The notes under the pieces were generated by a model, which worked only from the letters and a program-made list of their open reading frames with translations, made no database searches and was not told the DNA's origin. Both the position numbers and the translations under genes were made by a program. Positions 1-61,312 of a DNA stretch of 61,312 nt are shown here, piece by piece; positions within the stretch are counted from its first letter, which is position 1, and every line of letters starts with the position of its first letter. Source of the stretch: Cytophagales bacterium (GTDB lineage: Bacteria > Bacteroidota > Bacteroidia > Cytophagales > Spirosomataceae); the NCBI GenBank assembly GCA_013298025.1, contig JAAFJE010000025.1:1-61312 (forward strand). The letters are read 5' to 3'.

Positions 1-120
1 GGTATAAATGCTAAAATTCAAACTATTAAGAGAGTAGCAAAAGGTTTTAGGTATGTCGAAAACTTTAAAAAACTTATCCGATTTGTTTGCTCTGACTTCA
101 ACTACCAAGTAATTTCATAA
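1..120 (+). mobile_element. C-terminal end of an IS transposase (ISL3-like), partial
   Basis: Frame 1 is open from the window edge to a TAA at 118-120 and reads GINAKIQTIKRVAKGFRYVE followed by a further 19 residues. The pattern N-K-I-x-x-I-K-R-x-A-x-G-[FY]-R-x-x-x-N-F is characteristic of the C-terminus of ISL3-type DDE transposases (IS204/IS1001/IS1096/IS1165 group). Only about 39 codons are inside the window. The element end must lie just after the stop, because alpha-amylase coding sequence resumes around 132. Family assignment is by motif memory and is moderately sure; that it is a transposase is more certain. Confidence 0.7.
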
Positions 121-131
121 AGAACCGAAAA

Positions 132-470
132 ATTCCATTTTTTAGTAATAGTACCACTAAAATAGATTGGACAGCCAATCCAGCTATTTTGGCAGCATAC
201 AGAAGTTTAATGACTGTTAGAAATAGCAGCAACGCCATCAAAAGAGGAAGTATTGAGGCTTTTAATGCCACGGATGTAGTAGTATTTAAAAAGAAATTTG
301 GCACAGAAGAAGTACTCATATTGGTGAATGTCCGCAACAGTAAGGTTTTACTAGATTTACCAGCCAGCCTGACAAATACCGCTTGGACAAATGCCTTGTC
401 TAACCAAAATATCAACCTAACCACCACACTTTCGTTAGAACCCTACACTTATCTTATTCTGAAAAAATAA
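132..470 (+). pseudogene. Alpha-amylase C-terminal fragment, 5' part cut off by an IS
   Basis: Reading codons in the frame that ends at the TAA 468-470 gives IPFFSNSTTKIDWTANP and then a stretch with AAYRSLMTVRNSSNAIKRG, the junction of the GH13 barrel and the C-terminal beta-sandwich seen in secreted starch-degrading alpha-amylases of Bacteroidota. Homology begins only about 10 bp after the transposase stop codon, so the mobile element sits directly against, and probably inside, the amylase gene. No catalytic barrel residues are left in the window. A TTG at 189 opens a 93-codon frame, but that is not a sensible start for this domain. The fragment is probably not functional, unless the rest lies upstream of the IS as an interrupted gene. 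Confidence 0.65.
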
Positions 471-474
471 AAAT

Positions 475-517
475 TCCCACCTGGTACAAAGCATATTCGT
501 TCTAGGTGGGAGTTTTG
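475..517 (+). terminator. Intrinsic terminator after the amylase fragment
   Basis: TCCCACCT at 475-482 pairs perfectly with AGGTGGGA at 504-511, and T-rich sequence follows. It lies 5 bp after the amylase stop codon and was probably its native terminator. It also faces the end of the convergent frnE-like gene. Confidence 0.6.
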
Positions 518-546
518 TTTACTGCGAGTATGTAATCCTCGTATTT

Positions 547-1248
547 TTAGCAAACTCCCGTTTCGGTATCGCATACATCGGCAGAGGCGGTTGTCACAGG
601 GGCAATTTCGCTGCGTACTTGTTGCAGAACCTGCTCAAATACTTCGCTGGGTTGAGCACCCGATAAAGCATATTTTTTGTTAAAAATAAAAAACGGTACA
701 TTGCTAATCCCCAATTGTCTAAAGTAGTGCATGGCTTCTTTTACCGTATCAGAACCTTCGTCTGAATGGAGAACGGCTAAGGTTTTTTCAGCCGACCAGC
801 CGAAGTTTGCCAATACTTCAATCAAAGCATCGTCTTGTGTCAAATCTTTTTTTTCTATAAAATAAGCCTTTAACAAAGCCTCTTTCAACTCGGCTTGGAA
901 GCCGTCTTCTGCTGCCAAAGCCAATAACCTATGCAAATGAAAGGTATTGATTGCTTTAGGCAATGCTTCAAAATCAAACGCTAATCCTACGCTTGAACCC
1001 GCTTGTTCTACTTGTGTAAACTTTTGTAAATAATTTTCTCCGAAACGTTCATACGCATAGGTCTGAAAGTCGATTCCTTGCGTAGGTATAGCGGGGTCTA
1101 ATTGAAAAGGATGATATATAACTTGTACATTTTCAGAATTATGCGTATTTTCAAGAGCCTTTTCCAATCTACGCTTACCAATATAGCACCAAGGGCATAC
1201 AACGTCGGAAATAATGTCTATCCTAATGGGGGCATTTGTTGAGTTCAT
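547..1248 (-). CDS. DsbA-family oxidoreductase, FrnE-like
   Basis: A 233-residue thioredoxin-fold protein of the DsbA/2-hydroxychromene-2-carboxylate isomerase superfamily. The active-site motif CPWC is at residues 18-21, inside DVVCPWCYIGKRR, which is typical of FrnE. The helical insertion and the cis-proline segment GISNVPFFIFN are present. The C-terminus ends CDTETGVC, giving an additional Cys pair as in FrnE-type proteins, where it helps disulfide isomerisation. No signal peptide is visible, so it should act in the cytoplasm on thiol/disulfide exchange, perhaps under oxidative stress. The ATG at 1248 is chosen over a TTG three bases upstream. It is monocistronic and convergent with the amylase fragment. 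Confidence 0.9.
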   Translation of the reverse strand: MNSTNAPIRIDIISDVVCPWCYIGKRRLEKALENTHNSENVQVIYHPFQLDPAIPTQGIDFQTYAYERFGENYLQKFTQVEQAGSSVGLAFDFEALPKAINTFHLHRLLALAAEDGFQAELKEALLKAYFIEKKDLTQDDALIEVLANFGWSAEKTLAVLHSDEGSDTVKEAMHYFRQLGISNVPFFIFNKKYALSGAQPSEVFEQVLQQVRSEIAPVTTASADVCDTETGVC

Positions 1249-1467
1249 CAATATCTATGTTTATTTTACGGTAAAACACATACTGGTATCATTAGATTCA
1301 CGAAAGGGTAAAATCTTTCAAGTATCACCTTCAAACAATGGTATCGAACGGCTAGTTTTAATAGAGTGAGCCTGTCTGTGCGGCAAGATGATTGAATACA
1401 AATACTTTTGGGTATATAAAACTTTTGCATCATCATAAACATCTTTTCATTTTAAACCCCGACAAAT

Positions 1468-2055
1468 ATGAGAAAATGGTACGTACTTCTATTGACAAGC
1501 ACGCTGCTAGGATTGAGTGCCTGTTCAAAAAATGCCTTTCAAATAGGGTCTGCTTGTCACCGAGAAATTGAAGACGAGGTTTTTAAGCCCAACTACGAAT
1601 CGTTTACCTGTATCGAAAAGCAATACACGGCCATCGACACCACCTACAAAGTAGAGGCTGTTGTGGATGAAATAGACACCCAAATGCGTTTGCGAGGTTA
1701 TGCCGATTCTAAAGAAAAACCCAACCTGATTGTATTTTACGCCCTGTTTCCTACCGATGTGAGTTTATCGGTCTTGCAACGCTCGTTTAGAGGACTGGGC
1801 AAAGAAAATATGAGCGAAGAACTCAAACGTGTACGCCTAAGAAAAGGAACGCTGATGTTGCAGTTTGTCGAAAATGATACCAATAAGCCTATCTGGATGG
1901 GCTACGCAGCAGGTATCGCCAAACCGCCTTACTATGTGATTGATGAAAAAATACTGCGAACAGCAACCCGACAAATCTTTGATAATTACCGCATTTTTGC
2001 CAAAAATTATATCAACAAGCAACCTACCGTTTCGATGGTTGTGGTGGATAAATAG
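1468..2055 (+). CDS. DUF4136-like lipoprotein
   Basis: This 195-residue protein has a lipoprotein signal: basic MRKW, hydrophobic core, then LSAC with the lipidated Cys at residue 19. The rest resembles DUF4136: a region YTAIDTTYKVEAVVDEIDTQM followed by RLRGYADSKEKPNLIVFYAL, a beta-rich middle with KGTLMLQFVENDTNKPIWMG, and a last helix with RQIFDNY. Members are small envelope lipoproteins of unknown role. A run of about 200 bp upstream separates it from the divergent oxidoreductase gene. Its last codons run into a cluster of DnaA boxes. Confidence 0.75.
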   Translation: MRKWYVLLLTSTLLGLSACSKNAFQIGSACHREIEDEVFKPNYESFTCIEKQYTAIDTTYKVEAVVDEIDTQMRLRGYADSKEKPNLIVFYALFPTDVSLSVLQRSFRGLGKENMSEELKRVRLRKGTLMLQFVENDTNKPIWMGYAAGIAKPPYYVIDEKILRTATRQIFDNYRIFAKNYINKQPTVSMVVVDK

Positions 2056-2081
2056 CCTAAAAAAGCATTTTTCAGCCCTGT

Positions 2082-2151
2082 TTATCCACAAAACCCCTAG
2101 TTATCCACACTTTAATCCATGTAAATGTGGATAACTAGGGACTTATACACA
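2082..2151. promoter_or_regulatory. Cluster of DnaA boxes forming a long inverted repeat
   Basis: Perfect consensus DnaA boxes TTATCCACA occur at 2082-2090 and 2101-2109, and in reverse (TGTGGATAA) at 2126-2134. A one-mismatch box TTATACACA follows at 2143-2151. The 15-bp arms CCCTAGTTATCCACA and TGTGGATAACTAGGG also form a perfect inverted repeat with a 16-nt centre. There is no T-run after the right arm, so a simple terminator does not explain it. Three exact 9-mers in 53 bp are far above chance. It could be a replication origin element or a DnaA-titrating/regulatory locus; neither dnaA nor dnaN is in the window. Confidence 0.6.
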
Positions 2152-2211
2152 AAAAGTCTATTGCTCATCGCAACAGACTTTTTTGATTAAATACAGTGAA
2201 AATCAAGCTAT

Positions 2212-2622
2212 TTACTGAACCAAATCTTGTAGGGTTGTTTCTTCTAGCACAGTCAAATTGGCATCTCTCCATTTTTCCATCACATTTCTCAACGAACAGG
2301 CTTCTTCACTCACACAGTCGTCGCATTTGCCATAAAAATGTAATGACACACAAAGCGTTGGCGATATAGGGCCGTCGATGATACGAATGATTTTAGCAAA
2401 ATTTACTTGGTCTGGTGGCACACGCAAGTAATAGCCTCCTCCTTTTCCTTTTTGACTTTGTAAGATACCGTGATTGCGAAGTTCTAATAAAATTGCTTCT
2501 AAAAATTTTTTAGGAATATGCTCAGACTCAGCAATATTGGCAATCAACAGAGGCCCTTTCTCGTATTCACGAGCCAGCACTTTTAAGGCTTTTAATGCGT
2601 ATTTGGCTTTTTTGGAAATCAT
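2212..2622 (-). CDS. Rrf2-family transcriptional regulator
   Basis: This 136-residue winged-helix protein starts MISKKAKYALKALKVLA, the standard Rrf2 opening, and has the wing motif QKGKGGGYYLRVP at about residues 57-70. It carries the cysteines C93, C103, C106 and C111 in the effector loop (LCVSLHFYGKCDDCVSEEAC), which in IscR/NsrR/RsrR-type members hold an Fe-S cluster; this suggests redox or iron sensing. The target cannot be told from its neighbours. A TAGCTTTG -7-like element lies on the minus strand at 2730-2737, without a clear -33 partner. Confidence 0.88.
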   Translation of the reverse strand: MISKKAKYALKALKVLAREYEKGPLLIANIAESEHIPKKFLEAILLELRNHGILQSQKGKGGGYYLRVPPDQVNFAKIIRIIDGPISPTLCVSLHFYGKCDDCVSEEACSLRNVMEKWRDANLTVLEETTLQDLVQ

Positions 2623-3106
2623 AATTATTATCTAGTTTCTTGATGCTCTCTATCGTTTTGAGGGTTCGACCGAGCAGTATGCTAATACAAGAATAAGCAT
2701 TCTTCCGTAATTTCTATTCGCTCTATAGACAAAGCTACATAAAATTTATGTTTTTTTATAATTTTCTCCTGATTTGAATAAAAACTAATGTTCGAGCTTT
2801 TTCACAAAAAATCAAAATAATTTCAACTTTTAATTATATCGCCTACAAGGAGAAAAAGGTATGCAAAAACAGGGTAATGATGATTGCTACCAAACTACGA
2901 TGCAATAATTCATGAAGAAAGAAATACGATTGTGTATAGCTATCATGCGTAAATTGCTGACCACGGTAAACGATTTAGTCGCTGCAACAATTATGACATT
3001 TTTTGATTTTATCCCCAACAAGCAAGCATTTTGTCGTATTAAATTTCAAAATGCTCGCTTATTGGAAATGGTTTTACTTTATTTCAAATACCTAAAAATC
3101 AACTAT
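2623..3106. other. Gene-free stretch between Rrf2 and lhgO
   Basis: AT-rich DNA of about 480 bp. A 70-codon open frame (2912-3124) runs into lhgO antisense and lacks convincing coding character. An imperfect inverted repeat, AAGCAAGCATTTTG (about 3019-3032) with CAAAATGCTCGCTT (about 3046-3059), lies near the 3' end of lhgO and could help terminate it, although no T-run follows. Confidence 0.5.
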
Positions 3107-4309
3107 TTACCAAAAACGCTTTAAAGCCATTTCGGCTACGGTTTGACCGATAGACAACGAAGACGTAGCGGCTGGAGATGGGGCGTTGAGGATATTGATT
3201 ACTTGGGCATCTTCGATGATGGCAAAATCGTCGAGCAAGCCTCCGTCACGGTCGCAGGCTTGGGCTCTTACGCCCGCACCGCCTTCGATGAGGTCTGATT
3301 CTTGAATGTCTGGAATCAGTTCTTGTAAAGCTTTGGTAAAAGCCGCTTTTGAAAAACTTCTATACATTTCGCCTAAGCCTGTTTCCCAATATTTCATGGC
3401 TACTTTCTGGAATCCGGGCCAAGTGAGGGTTTCCCATAATTCTTTGGCATTGATGTCCATTTTTTTATATCCTTCTCTTCTAAAAGCCAATACAGCATTG
3501 GGCCCAGCCTCGATACCTCCTCGTTTCATACGGGTAAAATGTACCCCCAAAAATGGAAAGTTCGGGTCTGGAACAGGGTAAATGAGGTTGCGTACCAAAT
3601 AGTGTTTCTCTGGACGAATCTTATAATATTCGCCTCTAAAAGGCACGATACGCACGTGCAAAGGCTCTTTTTGGGACAATTGAGCCACTTTATCGGAATA
3701 CAATCCCGTGCAATTCACCACCAATTTTGTTTCGTAGGTATTTTTTTCGGTTTGTACAATTGACAAAGAATTTCCCTTGGTAATACCTGTCACTTTTTCT
3801 CCAAAACGGATGTCTGTATCTGCTTGGCGGAGTTTTTCGGCATATTTTTCACAGACTACTTTATAATCGACAATACCCGTTTGTGGCACCCACATCCCTT
3901 CTACACACGAAACATAAGGCTCGTATTCTTTTACCTCGGCAGGACTAATTTTACGCAATCCTTCAAGTCCATTTTGCTGACCACGCACGTATAAATTCTG
4001 CAACAAAGGGCGTTGTTCTTCACGGGTAGCCACTACCACTTTTCCCGTAATTTCGTAGGGAATCGCCTCTTTTTCGCAGAAATCGAGTAATAGATGGTAG
4101 CCTTTGATACAGTTGGTAGCTTTCAAAGAACCCGGCTTGTAATACAAACCAGAGTGAATCACGCCAGAGTTGTTGCCTGTTTGGTGCATGGCTACTTCTT
4201 TTTCTTTTTCGAGTACCAAAACTTTTAATGCTGGGCGTTGTTCCTTGATTTTGAGGGCTGTGGCCAATCCCACAATACCGCCACCAATAACAATAATATC
4301 GTGTTGCAT
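3107..4309 (-). CDS. lhgO: L-2-hydroxyglutarate oxidase
   Basis: A 400-residue FAD-dependent oxidoreductase of the DAO superfamily. The N-terminus has the dinucleotide-binding motif GGGIVGLATALKI, followed by HQTGNNSGVIHSGLYYKPGS, a signature of the L-2-hydroxyglutarate dehydrogenase/oxidase family. It removes L-2-hydroxyglutarate, a toxic by-product of malate dehydrogenase and of some catabolic routes, giving 2-oxoglutarate. RAQACDRDGGLLDDF near the C-terminus is also family-typical. It reads as a single-gene unit, divergent from the toxin-antitoxin pair. Confidence 0.92.
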   Translation of the reverse strand: MQHDIIVIGGGIVGLATALKIKEQRPALKVLVLEKEKEVAMHQTGNNSGVIHSGLYYKPGSLKATNCIKGYHLLLDFCEKEAIPYEITGKVVVATREEQRPLLQNLYVRGQQNGLEGLRKISPAEVKEYEPYVSCVEGMWVPQTGIVDYKVVCEKYAEKLRQADTDIRFGEKVTGITKGNSLSIVQTEKNTYETKLVVNCTGLYSDKVAQLSQKEPLHVRIVPFRGEYYKIRPEKHYLVRNLIYPVPDPNFPFLGVHFTRMKRGGIEAGPNAVLAFRREGYKKMDINAKELWETLTWPGFQKVAMKYWETGLGEMYRSFSKAAFTKALQELIPDIQESDLIEGGAGVRAQACDRDGGLLDDFAIIEDAQVINILNAPSPAATSSLSIGQTVAEMALKRFW

Positions 4310-4495
4310 GGTCGTATTTTAATGGTTAAACGCCACAAAGATACGTAATTTGGCAGATTTAATGATAAAAAGAATATTACGATAAAAGACGAAGAAGTTT
4401 TGAGGACTAAGTGCCAACCTACTTCTGTATTTTGACATTCAAACTTTTGGATGTTTCTAGCGGGTTAGTATGTATTTATGTTAAAAATATTTTTT

Positions 4496-4516
4496 TGTAC
4501 GGAAAAAAACCGTACA
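4496..4516. promoter_or_regulatory. Inverted repeat, likely toxin-antitoxin operator
   Basis: TGTACGG (4496-4502) and CCGTACA (4510-4516) form a perfect 7-7-7 palindrome centred on a run of seven A, 40 bp upstream of the tacA-like start. DUF1778 antitoxins carry an N-terminal ribbon-helix-helix that represses its own operon by binding such short palindromes, so autoregulation is inferred. Confidence 0.6.
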
Positions 4517-4555
4517 TTTACATAATGGATAAGTGTCTAAAAAGAACAAGTAAAC

Positions 4556-4843
4556 ATGGCAAATGTAATAAACGATAGAATTGATGTTCGTCTGAGCAAG
4601 GAACAAAAAGAATTGATAAAGTTTGCGTGTGCTTTAAGTGGATTCAAAAACCTTTCGGAATTTATTCTTTTTTGCGTAAATAAAGAAGCCAATAAAATTA
4701 TCATCGAAAATAATCAAATTCTACAAAGTATAGAGGATAAAAAGGTTTTTCTTGATGCACTCCTGAATCCTCCACAGCCTAATAAGCAACTTCAAAAAGC
4801 ACAACTGAGTTACTTAACATTTCTTGAATCTAATGAAGCTTAA
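4556..4843 (+). CDS. DUF1778 (TacA-type) antitoxin
   Basis: A 95-residue protein beginning with NDRIDVRLSKEQKELIKFAC, the ribbon-helix-helix strand and first helix of DUF1778 antitoxins. The motif GFKNLSEFILFCV continues the domain, and the C-terminal half, with the LLNPPQPNKQLQKA segment, matches the toxin-wrapping tail seen in TacA proteins. It should bind operator DNA as a dimer and neutralise the GNAT toxin encoded next, whose start codon lies inside this gene. Confidence 0.88.
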   Translation: MANVINDRIDVRLSKEQKELIKFACALSGFKNLSEFILFCVNKEANKIIIENNQILQSIEDKKVFLDALLNPPQPNKQLQKAQLSYLTFLESNEA

Positions 4844-5351
4844 AATAGCAAGGTTAGCCAAACAACACGACAAAAAAAACTTTAGTTGTGGCTCTACGCT
4901 TTTAGACGAATATATAAAGAAGCAAGCCAAACAAGATGTAAACAGAGATTTATCGGCTTGTTTTGTCTTGATTGATGAACAGTTATGTGTAAAAGGCTAT
5001 TATACTCTTTCTGCCAATGCTATCAAGCGAGAAGAATTTGCAGAAGATTTAATCAGGAAATTACCGCCAAGCTATGCCGATATTCCAACCATTTTACTGG
5101 GTCGTTTAGCGATTGACCAAACAATGAAAGGCAAAGGATGGGGAGCAATCTTGTTGTTAGATGCCTTACATAGAAGTTTGAGCATTGCAGAGAGTTTGGG
5201 ATCGTTGGCTATTGTAGTAGAACCTATTGATGATAATGCCCAAGCATTTTATGCAAAATATGGCTTTATTCTTTTACCTAGTTCTGGTAAAATGTTTTTA
5301 CCTATGAAAACCATCAAAGATTTAGTAAATATGAATATCCTACCTGAATAG
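4833..5351 (+). CDS. TacT-type GNAT toxin (tRNA acetyltransferase)
   Basis: A 172-residue GNAT protein starting MKLKIARLAKQHDKKNFSCG, the conserved opening of toxins such as TacT and AtaT. The acetyl-CoA binding motif is LGRLAIDQTMKGKGWGAILL and the late FYAKYGFILLP motif is intact. These toxins acetylate the aminoacyl group on charged tRNAs and stop translation. The ATG at 4833 is preferred to a TTG at 4824. It overlaps the antitoxin gene by 11 bp in the +1 frame, implying translational coupling. No frameshift or loss of catalytic core is seen, so the pair looks functional. Confidence 0.88.
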   Translation: MKLKIARLAKQHDKKNFSCGSTLLDEYIKKQAKQDVNRDLSACFVLIDEQLCVKGYYTLSANAIKREEFAEDLIRKLPPSYADIPTILLGRLAIDQTMKGKGWGAILLLDALHRSLSIAESLGSLAIVVEPIDDNAQAFYAKYGFILLPSSGKMFLPMKTIKDLVNMNILPE

Positions 5352-5373
5352 TACCTTGGTTTTCACAAGACTC

Positions 5374-6219
5374 CTACCTCCTCGCTACCACAAATCGCTC
5401 TCGGCCAAAAAAGTCTTGTAAAAGCTCAACTTGCCCAAAGCCTGCTTTCTGAAAGCTTTCGGCGGTGGCTTGTCCTAAATATTGGTTGATTTCTACGGCA
5501 CAAAAACCTGCTGGCGATAGATTCAGCCAAGCAAATTGAGCAAGGGCTTTATAAAAAAGTAAAGGATTTTCGTCGGGTACAAAAAGGGCTAAATGTGGCT
5601 CATACGCTAATACATTGGCCAACATTTCTTCTTTTTCTCGGTGTGTTACATAAGGCGGATTGCTCACAATAATGTCATAAGGCTCGACTTGTGTTTGCTC
5701 GGCTACAGCCAAAAAATCTTGTTGGATAAATCGCACCCCTGCCTTATGTCTTTGCTTGTTTTGCTGGGCAACAGCCAATGCTTTTTCCGAAATATCATAC
5801 GCTGTTACTTGTGCTTGTGGCAAGTCCAATGCCAGCGAAATGGCAATACAGCCTGTGCCTGTGCCAATGTCTATAATCTTATGAGCCTGCAAAGGTGCGT
5901 TTTCGAGAACGTAAGCCACCAACTCTTCGGTTTCGGGACGAGGAATGAGCGTATCGGGCGAAACGTAAAATAATCTTCCATAAAAGTCGCCTTCGCCGAT
6001 GATGTATTGGATGGGTTCGTGTTGTTGTAAACGCAAAACCAAGGGAGCAATATCATGCCTAAGTTCCACGGGTTTGTCTAACAAAATATCGGTTTTAGAA
6101 AGTGAACCAGCATAAGCCAACAAAAGATAGGCAATGCTTTTGGCTTCATTTTCTGGATAAACTGCCGTAATTTCGGAAACTATATCCGAGAATAATGTTT
6201 TGGAAGAAGGATAAAGCAT
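5374..6219 (-). CDS. prmC: Release factor glutamine methyltransferase PrmC
   Basis: A 281-residue SAM-dependent methyltransferase that modifies the glutamine of the GGQ motif in RF1/RF2. The N-terminal helical domain is followed by YIIGEGDFYGRLFYVSPDTL and IPRPETEELV, the SAM motif DIGTGTGCIAISLA, and the catalytic NPPYV (reading IIVSNPPYVTHREKE). The ATG at 6219 gives the expected N-terminus (MLYPSSKTLF); a longer frame to 6252 adds 11 residues and would leave only 9 bp to the divergent ribD. The two genes therefore share a short promoter region of about 42 bp. Confidence 0.93.
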   Translation of the reverse strand: MLYPSSKTLFSDIVSEITAVYPENEAKSIAYLLLAYAGSLSKTDILLDKPVELRHDIAPLVLRLQQHEPIQYIIGEGDFYGRLFYVSPDTLIPRPETEELVAYVLENAPLQAHKIIDIGTGTGCIAISLALDLPQAQVTAYDISEKALAVAQQNKQRHKAGVRFIQQDFLAVAEQTQVEPYDIIVSNPPYVTHREKEEMLANVLAYEPHLALFVPDENPLLFYKALAQFAWLNLSPAGFCAVEINQYLGQATAESFQKAGFGQVELLQDFFGRERFVVARR

Positions 6220-6261
6220 GAATTTGTTTGTAAAATAGAAGACTTTCCACAAAATTAATCA

Positions 6262-7323
6262 ATGTCTAGCAATAATTCGTATCACTTAACCGATACCGAC
6301 ATCGAGCGGTATATGCAAAGAGCCTTGCAACTCGCTGCTTTGGGAGCTGGCCATGTGTCGCCCAACCCGATGGTAGGCTGTGTGATTGTCCACCAAAATC
6401 GTATCATTGGTGAAGGTTGGCACCAACGCTATGGCGATTGGCACGCCGAAGTAAATGCTGTAAACGATGTAGCGGATAAAAGCTTGTTGCCCGAATCGGA
6501 TGTATTTGTGACCCTAGAACCTTGCTCACATTTTGGCAAAACGCCCCCTTGTGCCGATTTATTGGTCAAACATCGGGTAAAGCGGGTTTTTGTTTGCAAC
6601 GACGACCCCAATCCTTTGGTGGCTGGCAAGGGCATTGCCAAACTTCAAGCGGCTGGTATTGCTGTGCAAACGGGCATTTTGGCGAAAGAAGGGCGTGCAT
6701 TAAACAAGCGTTTTTTTACTTTTTTTGAAAAAAAACGCCCCTATATTACCCTCAAATGGGCGGAATCGGCGGATGGTTTTATTGCTAAAAACAATTACGA
6801 AGCGGTACAAATTTCAAATGCTTTGTCTAGGCGTTGGGTGCATAGGCTCCGCTCCGAAGAAGATGCCATTATGGTAGGCTACCGCACGGCACTGTACGAT
6901 AATCCGCAATTGAATACCCGTTTTTGGACGGGCAAAAATCCTGTAAGGGTATTGATTGACAAAGACTTATCTTTGCCTGCTACGCATCTGCTGTTGACTG
7001 ATGGACAAGCAACGCTGTGTTATAATGACGAATTGAATGAACAACGCAACAACGTTACTTTCATCAAAATTCCTTATGCTTCGACCCAGCTAACCGCAGT
7101 TCTAGCCGATTTATACCAACGCAAAATTCAATCGCTTATCGTTGAAGGAGGCAGTGCTTTGTTGCAACAGTTCATTGACCAAGGCTTGTGGGATGAAGCA
7201 CAAGTCTGGAAAAGTTGGGTAAAAATACAATCAGGCATTGCCGCACCCCTATTCAACCAAACGCCTGTTTCGCAGCACAGTGTAGGCGATAATCACTTAC
7301 GCCGTTATCAGTTCGTTTCTTAG
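6262..7323 (+). CDS. ribD: Bifunctional riboflavin deaminase/reductase RibD
   Basis: This 353-residue protein catalyses the second and third steps of riboflavin synthesis. The N-terminal CDA-fold deaminase has the zinc ligands HAE (61-63), C88 and C97 (EPCSHFGKTPPCADL). The C-terminal DHFR-like reductase starts at about residue 158 (RPYITLKWAESADGFI) and contains LIVEGGSALLQQF near the end. Length and order match the family. No FMN riboswitch fits the 42-bp upstream gap, and no other rib gene is nearby. Confidence 0.94.
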   Translation: MSSNNSYHLTDTDIERYMQRALQLAALGAGHVSPNPMVGCVIVHQNRIIGEGWHQRYGDWHAEVNAVNDVADKSLLPESDVFVTLEPCSHFGKTPPCADLLVKHRVKRVFVCNDDPNPLVAGKGIAKLQAAGIAVQTGILAKEGRALNKRFFTFFEKKRPYITLKWAESADGFIAKNNYEAVQISNALSRRWVHRLRSEEDAIMVGYRTALYDNPQLNTRFWTGKNPVRVLIDKDLSLPATHLLLTDGQATLCYNDELNEQRNNVTFIKIPYASTQLTAVLADLYQRKIQSLIVEGGSALLQQFIDQGLWDEAQVWKSWVKIQSGIAAPLFNQTPVSQHSVGDNHLRRYQFVS

Positions 7324-7417
7324 TTTTTTTAGGTAAAAAAGTTTTTTCAAATAACCAGATTGAAAAACACCAAGCACGAAATCAGCTATTTACACAAGAA
7401 CTTACTTAAAATTGTCG

Positions 7418-7425
7418 TAACTTTG
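7418..7425 (+). promoter_or_regulatory. Bacteroidota -7 element for rimO
   Basis: TAACTTTG fits the TAnnTTTG consensus of the Bacteroidota primary sigma factor. A clear TTG is absent at the expected -33 position, so this is a partial match. A transcript starting here would have a leader of about 50 nt before the rimO ATG at 7482. Confidence 0.4.
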
Positions 7426-7481
7426 CAAACTTTCATTAGTAGCAATAGCGGTGATTGAGGCGTTTTTTAAGGCAAATTTCC

Positions 7482-8792
7482 ATGAAAACTAAAACACAAA
7501 GAAAAAATAAAGTCAACATTGTTACCTTGGGTTGTAGCAAAAATTTGGTTGACTCCGAAATGATTTATACGCAACTCAAAGGCAACGGCATGAACGTGAC
7601 GCATGAGTCGGCCAAAGACGATGCCAACATCGTAATTGTAAACACTTGTGGCTTTATCGACAACGCCAAACAAGAATCGGTTGATACCATTTTGCGTTAT
7701 GCCGATGCCAAAGAAGCGGGCTTGATAGATAAATTGTATGTGACGGGCTGTTTGTCGCATCGCTATAAAGACGATTTGGAAAAAGAAATTCCTATCGTCG
7801 ATGCCTTTTTTGGTACAAACGAATTGCCTCGTTTGCTCAAAACCCTCAAAGCCGATTACAAACACGAGCTTATCGGCGAGCGTTTGCTGACTACGCCAGC
7901 CCATTATGCCTATCTGAAAATTGCCGAAGGCTGCGACCGCCCTTGCTCCTTTTGTGCCATTCCGTTGATGCGTGGCGGACATATCTCTCGCCCGATTGAA
8001 GACTTGCTTATCGAAGCCAAATCTTTGGCCAAAAGAGGCACAAAAGAATTGATTCTGATTGCCCAAGATTTGACTTACTACGGACTAGACATTTACAAAA
8101 AACGCAATTTATCAGACCTCCTCGAACGTCTTGCCGACATTGAGGGCATTGACTGGATTCGTTTGCAATACGCTTATCCGGCAGGTTTTCCGATGGACGT
8201 GCTAGATGTAATGGCGGCTCGCCCTAATATTTGCAACTATTTGGATATGCCTTTACAAACGGGTTCGACGGCGATTTTGAAGAAGATGCGTCGAGGTATT
8301 ACCCGTGAAAAAACCGAAGAGTTGATTACGGCTATCAGAGAAAAAGTACCCGATATAGCTTTACGCACCACGTTGATTGCCGGACACCCCGGCGAAACCG
8401 AAGAAGATTTTGAAGAAACCTATCGTTTTGTAGAAAAAATGCGTTTCGACCGTCTGGGAGTATTTACCTATTCGCACGAAGAAAATACGCATTCTTTCTC
8501 TTTTGAAGACGACGTACCAGCCGAAGTAAAACAAGAACGTGCCGACGAAATCATGGCTTTACAGCAAGAAATTTCTTTAGAACTCAACCAAGCTAAAGTT
8601 GGAAATACCTACAAAGTATTGTTTGATAGAAAAGAAGGTGGCTATTTTATTGGCAGAACAGCATTTGATTCGCCAGAAGTGGACAACGAGGTATTAGTAC
8701 CTGCTTCGCAATATGTGCGTTTGGGCGATTTTGCAGACGTAAAAATTACTTCGGCAGAAGAGTTTGACTTGTACGGAGAAGTTGTTGTTTAG
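7482..8792 (+). CDS. rimO: Ribosomal protein uS12 methylthiotransferase RimO
   Basis: A radical-SAM methylthiotransferase of 436 residues that thiomethylates the conserved aspartate of ribosomal protein S12. The UPF0004 domain has C18 (VTLGCSKN), C56 (NTCGF) and a third cysteine in VTGCLSHRY, which bind the auxiliary cluster. The radical-SAM cluster motif is CDRPCSFC (C151, C155, C158). A TRAM domain ends the protein (GNTYKVLFDRKEGGYFIGR). The ATG at 7482 is used; the frame stays open to a TTG at 7455, which lies close to the putative promoter. Confidence 0.94.
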   Translation: MKTKTQRKNKVNIVTLGCSKNLVDSEMIYTQLKGNGMNVTHESAKDDANIVIVNTCGFIDNAKQESVDTILRYADAKEAGLIDKLYVTGCLSHRYKDDLEKEIPIVDAFFGTNELPRLLKTLKADYKHELIGERLLTTPAHYAYLKIAEGCDRPCSFCAIPLMRGGHISRPIEDLLIEAKSLAKRGTKELILIAQDLTYYGLDIYKKRNLSDLLERLADIEGIDWIRLQYAYPAGFPMDVLDVMAARPNICNYLDMPLQTGSTAILKKMRRGITREKTEELITAIREKVPDIALRTTLIAGHPGETEEDFEETYRFVEKMRFDRLGVFTYSHEENTHSFSFEDDVPAEVKQERADEIMALQQEISLELNQAKVGNTYKVLFDRKEGGYFIGRTAFDSPEVDNEVLVPASQYVRLGDFADVKITSAEEFDLYGEVVV

Positions 8793-8925
8793 AATAAACT
8801 GAACGGGAAAACTGAGAAGTTACTATATAAACGAGCGTAGTGTATAAAAAGTTTCATGATTGAAAAATTGTTAAATTATTTTTCAAAAAATATACGGTTT
8901 TTTTCACTAATGCCAAAAAACACAG

Positions 8926-8954
8926 AAAGCAGGCATTTTTCTGATGCCTGCTTT
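8926..8954. terminator. Bidirectional terminator hairpin between rimO and uvrA paralog
   Basis: AAAGCAGGCA (8926-8935) pairs with TGCCTGCTTT (8945-8954) around a 9-nt loop, with T-rich sequence after the right arm and A-rich sequence before the left arm. It separates two convergent genes. Confidence 0.75.
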
Positions 8955-8990
8955 TGTTTTTCACGATTAAAACATTGGGTAAAATGGACT

Positions 8991-11867
8991 TTACGCTTTA
9001 AGATGTTGTCGTAAAAATTGAGCCGTATAGCCTTCGGCTTGCTGTACCATTGCTTCGGGTGTACCTGCAAAGCTGAGATAACCGCCTTTTTCGCCTCCTT
9101 CGGGGCCAAGGTCGATGATGTAATCAGCCGATTTGATAACCTCTAAATTGTGTTCGATAATAATGACGGTATCGCCCTGCTCAACTAAAGCATTGATGGC
9201 TTTCAAGAGTTTTTTTATGTCGTGAAAATGTAAACCTGTGGTGGGTTCGTCAAAAATAAAGAGCGTTTTGCCTTTATTTCCATTGCCTTTCCCAAGGAAA
9301 CTAGCCAGTTTTACCCGTTGTGCTTCTCCGCCTGAAAGAGAATTGGACGACTGCCCAAGTTTGACATAGCCCAAGCCTACTTCTTGCAAAGGCAATAGTT
9401 TAGCCGCTATTTTGGGTTCTTCTTTATTAAAAAAAGCAATCGCCTCGTCAATGGTCATATCAAGTAATTCGGCGATGTCTTTTTCCTGAAATTTAATATC
9501 TAAAATCTCTTGCTTAAAACGTTTGCCTCCGCACGATTCGCATTTGAGTCGTACATCGGCCATGAATTGCATTTCTATGGTTACTTCGCCTTCACCCTGA
9601 CAAGTTTCGCAGCGACCGCCTTCTACATTGAACGAGAACGACGCTGGTTTATAGCCTCGACTTTTGGCAATGGGCTGTTCGGAATAAAGCAAACGAATGG
9701 GGTCATAGGCTTTGATATAGGTGACAGGATTGGAACGAGAAGATTTACCAATAGGATTTTGGTCAATCATTTCTACCGCTTCTATTTGCTTCAAACTTCC
9801 GCCTAGTTCTCTGAATCTCCCCATATCTTCGGTAAAAGCATCTAAGTGTCGCCCTAAAGCAGGGTACAAAACTTTACGGATAAGCGTCGATTTGCCCGAA
9901 CCACTTACGCCTGTTACGACGGTCAACACACCCAAAGGAATACTGACATCTATGTCTTTGAGGTTGTTTTCTTCAACGCCTTTTAGTTCGATGAAAGACG
10001 TAGCTTTGCGTCTGAATGTAGGCACAGCTATGCGGTCTCGGCCTGTCAAAAACTGAATCGTATGGCTAGGATGTTGGGCAGGCGTGGCGGCTACATCCTC
10101 GAAATTTCCTTGAAAAACAACTTCACCGCCGTGGTTGCCCGCTTCGGGGCCAATATCAATGATTTCGTCGGCCGCACGCATCACTTCTTCTTCGTGTTCG
10201 ACAACAATCACGGTATTGCCCAAATCTCGTAAAGAAGCCAAGACCGATACCAAACGCTGGGTATCTCTGGGATGCAGTCCAATAGATGGCTCATCGAGAA
10301 TGTACATCGAACCCACCAAGGCACTACCCAAAGAAGTAGCTAATTTAATGCGTTGAAATTCGCCTCCCGAAAGCGTAGAGGTCAACCGATTGAGTGTGAG
10401 GTAGCCCAAACCTACTTTAGTCATAAATGTTAAACGGCTACTTATTTCTTGCACAATTCTCTTGGCTACCGTCATTTGATGCGGTTCGAGTGATAAATCG
10501 GCGAAAAAGGTCGTCAAATCACTGATGGGCATTAGCACCAAGTCGATGATAGATTTCCCCTGAATTTTTACATACCCTGCATCTTGGCGTAAACGAGAGC
10601 CTTGGCATTCGGGACAAGTGGTGCGTCCTCGGTAGCGTGACAGTAGCACTCGGTATTGAATTTTATGCGTTTCGGTTTCGAGCATTTCAAAAAAAGCATT
10701 CAAGCCTTGAAAGTACTCGTTGCCTGTCCATAAGATTGCTTGTTGCTCGGCTGTCAAATCTTTATAAGAGCGGTGAATCGGAAAGTCGAATTTGATACCA
10801 TTGCGGAGTAAAGGCACGAGCCATTCGCTCATTTTTTCGCTTCGCCAAGGAGCAATCGCTCCTTCATACACCGAAAGATGTTTTTCAGGAAAAATCAATT
10901 CGTGGCTCAAGCCCAAGATTTTCCCAAAACCATCGCAACGCTTGCAAGCCCCATAAGGGTTATTGAAGCTGAAAAGATTTAAGGACGGTTCTTCAAAAGT
11001 AATCCCATCGGCTTCAAATTTATCTGAAAAAGTATAGCTTTTATCGCCTACAATTTGAACGAAACACGTGCCATTGCCTTCAAAAAAAGCCGTTTGCACC
11101 GAGTCGGATGCCCTGAATTGGGTTTCTTCGTCGGCTTGTCCGTCGGGGTCTTTTTTGATAGCCAAACGGTCAATCAAAATTTTATAGTTTTGTTGCTCAG
11201 GCTTGAATGGAGGCAATGCTTCAAGTGCCGAAGGGTTTTCTAGGAGTTCTTCTAAAAATACCGTTTCTTCTTCTACCACAATACGGGTAAAGCCTTTTTG
11301 CATCAAAATCTTTAACTCGTCGAGGAGGCTTCGTTGGTCTTTGAGCAACAAAGGGGCTAAAACCAATACCCGTTGATTTTCGTTGTGACTAAAAAGCCAA
11401 TCTACCACATCGCTTACGGCATCTTTTTTGACAATACTGCCCGAAACAGGCGAATACGTTGTGCCCACACGGGCGTAGAGTAATTTGAGGTAATCGTAAA
11501 TTTCGGTGGTTGTGCCTACGGTTGAGCGAGGGTTTTTGCTGCTTACTTTTTGTTCGATGGCAATGGCTGGCGAAATACCTTTGATATAATCGACATCGGG
11601 TTTTTCCATTCGGCCTAAGAATTGTCGGGCATACGAACTGAGGCTTTCTACGTACATCCGTTGCCCTTCGGCAAAAAGCGTATCGAAGGCCAACGACGAT
11701 TTGCCCGAACCCGATAAGCCCGTTACCACCACCAGCTTATTGCGAGGAATGGCTACATCAATATTTTTAAGGTTGTTGACTCTTGCACCTTTGATGATAA
11801 TGTATTGTTTCGGGTCGAGGTTGGCGACCGACGTATCGTTTGGAATGCTTGCTTGCGGGTTGTTCAT
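8991..11867 (-). CDS. UvrA paralog (divergent, Bacteroidota type)
   Basis: A 958-residue UvrA-like ABC ATPase that recognises bulky DNA lesions with UvrB. Both Walker A motifs are present ([23 protein letters not shown]), as are both signature motifs ([24 protein letters not shown]) and the zinc module [13 protein letters not shown] with CESCGGKRF. The first zinc module keeps only its second half (CKRCDGFG). [17 protein letters not shown] differs from the [19 protein letters not shown] of standard UvrA, marking this as the second paralog common in this phylum. The ATG at 11867 is chosen. The frame runs to 11924, but a TAACTTTG -7-like element (minus strand, 11922-11929) overlaps that longer start. 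Confidence 0.93.
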
Positions 11868-12069
11868 GCAGTTGCGTACAATTGGTAATGCTTGATTTAA
11901 GCTTATGTATATTAGCTTTCTCAAAGTTAGACAAAAATATACACAAGATTGTTTTGTTGTGAAGTAAGAAACTCTACAAAGTTTACGTTAATTTAGGGCT
12001 TGCTTAGTTGATAAGCGTATTTCGTTCTATTTGGTATTGGTCTAAACTACCACGAAATTTACAAAAAAC

Positions 12070-12645
12070 ATGAAAAAAATACTTTTTATTTTCTTTCTAT
12101 TGTCTGCGTTTGTTGTATCGGAAAGCTACGCACAAGACCCTGTAGTAATTAAGCAAGAGGGCGCTACTGGCGACCTCGATTCGGAAGAAGAACCCGATGT
12201 AAAAGATTTGACGTTTAGAGAACGCCTCAAATTTGGGGGAGGTATCGGAGGGCTTCAATTTGGCAACCCAACGGTTATTAGTGTGTCGCCTATGGCGGGC
12301 TATTTATTGACCAACAACTCTACCATTGGCTTGGCAGTTGATTACCAATACACCAAATACAGAAACTATGATGCCACCAATTTGTACGGCCCCAGAATTT
12401 TTGCCCAGTATCGCCTTCGTCCTTTAGAGTCGATTTTGTCGAAAGCCTTTGCACAGGCCGAAGTACAGCAATATTATGGCTCGGCAGGAGGCTATTCTTT
12501 TAGCTATGACCCACAGTTTTTGGCAGGGATTGGGATTGGTTATGGCGGTTTTCAACTAACAGCTTTGTATAATTTGTCTTACAACCAAGCTACCTCGCCT
12601 TATGGTAGTCCATTGGTATTGCGTATTGGCGGATTTTTCTTCTAA
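12070..12645 (+). CDS. Secreted outer-membrane beta-barrel-like protein
   Basis: This 191-residue protein has a cleavable signal peptide (MKKILFIFFLLSAFVV, cleaved near SYAQ at about residue 22), then an acidic linker, then alternating hydrophobic strands: LKFGGGIGGLQFG, VISVSPMAGYLLTNNSTIGL, AVDYQYTKY, GPRIFAQYRL. The C-terminus ends LVLRIGGFFF, and a terminal Phe is typical of barrels inserted by BamA. The family looks like small porin-fold proteins of unknown cargo. It stands alone and is followed by a strong terminator. Confidence 0.7.
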   Translation: MKKILFIFFLLSAFVVSESYAQDPVVIKQEGATGDLDSEEEPDVKDLTFRERLKFGGGIGGLQFGNPTVISVSPMAGYLLTNNSTIGLAVDYQYTKYRNYDATNLYGPRIFAQYRLRPLESILSKAFAQAEVQQYYGSAGGYSFSYDPQFLAGIGIGYGGFQLTALYNLSYNQATSPYGSPLVLRIGGFFF

Positions 12646-12667
12646 AACCAACGTACCTACCACAAAG

Positions 12668-12707
12668 CAATCGGGTGTTTGTAGCTGTAGCTGCAAACAC
12701 CCGATTG
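12668..12707 (+). terminator. Intrinsic terminator
   Basis: A perfect 14-bp stem: CAATCGGGTGTTTG (12668-12681) with CAAACACCCGATTG (12694-12707). TATTTTAT follows. It ends the transcript of the outer-membrane protein gene. Confidence 0.8.
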
Positions 12708-12847
12708 TATTTTATGACTAAGCTATTTTAAGGTAAAATTTTCGTTATATTTTTCTTATTTTTTCCTTGAAACCCTGCCTATTTTTCACTTAATTTACTA
12801 AAAATCATTGATAAATGCTAAGTAGATAATTTTAACGGTACTATTTT

Positions 12848-13135
12848 ATGAAATTATTTAACATTTCCTTTGTAGCTCTCAATGGTAGGCTACATTTGAG
12901 TCCTAAAATTGCATTGTTAGCATTGCTGATGGGTATCTTTTCGATAGCCTCATTAGGACAAACCAAACCAACTGCTACTAAACCCGTAAAAAAAGCAACG
13001 CCCGCCACAACTGTTGCCAAAACCAACGCCGCCAAGTCTAAATCTAAGAAAAAGAAGAAAAAAGTCGCTCCTGCCGCTACAGAAACCGAGCTAGACCCCA
13101 CACAGGTAAAAGTACCTTTGTACGAAAATCAGTAA
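12848..13135 (+). CDS. Small secreted lysine/alanine-rich protein
   Basis: A 95-residue protein with an N-terminal hydrophobic segment (about residues 19-37, ALLALLMGIFSIASLGQ) that looks like a late signal peptide cut after LGQ. It is followed by a low-complexity tail rich in Lys, Ala, Thr and Pro, including seven Lys in a row broken by one Ser, and ends DPTQVKVPLYENQ. No family is recognised. The positive tail could bind nucleic acid, phosphate or anionic envelope polymers (inference). The start could be later (an internal ATG precedes GIFSIAS), but the frame looks coding. Confidence 0.5.
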   Translation: MKLFNISFVALNGRLHLSPKIALLALLMGIFSIASLGQTKPTATKPVKKATPATTVAKTNAAKSKSKKKKKKVAPAATETELDPTQVKVPLYENQ

Positions 13136-13242
13136 ATTATTTCCATTAACCTTACTTGCTGAATAATCAATCTATTGCTGTATATTTTTATACAGCCCAG
13201 TATTTTTTTGCCTAAAATCAACCGTAGTAAACCCATAGAAAA

Positions 13243-14655
13243 ATGAACATGAAAAAAATGTTTGTCATGCTACTTTTGGCAGTAAGTAGTGTGTATGCCG
13301 TAAAGGCACAGGATGTAACAACAGCCCTCAAGTACTTGAAAATTGCCAATACGCTTAGAGAAGTAAAGCAGTTTGACCAGTCGGAAGAGTACCTCAACAA
13401 GTCGCTGTCTATTGTAAGAGGACGCAGCGAGTATTGGGAAGCGGCGGTGTATGAAAACTTGGGGTTTTTGTACCGTGACCAAGAGAATGTATTAGAGGCT
13501 TCTCGGAATTTTCAAAGAGCCATCGAAATTTATCGCAAACTCAAAATGAGCATGAGCGAGAAGGCTATCAGCCAGTTGCTCGATGGGCTAAAAGATACCG
13601 AAGAGTACTACGCTGGTATTGATGTTGGCTCGAAAGGCGTAAAACTGAGTATCATTGGCGTAACGGTTTCGTATAAAAAAGGCTTAACGTATTCGTTGAA
13701 AAAAAGCTTGTCTATCAATACCGAACCCAGTGCCTTAACTACCCAAGCCATCAGAGAAACAGCCCAAGCGGTGAAAGATTTGGCTGATACGGCTATTGTA
13801 CGCAACAATATTTTGAACGACCGCCTATTTATTGTGTTGAGTAGCGGACTCAAACAGGCGACCGACAAGCAAATGGGCAAAGAACAAGAATTGGTTGCGG
13901 CTATCAAAGATGCGTTGAAAAATCCAGAACAAAAGATTGATGTGATTTCTGCCGAAGACGAAGGCAAATACAGTGCCTTGTCGATGATTGCCCCAGAGCT
14001 ACACCTTTCTTCTACGGTAATGGACATCGGCGGAGGCAATATCAAAGGAGGCTATTTGTTCAACCGCAATACTTTCGAGTCGGTTAATTTTCCTTATGGA
14101 ACAAAGGCTTTTGTAAAAGTGGTAAAGAAAAAATTGCCTGATGCCAACCTCGAAGAATATACCCAAGGCGTAAATGTAGAAATCAAAGCTGTAGCAGACG
14201 AGCTTTCTACCGAAATGAACCGAAAAGTAGGTATCAAAAATCGGAAAAATGTATTCTTGCTGGGTGGCATTGTGTTTGTGATGAATGCGTTCTTGCATCC
14301 AGAGCGTGCTGCCATTATTGGTCGCCCAGTAGAAGTAAGCATTGATGATGTGCGTAAGTTCCGTCAGATGAGTGCTGCCAATTATGAAGAGTTGATTAAC
14401 CCTGATTTTTCTAAAATTACCGACCCTAAAATACGCCAAATGGCCGAGGAAGACGTAAAAACTATCACGACCAAAATCTACAACCAACAAGATATTATTG
14501 CTGGTGCTGCCTTGCTCGATGTGGTGGTAAAAGAACTCAACCGTGATGGTGCACAGAAACGTTTTTACTTCATCAAAGGTGGCGACGTAGCGTGGATTAG
14601 CGGCTATGTGTTTAAGCTTATTGCTGATGAATACCAAGTGAAGAAAGAATTGTAA
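13243..14655 (+). CDS. Exported TPR plus Ppx/GppA-like actin-fold protein
   Basis: A 470-residue protein with a signal peptide (MNMKKMFVMLLLAVSSVYAV, cleavage near VKAQ). Two or three TPR-like helical repeats follow (about residues 25-110; EEYLNKSLSIV, AAVYENLGFLYRDQ, ASRNFQRAIEIYRKL). From about residue 123 there is an actin-like ATPase fold: phosphate-1 loop YAGIDVGSKGVKLSIIG and phosphate-2 loop VMDIGGGNIKGGYLF, as in exopolyphosphatase/GppA proteins. Finding this fold behind an export signal is unusual because the periplasm lacks ATP; polyphosphate or a structural role are possible. The function is not known. An ATG at 13249 is an equally good start. Confidence 0.75.
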   Translation: MNMKKMFVMLLLAVSSVYAVKAQDVTTALKYLKIANTLREVKQFDQSEEYLNKSLSIVRGRSEYWEAAVYENLGFLYRDQENVLEASRNFQRAIEIYRKLKMSMSEKAISQLLDGLKDTEEYYAGIDVGSKGVKLSIIGVTVSYKKGLTYSLKKSLSINTEPSALTTQAIRETAQAVKDLADTAIVRNNILNDRLFIVLSSGLKQATDKQMGKEQELVAAIKDALKNPEQKIDVISAEDEGKYSALSMIAPELHLSSTVMDIGGGNIKGGYLFNRNTFESVNFPYGTKAFVKVVKKKLPDANLEEYTQGVNVEIKAVADELSTEMNRKVGIKNRKNVFLLGGIVFVMNAFLHPERAAIIGRPVEVSIDDVRKFRQMSAANYEELINPDFSKITDPKIRQMAEEDVKTITTKIYNQQDIIAGAALLDVVVKELNRDGAQKRFYFIKGGDVAWISGYVFKLIADEYQVKKEL

Positions 14656-14662
14656 AGAATTT

Positions 14663-14747
14663 GTGAGTTGTGAATTAGCGAGTTAAGTAGATTTTTTGTT
14701 TATGTTTTTCATTTTTTCAATCACTAATTGACTAATTCACAACTCAC
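14663..14747. repeat. 16-bp inverted repeat in intergenic region
   Basis: GTGAGTTGTGAATTAG (14663-14678) and CTAATTCACAACTCAC (14732-14747) are perfect inverted copies separated by 53 bp, which include CACTAATTGACTAATT. Related text (AATCACTAATTCACTCAACT) is found at about 35150-35170, so this may belong to a family of dispersed intergenic repeats. It lies between two convergent genes and could also act in termination. Confidence 0.5.
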
Positions 14748-14755
14748 TAAATTTA

Positions 14756-14776
14756 AGCCGTTGCACCGCAACGGCT
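14756..14776. repeat. REP-like GC-rich hairpin
   Basis: AGCCGTTGC (14756-14764), loop ACC, GCAACGGCT (14768-14776): a perfect 9-bp stem much richer in G+C than its surroundings, 6 bp from the 3' end of the GH16 gene. It looks like a REP-type palindrome or a terminator stem without a T-tail. Confidence 0.5.
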
Positions 14777-14782
14777 CTACGC

Positions 14783-15610
14783 TCAATTTCTATACCGATA
14801 CGCCCTTACAAAATCTATTTCCATGCGTTGCGGAAAAATGCTGTCGTCTATGCCCTTCAATCCTCCCCAGCCTCCTCCAACGGCAATATTGAGCAGCAAA
14901 TGAAATTTATGATTAAAAGGATAATCCTTCCAGCCTTTCCGTGGATTGAGGTACTCGAAATACAATTGGTCATCGACAAACATTTGAATGCCCTTTGGAG
15001 TCCAGTCGAGGCGATAGGTATGAAATTGGGTATTGAAATCGGGTAAAAATTTACTGGTAGTGGTAGGATTATCGCCTTTGATTTTCAATAAATTATAGGT
15101 GTGTACCGTCGCATGAACCATGCCCGGGTCGTAACCTACGTGTTCCATCAAGTCGATTTCGCCGTTTTGTGGCCAATTGTTGGGCCTGTATTTTTTTTCA
15201 GAAGAAAGCATCCAAATGGCAGGCCAAGTGCCTCTTCCTGTCGGAAGTTTCGCCCGTACTTCTATCCGACCATACATAAAATCTTGCTTATACTGGGTTG
15301 TCAATCGTGCCGAAGTATAATGATTTTCTTCAAAATCTTCTTTGTGGGCTTCAATCACCAACACGCCTCGTTCTACACGGGTATTTTTGAGGCGAAAAGC
15401 CGTATAATACTGGTGTTCGTTGTTGCCCCAGCCATGACCGCCTTGGGCATAATACCATTTTTGGGGGTCGGGCAAGCCTTCATATTGAAATTCGTCTTGC
15501 CAAAAAGGTGTGGCTTCAAAAACAGCCTTGGGTTTGTCGAGCGTAGTACAGGCGAACAGTTGACAAAGCATATAAACAAAAAGAATTGTACTTAGGTAAC
15601 GTGTGGGCAT
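14783..15610 (-). CDS. GH16 beta-glucanase lipoprotein
   Basis: This 275-residue lipoprotein (LFAC, lipidated C21) carries a glycoside hydrolase family 16 domain. The catalytic signature NGEIDLMEHVG is intact, with nucleophile E151, D153 and acid/base E156. The substrate-cleft motifs GRIEVRAKLPTGRGTWPAIWML and WDxDQLYFEY-like sequence (MFVDDQLYFEYLN) and the C-terminal MEIDFVRAYRY are typical of laminarinases (endo-beta-1,3-glucanases). It is probably surface or periplasmic, feeding on laminarin-like glucans. No SusC/SusD pair is close by, so it is not in a visible polysaccharide-utilisation locus. Confidence 0.92.
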   Translation of the reverse strand: MPTRYLSTILFVYMLCQLFACTTLDKPKAVFEATPFWQDEFQYEGLPDPQKWYYAQGGHGWGNNEHQYYTAFRLKNTRVERGVLVIEAHKEDFEENHYTSARLTTQYKQDFMYGRIEVRAKLPTGRGTWPAIWMLSSEKKYRPNNWPQNGEIDLMEHVGYDPGMVHATVHTYNLLKIKGDNPTTTSKFLPDFNTQFHTYRLDWTPKGIQMFVDDQLYFEYLNPRKGWKDYPFNHKFHLLLNIAVGGGWGGLKGIDDSIFPQRMEIDFVRAYRYRN

Positions 15611-15807
15611 AGGGTTATGGGCTATTGGTTGCTTTTACAAAACGTATGGTTCAAAAAAAATGTTTTCTCTTGCGAAAGGTTTTGCTTGGGTATTTTCAAA
15701 ATAACTTTCTGCTACTTGCTTGATTTAGACTTACACTTGGGTTAAATTTGATTTTAGCGAAGATACGTCAAAAGATTGTTTTCCATTCATTCACCCAAAC
15801 TAAAACC

Positions 15808-17238
15808 ATGAAAAAACTACTGTATGTATGCCTTTGCCTTTGGGGAGGCATTCCGTGTGCGATGGCACAACAAGAAATTACCCAAGAATTACAACAAAAA
15901 TACATCCAATACGCTGCGTTGTCAGATAAAATTTGGCAATGGGCAGAACCAGGGTATTTAGAAGATAAAACCGCCAACGCCCTGATAGAAGAACTGCAAG
16001 CGGCTGGTTTTCAGGTGAAAAAAGGTGTTGGTGAGATACAAACGGCTTTTGTGGCTACTTATGGCACGGGCTACCCCGTGATTGGTATTTTGGCAGAAAT
16101 GGATGCACTACCCGGCTTATCGCAAGAAGCCGTGCCTTTTAGAAAAGCCAAATTTATGAATGCTTATGGCCATGCTTGCGGACACAATCTGTTTGGTGTG
16201 GGTTCGGTTGCGGCAGCCATTGCCACCAAAAATTGGATGGCAAAAGCCCGTATCAAAGGAACTATCCGCCTGATTGGCACACCAGCCGAAGAAGGTGCTG
16301 GCGGTGGCAAAACCTATTTGGTGAAAGAGGGTGTTTTCAAAGATATTGATGCGGTGTTGCATTGGCACCCCGGCGACAACAACAACGCTAGTCCGAACTC
16401 GTCTTTGGCGTATCGGGTAGCTAATTTTAGCTTTTCGGGCTTGGCGGCTCATGCTTCGGCTAGTCCCGAAAAAGGTCGCTCGGCTTTAGATGCCGTTGAA
16501 GCCATGAACTATATGGTAAATTTGATGCGGGAACATATTTCTCCCGAAACACGTATTCATTATGTGATTAAAAACGGCGGACTAACCTCCAACATCGTAC
16601 CCGATTATGCGATGGTCGAATACACGATTCGTAATCCTACGGCACAGGGTTTAGAAGAAATTTGGCAACGCCTCCTCAAAACCGCAGAAGCGGCAGCTCA
16701 TGGCACAGAAACGAAAATGAGCTATGAAATTTTGGCAGGATTGTACAATTTACTACCCAATGATATTTTGGCAAAAGAAATGCAAAAAAGCCTTGAAAAA
16801 GTTGGGGGCGTGCCTTACACACCCGAAGAAATCGCTTTTGCCGAAAAGATTCGCCAGACGGTAAACGCCCAAACGCTTGCCCCCATCAGTTCGGCCCAAA
16901 CGGTGCGTCCTTATACCACGGGCTTGGCGTTTCCTGCTTCTACCGATGTAGGCGACGTGAGTTGGGTAACGCCTACGGCTGGGCTTTCTACAGCTACTTG
17001 GGTGCCAGGCGTGCCTGCCCATAGCTGGCAAGCGGTTGCTTGCAATGGCATGAGTATCGGGCATAAAGGCATGATGAACGCCGCCCAAACGATTGCCCTT
17101 ACGGCACAAAATTTGTTTAAATCGCCTAATTTGATTGAACAAGCCAAAGAAGAATTGTACCAAAGAAGAGAAACAAAAACATTTGAATATAAATCCTTGG
17201 CAGGCGATAGAAAGCCTCCATTAGATTATCGAAAATAA
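15808..17238 (+). CDS. Exported M20-family amidohydrolase (AbgB-like)
   Basis: A metal-dependent amidohydrolase of 476 residues with a signal peptide (MKKLLYVCLCLWGGIPCAMA, then QQE). The M20D motifs are in order: GILAEMDALPGLSQ, the metal site HACGHN (from residue 122), and TPAEEGAGGGKTYLVKEGVF with the catalytic Glu. A lid domain with FSFSGLAAHASASPEKGRSALDAVE follows. The closest family known to me is aminobenzoyl-glutamate hydrolase subunit B; the substrate of the exported form is unknown. The frame is open to 15748, but the ATG at 15808 gives the signal peptide. Confidence 0.9.
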   Translation: MKKLLYVCLCLWGGIPCAMAQQEITQELQQKYIQYAALSDKIWQWAEPGYLEDKTANALIEELQAAGFQVKKGVGEIQTAFVATYGTGYPVIGILAEMDALPGLSQEAVPFRKAKFMNAYGHACGHNLFGVGSVAAAIATKNWMAKARIKGTIRLIGTPAEEGAGGGKTYLVKEGVFKDIDAVLHWHPGDNNNASPNSSLAYRVANFSFSGLAAHASASPEKGRSALDAVEAMNYMVNLMREHISPETRIHYVIKNGGLTSNIVPDYAMVEYTIRNPTAQGLEEIWQRLLKTAEAAAHGTETKMSYEILAGLYNLLPNDILAKEMQKSLEKVGGVPYTPEEIAFAEKIRQTVNAQTLAPISSAQTVRPYTTGLAFPASTDVGDVSWVTPTAGLSTATWVPGVPAHSWQAVACNGMSIGHKGMMNAAQTIALTAQNLFKSPNLIEQAKEELYQRRETKTFEYKSLAGDRKPPLDYRK

Positions 17239-17247
17239 TTATTTTGG

Positions 17248-17271
17248 GGCTAAAGTCTTAGAACTTTAGCC
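17248..17271 (+). terminator. Terminator-like hairpin before uvrB
   Basis: GGCTAAAGT (17248-17256) pairs with ACTTTAGCC (17263-17271). It lies just after the amidohydrolase stop and is followed by TTCTAATTT, a weak T-tail, so it may attenuate read-through into uvrB. Confidence 0.55.
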
Positions 17272-17293
17272 TTCTAATTTAGCCAACAACCGT

Positions 17294-19321
17294 ATGGATT
17301 TTAAGCTTATTTCTTCGTATCAACCAATGGGCGACCAGCCCAATGCAATTGCTGCTTTGTCAAACGGCATCAAGGAGGGAGAACCCGCCCAAACCTTATT
17401 GGGCGTAACGGGGTCGGGAAAGACTTTTACCGTTGCCAACGTGATAGCCCAACTCAACCGCCCAACCTTGATTTTGAGCCATAACAAAACCTTGGCAGCA
17501 CAGTTGTATGGCGAGTTTAAGCAGTTTTTTCCCGAAAATGCAGTCGAATATTTTATTTCGTATTACGACTACTACCAGCCCGAAGCCTATATTGCTACAA
17601 CCAATACCTATATCGAAAAGGATTTAGCTATCAACCAAGAAATAGACAAACTACGCCTTTCTACGACTTCTTCGCTGATGTCGGGAAGGCGTGATATTGT
17701 GGTGGTGGCATCGGTTTCGTGTATTTACGGGATGGGGAATCCAGAGGAATATCGCAAAAGTATTTTACGCATCGGACTTGGCGAGATTATTTCTCGTAAC
17801 CAATTTTTGTACCGTTTGGTCGAAATTTTATATGCCCGTACCGAGGTCGAATTTCAACGAGGCACGTTTCGGGTAAAAGGCGATACCGTGGACATCAATG
17901 TGCCTTATGCCGATTTTGGGTATAGAATTGTGTTCTTTGGCGATGAAATCGAGGCAATCCAACGCATTGACCCTGCGACGGGTAAAAAACTTTCGGACGA
18001 AAAAATGGTCGCCATTTTCCCTGCCAATTTGTTTGTAACGGGGCGAGATGTTTTGCAACGAGCCATTTACGAAATACAAGACGATTTGGTGGCACAAATC
18101 AAATTCTTTGAAAGTGAAGGGCGTTTGCAAGAAGCCGAACGCATCAAACAACGCACCGAATTTGATATGGAAATGATGCGAGAATTGGGCTATTGCTCGG
18201 GTATCGAAAACTATTCTCGGTATTTTGATAGACGAAAATCAGGACAACGACCTTTCTGTTTGCTCGATTTTTTCCCCGAAGATTTCTTATTAGTCGTGGA
18301 CGAAAGCCACGTAACCATGCCCCAAATCAGGGCGATGTGGGGAGGCGACCGCTCACGCAAAGAGGCATTGGTCGATTATGGCTTCCGTTTGCCTAGTGCC
18401 ATGGACAACCGCCCCTTGACCTTCCAAGAGTTTGAGGAAATTAGCGGACAAACCATTTTTGTGAGTGCCACCCCTGCCGACTACGAATTGCGTCGCTCGG
18501 AAGGCGTGGTGGTCGAACAAATCATTCGTCCGACGGGCTTGCTCGACCCCGAAATAGAAGTACGCCCAAGCCTCAACCAAATTGATGATTTGCTCGAAGA
18601 AGTACACGAACGCATCAAGCGAGAAGAAAGGGTGTTGATTACGACCCTTACCAAACGCATGGCCGAAGAGCTTTCTAAATACATGGAGCGTGTGGGCATC
18701 AAATGCCGTTATATCCACTCGGAAGTAAAGGCATTGGAGCGGGTAGAAATCTTGCGAGAACTACGCTTGGGGGTGTTTGATGTATTGGTGGGCGTAAACT
18801 TGTTGCGTGAAGGACTCGACCTACCCGAAGTTTCGTTGGTGGCCATTATGGATGCCGACAAAGAAGGCTTTTTGCGAGATATTCGCTCGTTGATACAAAC
18901 CATAGGCCGTGCCGCCCGAAACGACCGTGGCAAGGTGCTGATGTATGCCGACCGTATGACGGGTTCGATGCAAAAAGCCATTGACGAAACCAACCGCCGC
19001 CGGGCCAAACAAATGGCGTACAACGAAGCCAACGGCATTGTGCCTCGCACCATTCTCCGCTCGAAACAGGAGATTATGGAGCAAACGTCTATTGCCGACA
19101 TGATGGGTAAACCAACCAAACAAAACTACTACATAGAACCCGAAAAAGCCGAACTCGCCGCCGACCCCGTAACGGCATACATGAGCAAGGAAGAGCTAGA
19201 AAAACAACTCAAATTGGTACAAAACAACATGGAAAAAGCCGCCAAAGAACTCGACTTTATCGCCGCCGCTCGCCTCAGAGATGAAATGCTTGCCTTGAAA
19301 AAACTGCTGGAGAGGAAGTAG
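17294..19321 (+). CDS. uvrB: Excinuclease ABC subunit B
   Basis: The 675-residue DEAD-like helicase of nucleotide excision repair, which receives lesions from UvrA and positions UvrC. Walker A is GVTGSGKTFTVANV, the beta-hairpin region is YYDYYQPEAYI, and the helicase motifs DESHVTMPQIRAMWGGDRSRK, FVSATPADYE and TIGRAARN are intact. The C-terminal UVR domain that binds UvrC is present (EELEKQLKLVQNNMEKAAKE). Two uvrA paralogs lie 8 kb upstream and 31 kb downstream, so all three could be used by one repair system; uvrC is not in the window. Confidence 0.96.
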   Translation: MDFKLISSYQPMGDQPNAIAALSNGIKEGEPAQTLLGVTGSGKTFTVANVIAQLNRPTLILSHNKTLAAQLYGEFKQFFPENAVEYFISYYDYYQPEAYIATTNTYIEKDLAINQEIDKLRLSTTSSLMSGRRDIVVVASVSCIYGMGNPEEYRKSILRIGLGEIISRNQFLYRLVEILYARTEVEFQRGTFRVKGDTVDINVPYADFGYRIVFFGDEIEAIQRIDPATGKKLSDEKMVAIFPANLFVTGRDVLQRAIYEIQDDLVAQIKFFESEGRLQEAERIKQRTEFDMEMMRELGYCSGIENYSRYFDRRKSGQRPFCLLDFFPEDFLLVVDESHVTMPQIRAMWGGDRSRKEALVDYGFRLPSAMDNRPLTFQEFEEISGQTIFVSATPADYELRRSEGVVVEQIIRPTGLLDPEIEVRPSLNQIDDLLEEVHERIKREERVLITTLTKRMAEELSKYMERVGIKCRYIHSEVKALERVEILRELRLGVFDVLVGVNLLREGLDLPEVSLVAIMDADKEGFLRDIRSLIQTIGRAARNDRGKVLMYADRMTGSMQKAIDETNRRRAKQMAYNEANGIVPRTILRSKQEIMEQTSIADMMGKPTKQNYYIEPEKAELAADPVTAYMSKEELEKQLKLVQNNMEKAAKELDFIAAARLRDEMLALKKLLERK

Positions 19322-19372
19322 AATTTAGGCTTGAAATGAAGAATTAATATAATACTCCTAAAACCAAATACG

Positions 19373-22300
19373 ATGAGCGAACTTGCCCTACAACTGATTG
19401 CTGAAAACAAAAAGACTAAAAACCCCTTTTTAGATTTGGGAAACTGCGGTCTTGAAAATTATTTACCCGATGAATTATCGGATTGTGTTTGGTTGGAGCG
19501 ATTGAACCTTGGTTGGGGGTATTATGTTAGCAAAGGGAAATGGATATTCTCCTCGAATAAAGAAGGGGCTAATTCACTTGTAGGGAATGAATTGATAGAT
19601 TTAGTAAACTTACCTAATCTCACCACATTACACCTTCGTTCTAATAAAATTACAGATATTCGATTTTTAGAAAAATTAACCAATCTAAATTACTTAGACC
19701 TTGCTTCTAATAAAATTACAGATATTCGATTTTTAGAAAAATTAACCAATCTATATTCCTTAGACCTTAGTTCTAATCAAATTACCGATATTCGATTTTT
19801 AGAAAGATTACCGAATCTCAGTGCTTTATCCCTTAGTTCTAATAAAATTACCGATATTCGATTTTTAGCAAATTTAATGAATCTCACTAATTTAGACCTT
19901 GGTTATAATAAAATTTCAGATATTCGCTCTTTAGCAAAATTACCAAATATAAGTACTTTAGACCTAAGTTCTAATAAAATTACCGATATTCGAGTTTTAG
20001 AAAATCTAACAAAGCTAACTACTTTAAAACTTAGTTCCAATGAAATTACCGATATTCGAGTTTTAGAAAAATTAACGAATCTCACTACTTTAGACCTAAG
20101 TTCTAATAAAATTACCGATATTCGAGTTTTAGGAAAACTAACGAGTTTCAATTCATTAAATCCTTTTAGAAACCAAATTGATGACTATAAATTTTTAGAA
20201 AATCTAACGAATCTCACTACTTTAAAACTTAGTTCCAATAAAATTACCGATATTAGTTTTTTAGAAAAATTAACCAATCTAAATTCCTTAGACCTTAGTT
20301 CTAATAAAATTACAGATATTCGATTTTTAGAAAAATTAACCAATCTAAATTCCTTATACCTTAGTTCTAATAAAATTACAGATATTCGATTTTTAGAAAA
20401 ATTAACCAATCTAAATTCCTTAGACCTTAGTTATAATCAAATTACAGATATTCGATTTTTAGAAAAATTAACCAATCTAAATTCCTTAGACCTTAGTTAT
20501 AATCAAATTACAGATATTCGAGTTTTAGGAAAATTAACGAATATTACTGCTTTAAGCCTTAGTTCAAATCAAATTACAGATATTCGAGTTTTAGGAAAAT
20601 TAACGAATATTACTGCTTTAAGCCTTAGTTCAAATCAAATTACAGATATTACGCCCATTGTACCCTTAATTCAAAAAGGGATTGCAAGTTCGCTTAAAGA
20701 ATACGATTGGAGGCAAAAGATAAATCTTTATAATAATCCTATTACTACTCCGCCTTTGCATATTGTGGAGCAAGGGAATGAGGCGGTATTAAGGTATTTT
20801 AGTGCAGGTAAGCTTAGACCTTTGAACGAATGCAAATTAATCTTTGTAGGCGAAGGAGGCGTAGGAAAAACTTGTTTGATGAAGCGTATTGTTCAGAATA
20901 CCTTTGATGAAAATGAAAAGCAAACACATGGCATTAATAAAATTGCATGGGAAGCAATCAAAAATACCGATGGTGAAAAAGTAAGGGTTAATCTTTGGGA
21001 TTTTGGGGGGCAAGATATACAACATTCACTACACCAGTTTTTCTTTACAGAAAGGGTTATTTATGTATTGGTACTTAATCCAAGAAATGATGAAAAAGCC
21101 GCCTATTGGTTAGAGCAAATTGATAAATTAGGGGCAAATTCAGCGGTTTTAGTGGTGTATAACTGGAAAGACCCAAAGGATTTGGAGGCAACTTATATGA
21201 GTAGTTTTTACGAACTACGAAAGAAGTACAATCGACTTCCAGAGCCATTTGTGCTGTCGGTAAAAACGGGTGAAGGAGTAGAAAAATTTAGAGAAAATGT
21301 AAAAAAAGCCATTCTTCAAAATGAGGGACTTGTACAAGAATATCCAGAGAAATGGTTTAATATCAAACAGAAATTAGAAGAAAATGTATCTATCGGAAGA
21401 AGCTTTATCAATTACGAAACTTATGAAAATTGGTGTAATGATTTCGATTATAAAGATGAATCCGACCAAAAGGCTTTATTAGTTACTTTAGATAAAATAG
21501 GGTCGATAGTATTTTTTGATAAACCCATTTTGAACAATCTTCAAGTACTTAATCCAGAGTGGATTACCACAGGTGCTTATGCAATTCTGACCGCAAAATT
21601 AACCAAAGACAAAAACGGTCATTTGAACATCACAGACTTGAAGGAAATTTTTAAAAAAGAAATTGAAATTTTTTCAAACAAAGAAATTAAAATCACGTAC
21701 AAGGAGCATCATTTTCAGTATATCATTCAATTGATGTTATCGTATGATTTGTGTCAAGAAAACCCGTTTAATAAGCACGAGTATTTGATTCCTGCTGCCT
21801 TTGGTGCTAAACCTCATAACAATTATGAAACTCATAAACAAGGTGCAAGGAATTATCGCATTCAATTTGACTCACCTTTTGAAATGTTGATTATTCATCG
21901 TTTTATTGCTAAAAACCTGTCGAAAGTACAAGGTAAAGATTATTGGCAGTCGGGTATTTTTATCAAAGACAATAGCAGTGATACTTTTGCCTTGGTTGAA
22001 ACCAATCTTTATTCTTCAAGAATTGATTTCTGGATTAAAGGAGATAATATCAGAGGGTTTTGGGAGGCTATGCGTAGAGATTTTCAAGAGATTTTTAGTA
22101 TTTACAAAAAGTTTAGCTACCAAGAAGAAGTATTGTACAAACAAGATAACCGAGAAGTATATTTGCCTTATCAAGAAATGTTAAATTCTTTAAAGAATAA
22201 GGTTCGCATTATTGCTTATCATCCTACATATCAAATAAGCAACATTGATGTCTTAGCCGTTTTAGATTTATTTGAAGATGCAAAAACAACAGAACTAAAC

Positions 22301-22699
22301 ATAAGAAAAGAAATGGAACAGAAAAAAGGAGATACAATTATTATTAATGGGAATGTTCAAAATGCTCAAATTGGAGGCAAAGACAACACACAAACAATCA
22401 TTACCCAATTAGAGCCAAGTAAACGTGAAGAATTTAATGAGATAAAAGCAATTTTATTGAGTTTGCAAGAAGCCAATGTAAATAATGAGCTTTGGAAAAG
22501 CACTTTAGTGAAATGTTTGGATGAGTTTACCAAATTAGAGGAGGCAGAAGATAAGTCGGTTCAAAAAGGCATTATAGAAACCTCATTTTCTTTCTTAAAA
22601 ATGATTAAAGAGGGAATGGATGGCATTATACCAGTTGCCGTTATAGATAACCTTCCTAAATTAATCGACTTATGGAATAAGTTTAAAGCAAAAGACTAA
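19373..22699 (+). CDS. Roco protein: LRR array, Roc GTPase, COR domain
   Basis: A 1108-residue protein. Residues about 76-428 form 16 leucine-rich repeats of 22 residues, most reading LTNLNSLDLSSNKITDIRFL. The Roc GTPase follows: P-loop VGEGGVGKTCLMKR (about 490-503), switch II WDFGGQD (about 541-547), and NWKD as G4 (about 596). The COR domain spans roughly 660-910 (FDKPILNNLQVLNPEWIT, then the C-terminal part with FWIKGDN). Near residue 985-1000 NGNVQNAQIGGKDNTQT is a short beta-type motif, followed by helices. Roco proteins are GTP-regulated dimers; bacterial roles are mostly unknown. It is a single gene 50 bp after uvrB. Several LRR units are near-identical at DNA level, including a 66-bp unit repeated exactly in tandem (about 20520-20650). 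Confidence 0.93.
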   Translation: MSELALQLIAENKKTKNPFLDLGNCGLENYLPDELSDCVWLERLNLGWGYYVSKGKWIFSSNKEGANSLVGNELIDLVNLPNLTTLHLRSNKITDIRFLEKLTNLNYLDLASNKITDIRFLEKLTNLYSLDLSSNQITDIRFLERLPNLSALSLSSNKITDIRFLANLMNLTNLDLGYNKISDIRSLAKLPNISTLDLSSNKITDIRVLENLTKLTTLKLSSNEITDIRVLEKLTNLTTLDLSSNKITDIRVLGKLTSFNSLNPFRNQIDDYKFLENLTNLTTLKLSSNKITDISFLEKLTNLNSLDLSSNKITDIRFLEKLTNLNSLYLSSNKITDIRFLEKLTNLNSLDLSYNQITDIRFLEKLTNLNSLDLSYNQITDIRVLGKLTNITALSLSSNQITDIRVLGKLTNITALSLSSNQITDITPIVPLIQKGIASSLKEYDWRQKINLYNNPITTPPLHIVEQGNEAVLRYFSAGKLRPLNECKLIFVGEGGVGKTCLMKRIVQNTFDENEKQTHGINKIAWEAIKNTDGEKVRVNLWDFGGQDIQHSLHQFFFTERVIYVLVLNPRNDEKAAYWLEQIDKLGANSAVLVVYNWKDPKDLEATYMSSFYELRKKYNRLPEPFVLSVKTGEGVEKFRENVKKAILQNEGLVQEYPEKWFNIKQKLEENVSIGRSFINYETYENWCNDFDYKDESDQKALLVTLDKIGSIVFFDKPILNNLQVLNPEWITTGAYAILTAKLTKDKNGHLNITDLKEIFKKEIEIFSNKEIKITYKEHHFQYIIQLMLSYDLCQENPFNKHEYLIPAAFGAKPHNNYETHKQGARNYRIQFDSPFEMLIIHRFIAKNLSKVQGKDYWQSGIFIKDNSSDTFALVETNLYSSRIDFWIKGDNIRGFWEAMRRDFQEIFSIYKKFSYQEEVLYKQDNREVYLPYQEMLNSLKNKVRIIAYHPTYQISNIDVLAVLDLFEDAKTTELNIRKEMEQKKGDTIIINGNVQNAQIGGKDNTQTIITQLEPSKREEFNEIKAILLSLQEANVNNELWKSTLVKCLDEFTKLEEAEDKSVQKGIIETSFSFLKMIKEGMDGIIPVAVIDNLPKLIDLWNKFKAKD

Positions 22700-22765
22700 A
22701 GCAACCCATGCACAACTGGGTTATTTATAATGCCATCATGCAACTATCATTTATTCAAACAGAAC

Positions 22766-23383
22766 ATGAAACCCCTCCTCCTTTTCTTTACCTTAGCCTG
22801 TTGTGTGGGCTGTGGGCAGGCCGTTTTTAAAAAAAGATGGCTAAACCAGCAAGCACCAGCACAGTTTGTGGCGTATGTTGAAACCAGCAAAGGGCGTTTC
22901 GAGGTGGAAGTAACCCGTGCTTGGTCGCCGTTGGCAGCCGATAGGTTTTACCAGATGCTTACCCACCATTTCTATGACAAAGCCCTCTTTTATCGGGTTG
23001 TGCCTCGTTTTGTCGCCCAATTTGGCACAAGCGACTCTACCACTTTTGTGCCTTGGATGCAACACGCTGTGCCAGACGAAGCCGTTTTAGCGAGCAACCT
23101 CAAAGGCACGTTGAGCTACGCCCGTGATGGTCTAAATTCGAGGGGCAGAGAATTGTTTATCAACCTCAAAGACAATGTTCGTTTAGATACCATTACCTAC
23201 AATGGCGTAAAGGGCTTTCCGCCTTTTGGCAAAGTCATCAAAGGCATGGAAGTCGTGGAGGCACTTTACGGTGGTTATGGCGACAAAACCATGCCCGCCC
23301 TCGATACCTTATACCAACAACCAGCCGTTTTTATGCAACGTTTTCCGCTCCTAGACAAAGTTATCAAGGCAGGGATAAAATAA
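22766..23383 (+). CDS. Cyclophilin-type peptidyl-prolyl isomerase lipoprotein
   Basis: This 205-residue protein has a lipoprotein-like signal (MKPLLLFFTLACCVGCG) and a cyclophilin domain: VETSKGRFEVEVTRAWSPLA, FYDKALFYRVVPRFVAQFG, and FGKVIKGMEVVEALYGGYGD. It catalyses proline isomerisation on envelope proteins and probably works on the periplasmic face. The active-site Arg is kept in FYRVVPRF. The ATG at 22766 is preferred over one 36 bp upstream because it yields the signal sequence. Confidence 0.88.
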   Translation: MKPLLLFFTLACCVGCGQAVFKKRWLNQQAPAQFVAYVETSKGRFEVEVTRAWSPLAADRFYQMLTHHFYDKALFYRVVPRFVAQFGTSDSTTFVPWMQHAVPDEAVLASNLKGTLSYARDGLNSRGRELFINLKDNVRLDTITYNGVKGFPPFGKVIKGMEVVEALYGGYGDKTMPALDTLYQQPAVFMQRFPLLDKVIKAGIK

Positions 23384-23468
23384 TAGAATACTGAAAAAAT
23401 AGTACAGAAACACTTTTTACCTATATCCTTTTGTTCCTCCCTAAAATGTACTAACTTGTTGGTAAATA

Positions 23469-23876
23469 ATGAATTTATATCAGATTTGTTCCATCAACCT
23501 TTCTTCGGCTACTGCTATGTTATACCTTATTATGCTTGCAATGCTCCAAACGCCTCAGCCTTCTGAGCGTTTTGTCCTTGCCCCCAACACTTGCCATCAG
23601 ATGCAATCCGACTCGTTGGCGTTTAAAGACTATTATGGCTTTTATCGGATTCAGACAGAAGGCTACGTAGGAAAATTGCAGATTTTTTATAAAGACGAAG
23701 CCTTGTATGGCTTGGTAGAGGGCTATCCGCCAGCCAGATTACTTGCCAAAGAATTGGACGAATTTGAAGAACCTAATTACCAAATCAAGGTATCATTTGA
23801 GCGAAAAGATGGGATTATAATTGGATTAAAGCTTGTTGTACGGCATTTGACCATTACGGGAGAAAAACTACCATAA
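23469..23876 (+). CDS. Hypothetical protein, possibly exported
   Basis: This frame encodes 135 residues. From the ATG at 23469 there is a polar start and then MLYLIMLAMLQTPQPSE; the ATG at 23517 would place that hydrophobic stretch at the very N-terminus, as a short signal peptide. The body (DSLAFKDYYGFYRIQTEGYVGKL and then a strand-rich part with EALYGLVEGYPPARLL) looks like a small beta domain, like those fused to beta-lactamase or serine-hydrolase proteins in this phylum. No motif identifies a function. It has its own terminator. Confidence 0.6.
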   Translation: MNLYQICSINLSSATAMLYLIMLAMLQTPQPSERFVLAPNTCHQMQSDSLAFKDYYGFYRIQTEGYVGKLQIFYKDEALYGLVEGYPPARLLAKELDEFEEPNYQIKVSFERKDGIIIGLKLVVRHLTITGEKLP

Positions 23877-23880
23877 AAAA

Positions 23881-23924
23881 ACTTCTAACCAATACAGGCT
23901 TTTACAGCCCAATTAGTTAGAAGT
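23881..23924 (+). terminator. Intrinsic terminator
   Basis: ACTTCTAAC (23881-23889) pairs with GTTAGAAGT (23916-23924) around a loop that itself contains the small stem GGCT/AGCC. It lies 5 bp downstream of the hypothetical gene. Confidence 0.6.
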
Positions 23925-24532
23925 AGTATCATAAAAATCAACTTGATTTAATACAATTACAATCAAGTCTTTGCGGTTAGTTATTTAGGTATAACAAAGT
24001 TATCTGTATGTACATATATTGACAAATATCAATAGAATATTTTTTGTAAAAAATAGCCTATTTTCCATGTGTGTAGAAATACTTTCAAGTTTGGTTTAAT
24101 TTGTCAAGAATACATTTCAATCTTTACCTCTATTATCTTACGCTCATCAAGAATATGCCTAAAAAAAGTACAGCGATGCGGCTTTGGCTTGGGACATTGC
24201 TTGTAGCTCAGACGAGCCATACCCGTGCCAGCCCGATGCTTTCACCTATCATACAGGAACGAATGCGTATCTTGCATTTTTTTAAGACGTATAGACTAAA
24301 GCTGTGTAGGCGTGCCAAATAGGAAAAAAACAACAAGGCAACGACATAAACGCACGTATTGAGCAAAAGCCTAATAAATGGCATTTTTCCATGAAAAGGC
24401 TAGTCTTTAGCTAATTTGGCTTATGGGTTATGAGTAGAAATATTATGCAAATAACCTCTTTATATAGCCAATAAGCTTAGGTTTTTGTTTAAATTTGAAA
24501 AACAAAGTTATATCACAATTCCTTATTCACTT
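23925..24532. other. Gene-free stretch upstream of the DUF3467 gene
   Basis: About 600 bp of AT-rich DNA. A 55-codon frame from an ATG at 24155 (MPKKSTAMRLWLGTLLVAQ) has no recognisable family. At 24490-24497 TAAATTTG fits the Bacteroidota -7 consensus and is the likely promoter of the next gene, with no clear -33 TTG. Nothing else is visible. Confidence 0.4.
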
Positions 24533-24850
24533 ATGGCAAAGAAATCAGAAGAGAATCAAATCAATGTAGAACTAACCGAAGAGATGGCCGAAGGCGAGTA
24601 TGTCAACCTTGCCATGATTGCTCATTCTCAAAGCGAATTTGTAATAGATTTCATTAAAATGATGCCGGGCTTGCCCAAGGCAAAAGTAAAAGCAAGGGTG
24701 ATTCTTACGCCCGACCACGCCCTTCGTTTGTTGAATGCCTTGAAAGACAATATTGCCAAATACGAAGATATGTACGGCGACATCGACGAGGATAGCAATG
24801 GCGGTTTTCCATTTCCGCCTCATTACAGTGGCCCTATTGGCGAGGCGTAA
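24533..24850 (+). CDS. DUF3467 family protein
   Basis: This 105-residue protein matches DUF3467: INVELTEEMAEGEYVNLAMI, then HSQSEFVIDFIKMMPGLPKA and KVKARVILTPDHALRLLNAL. Members are small cytoplasmic proteins found across Bacteroidota and elsewhere with unknown function; the fold looks like a strand-loop-helix domain. The ATG at 24533 is chosen because the extra residues encoded from 24485 lie over a putative promoter and are not family-like. Confidence 0.85.
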   Translation: MAKKSEENQINVELTEEMAEGEYVNLAMIAHSQSEFVIDFIKMMPGLPKAKVKARVILTPDHALRLLNALKDNIAKYEDMYGDIDEDSNGGFPFPPHYSGPIGEA

Positions 24851-25065
24851 AAGCCGTAGAAGCACGTATTCCAACTTTAGCAGGCTGTTTAAAACGTGTT
24901 TTACCTCGAATCAAAACCTCGTTTTTGACTCATCAACAAACAAAAAAGATAGATTGAAGCAATCTGTCTGTCCCTTAACATCAATATTAAGTTGTCTTAA
25001 AAGAGTAGAAATATTATATTTTTTTACTTTCTGTACCAAGTAATTTCATTTTATTCTGTTGTGTG

Positions 25066-26517
25066 ATGAATCTTAAACTAACAAAATCGTTGTTATCAAC
25101 AACTGCTAATCAGTTAAAAAGTAAAGTTCAATTGCCCGAAGAGAAGCTATTCGATTTACCCGAAAAGGTATTGCAGTTTGGCACAGGGGTATTGCTCAGA
25201 GGGTTATGCGATTATTTCATTGATAAAGCCAACAAACAAGGGGTTTTCAATGGGCGTGTCGTAGTGGTAAAATCAACAGATAAAGGCGGGGCCGATGAGT
25301 TTAATGAGCAAGATGGCTTATATACTCATTGTGTAAGAGGACTTGAAAATGGCAAATTGGTGGAAGAAACCATCATCAATGCGTCTATTTCAAGAACGCT
25401 TTCGGCACGTACCCAATGGGAAGAGATTTTGGCTTGTGCCAAAAGTCCCGATATGCAGGTGGTGATTTCTAACACAACCGAAGTGGGTATCTCTTTGCTC
25501 GAAAACGACAAAATTACCTCTACGCCTCCGCAGTCGTTCCCCGTAAAATTGCTGGCGTTTTTGTATGAGCGTTGGAAGCATTTTGAAGGCTCGGCCGATA
25601 GCGGTATGGTGATTGTTCCAACCGAGTTGATTATTGGCAATGGCGATAAGCTCAAAGAAATTGTATTAGAACAAGCCAAACGAAATGCCTTAGAAGCTGA
25701 ATTTATCGACTGGTTGCATACGGCAAATTCTTTCTGTAACTCCTTGGTTGATAGAATCGTACCGGGAAAACCAGAAAATGCTACGGAAATTTTAGCAAAA
25801 TTAGGCTACGAAGACGACCTTGTGGTAATGTCTGAGGTGTATCGCTTGTGGGCGATTCAGGGCGATGAGCGTGTACGCAAAGTGTTGAGCTTTGCCCAAG
25901 CCGACGAAGGCGTGATTATTGAGCGTGATATTGAAATTTATCGTGAGCTAAAACTGCGTCTTTTGAACGGAACGCATACCCTTACGTGTGGTATGGCGTA
26001 TTTGTTGGGCTTTAAGTATGTAAAAGATGTGATGTCGAATGCTTATTTGAGTCGTATTATTACCAACTTGATGCTCGGCGAACTTTCCTTGGCTATTCCT
26101 TACAAGGTTGATTCAAAAGTGGCCGACCGTTTTGGTCGAATGGTATTAGACCGTTTCCGTAACCCTTATATCAACCATAAATTGCTGGATATTACGGTGC
26201 AATACACCACCAAAATGCGTATGCGTAATGTGCCTATTTTGTTGCAATATTACCGTGAATTTGGCAGAGCACCCGAATTGTTTGCCATGGGCTTTGCGGC
26301 ATTTTTGCAGTTTATGCACGCCGATAAATATGTAAACGGCGTTTATTATGGCGAATGCAATGGCGCCCATTATCCGATTACTTGTAATTATGCAGGCTAT
26401 TTCTATGATGCTTGGATGAACTTCGATTTGAAAAAAGTATTGGCCAATACCAGTCTTTGGGGCGAAGACCTAACCAAATTAGAAGGGTTTGAAGAAGCCG
26501 TAGCCAAGTATTTATAA
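25066..26517 (+). CDS. uxaB: Tagaturonate reductase (altronate oxidoreductase)
   Basis: A 483-residue NAD-dependent polyol dehydrogenase family enzyme that interconverts D-tagaturonate and D-altronate in galacturonate breakdown. The Rossmann start is VLQFGTGVLLRGLCDYFID, and the core has VISNTTEVGI, RWKHFEGSADSGMVIVPTEL, IGNGDKLKEI and LRLLNGTHTLTCGMAYL with the catalytic Lys/His region. The ATG at 25066 follows a GTG at 25063; either could be used. It is monocistronic with a strong terminator. The mannonate dehydratase of the parallel glucuronate branch is 5 kb away on the other strand, and a possible organic-anion transporter lies further on; no uxaC or uxaA is in the window. Confidence 0.9.
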   Translation: MNLKLTKSLLSTTANQLKSKVQLPEEKLFDLPEKVLQFGTGVLLRGLCDYFIDKANKQGVFNGRVVVVKSTDKGGADEFNEQDGLYTHCVRGLENGKLVEETIINASISRTLSARTQWEEILACAKSPDMQVVISNTTEVGISLLENDKITSTPPQSFPVKLLAFLYERWKHFEGSADSGMVIVPTELIIGNGDKLKEIVLEQAKRNALEAEFIDWLHTANSFCNSLVDRIVPGKPENATEILAKLGYEDDLVVMSEVYRLWAIQGDERVRKVLSFAQADEGVIIERDIEIYRELKLRLLNGTHTLTCGMAYLLGFKYVKDVMSNAYLSRIITNLMLGELSLAIPYKVDSKVADRFGRMVLDRFRNPYINHKLLDITVQYTTKMRMRNVPILLQYYREFGRAPELFAMGFAAFLQFMHADKYVNGVYYGECNGAHYPITCNYAGYFYDAWMNFDLKKVLANTSLWGEDLTKLEGFEEAVAKYL

Positions 26518-26534
26518 CAATACACAAAGCTTTC

Positions 26535-26572
26535 TTCCACAAAAGAATCAAGAGATTGATTCTTTTGTGGAA
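26535..26572 (+). terminator. Intrinsic terminator after uxaB
   Basis: A perfect 16-bp stem, TTCCACAAAAGAATCA (26535-26550) with TGATTCTTTTGTGGAA (26557-26572), and a 6-nt loop. AAAACTTTTA follows. Confidence 0.8.
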
Positions 26573-26808
26573 AACTTTTAAATAGCTATTTTATACATTA
26601 AATAGTTGATTTTAAAAACATTACACATATTTTTCTCTTCTTTTTTTCTTCCATTTTCTTTCATCGAAGTATAGGATAGGTAAAATTACAGTATTGCTTG
26701 GGTTGAGCATAAGGCTATTGTATTTTTACAGCCAAACTTTTGTACTAATTTTGGCACAAAAATAGCTGATGAACCCTAGGGCAAATCAGCCTTTCTCATT
26801 ATTCTCGC

Positions 26809-27807
26809 ATGGTTGTAAACATGACTATTAACCAAATTTTTGAACGTTTTGAATCATTAAAAGTATTAGTGATTGGCGACTTGATGATAGATGCTTATAC
26901 TTGGGGCAAAGTAGAACGCATTTCGCCCGAAGCACCCGTCCCAGTGGTCAATGTCACGAGTCGAGAAATCCGTTTGGGTGGGGCCGGAAATGTGGTGATG
27001 AATGTACAAGCCTTGGGGGCAAAAGCAATCATTTGCTCGGTGATTGGCAACGATACCTTTGGCGATAGTCTTTTAGATTTATTGGACAAACAAGCCCTTT
27101 CTACCGAAGGTATCATTCAGTCGCCAACTCGTATAACTACCGTCAAAGAAAGGATTATTGCTGGTTCGCAGCAAATTGTACGCATCGATACCGAAACCGA
27201 CCAATACATTACGGAAGCAGAACGCACAGCTTTACTTGCCCGTATCAAAAGTTTGGCAACCCAAGCCGATGTGCTTATTTTTGAAGATTATGACAAAGGG
27301 GTTTTGTCTAAAGACCTCATTCGTGATGTTATTGATTTGGCCCTAGCCCAAGGCATTCCAACCGTAGTTGACCCCAAAAAGCGTAATTTTTTACACTATC
27401 AAAAAGCCACGTTATTTAAGCCTAATTTAAAAGAACTAAAAGAAGGATTGAATATTTCTTTAGACGTAAAAAACCGCAGTTCTTTGGCACAAGCCGTTGC
27501 CCAATTGAAGCAAACCTTGGCGGTAGAAGGGGCCTTTGTCACCTTGTCGGAGCAAGGCGTTTTTATCAATTATCAAGGCGAAGAAGTACATTTGCCCGCT
27601 CATTTGCGACAAATCGCCGATGTGTCGGGAGCAGGCGATACCGTTATTTCGATTGCGGCTTGTTGTGTAGCTCTTGGGCTACCAGCACGATTGGTGGCAG
27701 GTTTATCGAACCTCGGCGGTGGCTTGGTTTGCGAGTCGGTAGGCGTTGTGCCTATCAATAAAGCCCTTTTACAAAAAGAAGCCCAAATACACTATGACGA
27801 TAATTAA
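26809..27807 (+). CDS. PfkB kinase, heptose-7-phosphate kinase type (RfaE1/HldE kinase domain)
   Basis: This 332-residue ribokinase-family protein matches the kinase half of HldE: VLVIGDLMIDAYTWGKVERI, SPEAPVPVVNVTSREIRLGG, and AGNVVMNVQALGA. The ATP/anion-hole motif DVSGAGDTVISIAACC is intact with catalytic Asp in GAGD. It would phosphorylate D-glycero-D-manno-heptose-7-phosphate for lipopolysaccharide core synthesis. It lacks the cytidylyltransferase domain, so the partner enzyme must be elsewhere. A downstream in-frame ATG (26821) is an alternative start. It overlaps the next gene by 14 bp. Confidence 0.85.
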   Translation: MVVNMTINQIFERFESLKVLVIGDLMIDAYTWGKVERISPEAPVPVVNVTSREIRLGGAGNVVMNVQALGAKAIICSVIGNDTFGDSLLDLLDKQALSTEGIIQSPTRITTVKERIIAGSQQIVRIDTETDQYITEAERTALLARIKSLATQADVLIFEDYDKGVLSKDLIRDVIDLALAQGIPTVVDPKKRNFLHYQKATLFKPNLKELKEGLNISLDVKNRSSLAQAVAQLKQTLAVEGAFVTLSEQGVFINYQGEEVHLPAHLRQIADVSGAGDTVISIAACCVALGLPARLVAGLSNLGGGLVCESVGVVPINKALLQKEAQIHYDDN

Positions 27808-28243
27808 CCTACAGCAAGGCGATTATTGCATTTCGACAGATAAAAATCGCCTACAAATACCTGTTATTCATACTTATCTTGCCGAGCGTTCGTATTGGGC
27901 CAAAGGCATTCCTCAAAGCACAGTAGAGCGTTCTATCGAAAATTCTATTGCTTTTGGCGTGTATCATCATGACCAACAAATAGGGTTTTGTCGGGTAACG
28001 AGCGATTTAAGCACCTTTGCTTATTTGGCAGATGTCTTTATTTTGGAAGAATACCGAGGAAAAGGCTTATCGAAATGGCTTGTGTCATCGGTATTGTCAC
28101 ATCCCGATTTACAAGGCTTACGCCGTTGGTTACTGGCAACTTACGATGCCCACGGCTTGTATGCCCAATATGGTTTTGAGCCGCTCGATAAACCCGAAAA
28201 CTTTATGCAAATCAAACAGGTGAATCCTTATGGAATGGGCTAA
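27794..28243 (+). CDS. GNAT-family N-acetyltransferase
   Basis: A 149-residue GNAT protein. The acetyl-CoA motif is VFILEEYRGKGLSKWLVSSV, preceded by GFCRVTSDLSTFAYLAD, with YAQYGFEPLDKP at the end. The small-molecule or protein target cannot be told. The start ATG at 27794 overlaps the kinase gene by 14 bp in another frame, so the two are cotranscribed and probably coupled. The opposite gene ends only 4 bp inside its 3' end. Confidence 0.85.
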   Translation: MTIINLQQGDYCISTDKNRLQIPVIHTYLAERSYWAKGIPQSTVERSIENSIAFGVYHHDQQIGFCRVTSDLSTFAYLADVFILEEYRGKGLSKWLVSSVLSHPDLQGLRRWLLATYDAHGLYAQYGFEPLDKPENFMQIKQVNPYGMG

Positions 28244-28551
28244 TGCGGTTTTTCTTCGATGCCCAAGGTGCTAATAGAAGGATTGATGATGCGAGGCGTA
28301 ATTACGATTTTGAAAATTTTATTTCCTGCCAAACTAAATTCGGTGGTGTACTTACCCTTGGCTTTCAGGCTTCTATACACCGCCGTGTAATTGATAGAAT
28401 GCTCCCATCCATGAATGGCCAAGTTGCCCAGCAGATGGCTCAGGCATTTTTGTAGGTTTGAAAAATAACTTATGACAGGTTCTTTGGTACGAATACTATT
28501 GAGCGAACCAATCGCAATAACGGCGACTTCATAAATCGTTTGTTGTTTCAT
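28240..28551 (-). CDS. Small hypothetical protein in an operon with the EEP-family gene
   Basis: The 103 residues have no motif known to me. The first part (KQQTIYEVAVIAIGSLNSIR) is hydrophobic-amphipathic, and the rest is polar with KYTTEFSLAGNKIFKIVIT. Evidence that it is real is its ATG overlapping the stop codon of the upstream gene by 4 bp (ATGA at 28548-28551), a standard coupling arrangement. Its 3' end overlaps the convergent GNAT gene by 4 bp. Confidence 0.55.
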   Translation of the reverse strand: MKQQTIYEVAVIAIGSLNSIRTKEPVISYFSNLQKCLSHLLGNLAIHGWEHSINYTAVYRSLKAKGKYTTEFSLAGNKIFKIVITPRIINPSISTLGIEEKPH

Positions 28552-29645
28552 AGTCCTTTTTTCTTACTTTTTAATTCATAGATAGCAGAGATAGGAAAAT
28601 GGTCGGAAAGGTCGAAATGATGCGTTTTGAAGCCTTTTATGTCAAATTCTTCGCTAAAAAATTGGTTGTCGATGCGTACCCATCTCGGACTCCGATTCAA
28701 GGTAAAACCAAGCCCGTTGCCTGCTTCCTCAAAAGCATTATAAAGCCTATCGCTGATATGCCCATACACCAAGCCGTAGGGCATTTCGTTGAGGTCGCCA
28801 CATACAAGCGTTGGGTAAGGGCTTTCGTCGATGAGGCGTTCTATTTCCTTGATTTCTTCGGCATGAGCAATAAAGCCCCTTTTGAGCGAACGCAGAATAT
28901 CTTTGCTTTCATCTTGTGCTTTATTGTAATCGTCGATAGCACGGGCTACACGCCCCACCCGAATGCCCATCGATTGCAATTGTACATTAATTACCCGAAT
29001 GGTATCATTGGGTAGCACAATATCGGCATAGAGGTAGCCATTGCTTTGCCCATAATCGGGCCAAATTTTAACTTTTTGCTTGATAATGGGGTATTTTGAA
29101 AAGATAACCAGCTTACTATTATAGATGCTTCCTTGAGTATCGAAGGCTCGATAGCCATTTTTACTAGCTACTATCTCATAGGCATTTTTATTAGAAGGTA
29201 GCCATACTGCCGAAAACTCCTGAAAACACTTAATATCGGCATCGAAATTTGTAACATAATCGACAAGCTTGGTTCGCTTTTCTATATTTTCTAGGTCTTG
29301 TGGAATACTAAAACCACATACATTATAACTAAAAACTTTGAGTTCAGAGGCTTTTCTGTGCTTGGGGTATGGTTTGAGGGGCGAGTATTGCAGGGTACGT
29401 AGCACAAATGGCCAGCCTACCAGTAAAATTACCAGAGGCAATACCGAGCGGGTTGGTCTGATGCAAAGCCAAGCCACAAATAACACCAAACAACCCAATT
29501 GTGCTAGAGGAATAGAAAGCATGATAAAGCCAGCAATCCAATGTTCCCAGACAATCGTATAACCCAGTAAATAGGCTAATAAGGTATATATACACCAAGG
29601 TAAACTTATGAGCCAAAGTAATGACGTTGCAACTTTTTTTAGCAT
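28548..29645 (-). CDS. Membrane-anchored endonuclease/exonuclease/phosphatase family protein
   Basis: A 365-residue protein with two or three N-terminal membrane helices (LKKVATSLLWLISLPWCIYT; WIAGFIMLSIPLAQLGCLVLF; LPLVILLVGWPFVL) followed by an EEP domain. The EEP motifs are in order: LKVFSYNVCGF, DIKCFQEFS with the metal-binding Glu, VCGDLNEMPYG, and the C-terminal SDHFPISA with catalytic Asp-His. Such proteins hydrolyse phosphodiesters; the substrate could be DNA, RNA, inositol phosphate or lipid, acting outside the membrane. A GTG at 29672 extends the frame by nine residues, but the ATG at 29645 sits at the first membrane helix and is preferred. Confidence 0.86.
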   Translation of the reverse strand: MLKKVATSLLWLISLPWCIYTLLAYLLGYTIVWEHWIAGFIMLSIPLAQLGCLVLFVAWLCIRPTRSVLPLVILLVGWPFVLRTLQYSPLKPYPKHRKASELKVFSYNVCGFSIPQDLENIEKRTKLVDYVTNFDADIKCFQEFSAVWLPSNKNAYEIVASKNGYRAFDTQGSIYNSKLVIFSKYPIIKQKVKIWPDYGQSNGYLYADIVLPNDTIRVINVQLQSMGIRVGRVARAIDDYNKAQDESKDILRSLKRGFIAHAEEIKEIERLIDESPYPTLVCGDLNEMPYGLVYGHISDRLYNAFEEAGNGLGFTLNRSPRWVRIDNQFFSEEFDIKGFKTHHFDLSDHFPISAIYELKSKKKGL

Positions 29646-29853
29646 CTGATAAATTTGGTAGAAAATTACCACGAAGTTTTGAGGAAAAGATAGATACTAA
29701 CTTCGTCGTTTTCAATAAAATATAAAAACCTCTTGCTTTTGTACTATTCTTGTTTTTCGTTGCCGAATCTTTTACAAAAATGTGATTTTTTCTAAGAAAA
29801 ACGATGCCTTTTACAAAATCTTCATACGATACGAGAAATCTTTTTATAATAAA

Positions 29854-29884
29854 TTGCTACTTTACAAAATAATTTATACTTTTG
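29854..29884 (+). promoter_or_regulatory. Strong Bacteroidota promoter for rpmB
   Basis: TTG at 29854-29856, a 20-bp spacer, then TACTTTTG at 29877-29884 (TAnnTTTG). Both elements and the spacing match the primary-sigma promoter of Bacteroidota. It is the best promoter in the window, and fits a highly expressed ribosomal gene. Confidence 0.8.
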
Positions 29885-29890
29885 CGTTCC

Positions 29891-30071
29891 AATTTCAGAA
29901 ATCACTGATAATCAAGTCTATTACATCGCCGATTACAGCAAAATTTTAATTCTGAAAATAGCACAATGAGCGTTGCTTATCAGCTACTAAGGCAATGCAC
30001 TGTTGTATTCATTGTAAAGAATTGTTTGATACTGAGGTGATTAACACATAAACAATTAACGCATTTTTATC
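29891..30071 (+). promoter_or_regulatory. Long 5' leader of rpmB
   Basis: If transcription starts about 7 bp after the -7 element, the rpmB leader is about 180 nt, long for a ribosomal-protein gene. It includes a possible stem GCGTTGC (about 29972-29978) with GCAATGC (about 29992-29999, one G-U pair), and another A/T-rich helix. A translational autoregulation site is possible but not shown. Confidence 0.4.
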
Positions 30072-30311
30072 ATGGCGAAGGTTTGTCAATTAACAGGAAA
30101 AAGAACTCAAGTGGGTAACAACGTTTCTCACGCTAATAACAAAACTAAGAGAAAGTTTTATCCAAACTTGCAGACTAAAAAATTCTATTTAGAGTCTGAA
30201 GGTGTATGGGTTAGCTTGAAGGTATCGGCTAAAGCGATTCGTACTATCAACAAAAAAGGCTTAGAAGCTGCTTTGGTTGACGCTGCTCGCAAAGGTACTT
30301 TGAACGTTTAG
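30072..30311 (+). CDS. rpmB: Large ribosomal subunit protein bL28
   Basis: This 79-residue basic protein starts [20 protein letters not shown] and has [20 protein letters not shown], the L28 signature. The zinc-ribbon cysteines of the C+ form are absent except Cys5. In many relatives rpmG and a small DUF4295 gene follow; here a strong terminator and an opposite-strand gene follow at once, so rpmB is a single-gene unit. Confidence 0.96.
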
Positions 30312-30330
30312 TCGTTCGTTACTTTCCATA

Positions 30331-30368
30331 CAAAACCCCTTTATTGCCTAGCCAATAAAGGGGTTTTG
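30331..30368. terminator. Bidirectional terminator after rpmB
   Basis: A perfect 16-bp stem: CAAAACCCCTTTATTG (30331-30346) with CAATAAAGGGGTTTTG (30353-30368), loop CCTAGC. It can serve rpmB and the convergent phosphatase gene. Confidence 0.85.
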
Positions 30369-30391
30369 TGTGTGTAACTTGTTGCCAAGAC

Positions 30392-31384
30392 TTACTTTTT
30401 CAAACTGGTTTGGTAAATCACCTTGCCTTCGTGGTTGATTGTTTGCACCAATACTTCTTTCGGCGTTGCCGAAAATACCATAAAACCATATTCTTTGCTT
30501 GCCAACTTACTGATGGGCAATACGCCAATGTCTGTAGCTTCCGACCCCGACCCCGATACAAAATATTGCGTTTTTTCGGTATTGACTAAATGTTGCAAAT
30601 CGTGGTCATGGCCACAGATATAGGCATCTACTTGGTATTTTTTGAAAAGCTTTCTTAACGAACCTCTGATGGCACGAGTATCGTCGCTTTCTCTTCTCAA
30701 TTCGGTAGCCGTGAATAATGGATGATGCCCCACCACAAATGTCCATTTAACTGAAGGAGTCTTTTGTGCCAATTCCAATTGCTGTATGAGCCATGCTTTT
30801 TGAGCGGTACTGTCTTGGGTACTTACGGTATGCTTCAAGGTCGAATGCTTGTAATAGCCCGGAACCAAAGGATTGGTGTCGATAAAAATTAGGCGTACTT
30901 GCTGCTTGGCATTGCCATTGATGTTGAAGGTTTGGGTATAATAACGAGCAGGCATTTTCCAGCGTGGACTTACCTTGGTATAGGCAACTTCTCCTTCGGG
31001 GTTTTTACCATAATCGTGATTGCCCAGCACTGCATACCAGTTTTTTTGCAAGGAAGGAGCGGTATAAATATCTTCAAAAGAAGCTTTCCAAAGCGGGTCA
31101 TATTCATCAGCTACGCCATTGTAATAGATGTTGTCGCCAGTTGTTACGATAAAATCGGCGTTGAGTTTGCTGGCCACTTCGCCCATTTGATAGGCTACAG
31201 GCTTTTGGTGGTCTTTGCCTTCTCGCCCCCAGTCGCCCACAACCAAAAAGTTCAACGCTCCTTGAGGCTTGATAAGCGAATCGGTTGTCACCAGCATTTT
31301 ATTGGTGGGCGACGATTGCGAATGTCGTTTTATTAAGAAAAAGGAAAACAACAGTAAGAATACAATCCAAGTGAATTTTTGCAT
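30392..31384 (-). CDS. Exported metallophosphoesterase, purple acid phosphatase-like
   Basis: A 330-residue binuclear metallophosphatase with an N-terminal signal/anchor (MQKFTWIVFLLLFSFFLIKR). Metal ligands are seen in FLVVGDWGREG, TTGDNIYYNG, VLGNHDYG, VVGHHPLF and CGHDHDLQHL, the layout of the tartrate-resistant (ACP5) class. It should release phosphate from esters in the periplasm. The Tyr ligand of purple enzymes is likely Y88 in NIYYNG or Y120 in NHDY. No operon partner. Confidence 0.9.
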   Translation of the reverse strand: MQKFTWIVFLLLFSFFLIKRHSQSSPTNKMLVTTDSLIKPQGALNFLVVGDWGREGKDHQKPVAYQMGEVASKLNADFIVTTGDNIYYNGVADEYDPLWKASFEDIYTAPSLQKNWYAVLGNHDYGKNPEGEVAYTKVSPRWKMPARYYTQTFNINGNAKQQVRLIFIDTNPLVPGYYKHSTLKHTVSTQDSTAQKAWLIQQLELAQKTPSVKWTFVVGHHPLFTATELRRESDDTRAIRGSLRKLFKKYQVDAYICGHDHDLQHLVNTEKTQYFVSGSGSEATDIGVLPISKLASKEYGFMVFSATPKEVLVQTINHEGKVIYQTSLKK

Positions 31385-31481
31385 TTGTCTATGTACTGAT
31401 AAAAGTTTTTACAAAAATACAAGGTAAAAACCAATGAAGCATGAATAGGGCATAATAGATAGATGAATTGATTAAAAAAAG

Positions 31482-31523
31482 AAGGAGCATAAAAGTGTTT
31501 GATAAAACATCTTTATGCTCCTT
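31482..31523. terminator. Terminator after uxuA
   Basis: AAGGAGCATAAA (31482-31493) pairs with TTTATGCTCCTT (31512-31523). On the minus strand, the uxuA direction, the run of T opposite the A-stretch at about 31474-31480 follows the stem, as expected for rho-independent termination. Confidence 0.75.
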
Positions 31524-31541
31524 ATCGTTTGTGAGGATATT

Positions 31542-32738
31542 TTACCTCAATCCTAAATGTCGTTCGATACCTAGCTCTAAGCCTCTTAGTTCTGCCAAGC
31601 CTCTCAAACGACCAATGGCTGTATAGCCAGGATTGGTACGTTTTTCGGGGTTCAAATCGTCGAGCATTCGGTGGCCGTGGTCGGGACGGAACGGCAAGCG
31701 GTAATCTGCACGACCGGCGGCTATTCTGCCATGTTGCTCTTGTACCAAGGCTTTCATTACGCCGTACATATCTACGTCGCCATCGAGGTGGTCGGCTTCG
31801 TAGAAATTGCCTTCTTCGTCACGTTTGGTGGCACGCAAATGCACAAAGTTGATACGGCTTCCCAATCGTTCTACCATGCCTACCAAGTCGTTGTCTGGTC
31901 TTACGCCATAGCTACCTGTGCAGAAACACAGCCCATTACTGGGACTTTCGTAAGCTTGTAGCAACTGCGTAGCATCGCTTTCGGTACTTACCACCCTTGG
32001 CAAGCCCAAAATCGGGTACGGCGGGTCGTCGGGGTGAATGGCAAGATTGATGCCTGCTTCTTCGGCGGCAGGAGCAATGGCTTTGATAAATTCGTATAAA
32101 TTTTCTCTTAATTCTTTGTCGCCTATTTCGTCGTAGGTGGCCAAAACAGCCGCAAATTCTTCTACTGTAAAGCTTTCTTCGCTGCCGGGTAAGCCTGCAA
32201 TGATATTGCGAATCAGTTTGGTTTTGGCGGCATCGTTGGCTTGTGCAAACCATGCTTGGGCTTTTGCCAACTGGGCATCGGTATAGCTTGCCTCTGCATT
32301 TTTTCTTTTGAGAATAAATACTTCAAAAGCTGCAAACTCGGTGGCATCAAAACGCAAAGCCGTAGAGCCGTCTTCTAAAGGATAGTCCAAATCGGTACGA
32401 GTCCAATCAAGCACTGGCATGAAGTTATAACAAACGGTATCAATGCCACTTTGCCCTAAATTGCGTAAGCTTTGCTTGTAGTTTTCGATATACTGAGCGT
32501 AGTTGCCTGTCCGCTTCTTGATGTCTTCGTGTACAGGTACGCTTTCGACTACCGAAAATTGCAAACCTGCCATTTCTATCATGGCCTTACGTGCTAAAAT
32601 CTCTTCTTTTGTCCAAACTACACCATTAGGCAAATGATGCAAAGCCGTGACAATTCCTGTAGCACCAGCCTGACGAATATGCGACAAGGGTACGGGGTCT
32701 TTTGGACCAAACCAACGAAATGTTTGTTCTAAAGGCAT
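31542..32738 (-). CDS. uxuA: Mannonate dehydratase
   Basis: A 398-residue UxuA enzyme that dehydrates D-mannonate to 2-keto-3-deoxy-D-gluconate in glucuronate catabolism. It begins [20 protein letters not shown] and contains [12 protein letters not shown]. The metal and catalytic residues appear in [30 protein letters not shown] and FRPDHGHRM, all intact. It is a single-gene unit; the tagaturonate reductase gene 5 kb away supports hexuronate use. Confidence 0.95.
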
Positions 32739-32859
32739 ATTATAGGATTTTCTAAGTAAAAAATAAGGGCATGAGTTATGCCATCCTCTTGAGTGTTTTC
32801 TTAAAAAGGCGTATTTTTTTAGAATTTACCCTATATTTTTTGAAAAAATACATAAAAAC

Positions 32860-33522
32860 TTAGGCTTTTCGTTGGCGATTGTACTGCTCAACATAAGCGG
32901 GTACGGCAATTTCAGGGTTTAATATTGGGTCTGGGATTGGGCTAGAAGCTTGTAAAGACAAGGGTAAAACGCCTGCCCAAACGGGCAATGATAAGTCTTC
33001 TTCGTCGTCATTGACATTGCCTGTACGCATTTTGGCGGAGGCTTCTACGATAGGAAAGGCAATCACCATCGTTTTTTTCATGTCTGATGCCGAAGGCTGG
33101 CGTACTTCTGCCCAACGACCGGGCATGACGTGTTCGGTGAAGGCTTCAAGGGCATCCCAACGCTCTTGTTCGTCGGTGACTAATTCACCTTTGGCAAATA
33201 AGACAACCGACCGATAATTGACCGAATGATGAAAGGCCGAACGAGCCAGTACCAAACCATCGAGCAACGATACCGCCAGGCATACTTCTCGCCCATCGGC
33301 GAGGCTACGCATCAAATGGCTACCCACCGAGCCGTGAATATACAGCTTGTCGCCAATACGGCCATAGCCTGTGGGTAAAAGCATGGGACTGTTGCCTTCG
33401 ATATAGGCAATATGGCAAAACAAGCCTTCGTCTAAAATGGCATAAATTTGTTCTAACTCTTGTGTACTTCTTTTGGCCAAACGACTAGGCGTGGTTCTGG
33501 GGGTTGTTCCTACGTGTGTCAT
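32860..33522 (-). CDS. Pyridoxamine 5'-phosphate oxidase family flavoprotein
   Basis: This 220-residue protein has the split-barrel flavin-binding fold (LPTGYGRIGDKLYIHGSVGS; VCLAVSLLDGLVLARSAFHHSV; NYRSVVLFAKGELVTDEQER). The segment FHHSVNYRSV is common in the subgroup annotated as pyridoxamine 5'-phosphate oxidase-like or 5-nitroimidazole resistance (NimA-like) proteins. It is divergent from a MocR regulator, which usually responds to PLP, supporting a link to B6 metabolism. The ATG at 33522 gives MTHVGTTPRTTPSRLAKRS; a longer frame to 33555 overlaps the likely promoter. Confidence 0.82.
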   Translation of the reverse strand: MTHVGTTPRTTPSRLAKRSTQELEQIYAILDEGLFCHIAYIEGNSPMLLPTGYGRIGDKLYIHGSVGSHLMRSLADGREVCLAVSLLDGLVLARSAFHHSVNYRSVVLFAKGELVTDEQERWDALEAFTEHVMPGRWAEVRQPSASDMKKTMVIAFPIVEASAKMRTGNVNDDEEDLSLPVWAGVLPLSLQASSPIPDPILNPEIAVPAYVEQYNRQRKA

Positions 33523-33582
33523 GGGTAAAAATGTAAGTTTGTGTTGTACATACAAAGTTGTATCTTAGCTGGCATAGTTTGC

Positions 33583-33612
33583 TAGTCCACTTTTTACTCT
33601 TACGATAGTCCA
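33583..33612. promoter_or_regulatory. Direct repeat TAGTCCA, likely MocR operator
   Basis: TAGTCCA occurs at 33583-33589 and 33606-33612, 23 bp apart, the second ending 1 bp before the MocR start codon. MocR proteins bind direct repeats about two helical turns apart in such divergent promoters. This is inferred, not shown. Confidence 0.5.
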
Positions 33613-33613
33613 G

Positions 33614-35065
33614 ATGGAAGTACCTTTTAAATCTTTGATTACGATTCAACCGACGCATCCTTTGCCGATATATGTTCAAATTACCAATGCTTTTATTCAG
33701 CAAATACAACAAGGTATGTTGAAAAAAGGCACGCCTTTGTTGGGCAGTCGCTCAATGGCAAAACTACTCGAAGTCAATCGGCAGACGGTGGTGGCGGCGT
33801 ACCAAGAACTACAGTCACAAGGTTGGATAGAGAGTTTTCCACGCAAGGGATGTTTTGTTGCACAACATTTGCCTACAGTCAAACCCAAGCCTTTGCCTAC
33901 CGAAATCGTGGCGACGGCGGCGTTGCGTCCTGCCGATGCCCTGCCCAATTTTCCTATTCATTTGCCTGTGTTTATCAGTCAGCAATGGGCTTTCAACGAC
34001 GGTTTGCCCGATGTGCGTTTAGCCCCAAGAGAAGAATTGGCTCGTTTGTATGCTCACTATATTCGGTATGGCGAGCCAGCTTTGTTGCAATATGTGTCTG
34101 TATTGGGAAACAACCGTTTTAGAGAAAACCTCGCCCAACATCTCAATCAAACCAGAGGATTGTCGGTATCGGCCGCTCAAATCATTAGCACAAGAGGGAG
34201 TCAAATGGGGATTTATTTGGTGGCGGCCGCCTTGATACAAGCACAAGATACGGTGGTGGTGGGCCAATGGAGCTATGCGGCTTCTACGCTAACATTTCAA
34301 CATTTTGGGGCAACTATCGAAACCATTCCTGTCGATGACGAAGGTTTGCAAGTAGAGGAATTGGCGGTTATTTGTAGTAAAAAACGCATCAAAGCGGTGT
34401 ATGTTACGTCGCATCATTATCATCCTACAACGGTGACACTCAAGCCTGAAAGGCGTATTCGGCTATTGCAATTGGCGGAGCTTTATGGCTTTTTTATCAT
34501 TGAAGACGATTACGACTACGATTATCATTATGCCAACAAACCCGTACTGCCTTTGGCAAGTGCCGATACTGCGGGATGGGTAATTTATGTGGGTTCTTTT
34601 ACCAAAAAAATTGCTCCAACCTTTCGGGTGGGGTATGTGGTAGCTACGGAAAAGTTGATAACCGAGTTGGGGAAAATACGTAGGATTATCGACCGACAAG
34701 GCGATACGCTCCTAGAAAATTGTTTGGCCGATATGCTGCTTGATGGTACCTTGAAAAGATATACACATAAAACATTGAAAATTTATCAAACCCGAAGGGA
34801 CTTTACTTCTCGTGTTTTACAAGAAGAGGCTCAGGCATGGATTCAACACCAAATTCCTGATGGAGGTATGGCAATTTGGGCAAGATTTGACCCTGATATT
34901 CCTTTGAAAAACCTCGCAACAAAAGTAGCTCAAAGAGGTTTGTACCTGTCTGATGGACAAGCCTATCAGCCATTGAATGCCTGTCGGATGGGATTTGCTT
35001 CGATGAATTTACCAGAACTTGAAACGGCTCTACATATTTTGATAGATACCCTCAAAAAATTTTAA
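33614..35065 (+). CDS. MocR/PdxR-family regulator (GntR HTH plus aminotransferase domain)
   Basis: A 483-residue protein. The N-terminal GntR winged helix (PLPIYVQITNAFIQQI, LLGSRSMAKLLEVNRQTVVAAYQEL, GWIESFPRKGCFVA) is joined to a fold-type I aminotransferase domain. The domain has STRGSQMGIYLVA, IIEDDYDYDYHY, and the PLP lysine in VGSFTKKIAPTFRVGYVV. Such regulators sense PLP or an amino-acid adduct. The divergent PNPOx-like gene is the probable target. The C-terminal end GMAIWARFDPDIP, then RMGFASMNLPELE, is normal. Confidence 0.92.
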   Translation: MEVPFKSLITIQPTHPLPIYVQITNAFIQQIQQGMLKKGTPLLGSRSMAKLLEVNRQTVVAAYQELQSQGWIESFPRKGCFVAQHLPTVKPKPLPTEIVATAALRPADALPNFPIHLPVFISQQWAFNDGLPDVRLAPREELARLYAHYIRYGEPALLQYVSVLGNNRFRENLAQHLNQTRGLSVSAAQIISTRGSQMGIYLVAAALIQAQDTVVVGQWSYAASTLTFQHFGATIETIPVDDEGLQVEELAVICSKKRIKAVYVTSHHYHPTTVTLKPERRIRLLQLAELYGFFIIEDDYDYDYHYANKPVLPLASADTAGWVIYVGSFTKKIAPTFRVGYVVATEKLITELGKIRRIIDRQGDTLLENCLADMLLDGTLKRYTHKTLKIYQTRRDFTSRVLQEEAQAWIQHQIPDGGMAIWARFDPDIPLKNLATKVAQRGLYLSDGQAYQPLNACRMGFASMNLPELETALHILIDTLKKF

Positions 35066-35182
35066 GTATCAATACAAAATTGTGAATGAGTGTTTTGTTT
35101 TCAGAAAATTACTTTTTGAATTAAAGTCTAATTAGTTGAAAATGAATTATTTAATCACTAATTCACTCAACTACCAACGAAC

Positions 35183-36205
35183 TTAGCCTCCGATGGTTGT
35201 CATAGATTCTGTGACACGGTTGCTGCGGCGTTGTTCGGCCTCAAAGCCATCTTTGGCACGGCTACGAAATGCCTGTGCGAATACGTCTTTGAGTTGCTCG
35301 TCGCTCATGCCACTTCTAACTAAATCTCTGATACTTAGTCCACCTTCGTCATACAAACAAGTCTTGAGTTCGCCTTGGGCGGTCATCCGAATGCGGTTGC
35401 AAGTGCCACAAAATGTGCGAGAAAAGGCGGCAATGATGCCTACCGTTCCTTGGTAGCCGGGTATTTGGTAATTGGCAGAAGTTGAGGAAGGGCTATCTGT
35501 TATTTTTTGTAAATGCGGATACGCCTCTTGCAAAGTAGCCAAAATACGGCGTTGATTCCAGTGCAAAATAGGATAGTTTGCTCCAGCACCATTAAAGGGC
35601 ATTTCTTCAATAAATCGCACGCCAACAGGATAATTCTTGGTAAGCTCGGCAAGGGGAATGAGGTCGTCGGTATTTTTTCCTTCCATTACTACGGCATTGA
35701 GTTTTACGTAAAAATCAGCGTCGAGCAAGTCAAAAAGGGTTTTATATACTTTGTCGAACTCATTTCGACGAGTAATTTCAAAAAAGCGTTGTGGGTCAAG
35801 CGTGTCAAGGCTTAGGTTGATGTTCCGAATGCCTATGTCTTGCAGGGCTTTGATGTACTGCCCTGTCAACACGCCGTTGGTTGTAAGGTTGATTTCTTGT
35901 ATGCCGTCGATGGCTTTTAATTGGTATAAAAAATCTGTTAGGTTGTGCCTCACAAAAGGTTCGCCGCCTGTAATCCGTACTTTACTAATGCCCATCGTGG
36001 CTAGTATTCCAACGATGCGTAACATTTCTTCGTAAGTCAATAACTTGCTTTTGGGCAAATAGTTGATGCCTTCTTCGGGCATACAATAGAAACAACGCAA
36101 ATTACAACGGTCTGTTACTGCCAGTCTCAAATACGTTATCGGCCGACCGTGGTTGTCGTATAGTACTTGCGTTTGATTGGCTGTATGTGCGGATTGATTT
36201 ATCAC
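35183..36205 (-). CDS. moaA: GTP 3',8-cyclase MoaA
   Basis: A 340-residue radical-SAM enzyme that, with MoaC, makes cyclic pyranopterin monophosphate for molybdenum cofactor. The first cluster motif is CNLRCFYCMPEEG and the second, C-terminal cluster is FCGTCNRIRMTAQGELKTCLY. The last residues are TIGG, and the final Gly-Gly is the usual ending required for activity. Translation seems to start at GTG 36205, because the next ATG falls after the cluster motif. moaD is divergent 142 bp away; moaC, moaE, mogA and moeA are not in the window. Confidence 0.94.
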   Translation of the reverse strand: MINQSAHTANQTQVLYDNHGRPITYLRLAVTDRCNLRCFYCMPEEGINYLPKSKLLTYEEMLRIVGILATMGISKVRITGGEPFVRHNLTDFLYQLKAIDGIQEINLTTNGVLTGQYIKALQDIGIRNINLSLDTLDPQRFFEITRRNEFDKVYKTLFDLLDADFYVKLNAVVMEGKNTDDLIPLAELTKNYPVGVRFIEEMPFNGAGANYPILHWNQRRILATLQEAYPHLQKITDSPSSTSANYQIPGYQGTVGIIAAFSRTFCGTCNRIRMTAQGELKTCLYDEGGLSIRDLVRSGMSDEQLKDVFAQAFRSRAKDGFEAEQRRSNRVTESMTTIGG

Positions 36206-36347
36206 AAAATTGCTGATTTCGAGTAAAGAAAAGATTGCTTAAACTTGATAAATGCTTTATCTTGCGTAGAGGCTTTTATGCCACAACACTTGCTATGATA
36301 GCGGAGTTCAATTTTTTGTCTAACAAAAATACTATACAAAAACGATA

Positions 36348-36590
36348 ATGACCTATACTATTATACTTTTTGGCATCACCAAAGAAATCGTAGGCAAATC
36401 ATCTATTAGCGTAGATTTAGCCGAGGAGACTTCTGTGGCACAACTGATGTTGGAACTCAAACAGCAATATCCCGCCTTACAAACCCTCAAATCGCTGGCA
36501 GTTGCCGTTAATAGCGAATATGCCGAAGCGGATTTACGCCTACGTACAGGCGACGAAATAGCCCTGATTCCACCGGTGAGCGGCGGCTAG
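36348..36590 (+). CDS. moaD: Molybdopterin synthase sulfur carrier MoaD
   Basis: An 80-residue beta-grasp protein ending PPVSGG, the C-terminal Gly-Gly that is thiocarboxylated to donate sulfur to the pterin. Body motifs: YTIILFGITKEIVGKSSISV, LKQQYPALQTLKSLAVAVN, RTGDEIALIPPVSGG. Its TAG stop shares the CTAG at 36587-36590 with the stop of the convergent Nudix gene. Confidence 0.93.
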   Translation: MTYTIILFGITKEIVGKSSISVDLAEETSVAQLMLELKQQYPALQTLKSLAVAVNSEYAEADLRLRTGDEIALIPPVSGG

Positions 36591-37354
36591 GGCTGTTCCC
36601 AAGTAGTCGAATTGGCATATACACGAGCTTTGGCTTCGTCAAATTTGTATAGATAAGGTGCTTTGTGCGCACCGCCTCCCCACTTTTTGTCTAATCGTTG
36701 TAGAATGCCTAAGCCAAGCATTTTTCGTTGAAAATTGGCACGCAAAAACTTTTTGTTCAAAATGGTTTCAAACAAGCTTTGTAGCTCGTTCATCGTAAAA
36801 GTTTCGGGCATAAGGTCGAAAAATGCCAATTTGTGGTCGAGCATCATCCGCAACGATTCCCAAGCTTTTTGAATAATACGCTCATGGTCGAAGGCGATGG
36901 CTTTGGGCAAATCGTAAATATCGCACCAATACCCCGCTTCATTTTCGATTTGTGAATTGGGATGGATTTTCGTAAAATCAACCAAAGCGTAATAGCCAAT
37001 AGACACAAATCTTCTGAGTAAGAAATGTTCGGGGGGCAATTCTACGCCATTGCTTTCCATAATAAATTTATGGGTATCGCTATACACCCGATTGGGTTCG
37101 CCGAATACGTAAAATTGTTCTAAGTATGTATTAGCAATGCCCGTTCTTCGATACAAAATTTGTTGGGCGGCTTGGTCTAAACTTTCATGATTTTTGATAA
37201 ATCCGCCAGGCAATCCATATAGTTGGGTATTTCCAAAATTAACCAATAGCACCTTCAGTTGGCCTTCGTGAAAACCAAATATTACACAGTCGATGGATAC
37301 TGCTGGCAGTATTTCTTGTTCTTGGTATAAAAAGTCAGCGTACCTTCCGTTCAT
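36587..37354 (-). CDS. Nudix-related transcriptional regulator (NrtR/AraR-like)
   Basis: This 255-residue protein has an N-terminal Nudix fold (VSIDCVIFGFHEGQLKVLLV; GLPGGFIKNHESLDQAA) joined to a C-terminal winged-helix of the NrtR type (FTMNELQSLFETILNKKFLR; ANFQRKMLGLGILQRLD). The Nudix box RExxEE is replaced by QQILYRR, so hydrolysis is probably lost and the fold would be a ligand sensor. Bacteroidota use such regulators for sugar catabolic genes. The target is unknown, but a 21-bp palindrome lies 66 bp upstream of its start. Confidence 0.87.
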   Translation of the reverse strand: MNGRYADFLYQEQEILPAVSIDCVIFGFHEGQLKVLLVNFGNTQLYGLPGGFIKNHESLDQAAQQILYRRTGIANTYLEQFYVFGEPNRVYSDTHKFIMESNGVELPPEHFLLRRFVSIGYYALVDFTKIHPNSQIENEAGYWCDIYDLPKAIAFDHERIIQKAWESLRMMLDHKLAFFDLMPETFTMNELQSLFETILNKKFLRANFQRKMLGLGILQRLDKKWGGGAHKAPYLYKFDEAKARVYANSTTWEQP

Positions 37355-37419
37355 TTCTTTAAATATAAATTTTGTTCAAGTTAAAAAAAGAATTGTAATA
37401 TTAAATTAAATATAGTAAT

Positions 37420-37440
37420 ATTGTATCAAAATGATACAAT
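37420..37440. promoter_or_regulatory. 21-bp palindrome, candidate operator of the Nudix regulator
   Basis: ATTGTATCA (37420-37428), AAA, TGATACAAT (37432-37440): perfect 9-bp arms upstream of the Nudix regulator start. Nudix regulators bind palindromes of this size, and autoregulation is likely. Confidence 0.55.
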
Positions 37441-37928
37441 GCTTGTTCAAAAAGCATAAAATTGCCTATTATACTCAACGTTTAATAGCCTTTTTATGAA
37501 CAAAACGAACAATTTAGCACGAATAATACTGGAAGGATAGTAGTAATAGTTTAAAGGAAGAGTTATATTATGGTTGCTTATTGTCAAGCGTATAATTGTG
37601 TAAAGCTCAACATAAGAAGTTTTTATTAAAGAAAAATATACTTTTACTCAACTTTTTATTTTGCATAAGTTTAAAACATGGTCAATTTAACAATAAAAGT
37701 AAAAATACTCAAATATTCCTGAAAACAAAATCAATCATTTTTGGGTATTTGCGTGTATAATTTACCAACTTTTTCGATGTATTTATCTGACAAACAAAAC
37801 TTTAACTAAGGCTAAAATAGTTGTAATAAGTTAGCAAAGTACATGAATCATTGATAAAACAAGACTTGTAAGAATTTTCAATAACCCTAATTATTTATTT
37901 TTATCTATCCAATTATATGAATACAATG
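37441..37928. other. Gene-free AT-rich region
   Basis: Nearly 500 bp with no coding frame or clear element. It has stretches of A and T and several short direct motifs such as AAGTTTTTATT, with no identified function. It separates the regulator region from a structured segment at 37929-38180. Confidence 0.4.
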
Positions 37929-38180
37929 CCTCGCTGTACGCCTGTACAGCGGGGATTATGCTCCACAATTGACTACCGAGTACAAAATAAATATAGATGC
38001 AAATGAGCTGATGTGCATAAGCCAGGAAAGTCCAAAGGGAGAAAAACTCATTTGAAAGACGGTAAGCAATGCCTAGTATGGCAACTTATTGAACCGCTTG
38101 TGTACAGTTTACCTATTTATATCAAAGTATTTGCCAAAATAAAAAAGGCTCGAAGCACTTGCTTTGAGCCTTTTTGTTGT
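37929..38180 (+). ncRNA. Candidate small RNA ending in a strong terminator
   Basis: No gene ends here, yet a strong rho-independent terminator is present: stem 38142-38156/38161-38175 (AAAAAGGCTCGAAGC with GCTTTGAGCCTTTTT, one G-U pair), loop ACTT, then T/G. Upstream is another hairpin, CCTCGCTGTAC/GTACAGCGGGG (37929-37939/37944-37954), with a G-U pair. The stretch contains AGGAAAGTCC, reminiscent of RNase P P4, but the paired strand is missing. The 81-codon frame inside (38013-38258) looks non-protein. The 5' end is a guess. Confidence 0.35.
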
Positions 38181-38289
38181 AACCATCGGAATAGACTTAT
38201 AAAAGAAGTATCTGAAATCAATAGAAACCATAATCTTATGCTATCTACCTCACTATGATTGTATGCTATACTTTTAGATTATCGAATTT

Positions 38290-38460
38290 TCAAGCTATTA
38301 CATTTGTTCGTGGGCTTGTTCTAACTTTCCGTCTGATAGTTGATTTTGCTGACAATTTTCGGCTCTTGAAATAATCACTAAGTTGCTTTTCTTCGATTTT
38401 TGTCAGCGAACCTTGTCCGCCGATAAAGTCCAAGTCCAAGTCAATTTTGTTCGTTTTCAT
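38290..38460 (-). CDS. Small conserved-looking protein after nrdB
   Basis: This 56-residue protein starts MKTNKIDLDLDFIGGQGSLT and continues KIEEKQLSDYFKSRK, then a basic Arg/Lys/Thr-rich tail. I recall similar short proteins with the IDLDFIGGQ motif in this phylum, without known function. The ATG is 4 bp after the nrdB stop, so it should be cotranscribed. It could be a tiny nucleic-acid binding or regulatory protein; too little is known to say. Confidence 0.5.
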   Translation of the reverse strand: MKTNKIDLDLDFIGGQGSLTKIEEKQLSDYFKSRKLSAKSTIRRKVRTSPRTNVIA

Positions 38461-38464
38461 GTAA

Positions 38465-39442
38465 CTAAAAATCTTCATCAAGCGAGAATGACATGGATTC
38501 TTTTTCTGACATTACGCCTGATTTTTGGTATTCGGCTACCCGTTTTTCAAAGAAATTGGTTTTGCCTTGCAAAGAAATCATTTCCATAAAATCGAACGGA
38601 TTGCTTGCATTGAATTGCTTCTGACAACCCAAGGCAACCAAGAGGCGGTCGGCAACAAACTCGATGTACTGGCACATCAAATTGGCGTTCATACCAATAA
38701 GCGACACCGGAAGGGCATCGGTAACAAATTCTTTCTCGATGCTTACGGCATCTAAAATGATTTCATATACCCTTTCTTTCGGAAGTTTGTTGATGATGTG
38801 GTCGGTGTAAAGCAAGCAAGCAAAGTCGCAGTGCAAGCCTTCATCTCTAGAAATCAATTCGTTAGAGAACGACAAGCCGGGCATCAGACCACGTTTTTTC
38901 AACCAGAAAATAGAGCAGAAGCTACCCGAAAAGAAAATACCTTCTACGGCTGCAAAAGCAATCAGACGCTCTACAAAACTATCGCTACCAATCCAGCGTA
39001 AAGCCCAATCTGCTTTTTTCTTTACACAGGGGATGGTATCTACAGCCCTAAACATTTTGTCTTTTTCAATAGGGTTTTTGATGTAGGTATCTATCAAAAG
39101 TGAATAGGTTTCAGAGTGAATATTTTCTATCATCACCTGAAAACCATAAAAACACTTGGCTTCGGCATATTGTACTTCCGATAAGAAATTCACCGCAAGG
39201 TTTTCGTTCACAATGCCGTCTGAAGCTGCAAAAAAAGCTAATACATGCGATATAAAATGCTTTTCGTCAGCGTTCAAGCGATCGTCCCAATCGTTGAGGT
39301 CTTGCGAAAGGTCTATTTCCTCGGCAGTCCAGAAAGAAGCTTCTGCTTTTTTATAAAATTGCCATATATCATCGTGTTTAATTGGAAATAGCACAAAGCG
39401 ATTGGGGTCTTCGTGAAGCAAGGGTTCTGTCATTGCAGTCAT
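38465..39442 (-). CDS. nrdB: Class Ia ribonucleotide reductase, beta subunit
   Basis: A 325-residue ferritin-like R2 protein that carries the diiron-tyrosyl radical cofactor for dNTP synthesis. Metal ligands are in the helices with [41 protein letters not shown] and [10 protein letters not shown], and [11 protein letters not shown]. The C-terminal tail SFSLDEDF is the R1-binding peptide. nrdA is not adjacent, which is unusual; it may be elsewhere. The ATG at 39442 is used. The upstream 400 bp has no clear NrdR box. Confidence 0.95.
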
Positions 39443-39838
39443 GGTATTGTTTATATAATTAGTCGAAAAAAGGATTTACAATAGCTATGCCAATAGAATC
39501 AATGACGATGCAAACGCCCTTCGTTCTATTTGCCTTTAGTACTACAAATTGTATCGAAAAATTGTTTCTTTTTATTACTTAAAACTTTTCTTTTACATTC
39601 AAAGATAACACAGAAATTGTAAAAAAAACGGTATTTGTCTGATTGTTTTTTGCTTTTTTAAAGCTATCTAAGCACCGCAGATTTACCCATTTGAATGAAA
39701 AAAAGTCATGATTTTAGGATACGACATTCTTGTACTTTTTCGAGTAATTCGTATAAAGATACCGTTTTAAATTTATGGTAATTATCTAATTTTCAATTAT
39801 TTGTTATTTTTTCTCATGATAAAAAAATATCTTAGGTC
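39443..39838. other. Gene-free stretch between nrdB and the MFS gene
   Basis: About 400 bp, AT-rich, upstream of nrdB and downstream of the MFS gene. ACTACAAATTGTATCG (about 39540-39556) has weak dyad symmetry that could resemble an NrdR half-site, but no pair of boxes is seen. A convincing terminator for the MFS gene is also missing. Confidence 0.4.
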
Positions 39839-41077
39839 TTAGTCGTGCTTGAGTCGATAGTTGGCATCGATACGCAACCACAAAAATGCACCTACAAGCA
39901 AAAGCCCTCCAATGAGCATCACAGGCAAAAGATAGCTGTAGGTATTGGCCAAATACCCAAAAGCCACGGTATTGAGGTATGCACCCAACAAGCCTGCCGA
40001 GTTCATCGCTCCCGAAATCGTACCGCTTTGTGTACCGCCAATGTCCATCGAAACCGCCCAAGCCACAGGGGCTGTTACGTCCATCGTGGCAAGTCCGACC
40101 GAAAGCAACACCACTGCCAAGGTATCGTTGGGCGTTAGGGCGGCACTCATCAGACAAATGCCCGACATCGCCATGCCCAACAAAGGAACAATTCTTCTAC
40201 CCCATTTTTTACCAAAACGAGCCACCGCTTTATCGCTCAATACACCGCCTAGAAAGCAACCGATAGCCCCTAAAATGAAGGGAGCAGAAGCCATCCATTT
40301 CATATTTTCTTCCGAAATACCCCTCCCTGCTTGTAGGTATTTGGGCATCCAACTTTGAAAGAAATATGCCCCCGACGCATAGCAGTAATACGTAAGTAAC
40401 AACAGCCAAATATGCTTATCTCGTAAAATACGCCCCAACGAATGCTTGGGTGCATGGTCGTCGAGTTGGCGGTTGTCGAGAATGTATTGTAGCTCATCGG
40501 GCTGTATATCGCTTGCCTGACTAGGCTCTTCTTTATACCATTTATACCAAAAGGCTATCCATAACAAGCCTGTAAAACCCAGTACATAAAAGGACGTTTG
40601 CCAGCCATATTGTTGCTGTATCGGAATCACCAAGATAGGCGTAAGTCCAGCCCCGATGCGAGAAGCCGCCCAAATGACAGCTTGTGCTCGACCTCGCTCA
40701 AACACAGGAAACCATTTGCTGAGTGCAATAGAAATATTGGGATAAGCCCCTGCTTCGCCTACGCCAAAACAAAAACGTACCAACAAAAGCATCACAAAAC
40801 CCGTGGAAAAACCTGTCAATGCCGTAAAAACCGACCACCAAAGTACAACCCTGATGAGCAGTTTTTTAGCCCCAAGTTTGTCGCCCAAAAGTCCTGCGGG
40901 TACTTCAAATAACCCATAAGCAAGCGTAAATGTTCCTAATATCCAACCCCATTGCACTGTCGAAATATGTAAGTCGGTGGCGATGCGTTCGCCGGCTGCC
41001 GAAATGGCTATTCGGTCGAGAAAAGTAATGGTCGATAAAAGCGATAAAACCAATAATACTTGATGCCTTTTTTTCAT
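39839..41077 (-). CDS. MFS transporter, anion:cation symporter family
   Basis: A 412-residue, about 12-helix permease of the ACS family (ExuT/DgoT-like). It begins RHQVLLVLSLLSTITFLDRI, with the D-R pair near the first helix end, then FTLAYGLFEVPAGLLGDKLG and RFCFGVGEAGAYPNISIALS, and the ACS-type KWFPVFERGRAQA. ACS transporters import hexuronates, aldonates or related acids by proton symport. The uxaB and uxuA genes in the window suggest hexuronate as substrate (inference). It is not in an operon. Confidence 0.85.
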   Translation of the reverse strand: MKKRHQVLLVLSLLSTITFLDRIAISAAGERIATDLHISTVQWGWILGTFTLAYGLFEVPAGLLGDKLGAKKLLIRVVLWWSVFTALTGFSTGFVMLLLVRFCFGVGEAGAYPNISIALSKWFPVFERGRAQAVIWAASRIGAGLTPILVIPIQQQYGWQTSFYVLGFTGLLWIAFWYKWYKEEPSQASDIQPDELQYILDNRQLDDHAPKHSLGRILRDKHIWLLLLTYYCYASGAYFFQSWMPKYLQAGRGISEENMKWMASAPFILGAIGCFLGGVLSDKAVARFGKKWGRRIVPLLGMAMSGICLMSAALTPNDTLAVVLLSVGLATMDVTAPVAWAVSMDIGGTQSGTISGAMNSAGLLGAYLNTVAFGYLANTYSYLLPVMLIGGLLLVGAFLWLRIDANYRLKHD

Positions 41078-41141
41078 AGAAATTTAGTTATAAAGGCTTG
41101 CAAGTTAGTCAAAATGTTTGGATTACAGGAAGATTTAAAGG

Positions 41142-41822
41142 CTATTGAGGGGCTTGTAAGGCTTTTTTTACTAAAGAAAATAAGCCATAAACCGATACCA
41201 CAACCAACAAAATAAAGGCAAATTGAGTACTATTTCCTTGACTTGGATGTTGGATGAGCGTTTTGATAGCCTGTGCTTGTGTGCCAAGCCAAATAGAAAG
41301 TAATGTGCGTGGAAGCATACCGATAAAGCCTGCTACAACAAAATTTTGTAGGCGTACTTTGGCACAAGAAAGCAATACGTTGCTTACAGCAAAAGGCAGT
41401 ACAGGCGAAAGCCGAGCAAAAATAATAATTTTAAATTCTTGCTTTTGTAAGTTGGCAATGAGTTGTTGTACGCTTGGCTTGTGTTGCCATAAGGCCATAA
41501 AGCGTCCACCATCAATTTTTTCGGCAACTTTAAAGCCAATAATCGAAGCAAGCCCATACGTAATGGCCACGGGCAAAATGGCCTGCCAGCCTAAAAAATA
41601 GCCACTCAACAAGGCAACAAAAGTGGTCGGCGTAAGGGCAAACGCCATACTCAAACAGGCAAACAGAAACACCAGCACCCAAGAGAACAAAGCCCATGTT
41701 TGAATCTCTTTTTCGTGAAAAATCACCCAATAGGTAATAGACGAACTTGCCATCAAGGGCATGATGCCTAAGAAAAAAGTATAAATAATGGAAAAGGTAT
41801 TTTTCTTGAAAAAATCAAACAT
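41142..41822 (-). CDS. TVP38/TMEM64 family membrane protein
   Basis: This 226-residue integral membrane protein has about six hydrophobic segments. The VTT-domain signatures are GYFLGWQAILPVAITYGLAS, then FARLSPVLPFAVSNVLLSC, with the P-F-x-x-x-N in a re-entrant loop, and GMLPRTLLSIWLG near the end. DedA/TVP38 proteins are lipid scramblases or envelope-homeostasis factors. The ATG at 41822 (MFDFFKKNTF) is chosen; the frame is open for 19 further codons. It forms an operon-like run with the MFS gene, spacing 64 bp. Confidence 0.85.
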   Translation of the reverse strand: MFDFFKKNTFSIIYTFFLGIMPLMASSSITYWVIFHEKEIQTWALFSWVLVFLFACLSMAFALTPTTFVALLSGYFLGWQAILPVAITYGLASIIGFKVAEKIDGGRFMALWQHKPSVQQLIANLQKQEFKIIIFARLSPVLPFAVSNVLLSCAKVRLQNFVVAGFIGMLPRTLLSIWLGTQAQAIKTLIQHPSQGNSTQFAFILLVVVSVYGLFSLVKKALQAPQ

Positions 41823-41893
41823 GGTACAAGTGTGCTTATCAGCTTGGGACGTTTTTTGAGGTTGAGCACCAATATACAATGCTACCTTGCTAT

Positions 41894-42370
41894 TTAAAAC
41901 TCATCAAATTTCAAAGGTAATAAATCGCCAATACATTCGGTCATAATGATTTGGTTATCTGTGCCAAGCATTAAAAGTCGGATAGGTGCTTTTTGCCGTA
42001 CCTCGTACTCAAGCATGGCTTGTCGGCACGCTCCGCAAGGAGGCACGCCCCTAAAATCGTCGCCTTTGCCGGGGCGAGCAATAACCGCAATGGCTTTGAT
42101 GATTTTATCAGGATAATTGGCCCCTACCCAAAAAATAGCCGATTGCTCGGCACATGAACCCGACGGGAAGGCGGCATTTTCTTGGTTGTTGGCACTGATA
42201 ATGCTACCATCGTCTAATAAAACCGCCGCACCCACATGAAACTGAGAGTAAGGGGCATACGATTGATACGTGGCTTTACGAGCAGCCTGCAACAAAGCTT
42301 GTTCTTGAGGGGGCAATTCCGACGCTGCGTCGAATGCTTTTAAAGAAATGGTAAGCGTAAGGTTTTTCAT
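41894..42370 (-). CDS. cdd: Cytidine deaminase
   Basis: A 158-residue enzyme converting cytidine and deoxycytidine to uridine forms in pyrimidine salvage. SYAPYSQFHVGAAVLLDDGS is followed by the zinc motif CAEQSAIF (Glu is catalytic) and PPCGACRQAMLEY with the other two Cys ligands. The ATG at 42370 (MKNLTLTISLK) is chosen; the frame is open upstream to 42406. The TVP38 gene begins 72 bp downstream in the same direction. Confidence 0.93.
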   Translation of the reverse strand: MKNLTLTISLKAFDAASELPPQEQALLQAARKATYQSYAPYSQFHVGAAVLLDDGSIISANNQENAAFPSGSCAEQSAIFWVGANYPDKIIKAIAVIARPGKGDDFRGVPPCGACRQAMLEYEVRQKAPIRLLMLGTDNQIIMTECIGDLLPLKFDEF

Positions 42371-42415
42371 GGTATCAGTCGTTGTTGAAATAGGGGAACT
42401 ATACAACGATTGAAA

Positions 42416-42451
42416 AGGCTTAAAAGTTCAAACATTTGAACTTTTAAGCCT
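42416..42451 (-). terminator. Strong hairpin between two minus-strand genes
   Basis: AGGCTTAAAAGTTCAAA (42416-42432) and TTTGAACTTTTAAGCCT (42435-42451) are perfect 17-bp complements; a 2-nt centre means the practical loop is larger. It lies just after the 188-residue exported protein gene, and on that strand T-rich sequence follows the stem. Confidence 0.75.
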
Positions 42452-42467
42452 AATGAACAAAACACCC

Positions 42468-43034
42468 TCAACGCTCAAAAGCATAGCGATCTAAAATAAA
42501 CAATTCTTGTAAAATGACCGATTCCCAAGCTTTTTGCTGACTTGGACTTGTTCCAAAATTGGTTTCTGCTTCGTACAAAGCCTTTCTTTTCGCAAAATCG
42601 GCCATCACTTTTTTGTTTAGCTCTTCGGCGATGGCTGTACCTTTGCTCAGTTTCGACTTGTTGTCTTTCAAGGCTTTTCTGAATTGTCGGGTATAAATTT
42701 CCAACAGGTCGAAAAGCGTTTGTTGGTAGGTTAAGGTTTGAGCCACATTGTAAGAGGTATCAATACTAGAAGCCGATTTAACCAATAAAGCCCTCACTTT
42801 TTTGTTGAAATTTCTGGCTAAAAAATCTAGTCCTTTTACCTGATACTCAATGGTAAACTGTGCCGTAGCATATACTTGCTGGTTGGTTTTGGGCTTGATA
42901 ACAAAGTCGCTCACGTTGAGCTTTTGCGTAGCACTCCACTGCACAAAGTCTTCGGGCGTTTGTGCCAATGCCGACAAACTCGAACCTAGTAGGCAAGCAA
43001 CAACACACAATTTGGGGAAAATAGGTATTGACAT
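42468..43034 (-). CDS. Exported protein, DUF922-like
   Basis: A 188-residue protein with signal peptide MSIPIFPKLCVVACLLGSSL cut near ALAQ. The start FVQWSATQKLNVSDFVIKPK, followed by strand-rich ATAQFTIEYQVK and a helix with cysteine-free Arg/Lys, resembles the DUF922 arrangement (W-x-x-x-x-x-L-x-x-x-D-F). DUF922 members have a zincin-like His-Glu motif, which I do not see, so the assignment is loose. The ATG at 43034 gives the signal peptide; a longer frame to 43190 reads through its promoter. CAAAATTA at 43073-43080 is a -7-type match on the minus strand. Confidence 0.65.
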   Translation of the reverse strand: MSIPIFPKLCVVACLLGSSLSALAQTPEDFVQWSATQKLNVSDFVIKPKTNQQVYATAQFTIEYQVKGLDFLARNFNKKVRALLVKSASSIDTSYNVAQTLTYQQTLFDLLEIYTRQFRKALKDNKSKLSKGTAIAEELNKKVMADFAKRKALYEAETNFGTSPSQQKAWESVILQELFILDRYAFER

Positions 43035-43219
43035 AGGAAATAAATTTAGTGTAATAATACAATTGCGTGATACAAAATTAGTGTTATTTTGAAACAAACG
43101 AACACCTTGCTTGCTTTGGTATGATGCTGATAAAACGTTATCAAGAAAATAAAGACGCTCTTTGCAGCAACGAAAAATCAGTAAATTCATTCGACGATAG
43201 CCTTTATTTTATACACTGA

Positions 43220-44452
<1,233 letters not shown>

Positions 44453-44484
44453 AGATCAGAATTAAATCCTTGCGTAGGCTCAAG

Positions 44485-44513
44485 TGGGCGACAAGCCTAA
44501 AAGTTGTCGCCCA
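44485..44513 (+). terminator. Terminator after the esterase
   Basis: TGGGCGACAA (44485-44494) pairs perfectly with TTGTCGCCCA (44504-44513). The following sequence is not strongly T-rich. Confidence 0.65.
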
Positions 44514-44558
44514 TAGTACAATAATCACTTTATTTACAAAGCTTTACCAAGATAAAAC

Positions 44559-44602
44559 ATGAATTAATATTGTTTTTTCGTAAAATAATAATATTAATTC
44601 AT
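44559..44602. repeat. AT-rich inverted repeat upstream of DUF4833 gene
   Basis: ATGAATTAATATT (44559-44571) and AATATTAATTCAT (44590-44602) are perfect 13-bp inverted copies with an 18-nt centre. The repeat is 60 bp upstream of the -7 element at 44665 and could bind a regulator. Confidence 0.5.
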
Positions 44603-44664
44603 ATCCAATACGGAAATATAAAATAATAGCGTTGTTGCTATATGATTAAGCCGTTTGTGTTATG

Positions 44665-44672
44665 TACCTTTG
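44665..44672 (+). promoter_or_regulatory. -7 element for the DUF4833 gene
   Basis: TACCTTTG (TAnnTTTG) followed by CG, typical of Bacteroidota. No TTG at -33 is in good spacing. It lies inside the longer open frame and argues for a translation start downstream, at 44708. Confidence 0.5.
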
Positions 44673-44707
44673 CGTTCTTAATGTTAAAATCGCAATTTAT
44701 TAGTATA

Positions 44708-45298
44708 ATGCAACGCTCAAACATCACGACTATCGCATTTCGTCTAGGAATATTCTTCTGCTTATTGCTTATTCCTTCACTCATTAGCCCCGCTCAAAAA
44801 AATAAACATAACGAAACACCCGCTTCTGTTGAACAATTTCCAACGCCTCCCGATGCCGAGAATCGCTTATTTTATATCCAACGAAGTTCCAATACTAATA
44901 CTATTTTGTACGACGCTAACTTTACAACAGACAAGAAGTTAGACCCTAAAAACCCTGTACACACGTATTGGATTCGTTATACAGACGGAGGAAAAAAACA
45001 AGAACTTACAAGCATCCAGCGTACTTTGGCTTATGGCTTGCATACAAGCCCTATCAAAGGAGAAATAAATGCCTACGAAGGACATTTTTTGGCTTATCGC
45101 AAAAGAAGGTTTATTGTCAAACAAGATGCCAAAGGCGAGGCTATTGCTCTTTTCCCAATTAATGGAAAAATGCAAATTTTGAAAAAAGTTTTTGTGAATG
45201 TGGATGAAAGTGGCATGATGCCTTCGGTTATATACGTAGAGTTGTGGGGCAAAGATATAGCAACAGGCAAAGAAGTGTATGAGCGATTTAAGCCATAA
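44708..45298 (+). CDS. DUF4833 domain protein, exported
   Basis: This 196-residue protein has a hydrophobic N-terminus (IAFRLGIFFCLLLIPSLI, then SPAQ, likely cleavage) and a DUF4833 domain: RLFYIQRSSNTNTILYDANF, DPKNPVHTYWIRYTDGG, KKQELTSIQRTLAYGL, and FINVDESG-like VFVNVDESGMMPSV. The function is unknown; members are envelope proteins in Bacteroidota. The start is set by the promoter at 44665; 22 more codons are open upstream. Confidence 0.82.
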   Translation: MQRSNITTIAFRLGIFFCLLLIPSLISPAQKNKHNETPASVEQFPTPPDAENRLFYIQRSSNTNTILYDANFTTDKKLDPKNPVHTYWIRYTDGGKKQELTSIQRTLAYGLHTSPIKGEINAYEGHFLAYRKRRFIVKQDAKGEAIALFPINGKMQILKKVFVNVDESGMMPSVIYVELWGKDIATGKEVYERFKP

Positions 45299-45314
45299 AA
45301 ATCATGATTGCAGC

Positions 45315-45350
45315 AAAATCCTAGCTTCTATGTGCAGAAGCTAGGATTTT
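45315..45350 (+). terminator. Strong intrinsic terminator
   Basis: AAAATCCTAGCTTCT (45315-45329) pairs perfectly over 15 bp with AGAAGCTAGGATTTT (45336-45350), 6-nt loop, followed by TTTATTTAT. It isolates the DUF4833 gene from the next module. Confidence 0.88.
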
Positions 45351-45556
45351 TTTATTTATACCCAAGCACTAGGACACAGTGTTGGATTAATGCTACTTCG
45401 TCTTCACACAAGTAAGACTTTTTGTTTAGTCCCAATTCAAGCTTCAAGCAGCATTCTTTTATCTCAGATAAAAATAGTATATTTACCAAGTGCGTTCCGC
45501 ACATCTGCAACATACACAGAAGCAAGACAATCTATAACTCAAGCCAATTGACAGCT

Positions 45557-46333
45557 ATGTCCAATCAGTATTCTTCTATATATTTGAGAGCTAAAAAAAT
45601 GTGGGAAACAGTGGTGAACGAAGAGCCAAGCCATCCACTTGAATTGAAATTGCAGCTAGATTTACACAAACAACTACTTAATCTATTTCAACCTGGTACT
45701 TATTACTATTATGTATTTAACATCTTTCAGGCAGACTTTGATTTTGTCAGTCCGAGTGTTACGACTATATTAGGCTATCTTCCTGAAGAAATGGATATTC
45801 ATCTATTCTTGGAGATAATTCATCCAGAAGATAAGCCCTATTTTTTGAAATTTGAGCAGTGCATCACGGAATTTTTCAAAGATTTACCTTTCGAGAAAAT
45901 ACCTAAATATAAAATGCAGTATGATTTTCGGATGCGGACAAAAGACAATCGTTACATTCGATTATTGCATCAGGCTATACAAATAGACTATGATGAAACA
46001 AACTATTACCGTACTTTAGATATTGATACAGACATAACGCATATCAAGCCCGAGGGCACACCATCATTTTCCATCATAGGGCTTGACGGAGAACCGTCCT
46101 ACTATAATGTTGTGGAAAGCAATACTTTTATGCTGTCACAAGCACCATTTACACGCAGAGAACACTCAATACTAAAAATGATTGTAGAAGGTAAGAGTAG
46201 TAAAGAAATAGCCAATCTCCTTTTTATAAGCCTTCATACCGTAAATGTTCACCGTAAAAATATATTGAAAAAAGCGGACGTTTCAACTCCTATTGAATTG
46301 GTAAGAAAAGCCTTTAGTGAAGGCTGGGTATAG
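45557..46333 (+). CDS. PAS-domain LuxR-type transcriptional regulator
   Basis: A 258-residue regulator. A PAS_3-like sensor occupies about residues 45-170 (FNIFQADFDFVSPSVTTILG, EEMDIHLFLEIIHPEDKPYF), and a GerE/LuxR HTH sits at the C-terminus (FTRREHSILKMIVEGKSSKE, IANLLFISLHTVNVHRKNIL). The helix has the normal TREHxIL pattern. Start ATG 45557 (MSNQYSSIYLRAKKMWETVV) is used although the frame is open to 45422. It lies just upstream of the outer-membrane protein/lipoprotein/protease cassette and is the natural candidate to control it, 576 bp apart. Confidence 0.88.
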   Translation: MSNQYSSIYLRAKKMWETVVNEEPSHPLELKLQLDLHKQLLNLFQPGTYYYYVFNIFQADFDFVSPSVTTILGYLPEEMDIHLFLEIIHPEDKPYFLKFEQCITEFFKDLPFEKIPKYKMQYDFRMRTKDNRYIRLLHQAIQIDYDETNYYRTLDIDTDITHIKPEGTPSFSIIGLDGEPSYYNVVESNTFMLSQAPFTRREHSILKMIVEGKSSKEIANLLFISLHTVNVHRKNILKKADVSTPIELVRKAFSEGWV

Positions 46334-46909
46334 TATTTATTTATGCACCAGACTATTTAAAATTCGTACTAATGGGCTAAAATATCATATCTCCCAGAAT
46401 TATTCTCCTTAAAAATACCTAATTATAGGTATTGCTGTCGCTTTTCTAATTATCTAAGTTTGTTGAAAAAAAGAAGTGTTTTTCTTAAAAAGAACGATTA
46501 TATGAATTAAATCAAACACATATGCAGATATTTTATCTATTTTTAAGTAAATTGTTGAGCTAAATAATTTTTAGCATCATTAAAAAGTATCAAATTTTTG
46601 CTTTTTGAATGTTTTCAACCTAGCTCCTTTTTCAAATCAAATAAAAGCAATCTCATGCGTTTGCTCTGTTTATTGCTAAGTACAATACAACCGTTTTAGC
46701 TCTTTTCTCTATACTTAAAGTCACCTTGTGATTTGAGAAAGTCGTATGCCATAGTACAACTTTTCCTATACTTATAAACAAAAGTTGATAGATAAAATTA
46801 GCAAGTCAATACCTATGATAATTATGCAACACTGGCTTCTCATGGTGGACTATCCCGAAAAAGCACCAAAAAACAGAAAGTAGGGGTCAATTATAATTCT
46901 CCTAAACTA
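46334..46909. other. Gene-free stretch before the protease cassette
   Basis: About 580 bp of AT-rich DNA. A 7-bp inverted repeat AATACCT (46414-46420)/AGGTATT (46427-46433) is 80 bp after the regulator and could be a terminator or an operator. No coding frame. The promoter of the cassette must lie here, but no clear TTG/TAnnTTTG pair was found. Confidence 0.4.
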
Positions 46910-47836
46910 ATGAAATATGTGCTACTATACATTTTAATGATTTGTTCATTAAAGGCGTGGAGTCAAGAAGATCCTTATAATAGAAACAAAAAGGACGAAA
47001 CTAAAAAGAATGAAACTAATAGGCCTACAGAACAACAGCAAAACGGAGCCGCAAAAGAAAAAGTATCGCCGAATTATCAAAGTTCTGGTAATAGCCAAGT
47101 TAACTACAATTCTCAATCACTCAGTGCAGCAGGAGATATTGCCAAATCACTGTTGATGATTTCAGATCGCTATACAGGAAAGCCTACATTTCTAAAAATG
47201 CAAATAGGAATTGGTTTGTCGCAACAGCCATTAGTTGTAAACGCGATAAACTATTCGACTACAGAAAAAATCCACACGCTAGATGTCTTGTTTGGATTAA
47301 ATCTAGGTATTCTTAAAAGGAGTGCTATTTCTTTTAATTTGAAACCATATTATTCCTTTAAAATTCCTGAAATAATCAAAGGAAATAAAGGGTCTATCAA
47401 CGAGTATGGCGGTGATTTAGTTGGCTATTTTGCTTCACAAGCTGAATCAAAATTCAAGCTATTTGTACACTCGGGTTATCGAAAAATTTCAGGCAGTTTT
47501 CAATCGGATGGGACTAATGGAGACCCGTTTAGCTCGAAACTTGACTATGGAGTCCTAAAACTTGGGGGGGGGATAACCTATCATACCATTGTTGATGATA
47601 AAGAATTTTGGATAAAACCTGGCTTTTTTTTAGAAAAACCATCTTTTTTGTTAGAAGGACAAACGCCTGTCAAAACGATAAATCTCAATATTAATATTTT
47701 AAGTGAATTAGAAATTGATTTTTCTATCAGCCAAAATACATTTATCGGGGGGCAGGTAAACTATCCTAAACAATTTATCAACAGGAATCAAACATTTTAC
47801 AATATAACCCTCATCAGAAATGGAAAGTTATTTTAA
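46910..47836 (+). CDS. Exported outer-membrane-like protein, first gene of protease cassette
   Basis: A 308-residue protein with signal peptide (MKYVLLYILMICSLKAW, cut after SQ), a polar Lys/Asn/Gln/Glu-rich linker (about residues 20-75), then alternating strands (FLKMQIGIGLSQQ; TLDVLFGLNLGIL; SFNLKPYYSFK; FKLFVHSGYRKISGSFQ; KLGGGITYH; FWIKPGFFLEKP). This looks like an outer-membrane beta-barrel and ends with Phe. No known family is recognised. The reading frame overlaps the next gene by 17 bp, so the two are coupled. Confidence 0.75.
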   Translation: MKYVLLYILMICSLKAWSQEDPYNRNKKDETKKNETNRPTEQQQNGAAKEKVSPNYQSSGNSQVNYNSQSLSAAGDIAKSLLMISDRYTGKPTFLKMQIGIGLSQQPLVVNAINYSTTEKIHTLDVLFGLNLGILKRSAISFNLKPYYSFKIPEIIKGNKGSINEYGGDLVGYFASQAESKFKLFVHSGYRKISGSFQSDGTNGDPFSSKLDYGVLKLGGGITYHTIVDDKEFWIKPGFFLEKPSFLLEGQTPVKTINLNINILSELEIDFSISQNTFIGGQVNYPKQFINRNQTFYNITLIRNGKLF

Positions 47837-48404
47837 AAAGCCTATAAAATATTTATTTTTCTTCTTTGTCATATTGATGTCGTGTAACGAGGAATCTATC
47901 GTAGAGGGTATCGATACTCAGGGACAAAAAATATATTCGATAAACTTTAATAATTTGACTATACCAATCAACACTGTCAAATCTCAAACACTTGATTTTG
48001 GTAATAATATAAAGGTTGCGCTTGATTTTGTTACATCCTTGAGTACTATTAACAGTACAACTTCTCAGTATTCATTTTTCAACAACCCTCCTTCAGGCTT
48101 TAGATGGGCAATGGATACATACATCAAAAAATATGCTTATGGAACTGTAATTGATGATTATGATTTTAATGCAGGCGGTACAAATTATTTTGTAAATGCT
48201 GTTTATACCAAATCTACCAATGCTTATTATTATACGTATGTCAACTCTTTCAAAGTAAACGAAACGGGCTATGCCGCATTTCAGTATAAAAGTGGAAATA
48301 GTACAATTATGGGTTGGCTTAGTTTTACGCCTAGTGACAGTAAAATTACCTTGCATGAATGTGCTTATACTAATGGCTCAACTCTTAAAATTGGATATAA
48401 ATGA
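47820..48404 (+). CDS. Lipoprotein, second gene of protease cassette
   Basis: This 194-residue protein has a lipoprotein signal (YLFFFFVILMSC, lipidated C22). The rest is a beta-rich domain: KIYSINFNNLTIPINTVKSQ, NNIKVALDFVTSL, then NYFVNAVYTKSTNAYYYTYV and FQYKSGNSTIMGWLSFTPSD, ending TLKIGYK. No family is recognised; it may bind the protease or sit beside it on the membrane. It overlaps the upstream gene by 17 bp and the downstream protease by ATGA. Confidence 0.7.
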   Translation: MESYFKKPIKYLFFFFVILMSCNEESIVEGIDTQGQKIYSINFNNLTIPINTVKSQTLDFGNNIKVALDFVTSLSTINSTTSQYSFFNNPPSGFRWAMDTYIKKYAYGTVIDDYDFNAGGTNYFVNAVYTKSTNAYYYTYVNSFKVNETGYAAFQYKSGNSTIMGWLSFTPSDSKITLHECAYTNGSTLKIGYK

Positions 48405-49972
48405 GAAGTGTAACTCTTGTGTTAATCATTGTAGCATTACTTGCTTCTTGTTCAAAAATTAACGACGAAACAACACCAAGTAATAACAACAACTTTCCAA
48501 CAGGCTGGAATGGAGGAGATGTTCCTGCTCAAGTTCCTTCTTTTTTAGGAACGTTCGGACAAAGCAGTACAAGTTCGGAGACATCGGTTGATCTCAGTAA
48601 ATATCTTCCCTCCATTCGCTCACAAGGTCAGTTGGGTACTTGTACGTGTTGGGCGGCTGCACATGGCAAAACTATAACGGAAGCTGTGGGAAAAAACCTC
48701 AGCCCATCCGATTTACAGAATGATGCAAACAGGATAAGTCCAAGAGATATATGGGAAGGAATAGACGCTTCTCTCAAAGGCGCCAACTGTCAAGGAACCC
48801 AAATATCGTTGGCGTTGGATGTGCTTCAAAGAAGAGGTGCTTTAACTTGGCCAGACTCGCCTTATGAATCTTTATCCTGTGCAGTATCTGCCAAACCAGG
48901 GTCATCAGAGTCTCAAAAGCATAAAATACGATACTATAGAAAAATAGAGCAATCTGTTGCAGCAATCAAAGCTAGTTTGAAAAACAAAATCCCAATCGTA
49001 ATAGGTGCTGGAATTAATTCAACTGTGTGGGGAAGCTATGGAGGGCAAATTATGGCAGATGCTTCTTGGGCAGGTACGGATGGCCACGCAATGCTGATTG
49101 TAGGATTCGACGATACCAAAAATGCTTTTAAAGTTGCAAACTCTTGGGGGAGTACTTGGGGACAATCAGGCTATTGTTGGATAGACTATAATTTATTAGT
49201 AAATAAGCTTGTGCGACCAGGCAACTTATACATCATGGGTGATGAAAATACCAGTAAAGTAAATACCGACTTTGGCGTTGATTTAACACCTTATGTATTT
49301 GCAGATGAATCTGACTTTAAAACATCTGGCATAGCAAATCAACGACTATTAGAGTTTAATCTATACAACATAGGGTCTAAAACTGCGGATCCAAGCAATA
49401 GCTGGGAGTTCTACTATATTTATTACAATGCTTATAATGCAAATGATTATGGAGTGATTTTTAAAGATAAATTTAACACTACGGTCAAGGCTAATTCTTA
49501 TAGTTGTTCGTCAAGTACAGATTGCTCATTCAACTACTCTATCACAGGAGGTAACGATTTTGCTTATCAAGTTTTTCAACAATCAACGGTAAAGAGAACG
49601 TATAAAGTCCCTACAACACTCACAGGAACCTATTACCTTGTTCTCTACGCTGATGCAACCTCAAAAATTGAAGAACAGAACGAGCAAAACAATTTGTTTT
49701 ATACAACAGGACAAACGCCTCTTGTATTTTCTAAAGGGGTTGCGGCTCGTAAATCTGTAGAAGGAATGGAAGTTTTTACTTTTTCTAACAAAAAGAAACC
49801 TACTGTCTCTTATTTAAAATCGAATGAGTTTAATACTGCCATCAATGAAACCAATCCTAATACTTATTCACCCCAAGAAATCATTGGTTTCTTGAAAGAA
49901 AAGAAAAGAACAGGAGAATTAGATAAAAAAGTCATGACTGGTGATTTAACAAATCCATACGGAAAAAATTAA
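48401..49972 (+). CDS. Papain-like (C1) peptidase lipoprotein with CARDB-like domain
   Basis: A 523-residue lipoprotein (LLASC, lipidated C17). After an Asn/Ser-rich linker comes a C1 peptidase domain: RSQGQLGTCTCWAA with oxyanion Gln and catalytic Cys at 81 or 83, HAMLIVGFDD with the catalytic His, and VANSWGSTWGQSGYCWI with the Asn. From about residue 310 a CARDB-like beta domain follows (FNLYNIGSKTADPSNSWEFY; GTYYLVLYADATSKIEEQNE, NNLFYT). All catalytic residues are there. The tail is charged. Its stop is followed by a terminator at 50030. The target could be envelope or extracellular protein. Confidence 0.88.
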   Translation: MRSVTLVLIIVALLASCSKINDETTPSNNNNFPTGWNGGDVPAQVPSFLGTFGQSSTSSETSVDLSKYLPSIRSQGQLGTCTCWAAAHGKTITEAVGKNLSPSDLQNDANRISPRDIWEGIDASLKGANCQGTQISLALDVLQRRGALTWPDSPYESLSCAVSAKPGSSESQKHKIRYYRKIEQSVAAIKASLKNKIPIVIGAGINSTVWGSYGGQIMADASWAGTDGHAMLIVGFDDTKNAFKVANSWGSTWGQSGYCWIDYNLLVNKLVRPGNLYIMGDENTSKVNTDFGVDLTPYVFADESDFKTSGIANQRLLEFNLYNIGSKTADPSNSWEFYYIYYNAYNANDYGVIFKDKFNTTVKANSYSCSSSTDCSFNYSITGGNDFAYQVFQQSTVKRTYKVPTTLTGTYYLVLYADATSKIEEQNEQNNLFYTTGQTPLVFSKGVAARKSVEGMEVFTFSNKKKPTVSYLKSNEFNTAINETNPNTYSPQEIIGFLKEKKRTGELDKKVMTGDLTNPYGKN

Positions 49973-50029
49973 GTAAAGGCGTTACAATCTAATCTATCCA
50001 ATCAACCATCATTCTCACAACATATCTAC

Positions 50030-50068
50030 GTTTGGGTAAATCGTACTTTAAGGTGCTTTTACCCAAAC
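50030..50068 (+). terminator. Terminator after the C1 peptidase
   Basis: GTTTGGGTAAA (50030-50040) pairs with TTTACCCAAAC (50058-50068). It closes the three-gene cassette before uvrA. Confidence 0.65.
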
Positions 50069-50169
50069 TAATTTACTACCGACTTCTTAATCCCCTCATA
50101 AATTTCTACTTTTTCCTTAACTTTACCTTTATGATTCGTGTTTAGAGCATATCACGAGATTATAAACGT

Positions 50170-53001
50170 ATGTCAAGCAGCAAACAAGACCTTATTGGTT
50201 ATGACCAAATCGAAATATTTGGTGCAAGAGAACATAACCTCAAAAACATCGACCTCAATATCCCTCGCAATAAATTGGTGGTAATTACTGGTATCAGCGG
50301 CTCAGGCAAATCGTCCTTGGCTTTTGATACCATTTATGCCGAAGGGCAACGCCGCTACATGGAAAGCTTTTCGGCGTATGCCCGTAGCTTTATTGGAGGC
50401 ATGGAACGCCCCAATGTCGATAAAATCAATGGCCTTTCGCCCGTAATTTCTATCGAACAAAAAACTACGTCGAAAAACCCTCGCTCTACCGTTGGTACTG
50501 TCACCGAAATCTACGACTTTATGCGTTTGCTTTTTGCTCGTGCAGGCGAAGCGTTTAGCTATGTTTCGGGAGAACGCATGATTAAGCAATCGCTCGACCA
50601 AATTATCGACGTGATTTTAAAAGAATATTATGAACAAAAACTGATACTCCTTGCTCCTGTCGTGAAAGGCCGTAAAGGGCATTACCGTGAATTGTTTGTA
50701 CAAATTGCCAAATTGGGCTACACCAAGGTACGTGTAGATGGGGTAGTGATGGATATTCAGCCCAAAATGCAACTCGACCGCTTTAAGATTCACGATATAG
50801 AAATTGTTATCGACCGATTGATTGTTCGTGCCGACGACCGCTTTAGAATTTCTCAATCTGTCCAAACAGCCTTGAATCAGGGAAAAGGCTTGATGATGAC
50901 CTGCGACGAAAAAGGACTTGTTCGCAATTTCTCAAAACACCTCATGGACCCTGTTTCTGGTATTTCCTACGACGAGCCAGCTCCTAATACTTTTTCGTTC
51001 AACTCGCCTTATGGCTGGTGTCCGTGTTGCCAAGGCTTGGGTGTGGTAGAAGAAATTACCGAAGAATCAATTCTACCCGATAAAACACTCAGCATCAACC
51101 GTGGAGCAATCGCCCCGATTGGAGAATACCGTGAAATGTGGATTTTCAAGCAATTAGAAGTTTTACTCAAACCCTTCAAAATAGGCTTGACTACTCCTAT
51201 CGAAAAGTTTCCAAAAGAAGCCATTGACATCATGCTTTATGGCTCAGATGAGCCAGTGCCTGTACCTTCCAAGAAATACGAAGGAACAGAATGGAACACC
51301 AAATACGAAGGTATTATCAATTTCTTGAAACGCCAACAGGAATCAGGGTCGGAGAAAATTCAAGAATGGCTCAAAGACTTTATGGTCATCAGGGATTGTC
51401 CAGAATGTGCGGGAGCAAGATTGAAAAAAGAAGCATTGTTTATCAAAATTGACGGTAAAAATATAGCCGAACTCGCCCAACTCGATATTACAGATTTGGC
51501 TCGCTGGTTCGAAAACCTAGAAACTCGTTTGAGCGAAAGACAAAACCTCATTGCCAAGGAAGTTCTCAAAGAAATTCGCAAACGCATTGGCTTTCTCACA
51601 GGCATCGGACTAGAATACCTAACGCTCAATCGGCCACTCAGAACGCTTTCAGGCGGCGAAGCCCAACGCATTCGATTGGCTACGCAAATTGGGACACAAC
51701 TCACCAATGTGTTGTATATCATGGACGAGCCAAGCATTGGTTTGCACCAACGTGACAACGTAAAACTTATTCAGGCACTCAAAGATTTACGTGATTTGGG
51801 CAACTCTATTTTGGTTGTCGAACACGACAAAGACATGATGTTGGCTTCTGATTATATCGTTGACATTGGCCCCGGTGCTGGCCGACACGGTGGTGCTATC
51901 GTAGGACAAGGCACGCCTGATATTTTTCTGCAAAATAATTCGACCACCGCCAATTTCTTGAGTGGAGCTTTCAAAATTGAAGTCCCCTCACAACGCAGAG
52001 CAGGCAACGGCAAGGCATTAGTCATTAAAGGAGCCAAAGGCAATAACCTAAAAAATGTCAATTTACGTTTGCCTTTAGGCAAAATGATTGCCATTACAGG
52101 CGTAAGCGGTTCGGGCAAATCGTCGTTGATACACGAAACCCTTTTCCCGATTCTGAACAAACATTTTTTCCATAGCAAAAGAGAGCCAATGCCTTACAAA
52201 ACGGTAGAAGGACTGGAGCATTTGGATAAAGTAATAGAAGTTGACCAGTCGCCTATCGGGCGTACTCCTCGCTCCAATCCTGCCACTTACACAGGAATGT
52301 TTGCCGACATTCGGACACTCTATTGCGAACTACCCGAATCGAAAATACGAGGCTACAAAGCAGGGCGATTTAGCTTTAATGTCAAAGGCGGTCGCTGCGA
52401 AGACTGCGAAGGAGCAGGGATGAAAAAGATAGAAATGGAATTTTTACCCGACGTACATATCGCTTGCGAAACCTGCAAAGGCAAACGCTTCAACCGAGAA
52501 ACCTTGGAAGTACGTTTCAAAGGTAAATCTATCGCCGATGTACTTGATATGACCGTAGAGCAAGCCGTGGCATTTTTTGAAAACCAGCCTAAAATTTTAC
52601 GAAAAATACAAACCCTCAAAGAAGTAGGCTTAGGTTATTTGACGCTCGGGCAACAAGCCACTACGCTTTCAGGTGGCGAAGCACAACGGGTAAAATTGGC
52701 GGAAGAGTTATCGAAAAAAGACACTGGAAAAACCATTTATATCCTAGACGAACCCACCACGGGCTTGCATTTTCAAGACATAAAAACCTTGATGGATGTA
52801 TTGCAAAAATTGGTTGACAAAGGCAATACCGTATTGATTATCGAACACAACCTCGATGTAATAAAAGTAGCCGACCATGTGATAGATTTAGGTCCAGAAG
52901 GCGGTAACAAAGGCGGACAAATCATTGCCGAAGGAACGCCCGAAGAAGTAGCAAAGGTCAAAGGAAGCTATACCGCATTTTTCTTGAAAGACGAACTATG
53001 A
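50170..53001 (+). CDS. uvrA: Excinuclease ABC subunit A (canonical)
   Basis: A 943-residue UvrA. Walker [13 protein letters not shown] and [11 protein letters not shown], signatures [12 protein letters not shown] and [12 protein letters not shown], and the Walker B/D-loop segments [14 protein letters not shown] and [13 protein letters not shown] are normal. [19 protein letters not shown]-type text ([20 protein letters not shown]) and [15 protein letters not shown] match standard UvrA closely, unlike the paralog at 8991. The second zinc module is [12 protein letters not shown] with CETCKGKRF. The first zinc module keeps only its second half (WCPCCQGLG). The stop overlaps the anmK start by ATGA. 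Confidence 0.96.
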
Positions 53002-54194
53002 ACAGTCAAATACAGCAATTGTACGATATTGCTCAAAAGCCCGTTCGGACGATTATTGGCTTAATGTCGGGTACATCAATGGACGGCCTCGACGTAGCCC
53101 TTTGTGCCATCACAGGCAGTGGCGAACATACCCAAGTACAGCTCAAAGCTTTTGAAACCATTCCTTATACCGAAGAAATAAAGGTGGAAATACGGAAAGT
53201 ATTTGCCCAGCAAACCATCGATTTTCCACATTTGGCGATGCTCAATGAATGGATTGGGTTGCTTCATGCCAAGATGATTTTGGCTTGTTTAGAAAAATGG
53301 CAAGTAGCTGTAAAAGAAATAGATGCGATAGCTTCACATGGCCAAACGGTGATGCACACGCCCAAAATTTTGCACGGTTTAGCCAACTTCCCAAACGCCA
53401 CTTTGCAGATTGGCGACGGCGACCACATTGCCGTTACAACGGGTATTATTACTTTATCTGATTTCAGACAAAAACACGTAGCGGCTGGCGGTGAAGGAGC
53501 ACCCTTGGCGGTGTATGGCGATTATTTTATTTTTGGGAAAAAAGGAGAAAATCGCTTGATGCTTAATATGGGCGGTATCGCAAATTTTACCTATTTGCCT
53601 GCCTCGATGAACCCCGAAGAAGTATTTGTAACCGATACTGGGCCAGGCAATACCCTGCTCGATGCTTTTACAAGACATTATTTTCCTGAAAAACAGTACG
53701 ATGCCGATGCCCTTTTAGCCAAACAAGGAAGCGTTTCACAGTCCTTACTCACAGCCTTGAAAGCCGATTCCTTTTTTACCAAACCTTTCCCCAAAACAAC
53801 GGGTCCAGAGCTTTTTAACAAAACTTTCGTCGAAAAAGCCCAAGCCGCCAGTGAAACGAGCGATTTGAGCGTACACGACCTACTGGCAACACTCACCCGT
53901 TTCAGTGCCGAAACCATCGCCGAAGCCATGCAAGCACTGGGCAAAGATTTACACGACTTTAGCATTTACACCTCTGGAGGCGGCATGCACAACCCACTCT
54001 TGATGCAATGGTTGCAAGAACTTTTACCCGCTCGTTTTGCTCCAACCGATAGCCTCGGCATAGCAGGCGATGCCAAAGAAGCCGTCTTATTTGCCCTCTT
54101 AGCCAACGAAACTTTGGCAGGTGGCAAGTCAGATTTTGGCACAAGAAAAGGCATTCCTTCGGTGAGTATGGGAAAAATATCTTTTCCACGCTAA
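52998..54194 (+). CDS. anmK: Anhydro-N-acetylmuramic acid kinase
   Basis: A 398-residue ASKHA-fold kinase that phosphorylates and opens 1,6-anhydroMurNAc in peptidoglycan recycling. The N-terminal loop is IGLMSGTSMDGLDVALC, the catalytic region is VTDTGPGNTLLDAF, and GGGMHNPLL and LGIAGDAKEAVLFALL complete the family set. It is coupled to uvrA by ATGA overlap, and ridA follows 57 bp later. Confidence 0.94.
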   Translation: MNSQIQQLYDIAQKPVRTIIGLMSGTSMDGLDVALCAITGSGEHTQVQLKAFETIPYTEEIKVEIRKVFAQQTIDFPHLAMLNEWIGLLHAKMILACLEKWQVAVKEIDAIASHGQTVMHTPKILHGLANFPNATLQIGDGDHIAVTTGIITLSDFRQKHVAAGGEGAPLAVYGDYFIFGKKGENRLMLNMGGIANFTYLPASMNPEEVFVTDTGPGNTLLDAFTRHYFPEKQYDADALLAKQGSVSQSLLTALKADSFFTKPFPKTTGPELFNKTFVEKAQAASETSDLSVHDLLATLTRFSAETIAEAMQALGKDLHDFSIYTSGGGMHNPLLMQWLQELLPARFAPTDSLGIAGDAKEAVLFALLANETLAGGKSDFGTRKGIPSVSMGKISFPR

Positions 54195-54251
54195 AATGCC
54201 AGTGTTCGGTTTTATCTTTGTGGTTCTTATAACCAAAAAACAATCTTTAGT

Positions 54252-54635
54252 ATGGCAAGACAAAATATATTGACAGGCTCACCTTGGGAAGACAAAATGG
54301 GTTACTGTCGTGCCGTAAGAATCGGCAACATCATCGAAGTTTCTGGCACAGTGGCCATCGTTGACGGAGAAAAAGTAAAAGCCGATGACGCTTACGCTCA
54401 AACCCTCAACATCTTAGAACGCATTGCGAAAGTATTGGAAGAAGCTGGAGCAAGCATGGAAGACGTAGTAAGAACCCGTATTTTCACAACCGACATCACC
54501 AAATTCGACGATATTGCCAAAGCACACGGTGCTTATTTTGGGAGCATCAAACCCACCACAGGCATTTATGAAATCTCGAAATTAGTAGCTCCCGATTATT
54601 TAGTAGAAATTGAATTTACGGCTGTAGTGGCGTAA
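54252..54635 (+). CDS. RidA family protein
   Basis: This 127-residue YjgF/RidA-type protein has RVGNIIEVSGTVAI-like RIGNIIEVSGTVAIVDGEKV, TLNILERIAKVLEEAGASME and DVVRTRIFTTDI with the conserved Arg. It may deaminate enamine/imine intermediates. The last motif EFTAVVA is shorter than in standard RidA. It is probably cotranscribed with uvrA-anmK. Confidence 0.88.
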   Translation: MARQNILTGSPWEDKMGYCRAVRIGNIIEVSGTVAIVDGEKVKADDAYAQTLNILERIAKVLEEAGASMEDVVRTRIFTTDITKFDDIAKAHGAYFGSIKPTTGIYEISKLVAPDYLVEIEFTAVVA

Positions 54636-54650
54636 GTAGCTCATACCCCC

Positions 54651-54691
54651 CCAATGGTCAATACGTTGATTTGCAAAGTATTGACCATTGG
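54651..54691. terminator. Bidirectional terminator
   Basis: CCAATGGTCAATAC (54651-54664) and GTATTGACCATTGG (54678-54691) form a perfect 14-bp stem. It separates ridA from the convergent caspase operon. Confidence 0.75.
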
Positions 54692-54701
54692 ATTTATACC
54701 T

Positions 54702-56408
54702 TCATTTACTTCTAACTACCGTATAATTTAAAGGATAAAAAAACTTGATATGCTTGACAATAGACCAAAGTTGTGACTTTTGAAAATCGTTAAGTGGTTG
54801 GTTAGGTGATTTATCAGTCAGATATGTATCTAGGTATTCACTGTCAAAATTCTGGTCACTTACCAAAACCCATAAGGCAGACGCTTCAAATGGCTCATTA
54901 ATGATTGAACGAAAGACATCTCTTTCGTCGTATTTATTGTAGTGATGGTAAGCAAAGAAAGGTTGGTTTGTTTTTGTCTGATAACAACTTACGATGCCTC
55001 TTGATGTTACATCTAAAATATTATAATAATAGGTATCAGGCACTTGTACACTAATGCTGATGTTGTCGGAGGTTGTCAATGATTGACCGTTTACCAAAGG
55101 TTGTCCAGGTTGGGTTTGTAGGGCACCATTCACTTCTCGATAGCAATTCACACATCCTTGCACTTTTACCCCTATATTTTTCTCATGTAACAGTTGTAAT
55201 ACTTGGTAAAGCTCTTGTCGTGTATTAATCGTTTGAAACAACGCCGAAGCCTTTTGCCTTTTTTGGGGAATAGCCACAGTTGTAATGTCGCTTGTGTTGA
55301 TTTTACTAGGTAACGTCAACACAAGCGTAGAATCTTCGATGCTCTTAATTTTAGCTACTGACAAAAGCTTGTTCCCTTGATACACCTCCACCGCTGTTTC
55401 TTCTTCAAAAATAAAAGGGTCTTGTACCTGTAAGGCGATAATTTGTGGCAAATCATCATCGTTTCCTTTTTTACCTACTGATACACCTTTTTTTCCTGTA
55501 ACAAGGCTATTGTGTTGTTGATTAATCTTAAAAGCTCCCTTGAATACAAGCTCTTTTGCATGTATTGTTTCAAGTGTTGGCACACCATGATTAATGTCGG
55601 TTTTATTGTCTATAGCTGTTAAAAAACTACTAAAATAGCCAAAAAAAGCCTGATAATTAGGACATCTACTACCATAATTATACTGAAAACTACGTGCAAG
55701 TGCTTCAACGAAATAACTATTTTTGGCTTGATTGTTGGCAACGAGGATTTGATTATTGGTAGCAGCCATTGCCACAAAACGACCTATGGATTTATTATCT
55801 ACCCAGTCGGCAGCAGTTCTGATTTGCAGTTGATTATTTTCACCTTTAGAGGATTTATCAGAATAACAGAAATCGGCGAGAAATAAGAAATGTCCTTCTT
55901 TTCCGATTGTTGTTAAAATCTTTTCGTTATATAGCCCCAATTCGTCATCAATGATGGCATTTTCACAGAAGTCCATTTTAGCATTATCAACTTTCTTCGA
56001 CACAGTACTTATCGAGGCAGGACTATCGGTACAAATAAACACCTCGTCGTTTTGGTCTGCTTGTTCGTCACCTGTATTATCCTTGGTTTGTGCACCATGC
56101 GAGCCCAAATACACCACACAGATAGCTCCTTTGGGCAATGTCTTGATAAACGCCTCTAATTGCTGCCTGAACTCCTTTGCCGTAAGATTGGTATATGTTG
56201 ATATATGCGTAAAGCCTTGTTGCCTGAGCAACGAAACAACAGTAGTAGAGCTATGCTTAATGCTAGACATCGAAGGCCACCCTGGCTTGAAAGTAAAGTT
56301 TTGGACAATAAAGGCATATTTAGGCGGTTGATTTGCCTGTTGAGCGACAAGGCTATTGGCAACAATCAACAGCAATAAACCAAGATTTATCAGCGATTTA
56401 TGTAACAT
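54702..56408 (-). CDS. Secreted caspase-like (clan CD) peptidase
   Basis: A 568-residue protein with signal peptide (MLHKSLINLGLLLLIVANSL, cut after VAQ). The p20-like caspase domain (about 29-300) has YAFIVQNFTF, the His in VVYLGSHGAQ (H104) and the Cys in FLFLADFCYSDKSSKG (C181), so the dyad is complete. FVAMAATNNQ follows. The C-terminal part (about 330-568) is a beta-rich domain with ALQVQDPFIFEEETAVEVYQ and NQPFFAYHHYNKYDERDVFR, like the DUF4384-type tail of such proteins. Its export is notable, since most bacterial caspases are cytosolic. It is the last gene of a four-gene operon. Confidence 0.88.
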   Translation of the reverse strand: MLHKSLINLGLLLLIVANSLVAQQANQPPKYAFIVQNFTFKPGWPSMSSIKHSSTTVVSLLRQQGFTHISTYTNLTAKEFRQQLEAFIKTLPKGAICVVYLGSHGAQTKDNTGDEQADQNDEVFICTDSPASISTVSKKVDNAKMDFCENAIIDDELGLYNEKILTTIGKEGHFLFLADFCYSDKSSKGENNQLQIRTAADWVDNKSIGRFVAMAATNNQILVANNQAKNSYFVEALARSFQYNYGSRCPNYQAFFGYFSSFLTAIDNKTDINHGVPTLETIHAKELVFKGAFKINQQHNSLVTGKKGVSVGKKGNDDDLPQIIALQVQDPFIFEEETAVEVYQGNKLLSVAKIKSIEDSTLVLTLPSKINTSDITTVAIPQKRQKASALFQTINTRQELYQVLQLLHEKNIGVKVQGCVNCYREVNGALQTQPGQPLVNGQSLTTSDNISISVQVPDTYYYNILDVTSRGIVSCYQTKTNQPFFAYHHYNKYDERDVFRSIINEPFEASALWVLVSDQNFDSEYLDTYLTDKSPNQPLNDFQKSQLWSIVKHIKFFYPLNYTVVRSK

Positions 56409-56466
56409 AAAATAGGGGTTTATTAAAATATGGATTCCATTTTAAAACCTAAAAAATCATTTTATA

Positions 56467-57225
56467 TCAATCAAACTTTTGTACTTTTTGTATTTGGCTT
56501 GCCAGTTGAAAAGTGTCGTCCCATAGTTTTTCTTCTTTCAACAATTGATTGGCAACCTCAAAGACTTGCAAATCTTTTTGGTAAATCAACACCTTCATAT
56601 ACCCAATCATCGCCCTTTGTCGTACTTGATTGTGAGGGGTAGTATGATATAATTGTGCAAATGTGGACTTGGCGAGTACTTGATTACCCTGAAAAAGGGC
56701 TGTCCAAGCCACCCAATACAATTTACATTGTTGTTGGCTAGGTGTTTGAGGTTGCCAAGTTTGTAAGAAAATGGCCAAATTATCGGGGTCGTTTTCAAAC
56801 CTATTTCTCAGGTTTAATTGGCAATTACACAAACTATCCGTTTCAACAGGCACAGACGGCCCTGCAAAACGTTTGGTTTCAGCACTAGCATCGGCATATT
56901 CAACAAGTAAACTCCAGTCTTGAGTAAGTGAAGGCTGAGGGCGAGTTATATTGAGAAACACCCAAACACCGCCAATCATAATACCAAGAGAAGCCGCCAA
57001 CACCACTATGGGCAGTTTGTACCAGACCTGCCTAGGTGCTTCCGAAAGTATTGTTTGGTACATGGTATGGTTGTGGGTAATGATTTTATGAACGGTTTGG
57101 GTGGAAATAAGGGCTTTGTCCATAAACTGAGGATTTTCTTCCAACAGTTGTTCAAAATCAAGTATTTCGTCGATAGACATAAACCCATTTTGATACCTAT
57201 ATAAATTATGTTCGTTAAGTTCCAT
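56467..57225 (-). CDS. Anti-sigma-factor-like single-pass membrane protein
   Basis: A 252-residue protein. The N-terminal cytoplasmic part is like an anti-sigma domain (NLYRYQNGFMSIDEILDFEQ, LLEENPQFMDKALI), one membrane helix lies at about 71-92 (LPIVVLAASLGIMIGGVWVF), and a periplasmic part with helical, TPR-like repeats follows (LYWVAWTALFQGNQVLAKST; MIGYMKVLIYQKDLQVFEVA). This is a layout common for anti-sigma proteins in Bacteroidota, with the outside helices sensing a signal. It starts 6 bp after the 463-residue gene and precedes the caspase by 58 bp. Confidence 0.7.
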   Translation of the reverse strand: MELNEHNLYRYQNGFMSIDEILDFEQLLEENPQFMDKALISTQTVHKIITHNHTMYQTILSEAPRQVWYKLPIVVLAASLGIMIGGVWVFLNITRPQPSLTQDWSLLVEYADASAETKRFAGPSVPVETDSLCNCQLNLRNRFENDPDNLAIFLQTWQPQTPSQQQCKLYWVAWTALFQGNQVLAKSTFAQLYHTTPHNQVRQRAMIGYMKVLIYQKDLQVFEVANQLLKEEKLWDDTFQLASQIQKVQKFD

Positions 57226-57231
57226 TTGTGA

Positions 57232-58623
57232 TTATCTTTTGTAAGAGTATGATTCAATAGCTTTAAACCATTGATTAAATACGCTATTTTGTTGTATCAA
57301 TTTTTTCTTGCCTTCTTCTTTGGCTTTTCTTGCACTATCGTAATGTTGCTTCGACAATTCGCCATAAATATTCGTTACAACTTGCTCATAATTACCTAAG
57401 TATTCTAAAAAAGACAACGCAACATTTACCCCTTTATCTTTTTGTCGTTTCTCGTCAAAAGGTAGTGTAAGCAGGTCTAGTTCTTTCAATATATCTTCAA
57501 TAATATGTTTTTTTATTTCTTCTTCAGTAAAAAAAGCCTTCAAATTTATAGGAATTGGCTCGTTGTGTTCTTCTTCATTGGGTAATATTGCTGGTTCGTC
57601 CAGAGGAGTTGTTTCTTGTTCTTGTGAGAAATCTTCTTCCTGCTCCTCATCCTCATCGTCGTCAACTATTTTTTCATATCGAGTTGTTGGCGTTGCTGTT
57701 CGTTTAATGATAATTGTATTGATATAGCCTTGTAAGTTAGTTGTGTTCATCGAGCCATTCCAGAGATTCACAAGAATATTATCCGAAACAAAACCCCAAT
57801 CCAACATTTGTGTTTCTGGCGTATAGGTTTTGTTTCTTGCAGATTTTTCTATTAATTGATTTAGCCATTTTAATCCTGCTTCAAACGATAAGATTAACTC
57901 CTCTAATTTTTTAACGAAATCCTCCACCTCTTTGAGAGTCAACCAAATATTAAAATCCTGTAGCTCATTTTGTGAAATATGGTTATAGAAATCTTGCAAC
58001 ACAGGGGTATTCAGTATCTTTTGTAACGATTGTATGGTCTCATTTTGTAATAAAAAATGAAAAGACGCTTGTTTTGCCAACAGCAACTTATGTAGTTTAT
58101 CTTGTTGAACAGGCATTTGCTGCTCGATAAACCATTGGATATTGCGTTTAAGTGGCGTTTGTCCCCCAAAACCATTCGAGATACCTTCATGAAGAAACCT
58201 ATCCAAGTTTTCAGGTCTTGACACCTGATTATTTAGACAATATTGCTCAAAGCCATCTAGGATAAATCGGGCGATTGTACCTTTTTTAGGGAGGCTTGTC
58301 TTGGCAAAATGCTCATGGTATTTTTTAAGTTTCTTCGTTTCCCTATCTAATACCAACGGAGAGGCTTTGGCATCTTGGATGAGGTACCAAAGTTTACGCT
58401 GCGTTTTTGGGTCTTCAAAAGATAAGGTTTCCCACGTTGCTAATAGCTTATCAATATGTGCAGACGCATCTTGGATATATTTTATCCTTTTGATGCAAGC
58501 CACGAGAATGGTATGAGCATGGTGTCGAGGAGGTTTATGACCGTAGTAGAGTCCTTCATTTGTATGAAGGAGTAAAGCTCCAATACGCAGTTTATCAGTG
58601 GGTTGATTTAGCGTAAAAATCAT
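57232..58623 (-). CDS. Protein of unknown function, possibly a divergent sigma-like regulator
   Basis: This 463-residue cytoplasmic protein matches nothing I recognise. The N-terminal part starts IFTLNQPTDKLRIGALLLHT and is helix-rich to about residue 290. YINTIIIKRTATPTTRYEKI precedes an acidic linker (DDDEDEEQEEDFSQEQE, about 320-337), and the C-terminal region (ALSFLEYLGNYEQVVTNIYG; ELSKQHYDSARKAKEEGKKK) vaguely looks like a sigma region-4 helix-turn-helix. The anti-sigma-like gene following by 6 bp makes that idea reasonable, but it is weak. It starts 3 bp after the upstream lipoprotein stop. Confidence 0.6.
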   Translation of the reverse strand: MIFTLNQPTDKLRIGALLLHTNEGLYYGHKPPRHHAHTILVACIKRIKYIQDASAHIDKLLATWETLSFEDPKTQRKLWYLIQDAKASPLVLDRETKKLKKYHEHFAKTSLPKKGTIARFILDGFEQYCLNNQVSRPENLDRFLHEGISNGFGGQTPLKRNIQWFIEQQMPVQQDKLHKLLLAKQASFHFLLQNETIQSLQKILNTPVLQDFYNHISQNELQDFNIWLTLKEVEDFVKKLEELILSFEAGLKWLNQLIEKSARNKTYTPETQMLDWGFVSDNILVNLWNGSMNTTNLQGYINTIIIKRTATPTTRYEKIVDDDEDEEQEEDFSQEQETTPLDEPAILPNEEEHNEPIPINLKAFFTEEEIKKHIIEDILKELDLLTLPFDEKRQKDKGVNVALSFLEYLGNYEQVVTNIYGELSKQHYDSARKAKEEGKKKLIQQNSVFNQWFKAIESYSYKR

Positions 58624-58626
58624 AAA

Positions 58627-59007
58627 TTATGGTGACGCAGATAAATATTGTGGAGGAGAAAAAGCTTTACTTTCTAGTATTAATTGGCTGTTTGTCAATA
58701 AAATAATCCTTTTAGTCAGAATATCACCTTCCATCAATTGCAGGTGTAAAAAATTGGCTTCGATATGCCAAAATCCTCGACAAATAATACACCCTTCTTG
58801 ATTATTCTGATATTCTTTCATAAGAAAAGAACCATTAGGCAAAAACACATACATTTTTCCTGACATCTTCTGTTCCTTCTGGTCAAACAATAGCCATCTG
58901 TAATGTGTCAGCAATTGCTGATTTGATACAGATGAACTATCGGTTTGTTTACTTTGACAATACTGAATAGACATACATAGTACTACTCCTAACATCCATG
59001 TTTTCAT
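58627..59007 (-). CDS. Small lipoprotein, first gene of the caspase operon
   Basis: A 126-residue protein with a lipoprotein signal (MKTWMLGVVLCMSIQYC, lipidated C17). The body (HYRWLLFDQKEQKMSGKMYV; FLPNGSFLMKEYQNNQEGCI, then CRGFWHIEANFLHLQLM) resembles a lipocalin-like small beta domain, the type that binds small hydrophobic ligands. The ATG at 59007 is chosen; the frame is open to 59052. A divergent acyltransferase-like gene starts 161 bp away. Confidence 0.7.
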   Translation of the reverse strand: MKTWMLGVVLCMSIQYCQSKQTDSSSVSNQQLLTHYRWLLFDQKEQKMSGKMYVFLPNGSFLMKEYQNNQEGCIICRGFWHIEANFLHLQLMEGDILTKRIILLTNSQLILESKAFSPPQYLSASP

Positions 59008-59167
59008 TTTGTTGGTTTTATGACGTTCATCTGTACATCTACATTCTATCATCTATGTGAGAGAATGTGTATAATAAATATTTTTGAAAAAAGTCAAAAA
59101 TAAACCTCACGCCAACAGCCCATTTCTGGATGATTATATAAACATCTAAAAACACAACCTTTATATT

Positions 59168-59848
59168 ATGTCAAATCCATTTTATTACCTCCGCAACCCT
59201 GAAACAACGTATTTAGAAATGTATAAAGCAGCTTATGAAGCAGCTTCTAAAACCGTTGTTTCGCTTGAATACCTACAAAAAGCTGATACTTACTGTTTTT
59301 TTCATGGGCCTAAAATGGTAGGAGGGCTTGTTTTATCATCTGCTGCAAACGGCAATGATTTTCGGTATTTTAGCATTTTTCAACACACGCCTACAGGAGA
59401 GGCTATTCTGCGAACACTCAAACGTAAGTATGGCGTAAATGAAACCGAGGCTGTTGAAATTTCATGTATTTGGATGCACCGCAAGTTATCGCCCTACAAA
59501 AGGATTTACTATTATTGGGTGATGCTATCGGAAGCTATCAAAGTTGTAGAAGCACAGCGATATAAGTATGTGTTTGGCGGTTCTGTAGAATTGACCATTC
59601 AAAGATTTCAGCAGCAGTTTTTTTCTAATGTCTTTTATTTAGGCATCAAGCCTCCACAAGAAACAGGAGCATTAGCCAAGATTGATGGTTCTGCTGTTAT
59701 GATTTATTTTTTAGAAGCCTCTAGTTTAAAATATCAATCTTTTCGCTTGTTACATACGCTCATTTGGCACCAAGTAAAAGCCGAATGGAAGGCTTTCAAA
59801 GAAAAATGGCTCGAAAGTCCCATCAAGATGGTTCTTTCTTCTCGGTAG
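59168..59848 (+). CDS. Acyltransferase-like protein, GNAT/LuxI-type fold suspected
   Basis: A 226-residue cytoplasmic protein not assigned to a family with certainty. LQKADTYCFFHGPKMVGGLV, then FRYFSIF, EISCIWMHRKLSPYKRIYYY and KVVEAQRYKYVFGGSVELT, then FFSNVFYLGI, give the strand and helix order expected from N-acyl amino acid synthases or acyl-homoserine-lactone synthases; the E-I-S motif recalls the E-x-S-R of LuxI. It has no signal peptide. It is divergent from the caspase operon, and its 3' end overlaps the convergent PAS/LuxR-like gene by 26 bp. Confidence 0.55.
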   Translation: MSNPFYYLRNPETTYLEMYKAAYEAASKTVVSLEYLQKADTYCFFHGPKMVGGLVLSSAANGNDFRYFSIFQHTPTGEAILRTLKRKYGVNETEAVEISCIWMHRKLSPYKRIYYYWVMLSEAIKVVEAQRYKYVFGGSVELTIQRFQQQFFSNVFYLGIKPPQETGALAKIDGSAVMIYFLEASSLKYQSFRLLHTLIWHQVKAEWKAFKEKWLESPIKMVLSSR

Positions 59849-60665
59849 CAGAAGTGGGTACTATAATGCCGTTGTTTTTCATATAAATCGCCACATCTTT
59901 GGCTGTTCTAAAATTGTGTTGAGATTTATCATCGGCATACATTTTACGGGCTTTTTCGAGAATATCTTTCGTGTAACTTTTAACGGTGTACAGTTTTAAG
60001 CCCATTTTGCCAGCAATTACCGCCAGATTTTTTTCTGTTAAGAGATGTTGTAAAATTATCCTTTGGTTAGGTTCAAAGTTATTTTCTTTGGGTTTGAGCT
60101 GTGAAAATTCTTTTTGAAACTCATTCATTACCATAGCACGATATGACGCAGGAATACCCTCTATTCTAGGATACAAGGCCTCGCCTTCGTATTCTTTGAT
60201 GAGGGTACAATGTGTAAGATAAGCCGTAATTTTCCCACAAGCTGTCACCTGCCAAGGAGCTATGATGCGTTTCACTAGATACCGTATATTATCGTTTTTT
60301 TTGAGAATCATCGGGGTCAAAACGATGTAGGAAGGTTTTAAGAAATCTATCAGGTCTGTTTTGGAAAAAAGAAAGGTTTGTTTTCCCAATGCCGTCAACA
60401 TAGGCATTACGCCTTGAGGGTCAACCATGTCAAAGTAATTTTTGAGGGTAAAGGTTTTAGGCTCAAAACCAAGGCTTTCCACGCCTCCCAAATCAATGAT
60501 AGTAAAATTGAGCAAATCAACAACTACAAAAAACTGCTCTTCTCGCAGCCCTAGTTTCAGTTTATGGAGTTCGTTTTGTTGCTGTTCTTCCGAAATTTTA
60601 AAAATATACGATGAAGGGTTTGCATGGGTGTAGGACAAGTTTGTTTGTTTAAAAAAAAGCTCCAA
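59823..60665 (-). CDS. PAS/LuxR-like regulator with 5' end disrupted by a MITE
   Basis: The 280-codon frame carries a PAS-like region (about 40-130; LNFTIIDLGGVESLGFEPKT, FTLKNYFDMVDPQGVMPML) and a C-terminal LuxR-type helix-turn-helix (NQRIILQHLLTEKNLAVIAG; KMGLKLYTVKSYTKDILEKA), like the regulator at 45557. The first 13 codons, starting at a TTG, are made of MITE sequence (YTH at the junction). The native N-terminus, MKQHEYKKIQEFARNHY, is encoded at 60873-60825 beyond the insertion and joins in frame if the MITE and one target copy are removed. Whether the TTG start works is unknown; the gene may be inactive. Confidence 0.75.
   Translation of the reverse strand: MELFFKQTNLSYTHANPSSYIFKISEEQQQNELHKLKLGLREEQFFVVVDLLNFTIIDLGGVESLGFEPKTFTLKNYFDMVDPQGVMPMLTALGKQTFLFSKTDLIDFLKPSYIVLTPMILKKNDNIRYLVKRIIAPWQVTACGKITAYLTHCTLIKEYEGEALYPRIEGIPASYRAMVMNEFQKEFSQLKPKENNFEPNQRIILQHLLTEKNLAVIAGKMGLKLYTVKSYTKDILEKARKMYADDKSQHNFRTAKDVAIYMKNNGIIVPTSATEKKEPS
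60618..60625. repeat. Target site duplication, left copy
   Basis: GTTTGCAT, identical to 60817-60824, directly next to the left end of the MITE, inside the coding region of the PAS/LuxR-like gene. Confidence 0.85.
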
Positions 60666-60816
60666 ATTTTATTTGGCATAGCTAAATTTAAGTATGAGAA
60701 AAAGCCTTAATTTTTGAAATATTTCATAAAATTAGCCTTTGGCAAAACAGATTCTTTCTGCTTTGCCAAAGAATATATGAATAAACTTTACTTTTTAACA
60801 AACTTGTCCTACACCC
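60626..60816. mobile_element. 191-bp MITE
   Basis: It starts GGGTGTAGGACAAGTTTGT (60626-60644) and ends with the exact reverse complement (60798-60816), flanked by 8-bp duplications. It contains no gene. An inner hairpin, CTTTGGCAAAACAG (60737-60750) with CTGCTTTGCCAAAG (60758-60771), has one mismatch. The same 19-bp terminus borders the transposase at 61137, so that element could mobilise it. Confidence 0.9.
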
Positions 60817-60824
60817 GTTTGCAT
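60817..60824. repeat. Target site duplication, right copy
   Basis: GTTTGCAT, identical to 60618-60625, immediately after the right end of the MITE. Confidence 0.85.
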
Positions 60825-60873
60825 AGTGGTTTCGGGCAAATTCTTGTATTTTTTTATATTCATGCTGTTTCAT
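60825..60873 (-). pseudogene. Displaced 5' coding segment of the PAS/LuxR-like gene
   Basis: On the minus strand an ATG at 60873 opens MKQHEYKKIQEFARNH, 16 codons plus one base, ending exactly at the MITE boundary. Joined to the target copy it gives Tyr-Ala-Asn-Pro-Ser in the frame of the present gene. It is thus the original start region. Confidence 0.75.
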
Positions 60874-60961
60874 ACACTTGAAATCAGTTTAATTGGCTAA
60901 GACTGTAGGAAATATAGAAGGTTTTGATATAAAATACAATAACTATCTGATTATTAACAAA

Positions 60962-61030
60962 AAACACCCCTCTTGGAGGGGTGTTTCTCACAATAATTTT
61001 ATCTATTTCCCCCCTCTTGTAGGGGTGTTT
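60962..61030. repeat. Two near-identical hairpin repeats
   Basis: CCCCTCTTGGAGGGGTGTTT (60967-60986) and CCCCTCTTGTAGGGGTGTTT (61011-61030) differ at one base in 20 and are 44 bp apart start to start. With its 5' flank, the first copy has perfect 11-bp arms (60962-60972/60976-60986). The region between the MITE and the IS (60825-61136) has nothing else that looks like a gene. Confidence 0.6.
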
Positions 61031-61136
61031 ATTTATCATTCATTTTGATATTTTTGTACTGTTTGCTATTGTCCTTATCAGTAAACTTAGCACTCATAAC
61101 AAATTATATCACATCATATATATTGTCGATTCTTAC

Positions 61137-61312
61137 GGGTGTAGGACAAGTTTGTCATGCTGCCTTTTTTATTTGGTTGACCAGTTCCTGCCATTGATTA
61201 TTTTTCAATTTAATTCTAAGATTAACTATTTGTTGAGCACCTTTTAAAGTCCATCTCTGCCCCGATAGTTTCAATCTTTTTTGAATAACCTCTTTGTTTG
61301 CAGATTCTATCG
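61137..61312 (-). mobile_element. Left end of an IS sharing the MITE terminus
   Basis: GGGTGTAGGACAAGTTTGT at 61137-61155 is the same 19-bp terminus as the MITE. Inside it the transposase gene ends, and the element extends beyond the window. If target copies are 8 bp, the one on this side is ATTCTTAC (61129-61136). Confidence 0.8.
61155..61312 (-). CDS. Transposase C-terminus (ISKra4-like), partial
   Basis: On the minus strand the frame from the window edge reads IESANKEVIQKRLKLSGQRW, then TLKGAQQIVNLRIKLKNNQW and QELVNQIKKAA, ending at a TGA (61157-61155) that overlaps the IS terminus by one base. The motif RLKLSGxRWxxxGAQxxxxLR is typical of ISKra4-type DDE transposases at their C-terminus. 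The 5' part and catalytic core lie outside the window. Confidence 0.72.
   Translation of the reverse strand, partial: IESANKEVIQKRLKLSGQRWTLKGAQQIVNLRIKLKNNQWQELVNQIKKAA

Follow-up and report, generated by a model that had tools for sequence, protein, structure and literature searches.

For elements whose transposases are Mutator-like, among them ISKra4 and ISMich2, terminal inverted repeats of 18–39 bp are described, with direct repeats that measure 8 or 9 bp; in the ISMich2 group, two open reading frames (ORFs) are joined by a −1 frameshift (PMC3942029). A 187-nt MITE in the Microcystis gene sbp resembles the element described here in size, in its stem-loop, in its 8-nt direct repeats, in splitting a gene and in having ends in common with a resident insertion sequence; it differs in its tie to an ISL3-family transposase, its two small putative ORFs, its 9-nt imperfect ends and its 31–33 copies, as compared to perfect 20-bp ends and three copies in our case (PMC11448079). 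For a MITE of Cardinium, too, a resident insertion sequence, IS982, is named as the source, and the MITE is connected with pseudogenisation; the transposase family is another one, and Cardinium is a host-restricted endosymbiont (PMC9769881). Palindromic elements of about 150 bp are found inside genes of Rickettsia; nearly half of these are described as in-frame translational fusions, whereas the present MITE shifts the frame and stops native translation (PMC10969869). No description of an ISKra4-linked MITE was found in the literature searched, mostly at shallow depth, which does not prove its absence; PMC9208149, in which ISKra4 and MITE feature together most prominently, has them in separate passages. 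The event is ordinary in kind and the MITE itself apparently undescribed.

The window, the whole 61,312-nucleotide contig (C18) analysed here, contains a 191-bp element at 60626–60816, as claimed in a first-pass annotation made from the sequence alone. Its terminal inverted repeats (left arm 60626–60645, plus strand; right arm 60797–60816, minus strand) are 100% complementary; they had been called perfect, correctly, and measure 20 bp each instead of the 19 bp given. The element is bordered on both sides by identical 8-bp flanks, GTTTGCAT at 60618–60625 and again at 60817–60824, the two copies of a target-site duplication. The longest stop-free frame is 35 codons and a transposase gene is absent, so the element is short, non-coding and non-autonomous. 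As a single strand it folds back into a long imperfect hairpin (−69.2 kcal/mol, z −9.07; none of 200 shuffles was as low), and an internal hairpin of 16 pairs (60736–60772) on the gene (minus) strand fits a simple intrinsic-terminator pattern with an interrupted U tail. The 5.44-Mb genome of the organism, a relative of Runella and Rudanella, holds three letter-for-letter copies, on C18, C51 and C1, each with its own pair of direct repeats (8, 9 and 9 bp); those of the C51 and C1 copies are CATGAAAAC and ATGCACTAC. As the left flank in the window reads GGTTTGCAT, the repeat may have been 9 bp long and have lost one G on the right; either length leads to the same inferred empty site. Three identical copies at three sites with their own direct repeats, together with the folding z-score, place the element beyond chance. 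We assign 60626–60816 as a MITE on the identical copies, the direct repeats and the ends, which match those of an ISKra4-type insertion sequence.

The MITE interrupts the 5′ part of a minus-strand regulator gene, with the insertion point within the first 19 codons. The present frame (59823–60665) opens inside the MITE, at a TTG (60663–60665) that is its first start, and ends at 59823; the regulator body (59823–60617, minus strand), of putative LuxR type with a GerE helix-turn-helix, is severed from the native start. On the far side, MKQHEYKKIQEFARNH has an ATG at 60873, and the stretch 60817–60873 (minus strand), the predicted native 5′ end of the gene, encodes MKQHEYKKIQEFARNHYAN. Joining the flanks with one GTTTGCAT retained gives a single frame of 283 amino acids from this ATG. 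The insertion site, the TTG start and the in-frame far side had all been read correctly in the first-pass annotation.

The regulator protein is present in 8 of the 59 genomes searched (own included). Uninterrupted genes are found in G001, G003, G024 and G032, all other species or genera than the window organism; G003 and G001 are of its genus and show regulator identities of 48 and 47%. The four proteins are 1 to 4 residues longer than the joined frame ahead of the body, and the N-terminal residues are poorly conserved across relatives. The 16 residues of the far-side peptide were compared with these N-termini in a fixed, ungapped alignment (BLOSUM62) and against 20000 shuffles of the same peptide. 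Scores are 16 for G003 (4 identities; 29 shuffles reach the score), 18 for G001 (5 identities; 29 shuffles), 14 for G024 (4 identities; 30 shuffles) and 29 for G032 (6 identities; 0 shuffles); the G003 and G001 scores are not independent because the two are close kin. Over 13 residues, the far-side peptide scores 20, 16, 18 and 30 with the four relatives, as compared to 3, 3, −13 and −2 for the MITE-derived N-terminus. G025, G028 and G031, which are more distant, give poor N-terminal alignments and are uninformative on the start. A pre-insertion allele is supported by these relatives, which lack the insert, whose N-termini resemble the far-side peptide and whose likeness to the joined protein extends over the junction. 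The congeners G002 and G004 have no regulator match at E 0.001, and as these are two of the four congeners, the genus can apparently do without the gene.

The gene had been labelled a PAS/LuxR-like regulator, of which the second part has support through relatives and the first has none. The GerE helix-turn-helix scores 13.5 bits in the window protein (Pfam cut-off 23.5), exceeds the cut-off in the orthologues L010 (24.6 bits) and L011 (27.0 bits), falls below it in L012, L013 and L015 and gives no match in L017. In a run against the PDB, the C-terminal part of a nine-member profile finds LuxR/NarL-type regulators (1.8e-4 and weaker). The LuxR-type helix-turn-helix of the window regulator is thus supported through its orthologues. 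Neither the window protein nor any of six relatives matches a Pfam PAS model at E up to 1, which does not disprove a PAS domain. In NCBIfam, the window regulator matches nothing but sigma-factor models, weakly (0.0045 and 0.07) and far under the cut-off, and single-sequence structure prediction of the 280-residue frame is unusable (mean pLDDT 33.9).

A convergent partner gene (59168–59848, plus strand; 226 amino acids) is conserved beside the regulator. It is found in 8 of the 59 genomes (own included), 7 of which also have the regulator, with the two genes adjacent in 6 of these 7; the regulators beside it are therefore likely to be true orthologues. No Pfam, NCBIfam or PDB-profile match was obtained for the partner, and its reading as a LuxI-like synthase, suggested by a resemblance and having no support from these three sources, was rejected. 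From their conserved adjacency, regulator and partner are taken as a conserved pair, to which we assign no function. Two near-identical palindromes, CACCCCTCTTGNAGGGGTG, at 60965–60983 and 61009–61027, lie 44 bp apart in the stretch that separates the native start from the insertion sequence; no further copy (up to two mismatches) occurs elsewhere in the window. They are possibly terminators. A different palindrome, of the type TACCCTA-N3-TAGGGTA, lies upstream of regulator relatives in L010 (2373–2389, two mismatches), L011 (1359–1375, three), L012 (2333–2349, none) and L013 (1381–1397, four; this one may be chance), with none upstream of the window regulator gene. In seven genomes its counts are near chance (0 to 3 in each, as compared to 0 to 4 for the control); a role as operator was rejected, and no regulon is claimed.

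An ISKra4-type insertion sequence lies 320 bp from the MITE. Its right end (61137–61312, minus strand), comprising the C-terminus of the transposase and the terminal inverted repeat, runs for 176 bases and stops at the contig end. The 51-residue C-terminus matches NF033572 (ISKra4) at 1.4e-11, ISLre2 at 6.8e-4 and ISH6 at 3.1e-3; the NF033572 score of 44.2 bits is below the cut-off of 205 because only the end of the transposase is present. Contig C29 also terminates in this 176-bp end (99% identity), and contig C9 in the opposite (left) end of such an element, whose 19-bp repeat has one mismatch. The flanks on C29 and C9 have TATGGACTA in common, oriented as a 9-bp duplication from a single insertion should be. 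Searched against the own genome, the 51-residue end matched two contig ends only, from which we conclude that the middle of the transposase gene is unassembled. G211, of the same family and a different genus, holds relatives of the insertion sequence in L072 (1245 bp, to the contig end) and L073 (1266 bp). In L072, two ORFs overlap and an A9 run marks the overlap; L073 shows this first overlap too, likewise at an A9 run, plus additional frame breaks, and no direct repeat.

The MITE shares 19 identical terminal bases with the right end of the resident insertion sequence and 17 with the left end. Its inverted repeats, within 18–39 bp and ending in C, and its 8- and 9-bp direct repeats are like those of the ISKra4 family and the ISMich2 group, and the ORF overlap of L072 is like the ISMich2 layout; unlike ISKra4-family elements, the MITE has no transposase and shares just the terminal 17–19 bases, and the resident insertion sequence is known from two ends (compared with PMC3942029). 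Judged from the ends and the repeat length only, the MITE was probably mobilised by an ISKra4-type (ISMich2-like) transposase, and the insertion sequence at 61137 is likely kin of the source of that transposase. An origin of the MITE by deletion within the resident insertion sequence was considered and rejected. Its interior has no likeness to insertion-sequence DNA (of 300 shuffles, 36, 165, 84 and 300 align as well to the own left end, the own right end, L072 and L031), so that descent is unsupported.

The copy on C1 (L008, element at 4695–4885) splits a propeller/sensor histidine-kinase gene (L008 3337–6605) into two frames. The left part matches Reg_prop (4e-9), and the right part His_kinase, HATPase_c and Y_Y_Y; the left frame enters the MITE and then stops, and the right frame resumes in a different phase. 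Among the four congeners, the best relative of the left part is an uninterrupted frame of 1016 amino acids in G004 (32% identity). The copy on C51 is flanked on one side by a gene that matches a T9SS plug protein and on the other by a frame of 174 amino acids. The element search proposed in the first-pass annotation was run over 99 genomes (own included), with at most eight candidates per genome scored, and among the matches listed full-length copies are confined to the own genome; partial matches in 8 other genomes cover 24 to 59 query bases (E 1.4e-4 to 9.4e-4). The MITE was not found in the plasmid collection searched, nor was its exact 19-bp end in the viral contigs searched. In the genome contig collection, the exact 19-bp end occurs in seven stretches, five from a Runella MAG and two from a Rudanella MAG. 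With up to one mismatch, the 17-bp end occurs in 27 of 222 family genomes and a reversed control pattern in 11 of the 222, so that single matches mean little; a clear excess is seen only in the own genome (G000) and in G005, G062, G211 and G219. Different fold-back elements of 150–158 bp, with terminal bases nearly identical to those of the MITE, were observed in G062 and G005 (L074, L075, L076 and L077); L074, L076 and L077 have 8-bp direct repeats and L075 has none. These elements point to more than a single MITE family carrying such ends in Spirosomataceae.

In our model, an ISKra4-type (ISMich2-like) transposase would have moved the MITE in trans into the 5′ end of the LuxR-type regulator gene, duplicating the target. 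Transcription from the native promoter would then have to traverse the fold-back element, translation from the native ATG would end after 49 codons and the regulator body would be left with an in-frame TTG and no recognisable promoter of its own. We infer both the mover of the MITE and the effect of the insertion, and regard this model, in which the regulator is lost or strongly reduced, as probable. Read from the native ATG, translation runs into the MITE and meets a stop after 49 codons; the regulator body itself has no further stop. Promoters were sought with a pattern that we take to be of Bacteroidetes type (TTG, 17–23 bases, TANNTTTG), a match requiring TTG without mismatch and agreement in five or all six of the bases specified for the second box. 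With this pattern, the MITE contains no match, and the sole match on the gene strand between the insertion sequence and the gene body is at 60939–60909, upstream of the native ATG. This candidate native promoter, TTG-N20-TATATTTC (60909–60939, minus strand), is a weak match, with 0.46 expected from mononucleotide shuffles of the region. The same pattern is absent from the 150 bases upstream of the G003, G001 and G024 genes; the G032 regulator has one match, 1 base from the start, and a partial promoter motif in L002 is at background level. Sigma-70-like matches (9 of 12) number two on the gene strand of the MITE; over 60550–61150, both strands, the four found (shuffle mean 2.4, s.d. 1.7) are background. 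The same region has three terminator-like sites (0.3 expected), one of which is the MITE hairpin on the gene strand. As the MITE sequence gives an in-frame start in three of the six combinations of orientation and phase, the present TTG shows no sign of adaptation.

The first-pass annotation had left the choice between a silenced regulator and one with a swapped N-terminus and promoter; silencing is favoured because the MITE has no Bacteroidetes-type promoter match, the native start hits a stop and an in-frame start arises in half of the phases. A swap, in which the TTG at 60665 and perhaps a new promoter come from the MITE, and MITE-encoded residues replace about 16 native ones, possibly with new control, we consider improbable. 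From 60665 on, the frame stays open as far as its stop and could yield a 280-residue protein minus only about 16 variable residues, the lost ones being poorly conserved; the TTG region is slightly more open in a hypothetical short transcript (0.51) than on read-through (0.32). The two sigma-70-like matches in the MITE would suit such a promoter, and other MITEs are reported with promoters (PMC10969869), but here these matches do not rise above background, no Bacteroidetes-type match accompanies them and a TTG available in half of the combinations is unremarkable. Against silencing stand the weakness of the candidate native promoter and the Microcystis MITE, which is reported to be transcribed through with its host gene (PMC11448079). 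Somewhat less likely again than a simple swap is a regulator rewired and not killed, with the MITE end as translated N-terminus, the AT-rich interior as promoter and both regulator and convergent partner under new control.

That the far-side ATG and peptide are coincidental, and that the gene never began at 60873, is very unlikely. N-terminal identities are indeed just 4 to 6 in 16 and the four relatives run 1 to 4 residues longer ahead of the body, but the far-side residues score well above shuffles in all four, their frame runs exactly into the body and the adjacent partner marks the genes compared as likely true orthologues. We give hardly any credence to a misassembly at a repeat. The draft genome consists of 53 contigs, and the window contig ends inside the neighbouring insertion sequence; three copies, each between its own direct repeats, are not expected from a chimeric join, and paired reads usually span more than 191 bp.

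Loss or strong reduction of the regulator by the MITE thus remains the reading we favour. With identical copies, intact duplications and uninterrupted relatives, the locus would show cleanly how a MITE breaks a regulator, and the TTG-started gene call at 59823–60665 is a product of the insertion. The locus also ties a MITE to ISKra4-type ends in Spirosomataceae, probably through mobilisation by a transposase of that type.
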